Origin: Clostridia bacterium
GTDB lineage: Bacteria > Bacillota > Clostridia > Oscillospirales > Acutalibacteraceae
Assembly: GCA_017398425.1 (NCBI GenBank)
Contig: JAFQFZ010000049.1
Span: forward strand, 1 to 40,868
Length of the DNA stretch: 40,868 nt
Direction: 5' to 3'
Shown here: positions 1-40,868 of the stretch, piece by piece
How positions within the stretch are numbered: the first letter of the stretch is position 1
Layout of the letters: each line of letters begins with the position of its first letter
Position numbers and translations under genes: made by a program
The notes under the pieces: generated by a model
The model's database searches: none
What the model was told of the DNA's origin: nothing
Seen by the model: only the letters and a program-made list of their open reading frames with translations

Positions 1-1
1 A

Positions 2-538
2 CCGCTGAGTATCAGTAACCTGATCTCCGCGATTTCGGGAACGGATCTGAAAAACATCACCATTGAGTTGACCAACACCGAATGGTGCTACTATGTGACC
101 GCGGCGCTCGGTTCGGGCCTGCGTTCGGGCCTGTTCATCCTCGTCTTCCGTCAGTTCTTCATCGGCATGCCCAAGGAACTCGAAGACGCGGCGCGCGTGG
201 ACGGTTGCTCGGAAGTCCGCACCTTCGTGCAGGTCATGGTTCCCAACGCCGGCGCTCCGTTCCTGGTCGTCGCGCTGTTCTCCATCGTCTGGTACTGGAA
301 TGACTACTATTTCGCCCAGATGATGATGAGCGGTCGTTCGATGTTCTCGACCAAGATCTCGGTCGTCCGCCGTATGGTGGCCGGTTTCGGTGGTTCTCAG
401 AGCAGCTCCAACGGTCTGAGCGAATCGGTCATCATCTTTGCAGCAGCTTTGCTGTTCATCATTCCGCCGCTGTTGCTGTACTTGTACCTGCAAAAATACT
501 TTGTCCAAAGTATTGAGCGTACCGGTATAGTCGGCTAA
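2..538 (+). CDS. Carbohydrate ABC transporter permease (MalG-like), 3' part
   Basis: Inner-membrane permease of a binding-protein-dependent sugar importer. The frame is open from base 2, so the gene starts left of the window; about 178 residues are present. The family signature (EAA loop that contacts the ATPase) is visible as ELEDAARVDGCSEVRTF followed by VMVPNAGAP, with hydrophobic segments before and after it and a last helix (FAAALLFIIPPLLLYLYLQ) close to the C-terminus. The ending QKYFVQSIERTGIVG, with its ..G-x-V-G close, is typical of MalG/LacG-type permeases. Substrate cannot be read from this part. The next gene begins 36 bp downstream on the same strand, so both are probably co-transcribed. 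Confidence 0.9.
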   Translation, partial: PLSISNLISAISGTDLKNITIELTNTEWCYYVTAALGSGLRSGLFILVFRQFFIGMPKELEDAARVDGCSEVRTFVQVMVPNAGAPFLVVALFSIVWYWNDYYFAQMMMSGRSMFSTKISVVRRMVAGFGGSQSSSNGLSESVIIFAAALLFIIPPLLLYLYLQKYFVQSIERTGIVG

Positions 539-574
539 TAAAAACCCATCTACATTCAGAGGAGGCAGATACCC

Positions 575-1615
575 ATGAAAATGATCAAAAAGGTTCTTGC
601 AATCGCTCTCTGCGTGGCTGTTGTGGCGTGCTTCGGCATGAGCACCATGGCGGTTTCCGCGGAAGAAATCACCAGCGTTGACGGCATTCGCTGGTTCCCC
701 ATCCCCGAAGACAAGCAATTTGACGACGCTTGGGAAGTCGAGTGCGTGAAGGAAAACTGCGGTTGCCAACGCTACAACGACGATCCTGCCGAGACCGGTT
801 ATGAAAACTTCCTGGACACCGTGTACGGCGAGAACGGTTCCTTGACCATCACCCGTAACGGCAACGACCAGACCGAAGGCATCTACTGGCCGCGTATTCG
901 TACCCTGTGGTTCGAGTCCGACGTCGAGATGAGCGTCGAGAAGGCGAACACCGTGTACTTCAACTTTGACGCGGCGGAAGGCACCTCCTGGAACATCATG
1001 CTCTCCTTCAACGGCCTCTCCATCAAGTTCTCCAAGACGATCGCGGACGCGGCCGGCAAGACCGGTACCGTTGCGAACTCGGACGGCGACGGCGTTGGCG
1101 GCCACTACGAAGGCAGCTTCAACCTGCAGGCGGCTCTCGAGGAGATCTCCAAGGAGTCCGGCACCGAGTCTTCCGTCAATGCGACGGCGCTGCTCAACAT
1201 GAGCAAGACGTACATCCCGATGGTCTCCATCTTCTGCGTCGGCGAGGTCGGTGCGAGCCTGACCATGAACGAGCTGTACATCACCAGCGCTGAGGACACC
1301 GAGGGTGCGAACTGCACGTTCCTCGACATGGGCGTTCTGACCGGCATGGGCGAAGAGTACTACGAGCTCGAGGACGAACCCGCTGACGAGCCTGTTGACG
1401 AGCCTGTTGATGAGCCCGTTGACGAGCCCGTCGACGAGCCCGTTGACGAGCCTGTTGACGAGCCCGTTGAGGACGACAAGAAGGGCGAAGATAAGAAGGA
1501 CGAAGGCAACAACGGCGGCGATAACACCGGTTTGATCATCGCGATCGTGGCTGTGGTTGTGGTTGCCGGTGCGGCGGCTGCGTTCATCATCATCAAGAAG
1601 AAGAAGGCAGCGTAA
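575..1615 (+). CDS. Secreted surface protein with Asp-Glu-Pro-Val repeat spacer and C-terminal membrane anchor
   Basis: 346 residues; family not recognised. The start ATG follows a clear GGAGG. Residues 1-29 form a Sec signal peptide ending near SAEE. Residues about 30-260 are a globular, acidic, presumably extracellular domain with three Cys near residues 57-65 (CVKENCGC). Residues 267-298 are eight DEPx units, then a Lys/Asp/Asn-rich stretch, then a single membrane helix (about 318-340, GLIIAIVAVVVVAGAAAAFI) and a KKKK stop-transfer tail. This is the layout of a protein held at the cell surface on a stalk. It follows a sugar permease, so a glycan-binding role is possible, but that is only inferred from position. 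Confidence 0.75.
   Translation: MKMIKKVLAIALCVAVVACFGMSTMAVSAEEITSVDGIRWFPIPEDKQFDDAWEVECVKENCGCQRYNDDPAETGYENFLDTVYGENGSLTITRNGNDQTEGIYWPRIRTLWFESDVEMSVEKANTVYFNFDAAEGTSWNIMLSFNGLSIKFSKTIADAAGKTGTVANSDGDGVGGHYEGSFNLQAALEEISKESGTESSVNATALLNMSKTYIPMVSIFCVGEVGASLTMNELYITSAEDTEGANCTFLDMGVLTGMGEEYYELEDEPADEPVDEPVDEPVDEPVDEPVDEPVDEPVEDDKKGEDKKDEGNNGGDNTGLIIAIVAVVVVAGAAAAFIIIKKKKAA
1373..1468 (+). repeat. Eight 12-bp tandem repeats encoding DEPV/DEPA
   Basis: Eight in-frame copies of GAYGARCCYGYT encode the acidic Pro-rich spacer of the surface protein. Copies differ only at third positions apart from one Ala codon, suggesting recent expansion by slippage; the copy number is likely to vary between strains. 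Confidence 0.9.
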
Positions 1616-1673
1616 TCATCGATTACACCCCACATAAGGACGTCAGATGACGTCTGACAACGGAATAAAAGGC

Positions 1674-1709
1674 GGGCGCCGCTGTGCCATGCGCGGCGGC
1701 GCCCCTTTT
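1674..1709 (+). terminator. Intrinsic terminator after the surface-protein gene
   Basis: GGGCGCCGC (1674-1682) pairs perfectly with GCGGCGCCC (1696-1704) around a 13-nt loop and is followed by CTTTTCT. It separates the permease/surface-protein unit from the oxidoreductase gene. Confidence 0.8.
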
Positions 1710-1776
1710 CTCTGTTCCCACGCGAATGAGCGACGCGATCGGTTACTTTTACAGATACGGTCAGACCCTCCTTGTC

Positions 1777-1798
1777 GGAGGCGATGACCTCCTTTTTT
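1777..1798 (+). terminator. Short GGAGG/CCTCC hairpin with T6, possible second terminator
   Basis: GGAGG (1777-1781) pairs with CCTCC (1788-1792), followed directly by six T. The stem is only 5 bp. An overlapping alternative pairs CCTCC (1768-1772 region) with the same GGAGG. It could be a weak terminator or a leader element 45 nt before the oxidoreductase start. Confidence 0.4.
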
Positions 1799-1842
1799 CA
1801 AAAGCGTCTTTTCATTCCCCCTTGAATTAAGAGGTGAGAGCG

Positions 1843-3231
1843 ATGAACAAGCAAAGACAGATCACGCTTCCGATCACGCGTTACGACCGAGCTTACGATA
1901 TCGTGGTCGTGGGCGGCGGCACGGCAGGCGTTATGGCGGCGATCGCCGCGGCGGAAAGCGGCAAGGACGTGCTGATCGCGGAACGCGGCTATTCGCTGGG
2001 TGGTTCCGCCACCGTCGCGCAGGTCACACCGTTCATGAGTGTGCGCATCGGCGATGCACGCAACTCCTACGTTTCGACGCGGATGCAGACCTTCCTCGAG
2101 GAACGCGGCTACACGGCTCCTGCTTGGAGCGGTCAGCCCAAGACCATGTTTTCTCCCGTGACCATGTCGGTGACGCTCGAGGAGATGGCGGTCGCGGCGG
2201 GCGTGGAGCTCTTGTACGGTGCGGCGTTTGTCAACACCGTCATCGAAGAAGGGCACATTCGCTCGGTGTTGTTGCAGACGCTCGACGGACTTTGTGAGGT
2301 CGAGACGGCGTTCGTCATCGACGGTACGGGCGATGCGCAGGTCGCGTTCGTCAGCGGCTGTCCCTACGAAGCGGGCGATCCCGAGGATCACGACTACAAC
2401 CAGAATATGTCGCTCCGCTTTGCGGTGGGCGGCATTGACCTCTATGCGGTGAACACCTTCCTTGCGGAGTTGTTCGGCGAGGAGGATCCGAAGAACCCTC
2501 ACGTTTACATGGCGATGGAGTGGAAAGCAGGCGACAACGAGTTGACCATGCTGTTCCACGATGCGGTCGAGAAGGGGATCTTGGAGCGCTCGGACGGCGT
2601 CTACTTTCAGGCGTTCTCCTCGGCGGCGTACGGCAACGACGTGATGTATTTCAACTGCCCCGAAGCGCCCAACTGTCGTCACACGACGGATATGTTTGAG
2701 GTGACGCAGGGCGTGGTGGATTGCCGCGCGGCGGCGGTGCGGTTGCATCGCTTCCTGCAGACGTACATCCGCGGTTTTGAAAACAGCACGATCATCTCGT
2801 TTGCACAGCTGCCCGGCGTGCGCGAGAGTCGCCGCATCGTCGGTGAATATTACCTGACGGTGGACGACTACAACGAATGCCGCAAGTTTAAAGACGGCAT
2901 CGCGCAGAGTGCCTATCCGATCGACGTGCACGGCAAATCGCAACTCGTTCATCCGCGCGGATTTGAGCCGGGTGAATATTTTGAGATCCCCTACGGTGCG
3001 CTCGTTCCGAAGGGCATTGACAATCTCCTTGTGGCAGGACGTTGCATCTCGGCTTCGTTCTGGGCACAATCCGCCATTCGCATCCAACTGGTTTGTCATG
3101 CGCTTGGCGAAGCGGCGGGCATTGCCGCTTCCATGGCACTGGATCTGTCCTGTGCCGCGAATAAGGTGGACGGTGCGGCGGTGCGCGCGGAAATGATCGC
3201 GCGCGGCGGCACATTCCTGCCGAGCGTGTGA
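1843..3231 (+). CDS. FAD-dependent oxidoreductase (FAD_oxidored family)
   Basis: 462-residue flavoprotein. The N-terminal Rossmann dinucleotide-binding motif is complete: DIVVVGGGTAGVMAAIAAAE (G24-x-G26-x2-G29), with the acidic residue of strand two in VLIAERG, followed by LGGSAT. Near the C-terminus NLLVAGRCISASFWAQSAIR and the GEAAGIAA motif form the second FAD contact characteristic of this family. I start at ATG 1843, because AGAGGTGA sits 5-10 nt before it; the in-frame GTG at 1834 lies inside that ribosome binding site. No signal peptide, so cytoplasmic. The substrate is unknown; relatives occur in carbohydrate clusters as putative sugar/xanthan-lyase-type annotations. Confidence 0.85.
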   Translation: MNKQRQITLPITRYDRAYDIVVVGGGTAGVMAAIAAAESGKDVLIAERGYSLGGSATVAQVTPFMSVRIGDARNSYVSTRMQTFLEERGYTAPAWSGQPKTMFSPVTMSVTLEEMAVAAGVELLYGAAFVNTVIEEGHIRSVLLQTLDGLCEVETAFVIDGTGDAQVAFVSGCPYEAGDPEDHDYNQNMSLRFAVGGIDLYAVNTFLAELFGEEDPKNPHVYMAMEWKAGDNELTMLFHDAVEKGILERSDGVYFQAFSSAAYGNDVMYFNCPEAPNCRHTTDMFEVTQGVVDCRAAAVRLHRFLQTYIRGFENSTIISFAQLPGVRESRRIVGEYYLTVDDYNECRKFKDGIAQSAYPIDVHGKSQLVHPRGFEPGEYFEIPYGALVPKGIDNLLVAGRCISASFWAQSAIRIQLVCHALGEAAGIAASMALDLSCAANKVDGAAVRAEMIARGGTFLPSV

Positions 3232-3281
3232 TCGCGTCGGCACATACATCCGTAATTTTTACAAAAATGGAGGAAAACACC

Positions 3282-5048
3282 ATGAAGAAGACAATGTGGC
3301 GTGCGCTTGCGCTGTTTGCGGCTCTCGTGATGGCACTGTGCTGCTTTGCGTCGTGCGGCGGCGAAAACACCGCGCCTGCCGACGATTCGCAAGGCCCGCA
3401 GGAAGTCGGCAGTGAAGAAGAGCTGACCGCCGTGCGCGAAGATCTCATCAAAAAGGCGGAGATCCAAGGTTTCTGCAAGAGCGACGAGATCGAAAAGATG
3501 GAGCTGTTTGAGAACGGCATCCGTACCACCAGCAGTGAATACGTGCAGGTGAAGGACAACAAGAAGGTCTACTACAAAGGCGACAAGAAGCGCGTCGTGA
3601 ACTATCCCGACGGTTACATTCTCGATCTGCCGGCGGACTGGACTCCCGACTACTCGATGAGCACCCTGCGTGTTCGCTACGACACCGACGAGGTTTCGCT
3701 CATCGCCAGCCGTGAGGACGACGGCATCTCCTACCACGGCGGTCTGAACAACTACCTCGATGCGCTGTATCTCTATCTGAAGAACCCCGATTCGCAGAAG
3801 AACAACGGCATCAAGGTGCTCGAGGATATCCCGGCGTATGAGATCTGCGACGGCGATTGGTTCGTGCAGGTCTATCGCGTCCAGCTCACCGGTTGCGACG
3901 AGAAGACCAGGTCGTACTACACCTATGCCGACTACTACAACAAGAACATGACCTCCACCTACCACATGATGTTCAAGTGCGTGGACGATCGTGAGTTCAC
4001 CGACATCATCAACTCCTTCAAGGGCATCTACGACAAGGGTTCGGCGGTCGACACCCGCACCTTCCCCGCGGAGAACAATCCGAACTGGGCGCAGGAGACC
4101 GTGGATCACTTTGAAGCGCTCAAGGCGCAGGAACATGTGGATTGGGGTCTGTTCGCGTACAGACTGCAGTCGACCGGCTGGAAAGTGACCATCCCGATGC
4201 TCGAGAAGAAGATGGACTATCAGTTCCCGATCATCTCCGAGTACATCCACTACAGCAATCCGTTCCCGACCGACTTCGCTGAGAAGTGCGTCGAAGACGG
4301 TCGCATGATGCAGATCACCTACCAGTACACCCTCAACAACAACATGGACCTCACCCACAAGAACCCGATCCTCGATATCTATCGCGGTACGGACGAGGCC
4401 ATCGAGACGTTGACCGAGTTTGCCAAGGGCGCCGCCGATCACGGCCGTCCCTTCTACTTCCGTCTCAACAACGAGATGAACACCGACTGGACCAGCTACT
4501 GCGCGATGGCGAACCTGCTCGATCCCGACATCTTTGTCGACACCTGGGTCAAGCTGTACGACATCTTCACCGAGACCGGTGCGAACAAGTACGCGATCTG
4601 GATCTTCAACGGCTTTGACAACTCCTATCCGCCCTTCAACTGGTGCGACTATCGTTGCTACTTCCCCGATGCCCAGTACGTCGATATGCTCGGTCTGACC
4701 GGCTACAACTTCGTCACGCCCGATAACACCGACACGTGGGAGACCTTCGAAGTGAAGTACGACAAGATCGCGCAGGAGTACAACCAGTACTTCTCCGACT
4801 GGCAGTGGATCATCTCCGAGTTCGGTTGCGAAACCAGCACCAACCCCGAGCAGACCAAGGCCGGCTGGGTCAAAGAGATGTTCGAGACCCTGAGCAATCC
4901 CGAGAAGTATCCGCAGTTGAAGGTCGCGATCTGGTTCAACTGCTCGGACTACGACCAAAACGGTAACGTGACCAACGACCTCAACCTGGAAAAAGACCCC
5001 GATGTCATCGAGGCGTTCAAGGAAGGTCTGGAGCTGACGCAACCGTAA
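3282..5048 (+). CDS. Lipoprotein with C-terminal GH26-like glycoside hydrolase domain (copy 1)
   Basis: 588 residues from ATG 3282, which has GGAGG 8 nt upstream; a longer in-frame reading lacks a ribosome site and would precede the signal peptide. Signal peptide with lipobox FAS-C25. Residues about 45-280 are an uncharacterised domain shared with the next gene (EELTAVR, then VQVKDNKK, then VNYPDGYxLDLPADW). Residues about 285-588 look like a GH26 (beta-mannanase type) barrel: FRLNNEMNTDWTSY carries the expected acid/base Glu398, and WIISEFGC the expected nucleophile Glu513. The usual His before the acid/base Glu of GH26 is Asn here. Probably hydrolyses a beta-linked glycan at the outer face of the membrane; substrate unknown. 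Confidence 0.75.
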   Translation: MKKTMWRALALFAALVMALCCFASCGGENTAPADDSQGPQEVGSEEELTAVREDLIKKAEIQGFCKSDEIEKMELFENGIRTTSSEYVQVKDNKKVYYKGDKKRVVNYPDGYILDLPADWTPDYSMSTLRVRYDTDEVSLIASREDDGISYHGGLNNYLDALYLYLKNPDSQKNNGIKVLEDIPAYEICDGDWFVQVYRVQLTGCDEKTRSYYTYADYYNKNMTSTYHMMFKCVDDREFTDIINSFKGIYDKGSAVDTRTFPAENNPNWAQETVDHFEALKAQEHVDWGLFAYRLQSTGWKVTIPMLEKKMDYQFPIISEYIHYSNPFPTDFAEKCVEDGRMMQITYQYTLNNNMDLTHKNPILDIYRGTDEAIETLTEFAKGAADHGRPFYFRLNNEMNTDWTSYCAMANLLDPDIFVDTWVKLYDIFTETGANKYAIWIFNGFDNSYPPFNWCDYRCYFPDAQYVDMLGLTGYNFVTPDNTDTWETFEVKYDKIAQEYNQYFSDWQWIISEFGCETSTNPEQTKAGWVKEMFETLSNPEKYPQLKVAIWFNCSDYDQNGNVTNDLNLEKDPDVIEAFKEGLELTQP

Positions 5049-5079
5049 GTCGGTGACCGCATTGTAAGAGAAATACCCG

Positions 5080-5117
5080 CGGGCGGCACACTGCGATCGG
5101 TGTGCCGCCCGTTTTTT
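5080..5117 (+). terminator. Strong intrinsic terminator between the two GH26-like genes
   Basis: A perfect 12-bp stem (CGGGCGGCACAC, 5080-5091, with GTGTGCCGCCCG, 5100-5111), 8-nt loop, then T6. The next ribosome binding site begins only 17 nt later, so there is hardly room for a separate promoter. Confidence 0.9.
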
Positions 5118-5147
5118 AACCGTGTGACAGAATAAGGAGGGATCCCG

Positions 5148-6905
5148 ATGCGTAAGCGGTTTCACCGCGTGACCGCGGCGCTGCTCGCGGCGACGATGCT
5201 TCTTGGTATGACGGCGTGCGGCGGCGAAAGCGAACCGACACCGTCGACGGATGTGATGCTCGACAACGGCAACATCCTCACCGCTCCCGCTGAGCAAGGC
5301 ACCGAAGAGGAGCTGACGGCGGTGCGCGACAAGCTGGTCAAAGCCCGTGAGACAAAGGGGCTCGGTACCGTGGAAAAATTGGAGCTGTATGAAAACGGCG
5401 TGCGCGTGAGCGGCGACGAATTTGTGCAGGTCAAGGACAACAAGAAGTTTTACTACGCCGGAGACGTCAAACGGTTGGTGAATTACCCCGATGGTTATAT
5501 GCTCGATCTGCCTGCCGATTGGGAACCCGATTTTTCTCTGTCCACGGCGGTCAGCGTTTTTGAGACCGACGACGTGACGCTCGTGGTGAGCGACGAGAGC
5601 GATGCCATCGACGTGTACGGCACGGCAGAGGATGCGCTTGATGCGTTCTTTCAATACACCAACAATACCTCGCATCAAAACAAAAACCGCATCAAGGAGA
5701 TCGAAGAGCAAACCGTCGCGTTTGACGAGGACACGACGCTCTTTTTGCTCAGGCTGCGGTTACTGCAGGTGCCCGACGATGTGAAAAGCTACTACACCTA
5801 CGCGGTGTTTTACAGCGAGCGCAAGATCACCTATCTGATGTTTAAGTGCATCGATAACCGCCGTTTCGAAAGTGTGTATTCGACCTACCAAAGCATCTAC
5901 GAAAAGGGCTACGGCACCGACCGCATCGCCTATCCCGAGGAAGCGTCGCCCTCGTGGAACGAGGAGACGCGCGCACTCTATGACCGCATTCAAAACACCG
6001 ACAAGGTGATGTGGGGGCTGTACAACGGCAACATGGAATGGTCGCCGCTTGAGAGCAGTTATCCCTCGCTCGAAGCGAAGCTCGAGCACAAGTTCGACAT
6101 CGTCACCAGCTACACCGACAGCGTGGATTATCAGTTCCCCGTCGACGCGGCACGCGCGGTGGACGAGGATGGGCGTTTTCTCCAGTTCACGTTCCACTTC
6201 GGCTACGGCAGCAGTCGCATCGGCGAGGCGGCACCGATCCTCGACGTGTATCGCGGACGATTCGACGAGGATTTCCGTCGACTCGCCAAACAGATCGTGG
6301 CGTTCGGTCGCCCGATGCTGTTCCGCGTCAACAACGAAATGAACTCCGATTGGACGTCGTGGGCGGCGGTCAATGCCCTCAACGACCCGGCGATCTTCTG
6401 CGAGACGTGGATCCGTTTGTACGACATCTTTGAAGAAGAGGGCGCGAACGAATTCCTCATCTGGGTGTGGAATCCGCAAGGTGCTATGACCGCACCCGTG
6501 GCGAACTGGAACGATCTGCGACTCTATATGCCGGGTGCGAAATACGTCGATATGCTGGGGCTCACCGCCTACAACTTCGGCGACGACGAGCAGTGGAGCA
6601 GTTTTGAAGAATTGTACGATATGCTCGAGACCTACTACGCGCCGCTGTTCGGCGACTGGGCGTGGATGATCTCGGAGTTCGGGTGTTCGGATTCATCGGA
6701 AAACCCCGACAACGAAGGACGGCGCGTGCAGTGGATCGAAGAGATGTTCGACTGCTTCGAACAAGGAAAATACCCGAATATCAAGGCGGCGGTGTGGTTC
6801 AATTCCAACGACTACGCAAACGGTGAGCTGATCCACGAGATCTCGCTCAGTCGCGATGCGGCGGCGTGTGAGGCGTTTGCCGACGGTCTCGACCGCACCC
6901 AGTGA
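5148..6905 (+). CDS. Lipoprotein with C-terminal GH26-like glycoside hydrolase domain (copy 2)
   Basis: 585 residues, paralogue of the preceding gene over its whole length. AAGGAGG stands 7 nt before the ATG. Lipobox MTA-C24. The shared N-terminal domain (TEEELTAVRDKL, VQVKDNKKFYY, VNYPDGYMLDLPADW) is followed by a GH26-like domain with both putative catalytic residues kept: Glu397 in FRVNNEMNSDWTSW and Glu510 in WMISEFGC. As in copy 1, Asn replaces the His that precedes the acid/base Glu in classical GH26 enzymes. The two copies are diverged enough to suggest different substrates or roles rather than a fresh duplication. Probably membrane-anchored and extracellular. Confidence 0.75.
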   Translation: MRKRFHRVTAALLAATMLLGMTACGGESEPTPSTDVMLDNGNILTAPAEQGTEEELTAVRDKLVKARETKGLGTVEKLELYENGVRVSGDEFVQVKDNKKFYYAGDVKRLVNYPDGYMLDLPADWEPDFSLSTAVSVFETDDVTLVVSDESDAIDVYGTAEDALDAFFQYTNNTSHQNKNRIKEIEEQTVAFDEDTTLFLLRLRLLQVPDDVKSYYTYAVFYSERKITYLMFKCIDNRRFESVYSTYQSIYEKGYGTDRIAYPEEASPSWNEETRALYDRIQNTDKVMWGLYNGNMEWSPLESSYPSLEAKLEHKFDIVTSYTDSVDYQFPVDAARAVDEDGRFLQFTFHFGYGSSRIGEAAPILDVYRGRFDEDFRRLAKQIVAFGRPMLFRVNNEMNSDWTSWAAVNALNDPAIFCETWIRLYDIFEEEGANEFLIWVWNPQGAMTAPVANWNDLRLYMPGAKYVDMLGLTAYNFGDDEQWSSFEELYDMLETYYAPLFGDWAWMISEFGCSDSSENPDNEGRRVQWIEEMFDCFEQGKYPNIKAAVWFNSNDYANGELIHEISLSRDAAACEAFADGLDRTQ

Positions 6906-6916
6906 GGAGGATACCC

Positions 6917-8686
6917 ATGAAAGTACGTTTGCAAAAAGCGGTTGCCCTGCTGATGAGCATCACGCTGTTGTGCGGCGCGATGACCTCGTGCAGTCCGAGC
7001 GCACCGCACGGTTCGTCGCTCACCGACACGGCGCGTGACGAACACAACAAAGCGTCCGTGAGCGCTCCCATTCCGCTGTCTGGCTTTGAGGATATCACCG
7101 ACGGGCAGGGAACCTGCACCTACCAAATGGTCGCGGAGTTTTCCGACACCTACACCGTCGTTTGCGACGATGCGACCATCCGTGTGACGACGGGCGGTGA
7201 GACGACCGAGGGAGAAGCGACGGTGAGGTGTGAGATCGAGGAAGGGGCGACGGTGCAGATCGCGGTGTCGGGCTTGCCCGCTTCGCAGAAGGTGCACGTC
7301 GACGTGATCCCGCAGGAGAACCGTCAGCGTCTGCCGTACAAAGCAAATTTCACCGTCGACCCGACGACGCTCGATACCGAGGGCACGAAAACCTCGCCCG
7401 CGCCGACCAAGATCGAATACCAAAAGCGTGAGGGCGGCACCTACGTCTACCTCAACAACCCCGAAAAGCTCCAGCCCGAAGACGTCGGGCAGGCGATCCT
7501 GCGCGATGAAGGTCTGTACGGCGACGTGCAGGTGACCTGGGAGCACAGCAACTACACCAATCAAGCGATCTACCTCGGCTATCAGCTGAAGAACGAGGGC
7601 ACGAGTGACGTGTATGTGACGGTGCAAAACGTCGGCTATCAGATCCAGGGCGAGTGGCTCGGTCAGCAGTCGTGGTCGGATTATTACAATAGGAAATTCG
7701 AATTGCCCGGCGACTACTTCACTTCGTCGGGCGCGGTGGCGGAGAAGTACGTGGGTCAGGATTTCATCGACTACACGCCGCGCGTGTTCCAGCCCGTGAC
7801 CTACCGCATTCCCGCCGGCGAATACATCTACGTCGTGGGCGGCACGTCGTCCGATGCGTTTAACCACGCCAACGTCGCTCAGACGGCCGATCAGCGCGTG
7901 TCACCGGGGCGTTGCACCAACGCCGTGGCGAAGATGTTCATCACGGGCGGCGATGTGACGGGCACGTTCTATTGCTACACCGACATAGCGCAGGTGCAAG
8001 CCGAACCCGAAGAGCAGGGCTACATCCTCATGCGCGACGGCACGCAATTCGGTCTGCAGTATAAGGGTGTCGATTATCACCAGGCGCTCATCGAGAGCAA
8101 TCCCGTGTTCTACGTCAACGACGATACGGAACCGGGTTCGCTGTCGGTTGTCTACGACACCTACTACGACGACCGCGTCTACTACGGCGTGAAGAACAAG
8201 CCTTACGCGGCCTACAAGAGCGAGAAGGACGAGTATCGCGGACGGCGCTGGAAGACCAACATCAATCCGCAAAGCTCCACGGCGGTCGGCGTGGATATGT
8301 CGACGTTCGAGTGTCTGACCACGGACGGCAAGACGGTGACCATCGACACCGAGCATGCCGACGGCACGGGCGATCCCGCGAACATCGGCAACTGGATGAT
8401 CGATTACCACGACAACATCACGCTTGTTAACCAGGGCGATCGTCCGCGCACCTTCACCATCAACAAGAATGCCAACGGTGCGCTGATGACCTACGTCGCC
8501 GACCGCGAGGGCAACGTGCTTGCGACCAAGTGCACCATCATTCCGCTCGAGGAGAGCAGTACCTCCGAGCAATGGGAGCTGTACGAGGTGACCGTGCCGC
8601 CGCACTCGACGGCGCAGTTTACCGTCAGCTTCCTGCTGATGGGCAACTCCTACGGCGGCGTTTCGCACTGGATCGAAGTGGAATAA
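6917..8686 (+). CDS. Unrecognised lipoprotein, 589 aa
   Basis: Start at ATG 6917, preceded by GAGGAGG that overlaps the stop codon of the GH26-like gene; the two are therefore one transcription unit. Residues 1-25 are a lipoprotein signal (MTS-C25). The mature part is rich in beta-strand-like, aromatic and Thr/Val segments with no membrane helix: an N-terminal Ser/Thr/Ala linker, a small beta domain (about 70-130), and a large region with WEHSNYTNQAIYLGYQLKN, a YVTVQNVGYQIQGEWLG segment and VTYRIPAGEYIYVVGG. I do not recognise a catalytic signature. Coupling to GH26-like lipoproteins makes a glycan-binding or accessory hydrolase role plausible, by context only. Confidence 0.7.
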   Translation: MKVRLQKAVALLMSITLLCGAMTSCSPSAPHGSSLTDTARDEHNKASVSAPIPLSGFEDITDGQGTCTYQMVAEFSDTYTVVCDDATIRVTTGGETTEGEATVRCEIEEGATVQIAVSGLPASQKVHVDVIPQENRQRLPYKANFTVDPTTLDTEGTKTSPAPTKIEYQKREGGTYVYLNNPEKLQPEDVGQAILRDEGLYGDVQVTWEHSNYTNQAIYLGYQLKNEGTSDVYVTVQNVGYQIQGEWLGQQSWSDYYNRKFELPGDYFTSSGAVAEKYVGQDFIDYTPRVFQPVTYRIPAGEYIYVVGGTSSDAFNHANVAQTADQRVSPGRCTNAVAKMFITGGDVTGTFYCYTDIAQVQAEPEEQGYILMRDGTQFGLQYKGVDYHQALIESNPVFYVNDDTEPGSLSVVYDTYYDDRVYYGVKNKPYAAYKSEKDEYRGRRWKTNINPQSSTAVGVDMSTFECLTTDGKTVTIDTEHADGTGDPANIGNWMIDYHDNITLVNQGDRPRTFTINKNANGALMTYVADREGNVLATKCTIIPLEESSTSEQWELYEVTVPPHSTAQFTVSFLLMGNSYGGVSHWIEVE

Positions 8687-8851
8687 GGGCAATGATATCG
8701 AGCGCAAAGGCGCTCGGTGATATAGTCCGCTTTGCGGACTGTGATATTCACGCCGTCGGCGTGAGTGATATATCGTTCTGTGAACGATGTGAAGGAGTCC
8801 GCTTCGCGGACAGAATGAAAAAACCGAGGTGCATTTTGCACCTCGGTTTTT
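8687..8851 (+). repeat. Tandem-hairpin repeat element, copy A (six stems, ends in terminator)
   Basis: Begins GGGCAATGATAT directly after a TAA stop. Hairpins in order: CGAGCGC/GCGCTCG (8699-8716), AGTCCGC/GCGGACT (8724-8740), TCACGCC/GGCGTGA (8748-8764), ATCGTTC/GAACGAT (8772-8788), TCCGC/GCGGA (8798-8810) and CCGAGGTGC/GCACCTCGG (8824-8846) followed by T5. The first four are separated by exact GTGATAT heptamers (8717, 8741, 8765); GTGAAGGAG precedes the fifth. Copies B (27675) and C (36496) share the plan, and copy D (40730) is a reduced form. No protein is encoded on either strand in a convincing way. Probable non-autonomous repeat that doubles as a 3' end. Confidence 0.9.
8824..8851 (+). 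terminator. Terminator hairpin of repeat copy A
   Basis: CCGAGGTGC/GCACCTCGG, 5-nt loop ATTTT, T5 tail, preceded by A6. It would end the transcript of the lipoprotein operon. Confidence 0.85.
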
Positions 8852-8857
8852 GTTATG

Positions 8858-9060
8858 GTAGGGGAGGGCTTCCACGCCCTCCCGCATGCCGATCAAACGG
8901 GCGCACACGGAGGTGCGCCCCTACGCGTAGGGCGCGGATTTATCCGCGCCGTGATCATCCCACCCCATTCGCTGTCGCGCGATGCACGACCGTTCCCTTG
9001 CGGGAAACGCGGCGGCACCAAGCCCTGCCCTACGTTATCCGATAGGATCGCGGGAACAGG
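8858..9060. repeat. Cluster of GTAGGG-associated palindromes
   Basis: After the terminator of copy A come three perfect palindromes: GGGAGGGC/GCCCTCCC (8862-8883), GGGCGCAC/GTGCGCCC (8899-8920) and GGCGCGGAT/ATCCGCGCC (8931-8950). Two are introduced by GTAGGG. At 9009-9035 lies a 27-nt block starting GCGGCGGCACC and ending CCCTACGT, found again at 27933-27959 with one mismatch and as a variant at 36729-36756. No coding potential of note; a mosaic of short interspersed repeats. Confidence 0.7.
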
Positions 9061-9247
9061 CCTCCCGTTCCGTTTAAAATATAATAATAAAGAATAAATA
9101 AAAATTTTTTATTCCGAGATACCCTATAAAAACGAAACGTAGGGGGCAGGGCGTAGGGACAAACACAATATCTTGTGGAACGGCGAGAAACCGCGCTGTT
9201 ATGCGGAAAATCGGCAAAAATTTTTTGAAAAAATGCAAAAAAAACGC

Positions 9248-9276
9248 TTGCATTTTCGCGGGGAGTATAGTATGAT
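9248..9276 (+). promoter_or_regulatory. Sigma-A promoter of the S10 operon
   Basis: -35 TTGCAT (9248-9253), 17-bp spacer, -10 TATGAT (9271-9276), preceded by a very AT-rich stretch (about 9075-9120 and 9215-9245). Predicted start about 9283, giving a leader of roughly 360 nt before rpsJ. Region 9061-9247 holds no gene I can see. Confidence 0.75.
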
Positions 9277-9282
9277 GTATAG

Positions 9283-9640
9283 GCACGCGTATGTCTGATA
9301 GGTGAATTCTGCCTATTTTTCGTGGGTGTGCAGACTGCAAGATATGCGTTGAAGCGGGAGGTTGCGACCGAAAGGTCGGTTTTTCCGTGGAGTATGTCCG
9401 ATTTTAAACCGGGCGAACAAAGAAAGCTGCGAACAGTACGATAGAAACACGCCGTACCGCGCCGTAAAAGCGCGGAGAGTTGCCGCGGAGGTGCGCTTAG
9501 TACTGGCAGGACGATCGATTTGCGCCGGAAAACAAGCTCTGTATTCCGGTTTTTTTCGGGAAAACGGAAGAAACACCCGGCAGGGTGTGCAGAATCGGCG
9601 TCGCCCGCCAACTCAAAATTATTAAGGAGGCGTTTTCAAA
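9283..9640 (+). promoter_or_regulatory. Long structured leader of rpsJ with attenuator-like hairpins
   Basis: Non-coding leader. Visible elements: CGACC-GAAA-GGTCG followed by GTTTTT (9365-9384, a small GNRA-loop terminator-like hairpin); CCGCGC/GCGCGG (around 9454-9474); CCGGAA (9525-9530) pairing with TTCCGG (9544-9549) followed by T7 (9550-9556), an intrinsic-terminator shape; and an alternative pairing of TTCCGGTTTT (9544-9553) with AAAACGGAA (9561-9569) that would break it. Ribosomal protein leaders in other bacteria are commonly bound by a product of the operon (L4 in the E. coli S10 leader); whether that applies here is inference. Confidence 0.6.
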
Positions 9641-9952
9641 ATGGCAGTCAAAGAAAAAATCCGTATCCGTGTGAAGGGCTACGATCACCGTCTGGTCGAT
9701 CAAGCGTCCGAGAAGATCGTGGAGACCGCTCGCCGCACCGGCGCTCGCGTTTCCGGTCCCGTGCCGCTGCCCACCGAGAAGGAGATCGTCACGATCCTCC
9801 GTGCCGTGCACAAGTACAAGGACAGCCGTGAGCAGTTCGAGACCCGCACGCACAAGCGTCTGATCGACATCCTTCGTCCGTCCAACAAGACCGTCGAGGC
9901 TCTTATGGGCCTTGAACTCCCCGCCGGCGTGGAAATCGAGATCAAGCTGTAA
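9641..9952 (+). CDS. rpsJ: 30S ribosomal protein S10
   Basis: 103 residues, the usual length. S10 belongs to the small-subunit head and is also the NusE antitermination factor. The N-terminus [11 protein letters not shown] and the segment [19 protein letters not shown] are characteristic. AAGGAGG at 9624-9630 supports the ATG. First gene of the ribosomal operon, behind a 360-nt leader. Confidence 0.98.
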
Positions 9953-10080
9953 TCGAAAGCACTATACCCGGGCAGGGCGCAGCGTGCTGCGCAACCCCCG
10001 AAGCTTTCACAGGCTTGCAGGATTTCTCCCGCGAGGTCATGTTGCCGCAAGGCAACCAATAACCAAGGAGGTATAGAACC
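9953..10080 (+). promoter_or_regulatory. Structured rpsJ-rplC spacer
   Basis: A 128-nt gap, long for this operon. It contains GCGCAGC/GCTGCGC separated by GT (around 9981-9996), an AAGC/GCTT stem, and GTTGCC-GCAA-GGCAAC (10041-10056), a perfect tetraloop hairpin 24 nt before the rplC start. No T-tract follows, so it is not a terminator; a translational control or mRNA-processing site is possible. Confidence 0.5.
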
Positions 10081-10716
10081 ATGCAAAAAGGCATCATCGG
10101 CAAGAAGATCGGCATGACGCAGATCTTCGACGAAAAGGGCAACGTGGTGCCGGTTACCGTCATTGAGGCGGGACCGTGTGTCGTTGTCCAAAAGAAGACC
10201 GTCGAGAACGACGGTTACGCGGCTGTTCAGCTCGGCTTCGGCGATGTTTCTCCGAAACACGTCAACAAGCCCATGAAGGGCCATTTCGACAAAGCGGACG
10301 TGGCGCCCAAGAAGACGCTCAAAGAGTTCCGTTTTGACGACTGCGATGCGCTGAATATCGGCGACATCGTGAAGGCTGACACCTTTGCGGCGGGCGACCG
10401 TGTGGACGTCACCGGCACCAGCAAGGGTAAAGGCTACGCCGGCGCGATCAAGCGCTGGAACTTCGGTCGCCTGAGAGAAACTCACGGCACCGGCCCGGTC
10501 GCTCGTCATCCCGGCTCGCTGGGTGCTTGCTCCACGCCGTCTCGCGTGTTCAAGGGCACCAAGGCTGCCGGTCACCTCGGCTGTGAGCGTGTGACCGTCC
10601 AAAATCTCGATATCGTCAAAGTGGATGTGGAGAACAACCTGATCGCTGTGCGCGGCGCCGTCCCCGGCCCCCGCAAGGGCATCGTGGTTCTTTCCGACAC
10701 CGTCAAGAAGGCGTAA
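10081..10716 (+). CDS. rplC: 50S ribosomal protein L3
   Basis: 211 residues. L3 is an early assembly protein whose long loop reaches the peptidyl transferase centre. Seen: N-terminal [20 protein letters not shown], the loop region [14 protein letters not shown], and [15 protein letters not shown], which covers the conserved central extension. AAGGAGG lies 9 nt before the ATG. Ends 17 bp before rplD. Confidence 0.98.
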
Positions 10717-10733
10717 GGAAGGAGGAAACAATC

Positions 10734-11357
10734 ATGCCGAATATCTCTACTTTTGATATGACCGGTAAACAAACCGGTACGATGGAAGTGAGCGAGGCCA
10801 TCTTCGGAATCGAGCCCAACGCTACGGTTCTGCACAGCATGGTCGTCAACTACCTGGCGAACCAGCGTCAAGGCACGCAGTCCACGCTCACCCGCTCCGA
10901 AGTGCGCGGCGGCGGCAAGAAGCCGTGGCGTCAGAAGGGCACCGGCCACGCTCGCCAGGGTTCGACCCGCGCTCCCCAGTGGACGCACGGCGGCATCGCG
11001 CTCGGCCCGAAGCCCCGCGATTACGGCTACGCTCTGCCCAAGAAGGTTCGCCGTCTGGCTATGAAGTCGGCGTTCTCCTCGAAGGTGGCTACCGAGGATA
11101 TGCTGATCCTCGACGAGCTGACGCTCGATGAGATCAAGACCAAGACCATCGTCAAGATGCTCACCGCTCTCAACGCGGACAAGAAGGTCTTGCTCGTGAC
11201 CGCGGACAAGGACGACAAGGTTGTCCTCTCTGCGCGTAACATCCCCGGCGTGAAGACCGCTATGGTCAACACCCTGAACGTCTACGACATCCTCAACGCT
11301 GACAAGCTCATCGTTGTGAAGGATGCGGTTGCTAAGATCGAGGAGGTGTACAAATAA
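10734..11357 (+). CDS. rplD: 50S ribosomal protein L4
   Basis: 207 residues. L4 lines the polypeptide exit tunnel and in several bacteria represses its own operon. The tunnel loop [18 protein letters not shown], followed by the RAPQWTHGG motif, is intact, including the Lys/Gly residues where macrolide resistance changes usually fall. The stop codon shares one base with the start of rplW, indicating translational coupling. Confidence 0.98.
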
Positions 11358-11647
11358 TGGACGCTCGTGATATCATTATCGCTCCGGTCGTGACGGAGAA
11401 ATCCGTGACCCTGATGGCGGACAAAAAGTACACTTTCAAAGTGGACAAAAATGCCAACAAGATCCAAATCGCGAACGCGGTGGAAGAAATCTTCGGCGTC
11501 AAGGTCGCCAAGGTCAACACCATCAGCATGAAGGGCGCTAAGCGCCGCATGGGCCGCTTCGAGGGCTACCGTTCCGATTGGAAAAAGGCGATCGTCACCC
11601 TGACCGCCGACTCCAAGACCATCGAGTTCTTCGACGGTATGGCGTAA
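11357..11647 (+). CDS. rplW: 50S ribosomal protein L23
   Basis: 96 residues. L23 sits at the tunnel exit and docks trigger factor and [12 protein letters not shown] near the N-terminus and the [15 protein letters not shown]-like segment (here [19 protein letters not shown]) are typical. ATG overlaps the rplD stop by one base. Confidence 0.97.
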
Positions 11648-11737
11648 GAATCAACCGACGAACAAACACGATGTCAGGCAACGTATGGGGCGAAGGCAAC
11701 GCCTCGCAAAGCCTTTAGAACAGGAGAGTGAATTAGA

Positions 11738-12571
11738 ATGCCTACCATTAACTATAAGCCGACTACGCCCGGCCGCCGCGGTATGTCCGTTCTGGATTAC
11801 AGCGGTCTGTCGAAAACGGGTCCCGAGAAGAGCCTGCTTGCTCCCAAGAGCAAAAAGGCGGGTCGTAACAGCTACGGCCGCATCACCGTTCGCCATCGCG
11901 GCGGCGGCAACCGTCAGAAGTATCGTATCATCGACTTCAAGCGCAACAAGGTCGACATGACCGCGACTGTGCTCACCCTCGAGTACGATCCGAACCGCTC
12001 CGCGCACATCGCCCTCGTGCAATACGAGGACGGCGAGAAGCGTTACATCATCGCTCCCGTCGGCCTGAAGGTCGGCGACACCATCGAGTCGGGCGCGAAC
12101 GCCGACATCAAGCCGGGCAACGCCCTGCCGCTGTCGAGCATCCCCACCGGTACCTTCATCCACAACGTGGAGCTGTATCCGGGCAAGGGCGCTCAGCTCG
12201 CTCGCTCCGCCGGTGTTATGGCGCAGCTGATGGGCAAAGAGAACAACATGGCTCTCGTCCGTCTGCCCTCCGGCGAAATGCGTTACGTTCCGCTTAACTG
12301 CATGGCGACCGTCGGTCAGGTTGGCAACGTCGAGTATGCCAACGTCCAGATCGGTAAAGCCGGCCGTAAACGCCACATGGGTTGGCGTCCGACGGTGCGC
12401 GGTTCCGTCATGAACCCGTGCGATCACCCGCACGGCGGTGGTGAGGGCCGTTCCCCCATCGGTCGTCCGGGCCCGGTTACCCCGTGGGGCAAGCCCGCTC
12501 TTGGTTACAAGACGCGCAAGCCGCATAACCGTTCGGATAAATTCATTGTTAAGCGCCGCAACGGCAAATAA
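11738..12571 (+). CDS. rplB: 50S ribosomal protein L2
   Basis: 277 residues, normal length. L2 supports subunit association and the peptidyl transferase centre. The nearly invariant C-terminal stretch [20 protein letters not shown] is complete, including the His residue implicated in peptidyl transfer. A 90-nt spacer before the gene contains a GCGA-A-GGC/GCC-TCGC hairpin; the ribosome site is CAGGAG. Confidence 0.98.
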
Positions 12572-12591
12572 GCGAAAGGAGATTCAGATTT

Positions 12592-12864
12592 ATGGGAAGA
12601 AGCGTAAAGAAGGGTCCTTTCGTACAACCCGTGTTGCTTAAGAGGATCCAAGAAATGAACGCCGCCGGCGAGAAGCGCATCCTGAAGACCTGGAGCCGCA
12701 GCTCCACGATCTTCCCGGATTTCGTCGGCCACACGATCGCCGTCCACGACGGCCGCAAGCATGTGCCGGTGTACGTCACCGAGGACATGGTCGGTCACAA
12801 GTTGGGCGAATTTGCCCCCACTCGTACTTTTAAGGGCCACACCGGCTCTAAGAGCTCGAAGTAA
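12592..12864 (+). CDS. rpsS: 30S ribosomal protein S19
   Basis: 90 residues. S19 pairs with S13 in the small-subunit head near the A-site finger. Hallmarks [10 protein letters not shown] at the N-terminus and [16 protein letters not shown] near the C-terminus are present. Start ATG behind AAAGGAG. Confidence 0.98.
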
Positions 12865-12888
12865 GCGGTTTGAAAGGAGAGAATCATC

Positions 12889-13224
12889 ATGGAAGCAAGG
12901 GCGCAAGCAACTTACGTTCGTATCTCGCCCCGTAAAGTGAAAATCGTTCTCGACCTCATCCGCAACAAGCCGCTTGATGAGGCGATCGCGATCGCACACT
13001 TCACCACCAAATCGGCCGCTGAGCCGATCGAAAAGCTGCTCAAGTCTGCTGCAGCGAACGCGGAAAACAACCACAACATGGACAAGAACAACCTCTACGT
13101 TGCTTCTTGCTATGTCTGCCCGGGTCCGATCCTGAAGCGTATCCGCCCGAGAGCGCAAGGTCGTGCGTACCGCATCGAAAAGAGAACGTCACACATCACC
13201 GTAGTGCTCAAGGAAGCCGAATAA
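12889..13224 (+). CDS. rplV: 50S ribosomal protein L22
   Basis: 111 residues. L22 forms the exit-tunnel constriction with L4. [17 protein letters not shown] and the tip region [17 protein letters not shown] followed by [13 protein letters not shown] are typical; no insertion or deletion in the beta-hairpin loop that would suggest macrolide resistance. Confidence 0.97.
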
Positions 13225-13243
13225 GCGAAGGAGGAGGACAGTT

Positions 13244-13909
13244 ATGGGTCAAAAAGTGAATCCCCACGGCCTGCGTGTGGGAGTTATTAAAGACTGGGAT
13301 TCCCGCTGGTTTGTGAAAGACAGCGAGTTCGGCGACACGCTGGTTTCTGACTACAAGCTCCGCCGCTACCTCAAGAAAACGCTGTATGCGGCCGGTGTCC
13401 CGAAGGTTGAGATCGAGCGCGACGCCTCGAAGGTTCGCGTTCACATCCATTGCGCGAAGCCGGGTATCGTCATCGGCAAGGGCGGCGCGGACATCGAAAA
13501 GCTCCGCGAGACCTGCGAGAAGATGATCGGCAAGCCCACTTCGATCAACATCGTCGAGGTTCGCCAACCCGACCTCAACGCTCAGCTCGTCGCTGAGAAC
13601 ATCGCCCAACAGCTTGAGAAGCGTACGTCGTTCCGCCGTGCTATGAAGCAGGTGATCGGCCGCGCGATGAAGCTCGGTGCGAAGGGTATCAAGACGCAAG
13701 TCTCCGGCCGTCTCGGCGGCGCGGAAATTGCGCGTACGGAACAATATCATGAGGGTACGATTCCGCTGCAGACCCTGCGTGCGGACATCGACTACGGCTT
13801 TGCTGAGGCGAACACCACCTACGGTCGTATCGGCGTGAAAACGTGGATCTATCGCGGTGAGGTTCTGTCCGGCGCTGCCAAGCCCCGTCGGGAAGGAGGC
13901 CGCAAATAA
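13244..13909 (+). CDS. rpsC: 30S ribosomal protein S3
   Basis: 221 residues. S3 forms part of the mRNA entry channel and its helicase activity. N-terminal [21 protein letters not shown], the KH-domain loop [13 protein letters not shown] and the C-terminal domain segment [12 protein letters not shown] are intact. One-base overlap with rplP. Confidence 0.98.
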
Positions 13910-14331
13910 TGCTGCTGCCCAAGAGAGTAAAGTATCGTCGTGTACAGCGCGGCCGTCTGACCGGTAAGGCGCTTCGCGGCAACAAAGTCAGCCACGGTGA
14001 GTTCGGTCTCCAGGCTCTGGAGCCGGCGTGGATCACCTCCAGACAAATCGAGGCGGCTCGTATCGCCATGACCCGTTACATCAAGCGTGGCGGTAAAGTC
14101 TGGATCAAGATCTTCCCCGATAAGCCGATCACCGAAAAGCCTGCCGAGACCCGCATGGGTTCCGGTAAAGGTTCGCCCGAATACTGGGTGGCGGTCGTGA
14201 AACCCGGCCGTGTTATGTTCGAGATCGCGGGTGTCCCGGAAGAGACCGCTCGCGAGGCTATGAGACTTGCAGCAAACAAGCTGCCCATCAAGTGCAAATT
14301 CGTTTGCAAGGAAGAGGATGGTGAGCAGTAA
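13909..14331 (+). CDS. rplP: 50S ribosomal protein L16
   Basis: 140 residues. L16 helps position A-site t[16 protein letters not shown] at the N-terminus and [20 protein letters not shown] in the middle are characteristic, with [17 protein letters not shown] following. Start ATG overlaps the rpsC stop and its own stop overlaps rpmC, so three genes are translationally chained. Confidence 0.98.
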
Positions 14332-14540
14332 TGAAGAAGACTGAACTCGAAAAGATCCGTGATCTGAGCGTGTCTGAGCTGGAAAACCGTTTGGCGGACC
14401 TGAAGAAGGAACTGTTCAACCTGCGTTTCCAACACGCGATCAACCAACTCGAAAACCCGATGCGCCTGAAGGCCGTTAAGAAGGAGATCGCCGTTATCAA
14501 GACGATCATCCGCGAGAACGAGCTGAAGGCCGAAGCCTAA
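14331..14540 (+). CDS. rpmC: 50S ribosomal protein L29
   Basis: 69 residues, a two-helix protein near the tunnel exit. The helix pair is clear: [20 protein letters not shown] and [23 protein letters not shown] overlaps the rplP stop by one base; no separate ribosome site is needed. Confidence 0.97.
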
Positions 14541-14557
14541 CGGAAGGAGGACCTATT

Positions 14558-14815
14558 GTGAGCGAAAGAAACCTGAGAAAAACGCGGACCGGTATGGTCG
14601 TCAGCGACAAGATGGACAAGACCATCGTGGTTGCGATCGAGGACAATGTCCGCCATCCGCTGTACAAGAAAATTGTTAAGCGTACTGTGAAGCTGAAGGC
14701 GCATGACGAGAACAACGAGTGCCGCATCGGCGACCGCGTGTCCGTGATGGAGACGCGTCCGCTGTCCAAGGATAAGCGTTGGCGCTTGGTTCAAATCATC
14801 GAAAAGGCGAAATAA
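14558..14815 (+). CDS. rpsQ: 30S ribosomal protein S17
   Basis: 85 residues, OB-fold protein binding 16S rRNA early in assembly. [19 protein letters not shown] near the N-terminus and [18 protein letters not shown] are typical. Start is GTG at 14558, chosen because AAGGAGG lies 8 nt upstream and the [11 protein letters not shown] beginning matches the family. Confidence 0.97.
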
Positions 14816-14844
14816 GTCGGTAGACTTGAAAGGAGGAACACCCT

Positions 14845-15213
14845 GTGATTCAACAACAATCCTACCTCAAGGTTGCCGACAACACCGGCGCGAAGGAGCT
14901 TATGACGATTCGCGTTCTCGGTGGCTCCGGCAGGAGGTATGCGAATATCGGCGACGTGGTCGTTGCTTCGGTTAAGAAAGCAGCACCCGGCGGCGTTGTG
15001 AAAAAAGGCGATGTCGTGAAGGCTGTTGTGGTTCGTTCCGTGCGTGGCGTGCGCCGCGACGACGGTACCTACATCCGCTTTGACGAGAACGCGGCGGTCA
15101 TTATCCGTGAGGATAAGAACCCGAAGGGAACCCGTATTTTTGGCCCGGTGGCGAGAGAGCTTCGTGAAAAAGATTACATGAAGATCCTGTCCCTCGCTCC
15201 CGAAGTTCTGTGA
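14845..15213 (+). CDS. rplN: 50S ribosomal protein L14
   Basis: 122 residues, the invariant length. Contacts 16S rRNA across the subunit interface. [17 protein letters not shown] and the C-terminal [14 protein letters not shown] are diagnostic. Start codon GTG behind AAAGGAGG. Stop TGA, one of only a few in this operon. Confidence 0.98.
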
Positions 15214-15226
15214 GGAGGTGTCGTAA

Positions 15227-15559
15227 TTGAGTAACAAACTGCATGTGAAAAAGGACGATACCGTCCTGATCATCAGCGGCGACGATAAGGGCAAGAAGGG
15301 CAAAGTCCTGGAAGTCAGCCCCAAAGAGGGTAAGGTCATCGTCGAGGGCCGCAACATCATCAAAAAGCACGTGAAAGCCCGCAAGATGGGCGATCCGAGC
15401 GGCATCATCGAAGCTCCGGCTCCGATGTACGCGAGCAAGGTGCAGGTCGTTTGCCCGAACTGCAAGAAGCCCTGCCGCGTGGCGCATAAGGTCCAAGAGG
15501 ACGACAACGGCAAGAAGCGCAACGTGCGTGTCTGCCATCGCTGCGGCGAAGTACTGTAA
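15227..15559 (+). CDS. rplX: 50S ribosomal protein L24
   Basis: 110 residues. KOW motif VLIISGDDKGKKGKVLEV near the N-terminus; assembly initiator of the large subunit. Start codon is TTG at 15227, fixed by GAGGAGG overlapping the rplN stop. The C-terminal part has CPNC ... C and CHRC pairs, consistent with a small zinc knuckle found in many Firmicutes L24 proteins. Confidence 0.96.
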   Translation: MSNKLHVKKDDTVLIISGDDKGKKGKVLEVSPKEGKVIVEGRNIIKKHVKARKMGDPSGIIEAPAPMYASKVQVVCPNCKKPCRVAHKVQEDDNGKKRNVRVCHRCGEVL

Positions 15560-15574
15560 AGGAGGTAAACGCGA

Positions 15575-16114
15575 ATGGCCAGAATGAAAGAATACTATCA
15601 GAATTCTGTTGCTCCCGAGCTCATGAAGAAGTTCGGCTACAAGAGCGTGATGCAGATTCCGAAGCTGGATAAGATCGTCATCAACGTCGGTTGCGGCGAG
15701 GCGCGTGACAACTCCAAAGTCATCGACGCGATCCTGCTGGATCTTGCGGCGATCACCGGTCAAAAGCCGGTCGTCTGCAAGGCGCGTAAGTCCGTCGCGA
15801 ACTTCAAGCTTCGCGAAGGCATGAGCATCGGCGCGAAGGTCACCCTCCGCGGCGAGCGTATGTACGAATTTCTTGATCGCCTCTTCAATGTGGCGTTGCC
15901 CCGTGTCCGCGACTTCCGCGGCATCAACCCCAACTCGTTTGACGGTCGCGGCAACTACAACATGGGCATCAAGGAGCAATTGATCTTCCCGGAGATCGAG
16001 TACGATAAGATCGATGCGGTGCGCGGCATGGACTTGTGCTTCGTTACCACAGCGAACACCGATGAAGAAGCGCGCGAGCTGCTCACCCTGATGGGCGCTC
16101 CGTTCGCACGATAA
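15575..16114 (+). CDS. rplE: 50S ribosomal protein L5
   Basis: 179 residues. L5 binds 5S rRNA in the central protuberance. [14 protein letters not shown] and the loop GISI-like region [18 protein letters not shown] are typical, as is the [14 protein letters not shown] segment. AAAGGAGG precedes the ATG. Confidence 0.98.
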
Positions 16115-16126
16115 GGAGGGATTACT

Positions 16127-16312
16127 GTGGCGAAAACATCCATGAAGCTCAAGCAGCAGCGCGAGCCTAAGTATTCGACCCGTGCCTACAACCGTTGCAA
16201 GATCTGCGGCCGTCCGCACGCATACCTGCGTCGCTATGGTATCTGCCGTATCTGTTTCAGAGAGCTTGCGTACAAGGGCGAAATCCCCGGTGTTAAAAAG
16301 GCAAGCTGGTAA
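16127..16312 (+). CDS. rpsZ: 30S ribosomal protein S14, zinc-binding (type Z)
   Basis: 61 residues. The short C+ form with C24-x2-C27 and C40-x2-C43 ([21 protein letters not shown]), the primary S14 of Gram-positive bacteria and normally found at this spc-operon position. Start GTG behind AAGGAGG. Zinc is expected to be bound by the four Cys. Confidence 0.97.
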
Positions 16313-16342
16313 GCAGCAATAGCGATAAAGGAGGTTGACGGA

Positions 16343-16744
16343 ATGCAAATTACCGATACGATCGCCGATATGCTCACCCGCATCCGCAATGCGAACAGCG
16401 CGAAGCATGAATCGGTGGACATCCCCGCTTCCAACATGAAGAAGGCTATTGCCCAGATTCTTGTTGACGAGGGTTATGTCAAAGGTTTCCAAGTTATTGA
16501 AGATAGCAAGCAGGGCATCATCCGCATGACGCTGAAGTACGAGGGCGCTTCGCGCACTCCCGTGCTCTCCGGCCTCAAGCGTGTGTCGAAGCCCGGTCTG
16601 CGTATTTATTCCGGCAGTGAGGAGATGCCCCGTGTGATGAAGGGCATCGGCACCGCTATCGTGTCTACTTCGAAGGGCGTTATGACCGATAAGGAAGCCC
16701 GCAAGTTGCACGTCGGCGGCGAAGTCCTCGCGTTCATCTGGTAA
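16343..16744 (+). CDS. rpsH: 30S ribosomal protein S8
   Basis: 133 residues. Primary 16S-binding protein; in E. coli it is the translational repressor of the spc operon. [10 protein letters not shown] near the N-terminus and the C-terminal [15 protein letters not shown] with GGEVLAFIW close are diagnostic. Confidence 0.98.
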
Positions 16745-16761
16745 GAAGGGGGTAGGGAGAT

Positions 16762-17253
16762 ATGTCGAGAATTGGAAGAAAACCCATCACTGTCCCTGCC
16801 GGCGTGGAGGTCAAAATTGACGGCACCACTGTCACCGTGAAAGGACCGAAAGGCACCCTGACGCAGACATTCCACCCGAACATGACGATTGAGCAGAACG
16901 GCGCGGAGCTGAATGTGACCCGCCCGAACGATGAGAAGCTCAACCGTTCGCTGCACGGTCTGACCCGTACGCTCCTGTCCAACATGGTCGAGGGCGTCAC
17001 CAACGGCTTCAAGAAGGAGCTCGAGGTCAACGGTGTCGGTTATCGTGTGCAAAAGCAGGGTAACCAACTGGTTATGAACCTGGGCTACAGCCACCAGGTC
17101 ATCATGGCGGAGATCCCCGGCATCACGCTGGAAGTTCCCGATCCGAACCACATTGTGGTTCTGGGCGCTGACAAGCAGCTGGTCGGTCAGTTCGCCGCTG
17201 AGATCCGCGAGAAGCGTATGCCTGAGCCGTACAAGGGCAAGGGTATCAAGTAG
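16762..17253 (+). CDS. rplF: 50S ribosomal protein L6, reading frame ended early by an in-frame TAG
   Basis: 163 residues up to the TAG at 17251-17253; L6 proteins normally have about 178-182. L6 lies near the factor-binding site of the large subunit. N-terminus [18 protein letters not shown] and C-terminal [10 protein letters not shown] are normal, but the family continues with (R/K)-Tyr-x-x-E-x-(I/V)-RRKEGK. Here the frame continues after the stop as ATETIRRKEGKAGGKGKK and ends at TAA 17308-17310, giving 182 codons with the TAG counted. The TAG stands at the Tyr position, one base from TAC or TAT. Options are a real nonsense change, a base error, or readthrough/recoding. Confidence 0.93.
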
Positions 17254-17310
17254 GCCACCGAGACCATTCGCCGTAAGGAAGGCAAGGCCGGCGGTAAGGG
17301 CAAGAAATAA
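17251..17310 (+). other. Vestigial or readthrough tail of rplF behind the TAG codon
   Basis: Same frame as rplF. Encodes ATETIRRKEGKAGGKGKK after TAG, matching the conserved L6 C-terminal tail, then TAATAA and the rplR ribosome site AAGGAGG. No frameshift or further stop lies between TAG and TAA. Confidence 0.85.
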
Positions 17311-17328
17311 TAAGGAGGGTATGAGACT

Positions 17329-17688
17329 ATGGTCAGCAAAAAAGATAGCAACAAAGCTCGTCTGCACCGCCATCTGCGCGTGCGCGGCAAGATCAGCGGC
17401 ACCGCAGCTCGTCCCCGCCTGAGCGTCTATCGTTCTTCGAAGAACATCTCTGCTCAGATCATCGACGACGTGGCCGGCGTGACGCTGGTGGCGGCTTCGA
17501 CGGTCGAGAAGAGCTTCACCGAGAACGGTGGCAACAAGGATGCGGCGAAGGCGATCGGCAAGTTGATCGCTGAGCGTGCCATCGAGAAGGGTATCACCGA
17601 GGTCGTGTTTGACCGCGGCGGTTATGTGTATCACGGCCGTGTTCAGGAATTGGCCGAAGGCGCCCGTGAGGGCGGCCTCAAATTCTAA
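17329..17688 (+). CDS. rplR: 50S ribosomal protein L18
   Basis: 119 residues. Carries 5S rRNA into the large subunit. [18 protein letters not shown] and [20 protein letters not shown] are typical. AAGGAGG lies right behind the double stop of the rplF tail. Confidence 0.98.
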
Positions 17689-17706
17689 GAGAAGGAGGAA
17701 ACTACT

Positions 17707-18225
17707 TTGGCCAGAAATGAGCGTAATACGCAGCACAACAACAACGAGCCGGAGATGAAAGAGCGCATTGTTGCCATTAACCGCGTCAGCAAGACCGTTA
17801 AGGGCGGCCGCATCTTCAAGTTCGCGGCGCTGGTTGTCGTCGGTGACGGCAAGGGCACCGTGGGCTTCGGTCTCGGTAAAGCAGGCGAAGTTCCCGATGC
17901 GATCCGCAAGGGCATCGAGGACGCTAAGAAGCACCTGATCACCATCTCGCTGAAGGGTGATACCATTCCGCACGAAGTGATCGGCAAGTTCGGCGCCGGC
18001 GAGGTTCTCATGAAGCCCGCCGCCCCCGGTACCGGCGTTATCGCCGGCGGTGCGGTCCGTGCGGTCGTGGAAGCGGCCGGCATTAAGGATATCCGCGCCA
18101 AGGCGCTTCGTTCCAACAATCCCTGCAATGTGGTCAGCGCGACGATGGAGGGTCTGTCCCGCCTTCGCACTGCTGAGCAGGCGGCTGCCATCCGTGGCAA
18201 ATCCGTCAAAGAAATTTTGGGTTAA
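17707..18225 (+). CDS. rpsE: 30S ribosomal protein S5
   Basis: 172 residues. S5 takes part in decoding accuracy and the mRNA entry tunnel. RNA-binding loop [19 protein letters not shown] is complete, followed by the ribosomal S5 C-terminal domain with [18 protein letters not shown]. Start is TTG at 17707, with GAAGGAGG upstream; the beginning ARNERN fits the family. Confidence 0.97.
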
Positions 18226-18240
18226 CGGAGGGAACGGAAC

Positions 18241-18420
18241 ATGGCTAACATTACTGTTAAATTGGTTCGCAGCCTGATCGGTTGCAAAAAGGATCAAATC
18301 GCCACCGCGAATTCCCTCGGTCTTCGCAAGATCGGCGACACCACGTCCCAGCCCGACAACGCGGCTACCCGTGGTAAGATCACTAAGATTACTCACCTCG
18401 TTGAGGTGACCGAAGCGTAA
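18241..18420 (+). CDS. rpmD: 50S ribosomal protein L30
   Basis: 59 residues, the standard bacterial length. VKLVRSLIGCKKDQIATANS, then LGLRKIGDT and the C-terminal ITHLVEV segment identify it. ATG behind GGAGG; sits between rpsE (15 bp) and rplO (23 bp) as in other Firmicutes. Confidence 0.97.
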   Translation: MANITVKLVRSLIGCKKDQIATANSLGLRKIGDTTSQPDNAATRGKITKITHLVEVTEA

Positions 18421-18443
18421 GATAGAGCAAGGAGGTGCTACAA

Positions 18444-18884
18444 ATGAAGCTTCATGAGCTTTCTCCGGCCCCCGGCTCTGTCCGTGAGGTCAAGAGAATC
18501 GGCAGAGGTCACGGCTCCGGCCAAGGCAAAACTGCCGGTAAAGGCCACAAAGGTCAAAAGGCCCGTGCGGGTCGCGGCATGCGCCCCGGTTTCGAAGGTG
18601 GCCAGATGCCCTTGCAAAGACGTATCCCGAAGCGTGGCTTCGTGAACGTGTTTGCGACGAACTATGCGATCATCAACATCGCGCAGCTCAACAAATTTGA
18701 AGACGGCGCGGTGGTGGATACCGCGGCACTTAAGGCGGCCGGCCTTGTGAAAGATTCCAAAGACGGCGTCAAGGTGCTCGGCAACGGCGAGTTGTCCAAG
18801 AAGCTCACCGTCCAGGTCGCAGCCTACTCCGAGTCCGCTAAGGCGAAGATCGAAGCGGCCGGTGGAAAGGCTGAGGTGATCTGA
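18444..18884 (+). CDS. rplO: 50S ribosomal protein L15
   Basis: 146 residues from ATG 18444; AAGGAGG at 18430-18436 rules out the in-frame GTG at 18435, which lies inside it. Gly/Lys-rich N-terminal extension [20 protein letters not shown] and the [17 protein letters not shown] motif are diagnostic. Stop TGA, two bases before secY. Confidence 0.97.
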
Positions 18885-18886
18885 TT

Positions 18887-20206
18887 ATGTTTCAGACGAT
18901 GCGCAATGCCTGGCAAATCAGAGAACTTCGCAGCAAACTGTTATACACCCTGTTGATCCTGCTCATTTTCCGCATCGGCTCGGCGATCCCCGTGCCGTTC
19001 GTGGATGCGAGCGCGGTCACTCCGGAAATGACCGGTCCGATGGCGCTGGTTTCGATGATCTCCGGTGGCGGTTTCTCCTCGGCGACTCTGTTCGCCCTGT
19101 CGATCACCCCGTACATCAACTCCAGCATCATCATCCAGCTTCTGACCGTCGCGATCCCGCCCCTCGAGCGTTTGGCGAAAGACGGCGAGAACGGACGCAA
19201 GAAGCTGGCGCAGATCACCCGCTACGTCACCGTGGCGCTCGGTCTGCTGCTTGGTACCGCGTACTACTTCATGCTTCGCAATCAGTACAACGCGGTTCCG
19301 CTGTACAACAATCCGATCGACATCCTGTATGCCGTGACCATCATCCTCTGCTTCACCGCCGGTTCCGCATTGATCATGTGGCTGGGTGAGCAGATCAACG
19401 AGAAGGGCATCGGCAACGGCATTTCGCTCCTGCTCTTTGCGGGTATCATTTCGAATGTGCCGTCGGGCGTCGTGTTCTTGTACGATGCGTTGGTCGGCCA
19501 GGGCTTCCTGGCGGAAGGCGGCGCCAATGTGGGCAACATCATCGGTGTGTTTGTCGTGTTGGTGTTGTTCCTCGCGATGATCGCGTTCATCGTGTTTTCC
19601 ACGAACGCGGAACGCCGCATCCCCGTGCAGTATGCCAAGCGTGTGGTCGGTCGTAAAATGTACGGCGGCCAGAACACCTTCATCCCGATCAAAGTCAACA
19701 TGTCCGGCGTTATGCCGATCATCTTGGCGGTCTCCATGCTGTCGTTGCCGTCCATCATTGCGATGTTTGCCGGTAAGACGGAGGAGTGGTCCGGATTCCT
19801 CAGTGTGTTCTCTTCGTCGCACTGGTTCTACTCCCTGTTGTACTTCGTCCTGATCATCGCGTTTGCGTTCTTCTATGTGACGATCCAGTACAACCCCGTG
19901 GAGATGGCGAACAACCTTCGCCGCAACAGTGGTGCGATCCCCGGCTATCGTCCGGGCAAGCCCACTTCGGATTACATCAATCGTGTGCTTCGTAAGGTCA
20001 CCTTCATCGGCGCGCTCTTCCTGGGCGTCATTGCTGTGTTCCCGAGCTTGTTCACCATGACCATGTCGGCCTTGGGCAACAACTACTTCTCGATGATCAC
20101 CATCGGTGGTACGTCCATCATGATCGTGGTCAGCGTGGCTCTGGAAACCGTGCAGCAGATCGAAAGCCAGATGATGATGCGTCACTACAAAGGTTTCCTC
20201 GAGTGA
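18887..20206 (+). CDS. secY: Preprotein translocase subunit SecY
   Basis: 439 residues, the channel subunit of the Sec translocon in the cytoplasmic membrane. About ten hydrophobic helices are visible; the plug region and first helices (LLILLIFRIGSAIPVPFVD), GIGNGISLLLFAGI in the centre, and the cytoplasmic C5 loop with FYVTIQYNPVEMANNLRRN are all typical. Start ATG has only a weak ribosome site and follows rplO by two bases, so translation is probably coupled. Confidence 0.98.
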   Translation: MFQTMRNAWQIRELRSKLLYTLLILLIFRIGSAIPVPFVDASAVTPEMTGPMALVSMISGGGFSSATLFALSITPYINSSIIIQLLTVAIPPLERLAKDGENGRKKLAQITRYVTVALGLLLGTAYYFMLRNQYNAVPLYNNPIDILYAVTIILCFTAGSALIMWLGEQINEKGIGNGISLLLFAGIISNVPSGVVFLYDALVGQGFLAEGGANVGNIIGVFVVLVLFLAMIAFIVFSTNAERRIPVQYAKRVVGRKMYGGQNTFIPIKVNMSGVMPIILAVSMLSLPSIIAMFAGKTEEWSGFLSVFSSSHWFYSLLYFVLIIAFAFFYVTIQYNPVEMANNLRRNSGAIPGYRPGKPTSDYINRVLRKVTFIGALFLGVIAVFPSLFTMTMSALGNNYFSMITIGGTSIMIVVSVALETVQQIESQMMMRHYKGFLE

Positions 20207-20237
20207 TCGAATTGTCCGAACAGTCTTTGACGGCCAT

Positions 20238-20264
20238 CGGACGGGGAGTGTTGCTCCCCGTCCG
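20238..20264 (+). other. Perfect hairpin between secY and adk, no T-tract
   Basis: CGGACGGGGAG (20238-20248), loop TGTTG, CTCCCCGTCCG (20254-20264). Not followed by T residues, so it is more likely an mRNA processing or stability element than a terminator. It divides the ribosomal part of the spc operon from adk-map-infA. Confidence 0.7.
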
Positions 20265-20301
20265 GTGATGCCGATGTGAAAGAGGAAGGAGAACGTCAAC
20301 T

Positions 20302-20934
20302 ATGAATCTTATTCTTCTCGGCGCACCCGGCGCCGGCAAAGGCACCCAGGCAGAAGTGATCAGCGAGCATTTGCACATTCCCACCATTTCCACGGGTAAC
20401 ATTATCCGTGAAGCGTTGAAAAGCGGTACGGAACTCGGGCAGAAAGCCAAGTCCTTCATGGACTCGGGAGCGCTTGTCCCCGATGAGATCGTCATCGAGA
20501 TCATCAAAGAGCGCTTGACGGAGGACGATTGCCAAAACGGCTTCATCCTCGACGGCTTCCCCCGCACGATCCCCCAAGCCGAGGCGCTTGACCGTATGGG
20601 CGTTCAGATCGACCGCGTCATCGACATCGAAGTCGCAGACGACGTGATCGCCCGACGTGTATCGGGCCGCCGTGTTTGCCTGGCTTGCGGCGCGACCTAT
20701 CATCTCGACTACAAAAAGTCGAAGGTGGAGGGCGTGTGCGACAAGTGCGGCGACACCCTTGTTCAACGCAAGGATGACCACCCCGACACCGTCAAAGAAC
20801 GGTTGCAGGTGTATCACGATCAGACCGAGCCGCTGAAGTCCTATTACGAAGCGGCGGGCAAGCTGAAGATCGTCTACGGCCAGGAAGAGGTCAAAGATAC
20901 CTCGGCGCTGGTGTTGGCGGCTCTTGAGGGTTAA
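20302..20934 (+). CDS. adk: Adenylate kinase
   Basis: 210 residues; ATP + AMP = 2 ADP in the cytoplasm. P-loop GAPGAGKGT starts at residue 8; the AMP-binding FILDGFPRT motif and LID segment are present. The LID contains CLACG and CDKCGD, a Cys4 zinc site typical of Gram-positive and thermophile Adk. Sits between secY and map as in Bacillus and Clostridia. Confidence 0.98.
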   Translation: MNLILLGAPGAGKGTQAEVISEHLHIPTISTGNIIREALKSGTELGQKAKSFMDSGALVPDEIVIEIIKERLTEDDCQNGFILDGFPRTIPQAEALDRMGVQIDRVIDIEVADDVIARRVSGRRVCLACGATYHLDYKKSKVEGVCDKCGDTLVQRKDDHPDTVKERLQVYHDQTEPLKSYYEAAGKLKIVYGQEEVKDTSALVLAALEG

Positions 20935-20937
20935 GCC

Positions 20938-21684
20938 ATGATCGCCATTCACAGCCGTCGCGAATTGGAAGCGATGAAAGATGCCTGCCGCATCTCTGCG
21001 CAGGCACTGCAACTGGCAGGCGAGCTGATCCGTCCCGGTATCACCACCGGCGAGATCGACCGTGAGATTCGCCGCTTTATCGAGAGCACGGGTGCGAAAC
21101 CCAACTTTCTCGGTTACGGCGGGTTCCCGGCATCGGCCTGCATTTCGGTGAACGAAGAAGTCATCCACGGCATACCGGGTACGCGAGTGATCCGCGAGGG
21201 CGACATCGTCAGCGTGGACGTGGGAGCGTATTACAACGGCTACAACGGCGATAACGCCGCCACCTTTGCCGCAGGCGCGATCAGCGCCGAAAAGCAAGGA
21301 CTGCTGGACGCGACGCGCGAAGCGCTCTTCGAGGGCATCCGTGCGGCACAGCCCGGCAATCGGGTGGGCGACATCGGCGCCGCCGTGCAAGCGTATGTCG
21401 AGGCACGTGGTTACTCGGTTGTACGACAATTTGTCGGCCACGGAGTAGGCACGAACCTACATGAAGATCCGAACGTACCGAACTTCGGTACGCCGGGACG
21501 CGGCCCGCGGCTGCTCCCCGGCATGACCATTGCCATCGAGCCCATGATCAACATGGGAACCTACGACGTGCGCGTACTCGATGATAAGTGGACGGTCGTC
21601 ACTGCGGACGGCCGCCCCTCCGCACACTTTGAGCATACGATCGCCATCACCTCGGACGGTCCGGTCATTTTGACCCAGCCGTGA
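20938..21684 (+). CDS. map: Methionine aminopeptidase, type I
   Basis: 248 residues; removes the initiator Met from new proteins. The five metal ligands are visible: two Asp in SVDVGAYYNGYNGDNAATF, His in VGHGVGTNLHEDP, Glu in IAIEPM and Glu in HFEHTIAIT. Starts three bases after the adk stop, with ribosome site GAGGG inside the adk end. Confidence 0.98.
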   Translation: MIAIHSRRELEAMKDACRISAQALQLAGELIRPGITTGEIDREIRRFIESTGAKPNFLGYGGFPASACISVNEEVIHGIPGTRVIREGDIVSVDVGAYYNGYNGDNAATFAAGAISAEKQGLLDATREALFEGIRAAQPGNRVGDIGAAVQAYVEARGYSVVRQFVGHGVGTNLHEDPNVPNFGTPGRGPRLLPGMTIAIEPMINMGTYDVRVLDDKWTVVTADGRPSAHFEHTIAITSDGPVILTQP

Positions 21685-21703
21685 GAAAGGGAGGGTGAGT
21701 CCG

Positions 21704-21961
21704 ATGCTCGAACCCAGGCAGTTGGTGCTCTCGGTCGCGGGTCGCGACAAGGGACAACTGTTGGCGGTGGTGCGACAGGACGAACACGGTGTGTGGCTTG
21801 CCGACGGCAAGCGCCGACCGCTGGAGCGCCCGAAATGCAAAAACCCCCGCCATATTCGACCGCTCAAGCAAACGCTCGACGGGAAAGCCATGACGACCGA
21901 TCGTGCTCTGCGGCGCGCGTTGCGACAAGCGACGGGGCGTTTTGCGGAAAACGACGCATAA
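21704..21961 (+). CDS. KOW-domain RNA-binding protein (L14e/L6e-like)
   Basis: 85 residues. Begins LEPRQLVLSVAGRDKGQLLAVV, a KOW-type beta-barrel start, and contains KCKNPRHIRPLKQ. A small protein of this kind lies between map and infA in many Clostridia; its target is not established. Start is ATG 21704, since GGGAGG at 21688-21693 is too close to the in-frame GTG at 21695. Confidence 0.8.
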   Translation: MLEPRQLVLSVAGRDKGQLLAVVRQDEHGVWLADGKRRPLERPKCKNPRHIRPLKQTLDGKAMTTDRALRRALRQATGRFAENDA

Positions 21962-21995
21962 GCGACCGCGGGTCGCTTGAAAGGGAGGTTACGGA

Positions 21996-22214
21996 ATGTC
22001 CAAGGCGGATGTGATCGAATTGGAAGGTACCGTTGTGGAAGCATTGCCCAACGCAACGTTCCAAGTTGAACTGGCCAACGGCCGTCAGATCCTGGCTCAT
22101 ATCTCCGGCAAACTGCGCATGAACTTCATTCGCATCCTGCCGGGTGATAAGGTTACGGTGGAGATGTCCCCCTATGACCTGACTAAGGGCCGTATCACAT
22201 GGCGTACGAAGTAA
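21996..22214 (+). CDS. infA: Translation initiation factor IF-1
   Basis: 72 residues, standard length, single OB-fold. [20 protein letters not shown], then [16 protein letters not shown] and the GRITWR(T/F)K ending identify it. It binds the 30S A site at initiation. GGGAGG precedes the ATG. Confidence 0.98.
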
Positions 22215-22222
22215 GATCCGAC

Positions 22223-22273
22223 GCGCGCGGGTGAATCGCGCGCCCATCACGACAAACCGGTGCGTATGCACCG
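22223..22273 (+). other. Two hairpins between infA and rpmJ
   Basis: GCGCGCG/CGCGCGC (22223-22243, 7-nt loop) and CGGTGC-GTAT-GCACCG (22258-22273). The second ends directly at the AAGGAGG of rpmJ. No T-tract in either. Confidence 0.6.
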
Positions 22274-22288
22274 AAGGAGGTATTCGTT

Positions 22289-22402
22289 ATGAAAGTCAGA
22301 CCTTCTGTGAAGAAAATCTGCGAAAAGTGCAAAGTCATCAAGCGCAAAGGCCGCATCATGGTGATTTGCGAGAACCCGAAGCATAAGCAGCGTCAAGGCT
22401 AA
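22289..22402 (+). CDS. rpmJ: 50S ribosomal protein L36, zinc-binding
   Basis: 37 residues: [20 protein letters not shown] and onward. The zinc ligands C11, C14, C27 and H32 are all present, the C+ form. Start ATG behind AAGGAGG. Smallest gene of the operon and easily missed by length cut-offs. Confidence 0.97.
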
Positions 22403-22450
22403 TCAAAGCCGCTGCGATTCGTTATTTGCAATCGAAAGGAAGGATATATT

Positions 22451-22819
22451 ATGGCGCGTATTGCTGGTGTTGACCTGCCCAGAGATAAACGCATCGAAAT
22501 CGGCCTGACCTATATTTTCGGTATCGGCCGCAAGTCCGCTTGCGACATCCTCGCGGCGACCGGCGTGGACCCGGATATCCGTGTTCGCGACCTGACCGAG
22601 GACGACGTGTCGAAGCTCCGTGAATACATCGACAAGAACTACACCGTGGAAGGTGATCTTCGCCGCGACGTCGCGTTTGACATCAAACGCCTCATCGAGA
22701 TCGGTAGCTATCGCGGTCTGCGTCACCGCAAGGGCCTGCCCGTTCGCGGTCAGCGCTCCAAGACCAACGCTCGTACCCGCAAGGGCCCGAAGAAGACCAT
22801 CGCCAACAAGAAGAAGTAA
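22451..22819 (+). CDS. rpsM: 30S ribosomal protein S13
   Basis: 122 residues. Head protein contacting P-site tRNA and L5. [20 protein letters not shown], the H2TH region, and the basic tail [20 protein letters not shown] are diagnostic. Spacing of 48 nt from rpmJ, AAAGGAAGG before the ATG. Confidence 0.98.
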
Positions 22820-22835
22820 GCAGGAGGGATAAACA

Positions 22836-23243
22836 ATGGCTGCTGCAAAAGCTACTGCGCGCAAGGGTGCTACCCGTCGCCGCAAAGAACGCAAGAACAT
22901 TGAACGTGGCGCCGCGCATATCCAGTCCACGTTCAACAACACCATCGTCACCTTGACCGACCTTCAGGGCAACGCTCTTTCTTGGGCGTCTGCCGGTGAG
23001 CTCGGTTTCCGTGGCTCGAGAAAATCCACTCCGTTCGCTGCCCAGTCCGCTGCGGAAACCGCGGCGAAGGCGGCTATGGAGCACGGCCTGAAAACGGTCG
23101 AAGTGTATGTCAAGGGCCCGGGCGCCGGCCGTGAAGCCGCCATCCGCGCTCTGCAGTCTGCGGGTCTTGAGGTCACCATGATCAAAGACGTGACCCCCGT
23201 TCCGCACAACGGCTGCCGTCCGCCTAAGAGAAGACGCGTGTAA
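22836..23243 (+). CDS. rpsK: 30S ribosomal protein S11
   Basis: 135 residues. Platform protein near the Shine-Dalgarno helix. [37 protein letters not shown] and the C-terminal [12 protein letters not shown] are typical. ATG behind CAGGAGG. Confidence 0.98.
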
Positions 23244-23258
23244 TCAGGAGGTATAACC

Positions 23259-23885
23259 ATGGCTAGATATACCGGTGCGGTGTGCCGTCAGTGCCGCCGC
23301 GAAGGACAAAAACTCTTTTTGAAGGGTGAGCGCTGCTATACCGGCAAATGCGCTCTCGAGCGCCGCAGCTATGCTCCGGGCCAACACGGCCAAGGCCGCA
23401 AGAAGGTCTCCGAGTATGGCAAGCAGCTGCGTACCAAGCAGTTTGCGAAGCGTTACTATGGCGTGCTGGAAGGCCAGTTCCGTCATTATTTCGAAATGGC
23501 TGAGAAGATGCACGGCGTGACCGGTACCAACTTGCTCAGCTTGCTGGAAGCTCGTCTGGACAACGTTGTGTACCGTCTGGGCTTTGCCAGCTCCCGTGCA
23601 CAGGCTCGTCAGCTTGTGACGCAGGGTCACTTTACGGTCAACGGCCGCAAAGTCAACGTCCCGTCGTTCCTTGTGAAGCCGGGCATGGTCGTTGCGATGA
23701 AGGAAGGCAGCCGTCAGCTCGGTCTGTTCAAGTCCATCATCGAGGCGAACGCGTCCCGCCCCGTGCCGAAGTGGTTGGAGCTCAACCGCGAGGCGCTCGA
23801 GGCGAAGGTCCTGGCTCTTGCCGCTCGTGAGGACGTCGATCTCCCGATCGAAGAGACCCTCATCGTCGAGTTGTATTCGAAGTAA
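23259..23885 (+). CDS. rpsD: 30S ribosomal protein S4, zinc-binding form
   Basis: 208 residues. Primary 16S-binding protein and S4-type RNA-binding domain ([20 protein letters not shown], then [17 protein letters not shown]). The N-terminus carries C9-x2-C12 ... C26-x4-C31, the zinc-binding version. In this place it precedes rpoA, as in many Clostridia. S4 is a known translational repressor of its operon in other bacteria. Confidence 0.97.
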
Positions 23886-23928
23886 TCAGCTCCCCGATAG
23901 AACGATTTTTCAAAACAATATTCGGCAT

Positions 23929-23951
23929 CGGTGCAACGCCGTGTTGCACCG
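23929..23951 (+). other. Perfect hairpin between rpsD and rpoA
   Basis: CGGTGCAAC, 5-nt loop, GTTGCACCG, about 30 nt before the rpoA start. No T-tract follows. Could be an RNase processing or translational control site in the alpha operon. Confidence 0.6.
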
Positions 23952-23980
23952 TTGTCGAGGCTACTTAAGGAGGGTTTTGC

Positions 23981-24934
23981 ATGATTGAGATTGAGAAGCC
24001 CAGAATTGAAGCGACCGACCTCGCCATCGACGGCACCTACGGTAAGTTTATCGTGGAGCCGCTGGAGCGCGGCTACGGCACGACGCTCGGCAACAGCCTG
24101 CGCCGCGTGCTGCTGTCCTCGCTGCCGGGCGTGGCGGTGACCTCCATCAAAGTGGATGGCATCCTGCACGAGTTCTCGACTGTGGAAGGCGTGAAGGAAG
24201 ATGTGACGGAGATCGTCCTGAACATCAAGGGTCTGTTCGCCCGCATCAACGGCGACGCTCCCAAGACCGTCTACATCGATGCCCAAGGTCCCTGCGAAGT
24301 GACGGCCGGTTCGATCAAGTGCGACAGCGAAGTGGAGATCCTCAACCCGGAGATGCACATCGCGACGCTTGGTGAGGGCGCAACCCTGCGCATGGAGATC
24401 AGCATGGATAAGGGTCGCGGCTATGTGCCCGCGGAGCGCAACAAGCAATTGCTCGCGCCCGTGATCGGTGTCATCCCCGTCGACTCCATCTACACCCCGG
24501 TTTCCAAGGTGAACTACACCGTTGAAAATACCCGCGTCGGTCAAATTACCGATTATGATAAGCTGACGCTGGAAGTGTGGACCAACGGCACGATTTCCGC
24601 CAAAGAAGCGGTCGCGCTCGGCGCGAAGGTGCTCACCGAGCACTTGAATCTGTTTGTGGATCTGTCCACCGAAGCCTATGCCGGCGACTCCATCATGGTG
24701 GAGAAGGACGACAAGAGCAAAGCTAAGATCCTCGACACGACGATCGAAGAGCTCGAACTCTCTGTCCGTTCGTTCAACTGCCTCAAGCGTGCCGGAATCA
24801 GCACCGTCGAAGACCTCATCTCCAAGTCGGAAGAGGACATGATGCGTGTGAGAAACCTCGGCCGCAAGTCGCTCGACGAAGTGATCAACAAGCTCGCTTC
24901 GCTCGGCTTCAGCCTGCGTCAAGACGAAGAGTAA
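23981..24934 (+). CDS. rpoA: RNA polymerase alpha subunit
   Basis: 317 residues. The N-terminal dimerisation domain ([20 protein letters not shown]) and the C-terminal DNA-binding domain ([16 protein letters not shown], then [12 protein letters not shown]) are both complete. The C-terminal domain binds UP elements and activators. TTAAGGAGGG precedes the ATG; rplQ follows after 18 bp. Confidence 0.99.
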
Positions 24935-24952
24935 TTAAAGGAGTGAATTCTA

Positions 24953-25297
24953 ATGCCCGGAACGAGAAAGCTTGGCAGACCTACCGCATCGCGTATGGCT
25001 ATGCTGCGGGCTATGGTGACGTTTTTGCTCGAGAACGGCCGCATCGAGACCACGGTGACCCGTGCGAAGGAAGTGCGTTCGATGACCGAGAAAATGATCA
25101 CGATTGCTAAAAATCCCACGCTCGCCAACAAGCGTTTGGTGATGTCTTTCGTCACCAAAGAGAGCGTCTGCAAGAAACTGTTTGACGAAATCGCCCCGAA
25201 GTACGCGGAGCGTAACGGCGGCTACACCCGCATCATCAAGACCGGCGCCCGTCGCGGCGACGCGGCCGAGATGGCGATCATCGAGCTGGTGAAATAA
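24953..25297 (+). CDS. rplQ: 50S ribosomal protein L17
   Basis: 114 residues, last gene of the alpha operon. [19 protein letters not shown] and the closing [13 protein letters not shown] are characteristic. Located near the tunnel exit on the large subunit. A terminator follows after 26 nt. Confidence 0.98.
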
Positions 25298-25323
25298 GTT
25301 CGTCTCAAAAGCCATATAAAAAA

Positions 25324-25351
25324 GGAACGGATGAAAATCCGTTCCTTTTTT
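25324..25351 (+). terminator. Terminator of the S10-spc-alpha operon
   Basis: GGAACGGAT-GAAA-ATCCGTTCC (25324-25345), perfect 9-bp stem with GNRA loop, then T6; preceded by A-rich sequence so it could also work on the other strand. Between it and the next gene (25352-25472) I see nothing convincing apart from a TATAAA at 25435. Confidence 0.92.
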
Positions 25352-25472
25352 GTTTGCGAACAGCTGTGTCCTACCATCTGAAAAAAATTTCAAAAATACC
25401 CAAAATTCGTAAGGGAAACTCCATCCTGCGGTCGTATAAAGAGTGTAAAGCCCAATGAGAGGATGAAAAACT

Positions 25473-27668
25473 ATGAAAACCAACCTGAAAACCAAAGTCA
25501 GCGCGCTTTTGGCGGTGCTGATGATGCTCACCTGCATTCCGTGGACGACCCCTGTCACCGCGTCGGCGGCACAAACGGAAACGGTTTACAGCTACGATAT
25601 GTGCAACCAAAACGTAGGCGCCTACAATTACACCACCACGGTGGCAACGACAACCTCGACCCCCCTCTTCACAACGGCGAGCCGAACCAACTCCTCGGGC
25701 ACGCTGCCTACGCGTCCGTCGGATTTCACCCCGAGTTGGACCGAAGCGGTATCGTTGTTGCCGCCGGCGGCAAGTGAGTTTACGCTTCAAGAGGCCGGAG
25801 AAGGACAAATCACCGTCACACCGCAGGGCAGCGGGTATCGTTTTGAAGCGACGCAGGGATGGCCCTATGCGTCCTACGATATGGGAGAGAACGGCATTGC
25901 CGCTGACACAGAGTCGATGTACCTGAACTACGACATCGAGGTCTTGGACGGACAGACTTCGATGTATGTGTTCTTTGGTGGCAAGGATCCGCAAGGTGTG
26001 GTGAGCAACCGCTGGTTTGTATCGATCAATTACATTATCGATCCGCGGAATGTGGACGCTAATACCGGTAATGTGGAGAACAGCTTAACGAGAGGGCGTT
26101 ATGTTGGATCGGCGCCCATCAGCAGACTGAATTACGACGAACAACTGCTGGATGAGCAAGGCCGCATGGTGTTCTCCGGCCTCAAAATTATTGCCGAGGG
26201 TGATGACGATTCGGCGGATATCATCGTTCACGAGTTGAGCGTCGGCGGACAACGCTACGACCTGCCGTCTTTTCCGGTAGGCATCCGACCGGTTCTCTCG
26301 ACAACCACCATGTTCACACCGAGCCGTGGCAGAACAACGGTAACCACCACAACATCAAGGACAATCCAAACCAGCTTCTCGACTATGCCTACGCGTCCGT
26401 CGGATTACACCCCGAACTGGACCGAAACGGTGTCGCTGATGCCGGCGGCGGCAAGCGAGTTTACGCTTCACAATACCGACGGAGGACAAATCACCGTCAC
26501 ACCGCAGGGCAGCGGGTATCGCTTTGATGCAACGATGGAATGGCCCCAGGCCATGTACGTCCGGGGGAAAGACGGCATCGTCTGCAACGAAAACGACGAC
26601 CTGTATTTGAACTACGATTTTGAAGTGACCGCAGGCGGAGCGGAGATCGACTTGATTTACGGTGACCTTACGGACTATTTTATAGGCTATAAACCGGGAT
26701 ATTGCGAAAACCTCTCCACGATTGTCACACCGCACAACTATCTGAAGGAAATCCCTGTCGGTAAGTACAGCGGCTCTGTGAAGATCAGCAAGCTGAACTA
26801 CTACGAATATCTTAAGGACAGCGACGGGGACATGCTGTTCGCGGGTTGCGGTATCATTGCGGTCGGTCACGATGCCTCTGTGACCGTCAACGAACTGAGC
26901 ATCGGTAACAAGAAGTATACCGAGGTGACCGATCTCAGCCCCGAATGGACACAGACCGTGTCGCTGATGCCGGCAACCGCCAGTGAGTTTGTCGAGTCGG
27001 AAGGCGAAGGCGCCGGAAATGGCATCATTGAGGTGATGCACGAGGGCGAAGGCTATCGCTTTATGTCCAACGGCGGCTGGCCGGCAGCACACTACGTCGA
27101 TGAGGAAAACTGGATCTACGTCAACGAAAACGACGATCTGTACTTGAACTACGACATCGATGTGATTTCCGGCGAAACGAATGTGATCGTGTATTTCGGC
27201 GGACAGAATCCGAATGAATCGGCCGCTGAGGGGACGTTTGTGTCGATCAACGGCTTTATTGATCCTTTGTATGTCGATGAGAACGGCAGTGCTGTGGTCG
27301 ATCTTCCGGTCGGCAAGTACAGCGGTTCGGTGAAGATCAGCAATTTGACAATTGCCGCAAATTTGGTGGACGAGGACGGCGATGTGATGTTCTCGGGCTG
27401 TAGGATCTTTGCTGTTGACGAGAACGGCTCCGTGGTCGTCCGAGAACTGAGCATCGGTAAGAAAAAAGGCGAAGAGGAAGAAAAGCCGATCGGCGATATG
27501 AGCGGTGACGGTGAATTGAACACGATGGATGCCCTCTTGCTGTTTGCAGTGATCAACGGCGCCAAAACGGCGACCACTGAGCAACAGGCGCTTGCCGATT
27601 TCAACGGCGACGGCACGCTGAACATGATGGATGCGCTGTTGTTGTTTAAGCGGGTGTCCGGACAGTAA
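25473..27668 (+). CDS. Secreted protein with three repeated modules and C-terminal type I dockerin
   Basis: 731 residues. Signal peptide about 1-33 (ending near TASAAQT). Thr/Ser-rich linkers precede modules at about 80-270, 307-480 and 487-660. Each module runs from a PSWTExVSLxPAAxEF opening, through GYRFxxxxGWPxAxY and LYLNYDIEV, to an ELSIGxKKY close. I do not recognise the module; its all-beta look suggests a binding domain. Residues about 672-731 are a dockerin with two calcium loops, DMSGDGELNTMDALLLF and DFNGDGTLNMMDALLLF, which would dock onto a cohesin of a cellulosome-like scaffold. No scaffold or cohesin gene is seen in the window. Confidence 0.8.
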   Translation: MKTNLKTKVSALLAVLMMLTCIPWTTPVTASAAQTETVYSYDMCNQNVGAYNYTTTVATTTSTPLFTTASRTNSSGTLPTRPSDFTPSWTEAVSLLPPAASEFTLQEAGEGQITVTPQGSGYRFEATQGWPYASYDMGENGIAADTESMYLNYDIEVLDGQTSMYVFFGGKDPQGVVSNRWFVSINYIIDPRNVDANTGNVENSLTRGRYVGSAPISRLNYDEQLLDEQGRMVFSGLKIIAEGDDDSADIIVHELSVGGQRYDLPSFPVGIRPVLSTTTMFTPSRGRTTVTTTTSRTIQTSFSTMPTRPSDYTPNWTETVSLMPAAASEFTLHNTDGGQITVTPQGSGYRFDATMEWPQAMYVRGKDGIVCNENDDLYLNYDFEVTAGGAEIDLIYGDLTDYFIGYKPGYCENLSTIVTPHNYLKEIPVGKYSGSVKISKLNYYEYLKDSDGDMLFAGCGIIAVGHDASVTVNELSIGNKKYTEVTDLSPEWTQTVSLMPATASEFVESEGEGAGNGIIEVMHEGEGYRFMSNGGWPAAHYVDEENWIYVNENDDLYLNYDIDVISGETNVIVYFGGQNPNESAAEGTFVSINGFIDPLYVDENGSAVVDLPVGKYSGSVKISNLTIAANLVDEDGDVMFSGCRIFAVDENGSVVVRELSIGKKKGEEEEKPIGDMSGDGELNTMDALLLFAVINGAKTATTEQQALADFNGDGTLNMMDALLLFKRVSGQ
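25802..25840 (+). repeat. 39-bp exact repeat, also at 26483-26521
   Basis: The two blocks (AGGACAAATCACC to GGGTATCG) are identical in modules one and two of the dockerin protein, with further near-identity at 25705-25745 and 26388-26428. This points to recent duplication or conversion between the first two modules; the third is more diverged. Confidence 0.8.
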
Positions 27669-27674
27669 AGGACT

Positions 27675-27839
27675 GTGATATCGAGCGCTGTTGCGCTCGG
27701 TGATATAGCCGCTGAAGGCGGCTGTGATATTCCCGCTAGCGCGTTGAGTGATATATCGTCCTGCGGACGATGTGAAGGAGTCGCGCGTTGCGCGACAGAA
27801 TGATAAAGAAACGAGGTGCAAAAAGCACCTCGTTTTTTT
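27675..27839 (+). repeat. Tandem-hairpin repeat element, copy B
   Basis: Starts a few bases after the TAA of the dockerin gene. Stems: CGAGCGC/GCGCTCG (27682-27699, loop TGTT), AGCCGC/GCGGCT (27707-27723), a degenerate third stem around CGC-TA-GCG (27731-27747), ATCGTCC/GGACGAT (27755-27771), TCGCGC/GCGCGA (27781-27795) and the terminator ACGAGGTGC/GCACCTCGT (27811-27833) with T6. GTGATAT separators at 27675, 27700, 27724 and 27748, GTGAAGGAG at 27772. Compared with copy A, stems two, four and five have changed on both arms together. Confidence 0.9.
27811..27839 (+). terminator. Terminator hairpin of repeat copy B
   Basis: ACGAGGTGC, loop A5, GCACCTCGT, then T6. Confidence 0.85.
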
Positions 27840-27866
27840 GTGGGGAATGCGGCGGCATGCGCCTTG

Positions 27867-27959
27867 CCTCCCTCATTGAGGGAGGTGGATTTCGGCGAAG
27901 CCGAAAGACGGAGGGAGTTTTTGCACGAAAACGCGGCGGTACCAAGCCCTGCCCTACGT
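27867..27959. repeat. Further palindromic repeats behind copy B
   Basis: CCTCCCTC/GAGGGAGG (27867-27885), TTTCGGC-GAA-GCCGAAA (27890-27906), then the 27-nt GCGGCGG...CCCTACGT block (27933-27959) shared with 9009-9035. No gene seen. Confidence 0.65.
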
Positions 27960-27984
27960 CAGGCGATATGGTCAAACAAACGAC

Positions 27985-28013
27985 TTGCAAAACGGGGAGA
28001 AATGTGCTATAGT
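27985..28013 (+). promoter_or_regulatory. Sigma-A promoter of the GH20 gene
   Basis: -35 TTGCAA (27985-27990), 17-bp spacer, -10 TATAGT (28008-28013). Start expected near 28020. The leader contains GTAGTG-T-GCCC (28041-28051) pairing with GGGC-GG-CACTAC (28059-28070) around a TTTTTTA loop, which may be an operator-like or stability hairpin. Confidence 0.75.
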
Positions 28014-28105
28014 GAATATGAGTTATTGTAAAGAATAGGTGTAGTGTGCCCTTTTTTAGGGCGGCACTACCCCAAACCATCAAAATACAAAGGACGGAGA
28101 TCGGC

Positions 28106-29986
28106 ATGAAACTGTGTATTACTCCTCAAAATCCCGATTTGGTCGAAGGCCTTTCCCTGCTCGGTCGCGTGTGTGACGTGGCGCTTGTGTCCTCGGCGGA
28201 CGAAGCGGATGTCGTTGTGACGACGGCGATGCAGGACAAGGGTCTCACCGTTTTGTATGACGGCGCGAAAGACGCGTCCATCACCTACAGCAGTCGCGTG
28301 GAATTTTTCCGCGGTGTGTCGTATCTGCTGTCGGGCAAGGCGGTGCAGGTGAACGAGCAGGCGCATTTTGACAGCAACGGCTTCATGCTCGATTGTTCGC
28401 GCAACGCCGCTCCGAAGCTCGACACCATCCTGGAGACGCTCGCGAACATGGCGCTGATGGGTCTGAACATGATGCAGCTCTACACCGAAGATATGTACAT
28501 GCTCGAGGATCGTCCGTACTTCGGCTATATGCGCGGTCGCTACACCGACGAGGAACTCAAAGCGGTGGACGATGCGGCGTTTGCCCTCGGCATTGAAGTG
28601 GTGCCCTGCATCCAGACGCTCGCGCACCTCGCGACGGTGCTTCGTTGGGGTGCGTTCTCCGACCTCATCGACTGCAACGACATCATGATGGCGGGCGAGG
28701 ACAGTACCTACGCGTTCGTGACCGAGATGATTGCCAAGATGCGCAAGTGCTTCCGCAGCCGCCGCATCAACATCGGCATGGACGAGGCGCACATGATCGG
28801 TCTCGGAAACTACATGAAGAAGCACGGCGTGCGTCCGCGCGTGGACATCATGTGCGAGCATATCGCCCGTGTGCTGGATATTTGCAAAGAGTACGATTTC
28901 ACCCCGATGATGTGGAGTGATATGTTCTTCCATCTGGCGGGCGGTTCGTACAACGACGCCGACACGAAGATCGACGAAGCGATCATCGACAAAGTCCCCG
29001 AGGGTGTGTCGCTGGTGTACTGGGAGTACTATTGCGCCGACAAGGGGCGCTACGACACCGTGCTCAAGCAACACAAACAATTCAAGAACCCCATCGCGTT
29101 TGCGGGTTGCGCGTGGAAGTGGAACGGTCTGCTTCCCGAATTGAAGTTCAGTCTTTCGGCGTCGCGCGCGGCGCTGACGCAGTGTCTCGCAAACGAGATC
29201 GGCACCGTCTTTGCGACAGCGTGGGGCGACGACGGCGCGGAGTGTCCCTTGAATGTGGTGCTTCCCGTGCTGCAGCTGTATGCCGAGATCGGCTACCGCG
29301 GTGACGACGTGACGGACGAAGAGCTTGCCGCCCGCTTTGCGGATTGCACGGGCGCGGATCTTGAAGACTTCCTGCTTCTCGACAAGCCCAACCGCACGAC
29401 CGAAAATCAGCCGGCGATCGGCCTCAACCCGACGAAGTATCTGTTGTATCAGGACGTGATGCAAGGTCTCTTTGACGCGCACGTCGACAAGGCGACCTTC
29501 CCCGCGTTCTTCGCCGCGACGCGCGACGAGCTTCGCGCTGCCGGCGAGCGCAACCCGAAATATCAATATCTCTTTGAATACGAAGCGTCGCTGTGCGATC
29601 TGCTCAGCGTGAAATCGGTCATCGGCGTGGATCTCCGCGCGGCGTATCTGGCGGGCGACCGCGACGAGCTTCGCCGCCTGACGGACGAGGCGATCCCCGT
29701 GGTGGAGGAAAAGCTGCAGGCGTTTGTGGATCTCTACTACGACGGCTGGATGCGCGAGAACAAGGCGTTCGGTTTTGACACGGTCGACCTGCGCTTGGGC
29801 GGTCTCAAGAACCGTTTAGCGACGGCGAAGAAACGCATCGGCGCGTATCTCGACGGTCGCGTCGAGGCGCTTGAGGAATTCGACGAGGTGCGCTTGTCCT
29901 TTGACAACCGCGCGGACGACCCGAACGCCGACCCGAACACATTCTGCAACACGTGGACGCGTATTGCCACCGCGTCCCTGATCTGA
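28106..29986 (+). CDS. Beta-N-acetylhexosaminidase, GH20, GcnA-like
   Basis: 626 residues from ATG 28106; the frame is open 60 bp upstream but that part falls inside the leader hairpin. Exo-acting hydrolase releasing terminal GlcNAc or GalNAc. Family features: GFMLDCSRNAAPKLDTI opening the barrel, GLNMMQLYTEDMY, and the catalytic Asp226-Glu227 pair in INIGMDEAHMIGLG (Glu as acid/base, Asp orienting the substrate acetamide). Length and the LDCSRN motif resemble streptococcal GcnA/GH20C-type enzymes. No signal peptide, so intracellular, acting on imported oligosaccharides. The downstream gene starts 18 bp later and is probably co-transcribed. Confidence 0.85.
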   Translation: MKLCITPQNPDLVEGLSLLGRVCDVALVSSADEADVVVTTAMQDKGLTVLYDGAKDASITYSSRVEFFRGVSYLLSGKAVQVNEQAHFDSNGFMLDCSRNAAPKLDTILETLANMALMGLNMMQLYTEDMYMLEDRPYFGYMRGRYTDEELKAVDDAAFALGIEVVPCIQTLAHLATVLRWGAFSDLIDCNDIMMAGEDSTYAFVTEMIAKMRKCFRSRRINIGMDEAHMIGLGNYMKKHGVRPRVDIMCEHIARVLDICKEYDFTPMMWSDMFFHLAGGSYNDADTKIDEAIIDKVPEGVSLVYWEYYCADKGRYDTVLKQHKQFKNPIAFAGCAWKWNGLLPELKFSLSASRAALTQCLANEIGTVFATAWGDDGAECPLNVVLPVLQLYAEIGYRGDDVTDEELAARFADCTGADLEDFLLLDKPNRTTENQPAIGLNPTKYLLYQDVMQGLFDAHVDKATFPAFFAATRDELRAAGERNPKYQYLFEYEASLCDLLSVKSVIGVDLRAAYLAGDRDELRRLTDEAIPVVEEKLQAFVDLYYDGWMRENKAFGFDTVDLRLGGLKNRLATAKKRIGAYLDGRVEALEEFDEVRLSFDNRADDPNADPNTFCNTWTRIATASLI

Positions 29987-30004
29987 CAGAGGGAGGACAA
30001 TGGT

Positions 30005-31402
30005 ATGAAACGAGTAATTTCCGTGGTGCTGATGCTGGCGGTGCTGATGATGGCCGTTCCGATGACGGCCTCGGCCTCCGGCAAGGGCGACTTCAACGAC
30101 GACAACCACGTCAACACCAGCGACGTGCGCGACATCATGCGGATGACGGTCCACGAAGGCTCCGCCAACCGCAAGCAGGTCTGGTGGTGCGACTACAATC
30201 AGGACGGTCAAGTGACCACGTCCGATGCGCGTGAGGTGCTTATGCAATCGATGATCTCCAGCGAAGCGATCAACTACACCGTGACCGACAAGCGCGACTG
30301 GTGGGGCGAGAAATCGGTCGCGCTCCTCGGCGACAGCATCTCCTTCGGTGCAGGTGCCGAAGGAAACCTTGCCGACTACTGCTACGCCGGTATGCTGAAA
30401 AAAGCGTTCAACAAAGCCAATGGTTCCACGAACTACGGCTTCATGCCCGCGTACACGACCAACTGGTCTCCCCGTTCGGAGGAAGTGTGCGGCTGGCCGA
30501 CGATGACGGGTGGTCCCGGCGTGTCGGGCAACAGCGACGGCTGGAGCGAGACCGACAACGGCAACCGCCTGATGACCTTCGGTCTGACGGCGTACAAGCA
30601 GTATGCGTCGCTGACCTACAAGCTCCGCAGCGGTTACGATTTTGAGTATATGTGTGTCTACTATCAGACGGGTCCCTCGCACGGTTCGTTCGTGGTGGCG
30701 GACAACCGCGACGGCTTGGGCTACGATCAGACCGAAGTGGGCGCTTCCGCTGCGAAGGTGTACGACTGCGAGAACACCGTCAACGAAACCAAGCGCACCG
30801 GCTTCTTCCGCGTGGACGATTTCCAAAACGGCTTCTCCATCAACATCGTCAGCGGTGACAACCAACCCGTCACCATCTGCGGTCTCGGTTTCTACAACGA
30901 CATTTCCGGCAACGCGATCACCTTCAACAAATACACCCGCGGCGGCGCGATGCTGACCTCTTTGAGCGACACGGTGCTCAGCCAGGCGGCGTCTTCGGGC
31001 ACCTTGATCCTCGGTCTCGGGTACAACGACGCATTCTGGGGTCATGAGTACGGCTACACCAAGGCGGACTTTACGAATCGCATCAACTACCTGATCGCCG
31101 AGTGCAACAAGAACGGTACCAAGGTCGTGGTCAACGACTATCTGTGGAGCAACTACAACACGCTCGCGCAGTACAAGGCATGGGGTGCGGATCTGCGCGC
31201 GCAGATCGACGAGAAGTTCGTGTTCTTCCGCAGTGAGCTCAAACGCCTTGCCAAGGAGACGGACGGCATCTATGTCAGCCAGGAGGACACCTGGGGCGAT
31301 CTGATCATCGGCTACGCCAACGCCAACGACGGTGTGCACCCGGTGAACGCAGGTCATGAATTTATGGCGACCGCGCTTCTCGAAGCGATGGGTCTTGCCT
31401 GA
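30005..31402 (+). CDS. Secreted SGNH/GDSL hydrolase with N-terminal dockerin (1)
   Basis: 465 residues. Signal peptide 1-24. Residues about 25-82 form a dockerin-like pair of calcium loops, DFNDDNHVNTSD and DYNQDGQVTTSD, placed directly behind the signal peptide rather than at the C-terminus. The rest is an SGNH hydrolase: block I VALLGDSISFGAG with Ser111, block III-like LGYNDAFWGH, and block V Asp442/His445 in DGVHPVNAGHEF. Such enzymes commonly deacetylate or de-esterify plant polysaccharides. The dockerin suggests attachment to a scaffold. GGGAGG precedes the ATG. Sister genes follow at 31420, 32965 and 34537. Confidence 0.85.
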   Translation: MKRVISVVLMLAVLMMAVPMTASASGKGDFNDDNHVNTSDVRDIMRMTVHEGSANRKQVWWCDYNQDGQVTTSDAREVLMQSMISSEAINYTVTDKRDWWGEKSVALLGDSISFGAGAEGNLADYCYAGMLKKAFNKANGSTNYGFMPAYTTNWSPRSEEVCGWPTMTGGPGVSGNSDGWSETDNGNRLMTFGLTAYKQYASLTYKLRSGYDFEYMCVYYQTGPSHGSFVVADNRDGLGYDQTEVGASAAKVYDCENTVNETKRTGFFRVDDFQNGFSINIVSGDNQPVTICGLGFYNDISGNAITFNKYTRGGAMLTSLSDTVLSQAASSGTLILGLGYNDAFWGHEYGYTKADFTNRINYLIAECNKNGTKVVVNDYLWSNYNTLAQYKAWGADLRAQIDEKFVFFRSELKRLAKETDGIYVSQEDTWGDLIIGYANANDGVHPVNAGHEFMATALLEAMGLA

Positions 31403-31419
31403 TAGAACGGAGAAACGGC

Positions 31420-32925
31420 ATGAAATTTGTTCAGAAACTGACAGCGACCGCGGCGGCATTGGCGTTGACGTTCACCGCAGTGCCGATGGCGGCATCTGCC
31501 GGCGGCAAAGGCGACTTTGACCAAAACAACAAAGTGGATACCAACGACGTGCGCAGGCTGATGACCACGCTTGCCAAAGGAGAAGAAACGAGCATGACCC
31601 AACAACTGTGGACGGACTTCGACTGCGACAGCAAGCTCTCCACCTCCGATGCGCGGTTGTTGTTGTCGGCGGTGATGGTGGATTCGCTGACCCCCGTTAC
31701 GAACTATGCGAAACCGACGGGTCAAGACTGGTGGGGCGAAAACTCCATCAGCGTGCTCGGAGACAGCATCTCGTTCGGCGTGGGCACGTCGAACGACGGC
31801 ACCAACAGCAACGTGACGCAGTTGACAGGCGGCATCCCCGAGCGCAGTTACGTCAGCTTTGTCAAAAAAGCGGTGCAAAAAGCCAACAGCGGCAAGATGA
31901 ACTACGGCTTCACCTCGGCGTACCCGACGGCGTGGCCGGGTGTCGCGCGTTCGGAAGAGATCCATGCGTGGCCCGATCGCACCGAAGAGAGCGGCAGTGT
32001 GGACTGGGTGTGCGACAACAACGACGACGGCAACCGCTTGACGTCCATCGGTATGACGTCGGTGATACCGTGGTCGACGATCACCTATCGTCTGCGTAAG
32101 GATTACTACAGCAAGTACAGCTACTTCTGTGTGTACTATGACGCGGTGGACAACGGCGCTTCCTTCTGTATCGCCAATGGTTCGGGCGGCGAAGTGGCGG
32201 ACGTCAACGGCAGCAAAGCCTACGTTTCCACGAAGAGCGACGTGCGCATCACCAAGCGCACCGCGTTTTACAAACTGTCCGATTGCCCCAAAGACAGCAA
32301 CGGCATCCCGAAGATCATCATCTGCCATGACGGCACGACGAACCCCGTCACCATCACGGGTATCGGCTATTACAAGACCCTTCCCAAAGCGAACAACGGT
32401 GACGGTTACGTGACCTTCAACAGCTTCACCCGCGGCGGCATCAGCTTGATCAACCTGAGCGACACGGTGCTTGATCAAGCGACGTCGGCGGACACCTTCA
32501 TCATGGGTCTGGGCTTCAACGACTTCAATTTCAACCACGTCCGTGTCAACAACGGCGAGTTCAAAGCGAAGATCGACACGCTCATCCGTCTGTGCAACGA
32601 AAAGGGTACGAACGTCATCGTCAACGATTACGCCATCCGCAATCCGGAACTGTACAGCGGTTGGACGGATTCCCAGAAAACGGCAAACGCCATCGTCAAG
32701 AGCGAACTTCGTCGTTTCGCGAAAGAGACGGGTGGCGTCTACATCGACCAAGAAGCCATCTGGGGCGACGCGTTGTACGACTCGGTCAACGACAAGAACG
32801 AGATCGGCGCGAGCAGTTCGATGACGAAGGGCGACCAGATCCACCCCAATCACGCCGGTCATAAGATGATGGCGAAAGCGGTCGTGGCGGCGCTCGGCTT
32901 GGAATTTACGGAGTCGTGGAGCTAA
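31420..32925 (+). CDS. Secreted SGNH/GDSL hydrolase with N-terminal dockerin (2)
   Basis: 501 residues, starting 17 bp after the previous stop. Signal peptide ends near SAGGKG. Dockerin-like loops DFDQNNKVDTND and DFDCDSKLSTSD lie at about 28-85; the second lacks the usual Gly. SGNH block I is ISVLGDSISFG (Ser116), block III LGFNDFNF, block V Asp472/His475 in GDQIHPNHAGHK. About 35 residues longer than the first copy because of insertions between blocks. Its middle part is nearly identical in DNA to the next gene. Ribosome site is weak (ACGGAG), so expression may be lower or coupled. Confidence 0.85.
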   Translation: MKFVQKLTATAAALALTFTAVPMAASAGGKGDFDQNNKVDTNDVRRLMTTLAKGEETSMTQQLWTDFDCDSKLSTSDARLLLSAVMVDSLTPVTNYAKPTGQDWWGENSISVLGDSISFGVGTSNDGTNSNVTQLTGGIPERSYVSFVKKAVQKANSGKMNYGFTSAYPTAWPGVARSEEIHAWPDRTEESGSVDWVCDNNDDGNRLTSIGMTSVIPWSTITYRLRKDYYSKYSYFCVYYDAVDNGASFCIANGSGGEVADVNGSKAYVSTKSDVRITKRTAFYKLSDCPKDSNGIPKIIICHDGTTNPVTITGIGYYKTLPKANNGDGYVTFNSFTRGGISLINLSDTVLDQATSADTFIMGLGFNDFNFNHVRVNNGEFKAKIDTLIRLCNEKGTNVIVNDYAIRNPELYSGWTDSQKTANAIVKSELRRFAKETGGVYIDQEAIWGDALYDSVNDKNEIGASSSMTKGDQIHPNHAGHKMMAKAVVAALGLEFTESWS

Positions 32926-32964
32926 AGCCGAGACATTCTCGAAACAGAACGGAGAGATACACGT

Positions 32965-34470
32965 ATGAAACTGATGAAAACGATCACGGCGACGGTCGCG
33001 GCGGTCGCGCTGACCCTTACGGCGGTGCCGATGGCGGCGTCTGCCGCCGGCAAAGGCGACTTCGACCAAAACAGCCGATTGGACACCAACGACGTGCGCA
33101 AGCTGATGAACACGCTTGCCAAAGGGGAGGGCTATACGAAGACGCAGATGCTTTGGGCGGATTTTGATTTCGACAGCAAGCTTTCCACCTCCGACGCGCG
33201 CCAGCTGTTGTCGGCGGTGATGATGGATTCGTTGACTCCCGTCACGAACTACGCCAAACCCACCGGCGAAGACTGGTGGGGTGAGAACGCGGTGGCGTTG
33301 CTCGGCGACAGTATCTCGTGGGGCGCGGGCACCGAGTGCTCGTCTGTCAACTCGAATCCCGCGTTGTCCGTGGGCGGTATTCCCGAACAGAGCTACGTCA
33401 GCTATGTGAAAAAGGCGATCCAAAACGCCAACGGCGGCAAGATGAACTACGGCTTCACCTCGGCGTATCCGACGGGTTGGGCGGGCAACTATAACGGTCG
33501 TTCGGAAGAACTGCACGGCTGGCCCACGCGTGACAATGACTCCAACGGCGACACGGCGTGGGTTTGCGACAATAACGACGACGGCAATCGCCTGATGTCC
33601 ATCGGCTTCACCTGCGTGACGCCGTGGAAAACGATGACCTATCAACCCCGCAAGGATTACTACAGCAAGTACAGCTATTTCTGCGTCTACTACGACGCGG
33701 TGGACAACGGCGCGTCGTTCTGTATCGCCAACGGTTCGGGCGGCGAAGTGGCGGACGTCAACGGCAGCAAAACCTACGTTTCCACGAAGAGCGACGTGCG
33801 CGTCACCAAGCGCACCGCGTTTTACAAGCTGTCCGATTGCCCCAAAGACAGCAACGGCATCCCGAAGATCATCATCTGCCATGACGGCACGACGAACCCC
33901 GTCACCATCACGGGTATTGGCTACTACAAAGCGCTCCCGAAGGCCGGTAACGCCGACGGCTACGTGACCTTCAACAGCTATTCGCGCGGCGGTGCGATGC
34001 TGTCGAAGCTGTCCTACACGGTGCTTGAGCAAGCCGCCAAGGCGGACACGCTGATCATGAGCCTCGGCTTCAACGACGCGTGCTGGGGTGCCAACAGCGG
34101 TTGCTCGCGCGAGGACTTCCTCGATCGCATCGACTTCCTCATCGAGAAGTGCAACGAAAACGGCACGCAGGTGGTCGTCAACGACTTCACCTGGAGCAAC
34201 TACAAAACGGTGTCGCCCTACACCGGCTGGAACGCCTCGATGCAGGCGGAGCTGGATTGGCGCTTTGAGAATTTCAGCAAGGCCTTGAAGCGTCTTGCCA
34301 AAGAAACGGGCGGTGTGTACGTCGACCACGAAGCGATCCTCGGCAGCGACGTGATCATCCCGTTGTTGCCCGACACGGTGCACCCGAATGCAGAGGGTCA
34401 CAAGCTGATCGGTCAAAACGTGATCGCGGCGCTCGGACTCAGCGACTACTACACGACGTCTTGGAAATAA
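32965..34470 (+). CDS. Secreted SGNH/GDSL hydrolase with N-terminal dockerin (3)
   Basis: 501 residues, closest paralogue of gene 2. Signal peptide about 1-26; dockerin-like loops DFDQNSRLDTND and DFDFDSKLSTSD; catalytic Ser116 in VALLGDSISWG; LGFNDACWG as block III; Asp470/His473 in PDTVHPNAEGHK. C-terminal part resembles gene 1 more than gene 2 (a VVVNDFTWSNYKT segment against VVVNDYLWSNYNT), so the array looks recombined. Probably an esterase carried on a scaffold. A terminator-like hairpin follows. Confidence 0.85.
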   Translation: MKLMKTITATVAAVALTLTAVPMAASAAGKGDFDQNSRLDTNDVRKLMNTLAKGEGYTKTQMLWADFDFDSKLSTSDARQLLSAVMMDSLTPVTNYAKPTGEDWWGENAVALLGDSISWGAGTECSSVNSNPALSVGGIPEQSYVSYVKKAIQNANGGKMNYGFTSAYPTGWAGNYNGRSEELHGWPTRDNDSNGDTAWVCDNNDDGNRLMSIGFTCVTPWKTMTYQPRKDYYSKYSYFCVYYDAVDNGASFCIANGSGGEVADVNGSKTYVSTKSDVRVTKRTAFYKLSDCPKDSNGIPKIIICHDGTTNPVTITGIGYYKALPKAGNADGYVTFNSYSRGGAMLSKLSYTVLEQAAKADTLIMSLGFNDACWGANSGCSREDFLDRIDFLIEKCNENGTQVVVNDFTWSNYKTVSPYTGWNASMQAELDWRFENFSKALKRLAKETGGVYVDHEAILGSDVIIPLLPDTVHPNAEGHKLIGQNVIAALGLSDYYTTSWK

Positions 34471-34481
34471 GAACAAAAGCG

Positions 34482-34518
34482 GCGCCCCTCCTGAGAAAAG
34501 GGGGGCGCGTTGCTTTTT
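34482..34518 (+). terminator. Terminator-like hairpin behind SGNH gene 3
   Basis: GCGCCCC (34482-34488) pairs with GGGGCGC (34502-34508); a T5 run lies five bases behind the stem, so termination may be partial. The next ribosome site begins at 34522, leaving no room for a promoter. Confidence 0.55.
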
Positions 34519-34536
34519 GCCGGAGGATGAAACGAC

Positions 34537-35733
34537 ATGAAACGAATTTTGGCAACGATCCTGACGGGAGTGATGCTCATGACGGCGAGCGCGTGTGCGG
34601 AGACGGCAACGCCCTCCTACGAAAAGGTCAACAACGACGTGATCAATGTGACACCGACCGATGTGTTCGGGGAGCACTCCATCACCATCCTCGGCGACAG
34701 CATGCCGCACGGCGCATGCACCGAGGATATCACCACGAAGAGCTGGCCCGCTTTGCTCAAGCAGGCGATCAACGGCAAATCGGGGGACAACAACTACGGC
34801 TTCACCTCCATCGAGGGTACGCTGTGGAGCAACCCCATGAGCTACGAAATGCACCGCTTCCCCGAGACGGAGGAAGGCTTCAAAAATCCCGGCGAGAGCG
34901 GTGACGGCTGGACGGAATACCGCACCGCCGAGCTGCTCGGCACGAAGGGACTCGGCAGCAGCAAGAAGGGGGCAACGCTCACCCTCTCGCCGCAAAAGAC
35001 GTTCAAGTTCTTCTGCGTCTATTATCAGGCGGGACCCGATTACGGCACGTTTGACGTGAAGAACGCCGACGGCGACGTGATCCTGTCGGTGGACGCGACG
35101 GCGGAGGAAGCAAACTTTGCCCGCACCGAGATGCTCGACATGAGCGCGCTCGGCGAAGAAAACCAGATCGTGCTGGAGGCGACTTCGGAAAAGGAGATCA
35201 TCTTCACCGGCATCGGTTACTACGACACCCCGGGCGGCGTAGTCGTCAGCAACTACTCGAACGGCGGCTTGCAGCTTGCCGGCACCGGCAAGACGGCATC
35301 GGGCGAAACGACGGGTCTCGACACGAAGTTCCTTGAGATGGCGGCGAAGTCCGGCACACTCGTGTTTTCGCTCGGCTACAACGACGCGTACTTTTCTTCG
35401 GACATGGATCTCTTTGCGGAGAAGATCGATCTTTTGATCGCGTGTGCGAACGAGAACGGCACCAAGGTCATCGTCAACGACGTGGTGTGGGATACCTCGG
35501 GCGGTGACCGTAAATGGCTGGCGATGCACCCGAAGATCCAAAAGGTGAAGGATCAGCTGAAGCGCCTTGCCGAGGAAACGAACGGCATCTACCTTGATCA
35601 GCAAGCCATCTGCGGCGATGCGATCCTCGACACGCTCGGTGACGGGGTACACCCGAACGCCGAAGGACACGCCATGCTTGCGCAGTCCATTTTGCAGGCG
35701 ATGGGATTGCAGGAGGACACGGCAAATGAATGA
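34537..35733 (+). CDS. SGNH/GDSL hydrolase lipoprotein without dockerin (4)
   Basis: 398 residues. Lipoprotein-type signal (TASA-C20) replaces the dockerin of its three neighbours, so this copy would sit on the membrane. Catalytic Ser55 in ITILGDSMPHG, LGYNDAYFSS as block III, Asp369/His372 in GDGVHPNAEGHA. Otherwise the same fold, including an F-x-CVYYQAGPDYGTF segment shared with gene 1. Start ATG behind GGAGGA. The end overlaps the next gene by 8 bp. Confidence 0.83.
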   Translation: MKRILATILTGVMLMTASACAETATPSYEKVNNDVINVTPTDVFGEHSITILGDSMPHGACTEDITTKSWPALLKQAINGKSGDNNYGFTSIEGTLWSNPMSYEMHRFPETEEGFKNPGESGDGWTEYRTAELLGTKGLGSSKKGATLTLSPQKTFKFFCVYYQAGPDYGTFDVKNADGDVILSVDATAEEANFARTEMLDMSALGEENQIVLEATSEKEIIFTGIGYYDTPGGVVVSNYSNGGLQLAGTGKTASGETTGLDTKFLEMAAKSGTLVFSLGYNDAYFSSDMDLFAEKIDLLIACANENGTKVIVNDVVWDTSGGDRKWLAMHPKIQKVKDQLKRLAEETNGIYLDQQAICGDAILDTLGDGVHPNAEGHAMLAQSILQAMGLQEDTANE

Positions 35734-36493
35734 AAAACAGTTCGGCTCGTATGAAAAGAGCGGGGCGTCTACGCTGAAAATGGGCGTGAAGATCTTCGGC
35801 TATGCGGTGCTGTCGGGTGTCGTGGCGCTGATGATGTTCTTCTCGCTCAACATGATCTCCAACGGGCTGTTCAGCACGCCGATCGGCTACAACCGCTGTG
35901 AAAAAGGCCCCAACGGTGAGAAGATCATTCTCGAGACCGTCTATTACGACGAGGATCACCCCGTCGGTTCGGAAAAGGAAACGGGCGACAGCGAAACGCG
36001 CTTCAACGAGACCATCGTCGGCGCCAAAAACGAGCTGTCGCAGGTGATGATCGTGGTGTTTGACGTGATCGAGCAGATCCTGATGCTCGCGGTGTTGTAC
36101 GTCATGTGTGGTTATTACGTTTACCGCGAGGGCGACCGCGACCGCAACCTTGAAAAGCATCACGACCGTGCGCCGACTCCTTGGCGCGGACTGTGGATCG
36201 GGTTGATCGCCTTCTTGCCCACACTGATCCCGATGATTCTGTTGATCCTCGGCAAGTGCGGTGTCAACGCCGCGTCGGCACAGTCGATCTATAACCTGCT
36301 GACGCCCTGCTTCTCGCCGCTCAATAACGCCATTGCGCCGATCGCGCAGTATACGACGGCAACCATGCTGGAGGCTTGGCAGTTGATCCTGTTGCTCCTC
36401 CTGCCGATGACGACGATCCCCGTGTGCGCGGTGAGCTACACGCTCGGTCACAAGCGCGTGTTCAAAAAGCTGCTGAAGAAAAAACGCGCGTGA
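35726..36493 (+). CDS. Four-helix membrane protein of unknown function
   Basis: 255 residues. I start at ATG 35726, which has AGGAGG at 35711-35716 and overlaps the end of the SGNH lipoprotein gene by 8 bp; the frame is open further up, but that part is out-of-frame coding sequence of the lipoprotein. Helices at about 22-44 (GYAVLSGVVALMMFFSLNMI), 105-130, 155-178 (GLWIGLIAFLPTLIPMILLI) and 212-235 (LILLLLLPMTTIPVCAVSY). A hydrophilic outside loop (about 50-100) and a Lys-rich C-terminus. No known family recognised. Tight coupling suggests it works with the lipoprotein esterase. Confidence 0.75.
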   Translation: MNEKQFGSYEKSGASTLKMGVKIFGYAVLSGVVALMMFFSLNMISNGLFSTPIGYNRCEKGPNGEKIILETVYYDEDHPVGSEKETGDSETRFNETIVGAKNELSQVMIVVFDVIEQILMLAVLYVMCGYYVYREGDRDRNLEKHHDRAPTPWRGLWIGLIAFLPTLIPMILLILGKCGVNAASAQSIYNLLTPCFSPLNNAIAPIAQYTTATMLEAWQLILLLLLPMTTIPVCAVSYTLGHKRVFKKLLKKKRA

Positions 36494-36495
36494 TA

Positions 36496-36662
36496 GGGCA
36501 ATGATATCGAACGCAAAGGTGTTCGGTGATATAGTCGCCTTGAGGCGACTGTGATATTCACGCATAAAGCGTGAGTGATATATCGTTCTGCGAACGATGT
36601 GAAGGAGTCCGCTCACGCGGACGGAATGAAAAAAACGAGGTGCATTCTGCACCTCGTTTTTT
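36496..36662 (+). repeat. Tandem-hairpin repeat element, copy C
   Basis: Starts GGGCAATGATAT three bases after a TGA stop. Stems: CGAACGC/GTGTTCG (36508-36525, one G-T wobble), AGTCGCC/GGCGACT (36533-36550), TCACGC/GCGTGA (36558-36574), ATCGTTC/GAACGAT (36582-36598), TCCGC/GCGGA (36608-36621) and terminator ACGAGGTGC/GCACCTCGT (36635-36657) with T5. GTGATAT separators at 36526, 36551 and 36575; GTGAAGGAG at 36599. Same orientation and same position relative to a gene end as copies A and B. Confidence 0.9.
36635..36662 (+). terminator. Terminator hairpin of repeat copy C
   Basis: ACGAGGTGC, loop ATTCT, GCACCTCGT, then T5. Confidence 0.85.
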
Positions 36663-36756
36663 GTTGTGATATGTGAGGATTGCGTAGGGAACGGCCTATG
36701 TGCCGTTCCGTTTCGGTGCACCTGCGCCGCGGCGGCACCAAGGCGCCGCCCTACGT
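36663..36756. repeat. GTAGGG-palindrome behind copy C
   Basis: TTGTTGTGATATGTGAGG then CGTAGGGAACGG, a palindrome GGAACGG/CCGTTCC (36688-36709), and a variant of the GCGGCGG...CCCTACGT block (36729-36756). The first part is repeated almost exactly behind copy D (40823-40868). Confidence 0.7.
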
Positions 36757-36790
36757 CAACCGATGGAGTCGCGCGGTGCGGAAGGAACGA

Positions 36791-36824
36791 AAACAGGACG
36801 AGCGGGTCTTCGCTCGTCCTGTTT
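36791..36824 (-). terminator. Terminator of the leftward B6 operon
   Basis: Perfect 14-bp stem (AAACAGGACGAGCG with CGCTCGTCCTGTTT, 6-nt loop) 17 nt behind the radical SAM stop; read on the minus strand it ends in a short T run. Confidence 0.85.
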
Positions 36825-36841
36825 GTGATTTATGGGTACGG

Positions 36842-37450
36842 TCAGTCTTCGTACGGGCGGATGCGCAACGTCGCGCCGACGGATTCACAGATGGCGGCGG
36901 CTGTTGCCTGCTCTTCTTTGGAGGTGACGGGTTCGCCCACCACCGTCATCACCACGTGCGGCACGTAGGCGGTGCACTCCTTGGTGAAGCGGAGCATCGC
37001 GTCGAACGAGGGCGCGCCGAACTTCGGGCGCACGACCGCTTCGTAGTCGGCGGCGTTGGTGGCGTTGAGGCTGACGGACACGGTATCGATCAACCCTTGC
37101 AAGCGCGGGGCGGTCGGCTCTCCGTGGATGAGGTCGGCAAGACCGTTGGTGTTGATGCGCAGAGGGATGTCGTGATGCGCTTTGACGTAGCGCGCGACCT
37201 CAAGCAGGTCGTCGAGGCGCTCGGTCGGTTCGCCGTAGCCGCAAAACACGATCTCCTTGAACGCGGACAGATCGTACGCGTCGATGGCGGCGCACACCTC
37301 CTCGACGGTCGGTTCGCGGTCGAGCCACAGCGGATCTGAACCGTAGACGCTGTCGCGGCTTTGGCGCAGGCAGAAGGTGCAGTCGCACGGACAGCGGTTG
37401 GTCATGTTGATATACAGTCCCGAAAGTACGGGATAGGCGATGGTCATCAT
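36842..37450 (-). CDS. Radical SAM protein (TatD-linked rSAM type)
   Basis: 202 residues. Iron-sulfur motif C20-x3-C24-x2-C27 in LYINMTNRCPCDCTFC, and the SAM-binding GGE-like motif as FCGYGEPTERLDD. The opening YPVLSGLYINMTNRCPxDCTFC matches the small rSAM family often found fused or next to TatD nucleases; no tatD is seen here. No SPASM or extra iron-sulfur domain. GGAGG lies 10 nt before the first ATG. It is the last gene of a leftward unit with the ECF component and the B6 kinase, 23 bp after the former. Reaction unknown. Confidence 0.83.
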   Translation of the reverse strand: MMTIAYPVLSGLYINMTNRCPCDCTFCLRQSRDSVYGSDPLWLDREPTVEEVCAAIDAYDLSAFKEIVFCGYGEPTERLDDLLEVARYVKAHHDIPLRINTNGLADLIHGEPTAPRLQGLIDTVSVSLNATNAADYEAVVRPKFGAPSFDAMLRFTKECTAYVPHVVMTVVGEPVTSKEEQATAAAICESVGATLRIRPYED

Positions 37451-37473
37451 AGGGGATCTACCTCCGAATTTTT

Positions 37474-37965
37474 TTAGAGATGTTTTTTCAGTTTTAAGCG
37501 GTCAAGAGCCGCGGCGAGAAGCACAAACACCACGGCGCTGGCCACGCATTGCATCAAGCTCGGGAGAAGCCCTGCAAGCGGTGCGACCCAGTTGGAGGTG
37601 ATGAGCGCTTCGTACACATAGTAGCCGCCGATGCACACCGCAAAGGACGGCAACAAGCCGAGCAGGTTGCGCGGGCAAAGGAGCTTGTCGCGGCGCGCGG
37701 TGAAAAAGAAGACGGCAGCGGCTTTGATGACCGCCGAGCCGGGCGCCCAGATGGGGTAGCCCGAAAGCACGTCTGCCAACGCGGCACCCACAGCACCTAC
37801 GGCCGCCGCGTGCGGATGCGGCAACATACACGCCGCAAGATAGATAAAGGCATCGCCGACATGGATGTATCCCATGTGCGACGGGATGCGAAGAAGCGTC
37901 GTCGCGGCAAAGACGAGAGCGGCCAACACGCCGCTGATGCATAAGCGATAGTACGTTTGTTTCAT
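37474..37965 (-). CDS. ECF transporter S component, likely pyridoxine-type
   Basis: 163 residues with five to six hydrophobic helices. ISGVLAALVFAATTLLRIP with GYIHVGDAFIYLAA, then GAVGAALADVLSGYPIWAPG, matches S components of energy-coupling-factor vitamin importers; the S component binds the vitamin and shares a common ATPase module encoded elsewhere. It begins 6 bp after the B6 kinase stop, so pyridoxine or pyridoxal uptake is the natural guess; HMP-thiazole-type substrates cannot be excluded. No ATPase gene is in the window. Confidence 0.82.
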   Translation of the reverse strand: MKQTYYRLCISGVLAALVFAATTLLRIPSHMGYIHVGDAFIYLAACMLPHPHAAAVGAVGAALADVLSGYPIWAPGSAVIKAAAVFFFTARRDKLLCPRNLLGLLPSFAVCIGGYYVYEALITSNWVAPLAGLLPSLMQCVASAVVFVLLAAALDRLKLKKHL

Positions 37966-37971
37966 GCGTTC

Positions 37972-38796
37972 TCAGAGCTCCGTCAAACAGTCTTCAAAGC
38001 ACAGACCGTCGGTGTCGGGCAGATCCCGTTCCACCGTGCGGTGCAGGGCTTTGGCAATAAACGAGGAGGCGTGCGTCACCGCGTCAAGAAGCGTGGCACC
38101 GTTCACCAGATCCGCCGTCAGCACGGAGGAAAACACATCGCCCGTTCCCGCGCGACACGGGCCGACCTTGCGCTCGCGCACGATCGCCGTCGGGTGTCCG
38201 ACCTCATAGAGAAAATTCCAAAGCTCCTCTCCCTGTGACAAGCCCGAAATCACGATGCGGCGCGGTCCGAGTGCCGTGACCGTTTCGCACAGGGCTTTTA
38301 AGTCTGCTTCGGTCATATCCTCGCGGTAGGGAACATCCGCGAGCAGACACGCTTCGGTGAGGTTCGGGGTGATCACATCGGCAAAGGGGAGCAGTTCCTT
38401 CATCTTGGCGGCGAGCGCAGGGGAAAAGGAAGGGTAGAGCTTGCCGTTGTCGCCCATGACGGGGTCGACGACCGTCAGCGTGCCGTCGGTGGCAAACTGC
38501 TCGAAAAAGCGCTTCACGATATCGATCTGATGCGGTGAGCCGAGATAGCCCGTCAGGATCCCCTCAAAACGCAGATCGAGCGCCTTCCACTCGGTCATAT
38601 ACGCGTCCATATGGTCGGTGAAATCGGTGTGATAAAACCGATCGTATCCCGTGTGGTTTGAGAAGATCGCCGTCGGGAGCGGACAGCACTGGAGCTTCAT
38701 CGCGGAGATAATGGGGATGGAGACCGTGAGCGAACAGCGTCCGAAACCGCAAAAATCGTTGATCACGGCGACCTTTTTTTGACGATTGTGAGGCAC
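37972..38796 (-). CDS. pdxY: Pyridoxal/pyridoxine kinase (PfkB/ribokinase fold)
   Basis: 274 residues; phosphorylates B6 vitamers with ATP in the cytoplasm. VAVINDFCGFGRCSLTVSIP at the N-terminus, VVDPVMGDNGKLY in the middle, and AGTGDVFSS with the catalytic Asp220 are the family signatures. Start is GTG at 38796, preceded on the minus strand by GGGAGG with 7-nt spacing. First gene of the leftward unit; divergent from the MocR-type regulator. pdxY and pdxK types cannot be separated with certainty here. Confidence 0.88.
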   Translation of the reverse strand: MPHNRQKKVAVINDFCGFGRCSLTVSIPIISAMKLQCCPLPTAIFSNHTGYDRFYHTDFTDHMDAYMTEWKALDLRFEGILTGYLGSPHQIDIVKRFFEQFATDGTLTVVDPVMGDNGKLYPSFSPALAAKMKELLPFADVITPNLTEACLLADVPYREDMTEADLKALCETVTALGPRRIVISGLSQGEELWNFLYEVGHPTAIVRERKVGPCRAGTGDVFSSVLTADLVNGATLLDAVTHASSFIAKALHRTVERDLPDTDGLCFEDCLTEL

Positions 38797-38811
38797 AACG
38801 GCACCTCCCTC

Positions 38812-38866
38812 TTGCTTTTTTATCGAACCTACTATATACTATATTTGGTGTTATGAAAATAGTCAG
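38812..38866. promoter_or_regulatory. Overlapping divergent promoters of pdxY and the MocR-type gene
   Basis: Rightward: -35 TTGCTT (38812-38817), 17-bp spacer, -10 TATACT (38835-38840). Leftward: -35 CTGACT (complement of 38861-38866), 17-bp spacer, -10 TATAGT (complement of 38838-38843). The -10 boxes overlap by three bases, so only one polymerase can bind at a time. A tandem direct repeat ACTATAT-ACTATAT (38831-38844) lies at the overlap; MocR regulators are known to bind direct repeats. Confidence 0.65.
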
Positions 38867-38890
38867 AAAAGGAGAAAAATATAATACCAG

Positions 38891-39991
38891 ATGAAATATC
38901 GAGTGGAAAAAAAGGCGGACAAACCCGCCTATTTGCAATTGTATCGACAGATGCGCGATGACGTGGTGGCGGGGGTGTTTCGCTACGGCGACAAGTTGCC
39001 CTCAAAGCGCCTGCTCGCGGAAGAGGCGGCGGTGTCGGTCGTGACGGTAGAGCACGCGTACGCGATGCTTGCGGAGGAAGGCTACATCGAGCCGCGCGAG
39101 CGAAGCGGCTACGTCGTGGTGTTTCGTACCGAGGACGGCTTCACGGGGGAAGGGGAGCGCGAAGCGTTGCCCCTTGTGCGCGAGACGACCGTTTCGCCGT
39201 CGGCGTTTCCGTTTTCGTTGTATGCCAAGACGATGCGCCGCGTCATCAGCGACTATGGTGAGCGCTTGTTGGAGCGTTCGCCGAACGCCGGATGCGTGGA
39301 GCTTCGCCGCGCGATCGCACGGTATCTCGGGCGCAGTCAGGGCATCAATGTTGCGGAGGATCAGATCGTCATCGGGGCGGGGTCGGAATATCTCTACACC
39401 TTGATCGTTGAGCTTCTCGGGCGTGAGCGCGTGTACGCCATCGAAAACCCGTCCTATCAGCGCATCGAGCAGGTGTACCGTGCGGCGGGATTGACGCCGC
39501 TTCGTCTGCCGCTCGGCGCGGACGGCATCGAAAGCGCGGCGCTCCGTGCGGCGAAGGCGGATGTGCTGCACATCTCGCCTTACCGCAGTTTCCCGAGCGG
39601 TGTCACCGCCTCCGCTTCCAAGCGGCACGAATATCTGCGCTGGGGGGAGCAAGACGAACGCGTTCTTGTGGAGGACGATTTTGAGTCGGAGTTTGCCTTG
39701 ACCGACAAGCCCGCCGAGACGCTCTTTTCCCACACGCGTCGGGACAACGTGATCTATCTGAACACGTTCTCGAAAACCGTGTCTCCCGCTCTGCGCGTCG
39801 GCTACATGGTGTTGCCGCGTCGACTGTGCGAGACGTTTGAGCAAAAGCTCGGGTTTTATTCGTGCACGGTGGCGACGTTTGAACAACTGGTACTCAGCGA
39901 ACTCTTGAACGGCGGCGATTTTGAGCGGCACATCCATCGGGTGCGCCGTCGCCTGCGCAAAGAATCGAGTGAAGGGAGAGCGGACGAATGA
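38891..39991 (+). CDS. MocR/PdxR-type regulator (GntR helix-turn-helix + aminotransferase domain), C-terminally short
   Basis: 366 residues; family members usually have about 450-480. N-terminal winged helix (PAYLQLYRQMRDDVVAG, LPSKRLLAEEAAVSVVTV, AEEGYIEPRERSGYVV), then a fold-type I aminotransferase-like domain with the PLP lysine in NTFSKTVSPALRVGYM (Lys295). The protein stops in the FERHIHRVRRRLRK helix, after which about 85-95 residues of the small C-terminal domain are normally expected. PdxR-type members sense PLP and control B6 genes, which fits its divergent neighbour. The ribosome site AAGGAG is 16 nt from the ATG, unusually far. It overlaps the next gene by four bases (ATGA). Confidence 0.82.
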   Translation: MKYRVEKKADKPAYLQLYRQMRDDVVAGVFRYGDKLPSKRLLAEEAAVSVVTVEHAYAMLAEEGYIEPRERSGYVVVFRTEDGFTGEGEREALPLVRETTVSPSAFPFSLYAKTMRRVISDYGERLLERSPNAGCVELRRAIARYLGRSQGINVAEDQIVIGAGSEYLYTLIVELLGRERVYAIENPSYQRIEQVYRAAGLTPLRLPLGADGIESAALRAAKADVLHISPYRSFPSGVTASASKRHEYLRWGEQDERVLVEDDFESEFALTDKPAETLFSHTRRDNVIYLNTFSKTVSPALRVGYMVLPRRLCETFEQKLGFYSCTVATFEQLVLSELLNGGDFERHIHRVRRRLRKESSEGRADE

Positions 39992-40710
39992 AACGGATAG
40001 GGGCGATTTGTTTGATGTTGACGGTGTTGCTCGGCGGATGCGCGGCAACACCCGCCGCGCCGTCGCTTGAAGAACGGCTCGTGACCATCGACGGCGCGCA
40101 AAACACGCGCGACATCGGCGGTGTTGTCACGCTTGACGGGCGCACCGTCAAAACGGGAATGCTCGTGCGCGGTACGGAGCTCGACGGGCTCGGGGATGCG
40201 CGGTTTTGCGTCGATGAAGAGGCGCGGGATGCGGCGATGGAGATGTTCGGCTTTGTGTGCGATTTCGATCTGCGTGCGGCGGAGCTTGACGGATACGTCT
40301 CGCCGCTCGGTGACGAGGTGACCCACACGTTTTTTGCCGCGCCGATGTATGAAGAGGTGTTTGAAGAGGACGGAAAGGCGGCGCTGAGGCGGATGTTTAC
40401 GGCGCTTGCCGACGGAGCGAACTACCCGATGTATCTGCACTGCACGTACGGTGCCGACCGCACGGGTACGCTGGTGTTCCTGCTACAAGGTGTGCTCGGT
40501 GTGTCGCAGGAGGATATGCTGCGTGAATACCGCTTGACGGCGCGCACTTTTCCCGCGTATCTCACAAACGGCGATCTGCAACCGTTGCTTGACGGACTCA
40601 GCGCCTACGAGGGCAATACGCTCGGCGAACGCATCGAAACGTTTTTGCGGACCGATGTCGGCGTGACGGCGGAGGAGCTGGAATCGATTCGCGCGGTGTT
40701 GCTGGAATGA
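39988..40710 (+). CDS. Tyrosine/serine phosphatase-like lipoprotein (Y_phosphatase3 type)
   Basis: 240 residues. Lipoprotein signal LGG-C18 puts it outside the membrane. NTRDIGGVVTLDGRTVKTGM followed by VRGTELDGL is the start of this phosphatase family, and HCTYGADRTG is the CX5R active site with nucleophile Cys152 and Arg158. Acts on phosphotyrosine or other phosphoesters; target unknown. The start overlaps the stop of the regulator (ATGA), so it is translationally coupled to what may be a truncated gene. Confidence 0.85.
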   Translation: MKRIGAICLMLTVLLGGCAATPAAPSLEERLVTIDGAQNTRDIGGVVTLDGRTVKTGMLVRGTELDGLGDARFCVDEEARDAAMEMFGFVCDFDLRAAELDGYVSPLGDEVTHTFFAAPMYEEVFEEDGKAALRRMFTALADGANYPMYLHCTYGADRTGTLVFLLQGVLGVSQEDMLREYRLTARTFPAYLTNGDLQPLLDGLSAYEGNTLGERIETFLRTDVGVTAEELESIRAVLLE

Positions 40711-40729
40711 GTTGCAGGGCGCGGAAGAA

Positions 40730-40823
40730 GGGCAATGAAGAATGAAAAGTGAAGAGTGAAGAATGAAGGAGTCGGCTTCGCCGACGGAATGAAAAACCCG
40801 AGGTGCGTTGCACCTCGGGTTTT
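40730..40823 (+). repeat. Tandem-hairpin repeat element, copy D (reduced)
   Basis: Starts GGGCAATGAAG like copies A and C, but the four GTGATAT-hairpin units are replaced by a degenerate AAGTGAAGAGTGAAGAATGAAG stretch. The last two stems remain: TCGGC-TTC-GCCGA (40772-40784) and terminator CCCGAGGTGC/GCACCTCGGG (40797-40819) with T4. Both stems differ in sequence from A-C but are fully paired. Confidence 0.8.
40797..40823 (+). terminator. Terminator hairpin of repeat copy D
   Basis: CCCGAGGTGC, loop GTT, GCACCTCGGG, then T4. Behind it the sequence TTGTTGTGATATGTGAGG and a GGAACGG/CCGTTCC palindrome run to the window end. Confidence 0.8.
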
Positions 40824-40868
40824 GTTGTGATATGTGAGGATTGCGTAGGGAACGGATTCATCCGTTCC

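Follow-up and report, generated by a model that had tools for sequence, protein, structure and literature searches.

Hairpin-bearing heptamer arrays behind protein genes of a Clostridia bacterium are relatives of Gut-1 RNA, and arrays of this kind go with S23 genes

The passages on Gut-1 (Rfam RF01706) in Weinberg et al. 2010 (PMC2864571) present this motif as a presumed noncoding RNA found in human gut sequences only, and give no function for it. In the sections of a Coxiella paper that deal with the IVS (PMC4990558), heptameric repeats (GACAGAT), variable in number among strains, stand before the S23p ORF, and inverted repeats surround this ORF; the same sections describe the function of S23 proteins as not known and cite one S23p as a homopentamer (Lin et al. 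2006). Also, the cyanobacterial STRR, as a passage describes them (PMC2670836), are usually 7-bp tandem units, intergenic and capable of forming hairpins, with a function that is likewise not known. Finally, a passage concerning the DGR protein Avd (PMC10053308) notes that PF05635, the family of S23, resembles this protein and seems homologous to it. The results presented here join Gut-1 and S23, two families described without a function, by a link that was unexpected.

The window, that is, the whole stretch of 40,868 nucleotides that was analysed, lies on contig C42 of the source genome (G000; 1.68 Mb in 70 contigs, 79.4% complete). It contains three full copies of a modular repeat, starting at 8690, 27673 and 36499, which were aligned end to end and follow the same plan: five separators, of which four are GTGATAT-like (CAATGATAT or CTGTGATAT, then three GTGATAT) and the last is GTGAAGGAG, a hairpin filling each of the four gaps; a fifth hairpin and then a terminator complete the copy. 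All three lie directly 3' of a same-strand stop codon, at a gap of 3-6 nt. A fourth copy is hairpinless, its five separators having no hairpins between them.

8684-8686, + strand: stop codon TAA of the 594-aa upstream ORF; the array of copy 1 begins 3 nt later
8690-8788, + strand: copy 1, separators 1-4 and hairpins H1-H4; the Gut-1 match covers 8690-8776 (49.5 bits)
8690-8698, 8717-8723, 8741-8747 and 8765-8771, + strand: copy 1 separators, the first being CAATGATAT and the other three GTGATAT
8699-8716, 8724-8740, 8748-8764 and 8772-8788, + strand: copy 1 hairpins H1, H2, H3 and H4
8789-8797, + strand: copy 1 fifth separator GTGAAGGAG, Shine-Dalgarno-like
8797-8811, + strand: copy 1 fifth hairpin, from fold and covariation
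8818-8851, + strand: copy 1 intrinsic terminator, CCGAGGTGC stem and T-run
27673-27798, + strand: copy 2, five separators and H1-H5, 3' of a 731-aa ORF ending at 27668; Gut-1 38.8 bits
27806-27839, + strand: copy 2 terminator
36499-36625, + strand: copy 3, five separators and H1-H5, 3' of a 308-aa ORF ending at 36493; Gut-1 45.0 bits
36630-36662, + strand: copy 3 terminator
40733-40824, + strand: copy 4, hairpinless, five TGAA heptamers (CAATGAAGAATGAAAAGTGAAGAGTGAAGAATGAAGGAG), then a hairpin and a terminator; the upstream ORF ends at 40710

The end-to-end alignment, the excess of GTGATAT and the fold of copy 1 bear out the single plan proposed for the three copies in a preliminary description of this DNA, and with it the notion of a dispersed repeat built of modules, whose separators hardly change while its stems vary. 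The window has 16 occurrences of GTGATAT where 2.02 would be expected, a count that none of 100 dinucleotide shuffles attained, and the fold of copy 1 (-87.3 kcal/mol, z -9.45, equalled by 0 of 200 shuffles) consists of five hairpins and the terminator hairpin. The naming of the separators after this heptamer has to be amended in one respect, as they are enriched and near-constant but the exact heptamer is found three, four and three times in copies 1, 2 and 3, the first separator of copies 1 and 3 being ATGATAT. Moreover, the array of copy 1, formerly placed at 8687, starts with CAATGATAT at 8690, 3 nt past the stop codon. A CRISPR array consists of identical repeats of ~25-40 nt with unrelated spacers; the window copies have a constant part of 7 nt and palindromic gaps, and they are not CRISPR, as had been stated. 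Other elements of the window are an S10-Clostridia ribosomal protein leader at 9341-9416 (RF03136, 49.8 bits), 5' of a ribosomal protein operon, and a different dispersed palindromic repeat, GCCTTGCCTCCCTCATTGAGGGAGG...GGAGGGAG, at 27862-27917, which lies 3' of the copy 2 module and also follows several other copies.

Covariation of the stems supports a folded strand. It was measured over 13 copies, five from G000 and eight from the sister species G002, on the structure of copy 1, a choice that makes the test favour this copy; the entries left out of the 18 collected are C3b (degenerate tail), C88, C219 and C37 (all three incomplete, C219 and C37 also lacking the start pattern) and one duplicate locus. 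In this set 88.4% of cells are paired and both sides have changed in 21 of 34 pairs, as compared with 1-7 pairs in slid controls, and the covariation score is 0.397, whereas shuffled sets give 0.178. Helix 2 is the weakest of the set, with 67.1% of cells paired, and of the five measures the one for further pair types is not above the shuffles (29 against a shuffled mean of 30.7).

The repeat had also been taken for an undescribed one, a view that an Rfam family match or a lack of further copies in the genome was said to overturn. In substance, an Rfam match is what was found, and the repeat belongs with Gut-1 RNA. Copies 1, 2 and 3 score 49.5, 38.8 and 45.0 bits against RF01706, none of them reaching the cut-off of 50 bits; copies 1 and 3 align over model positions 1-77 of 77 and have in common with the model a CAAUGA start, UGAAAU or UGAUAU separators and three paired stems. 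Copies of the same type in G002, namely C118, C229, C35, C43, C216, C106 (GTGAAAT) and C177 (GTGATAT), score 52.1-56.9 bits, above the cut-off, as do two other copies of G000 (60.7 and 58.8 bits). Because RF01706 is matched just below its cut-off and same-type sister copies lie above it, this is not a new RNA class, and the feature of the window is a Gut-1 relative that stands formally just under the threshold. With strict filters in both groups, Gut-1 is present in 90 of 200 genomes of the bacterial family (71 of them above cut-off) but in 1 of 198 others across the phylum, and in control genomes a signal was seen in 1 or, in a second search, 2 of 14, none above cut-off. In a literature collection with few subscription journals, the name 'Gut-1 RNA' gave no paper.

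Further copies are abundant. Searched at the DNA level, G000 has 45 matches and G002 17, while G001 and G003 have none; 28 of the 45 correspond to 27 modules that were inspected, the remaining 17 matching the terminator part of the query only. Contigs C42, C68, C61 and C3 end or begin in a common sequence of array plus flank (window 40733-40868; L021, L023, L027); the assembly apparently breaks at these repeats, so that the copy number is a lower bound. Considering same-strand ORFs only, 20 of the 27 modules begin within ~30 nt after an ORF stop codon or supply that stop, three are without an ORF (contig ends) and four do not fit (C22c, C35, C9 and C63). By eye, five separators are present in 17 of the 19 arrays wholly in view (6 with hairpins, 10 without, their separators being spaced at 7 nt, and 1 hybrid), the exceptions being C59 with two and C35 with three, and the other 8 modules are tail-only or cut. 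In the hybrid, C64 (L029), hairpin 3 is absent and its separator is kept; a lost hairpin with a retained separator is also seen, by eye, in L183 and L195. Most modules run into a terminator, and the one described earlier as built in is indeed present in the three full copies, but it is not a fixed part of the module, since C15, C22b and C3c have a different stem and G002 has several. Presence of the array varies as well, here between species. The gene before the C15 copy, which on our own reading of its sequence appears thioesterase-like, has its best matches in G002 (64% identity) and G001 (61%), both without an array 3' of the gene, and no match in G003. This comparison shows lineage-specific presence of the array at one locus, not its mode of movement.

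Two layouts can be distinguished. In the layout of the window (type B), a stop codon is followed by a single array, the tail and a terminator. In type A, a left array and then an inverted right array come after a terminator, and the 3' end of a tRNA or tmRNA gene lies no more than ~45 nt upstream at 17 of 29 loci of this kind in the wider family. A near-identical unit of terminator plus array follows the CCA end in six genomes, this end belonging to tRNA-Ser in three, to tmRNA in two and to a tRNA-like sequence in the sixth (L105). The right side has two or more inverted occurrences of the left separator in 39 of 45 type A loci, and two on the same strand in 0 of 45 (one of 46 was dropped as cut, and among tied 6-mers the one with most inverted matches was taken). 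Since type A arrays often lie, by eye, between a terminator and the next gene, their transcription is uncertain. Conserved sequences were seen 3' of the right array, AATCGTTAAAA/AATCGTTGA repeats in three genomes (L097, L100, L115) and a block GAGTTCGAA-TCATACGC...TATCTTTTTTGTAG in L088, L089, L092, L099 and L141. At L120 (1390-1760), an orphan Gut-1 element lies between direct repeats of 48 identical bases; past these the likeness continues, with a single mismatch, as far as a tRNA-like CCGCCA. Target-site duplication as a general rule was considered and rejected, direct repeats being present at only 3 of 36 orphan loci (L106, L111 and L120) and at 9 of 81 S23 genes, where several are the heptamers themselves.

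A new result is that in this bacterial family Gut-1 arrays go with S23/23S-IVP genes (PF05635), and this link is well supported in the samples examined. By eye, an S23-like ORF lies 3' of a type A array at 5 of 46 loci (L095, L112, L119, L121 and L124), and the PF05635 search confirms two of the five, at the L112 and L119 places. In 120 family genomes from 119 genera, a draw reconstructed from a list with only part of its negatives, PF05635 was found in 53, with 121 matches; 41 genomes have both Gut-1 and S23, 12 Gut-1 only, 12 S23 only and 55 neither (p 7e-11, phylogeny ignored). The S23 genes examined number 51 of these 121; an array, inverted or plain tandem 7-mer, precedes 40 of the 51, against 5 of 71 other ORFs. 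This count divides into 22 of the 30 loci given by the search itself and 18 of the 21 added by us, the former being fairer because at least three of the added loci were known to be near arrays. Two-strand (inverted) arrays precede 24 of the 51 genes and plain tandem arrays of period 7 precede 20, as compared with lag-7 arrays at 0 of the 71 control ORFs, and other periods (3-6, 8-13) give at most one array. Across the phylum, lag-7 arrays are present at 12 of 30 S23 loci examined (of 62 matches) and lag 11 at two. Of 24 ORFs taken as an initial control within the S23 loci themselves, one had two-strand arrays. Moreover, inverted matches 13 nt or longer were found on the two sides of S23 genes, at 16 of 49 in the family (two loci were too short) and 12 of 30 in the phylum, as compared with 13 of 198 control ORFs, with several Y1 genes among them. 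The controls are modest, for Y1 loci, which bear inverted repeats of their own, supplied all 71 ORFs of the smaller set and some of the 198.

The separators linked to S23 are alike within an element and very different between elements (GTGAAGC, GTGATGC, GTTATAT, ATGAATA, GGAATTA and others), GTGATAT itself being seen by eye in the arrays of L176, L181 and L197. S23 proteins that are 60-74% identical may have heptamers in which as many as 4 of 7 letters are unlike; co-evolution of heptamer and S23 protein was tried and set aside as weak (rho -0.16 over 496 pairs). At L174 (1346-1930), an S23 gene with inverted heptamer arrays lies inside a broken tRNA-Leu and has on both sides a direct repeat of 45 bp that comes from the 5' half of this tRNA. 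On S23 and heptamer arrays, the Coxiella paper (PMC4990558) was the only one on the topic among the papers listed from a collection with few subscription journals; those listed for S23 together with Avd dealt with DGRs. The window copies themselves are single arrays without an ORF, and no inverted repeats around an S23 ORF were found there; nor does any of them stand upstream of a PF05635 gene, a search of G000 (79.4% complete) having given no match.

The number five recurs in these arrays. Plain arrays, found at 34 of 81 S23 genes with a filter that disfavours very short ones, have a median of 5.0 units (5 units in 16, 4 in 5, 6 in 4, 7 in 3 and more in 6), 18 of the 34 not rounding to five. 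Gut-1-type left arrays have four hairpins, and therefore five separators, in 34 of 43 cases, three hairpins in 6, two in 2 and five in 1; at least three of the six three-hairpin cases look misparsed, and L090, L106 and L113 were left out. Also, the PDB entry nearest to S23 (2rld) has five chains.

We give a probability of about 0.5 to the reading that the window copies are orphan, hairpin-bearing heptamer arrays of the Gut-1/S23-IVS class, located in 3' UTRs, from which we infer a five-site landing strip for S23. The array would form the 3' UTR in the transcript of the gene before it, and its hairpins, which would be tolerated, would loop out and leave five unpaired heptamers; these would form, or would once have formed, a strip on which the S23 ring lands with one heptamer per subunit. 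TRAP, a ring protein that binds spaced RNA triplets, would be a partial parallel. In full elements the array would let S23 hold its own transcript, whereas in the window copies the strip would have been kept and the gene lost, such orphans spreading without it. Then, GTGAAGGAG...ATGAAA would perhaps be a relic of the ribosome-binding site and start of S23: by eye, GTGAAGGAG-hairpin-GGAATGAAA at the tail resembles the start region of an S23 gene that was lost, a reading suggested by the S23-linked arrays, which often run, also by eye, into AAGG and ATG. Pentavalent binding by S23 is a testable guess. Its main difficulty is the variability of the heptamers between similar S23 proteins, which speaks against strict sequence recognition; moreover, the plain arrays also form inverted repeats around the gene, so that pairing and not protein binding could be what is selected, and the genomes with Gut-1 only and with S23 only (12 each), like the missing PF05635 match in G000, count against the S23 reading. 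A wider proposal is tentative, and we hold it to be rather doubtful: Gut-1 arrays, plain heptamer arrays and the 23S IVS would be one selfish ribonucleoprotein class, in which a pentameric, Avd-like S23 ring would bind five heptamers (35 nt) of its own transcript, the hairpins would be looped-out ornaments, and the orphan arrays would be non-autonomous members in 3' UTRs and behind tRNA terminators. The linkage of array and gene, with five separators set against the five subunits reported, leads to one concrete binding test, which bears directly on Gut-1 and S23 and perhaps on STRRs.

A different explanation is that the host has domesticated a 3'-UTR module that now acts only as an insulator or stabiliser of the mRNA 3' end beside a terminator, with no role for S23. 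The position of 20 of the 27 G000 modules close behind a stop codon, the terminators that most of them reach, the covariation of the stems and the missing PF05635 match in G000 are all consistent with it. However, the hairpinless forms retain five heptamers, which is odd if the hairpins are the working part, presence is lineage-specific at the one locus compared, and type A copies are seemingly outside transcripts; this explanation appears unlikely. Still less probable, in our judgement, are functionless palindromic heptamer arrays, selfish or neutral, kept alike by slippage, conversion and recent copying. Heptamers alike inside an element and different between elements, near-identical copies at different RNA genes, and the selfish role that a passage of PMC4990558 states for a 23S IVS would fit such an origin, but slippage hardly explains five separators both with and without hairpins, nor compensatory changes in the stems. 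That Gut-1 is a free-standing small RNA and the window copies its genes is very improbable: Rfam gives its type as 'Gene; sRNA' and covariation is strong, whereas a single genome has it in numerous copies whose stems vary, the arrays of the window begin 3-6 nt past stop codons and leave no separate promoter region, and the motif goes on past the Rfam model, with a fifth separator, a second array in inverted orientation, or the two together. Least probable of all, to the point of being rejected, is a REP/BIME-type repeat moved by a RAYT (Y1) transposase. G000 has three divergent Y1 genes, and Gut-1 is present in 26 of 39 genomes with a divergent best Y1 hit against 64 of 161 others (p 0.004, phylogeny ignored; a weak genome-level association and not causal evidence), but several Gut-1-rich genomes (e.g. 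G006 and G007) have no Y1 hit, no TGAAAT- or GTGATAT-type array is listed for 20 Y1 loci, in a scan that took in up to 3 kb on each side, where membership would place copies flanking or accompanying a RAYT gene, and the two G000 Y1 genes that were read go with GTAG palindromes, a different repeat family.

The reading of the window copies as orphan arrays of the Gut-1/S23-IVS class can then be placed among known systems. GTAG palindromes (GTAGGGGAGGGC..GCCCTCCCG and relatives) lie between genes of the window at 8858-8945 and 36684-36711 and also inside two Y1 transposase-like genes of G000 (L149 and L150), a separate REP/RAYT-like system which we take to be GTAG-REP/RAYT. The likeness to it consists in dispersed palindromes of the same genome, and the difference in its tetranucleotide GTAG and its place inside Y1 genes. 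At L157 (2679-3443), a 254-aa Y1 transposase-like gene has CAATCAGGGGACGGTTCTGTGATTG repeats close by, and inverted matches flank genes of about this size in other Y1 loci. The pneumococcal BOX elements are modular repeats with variable internal units, and the window copies resemble this description. By description, too, the STRR are similar in their 7-bp tandem units, their intergenic position and their ability to form a hairpin. The likeness to the 23S rRNA IVS with its S23p ORF lies in the S23 loci of other genomes, with tandem heptamers before the ORF and inverted repeats around it, whereas the window copies are without an ORF, have hairpins interleaved, and stand after protein genes, in 3' UTRs and not in rRNA; insertion in 23S rRNA and excision by RNase III would mark an IVS. 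Finally, the window copies share with Gut-1 the CAAUGA start and hairpins parted by UGAAAU-type separators; they differ in that they use GTGATAT, score below the cut-off, and extend to a fifth separator, a fifth hairpin and a terminator in the 3' UTR.
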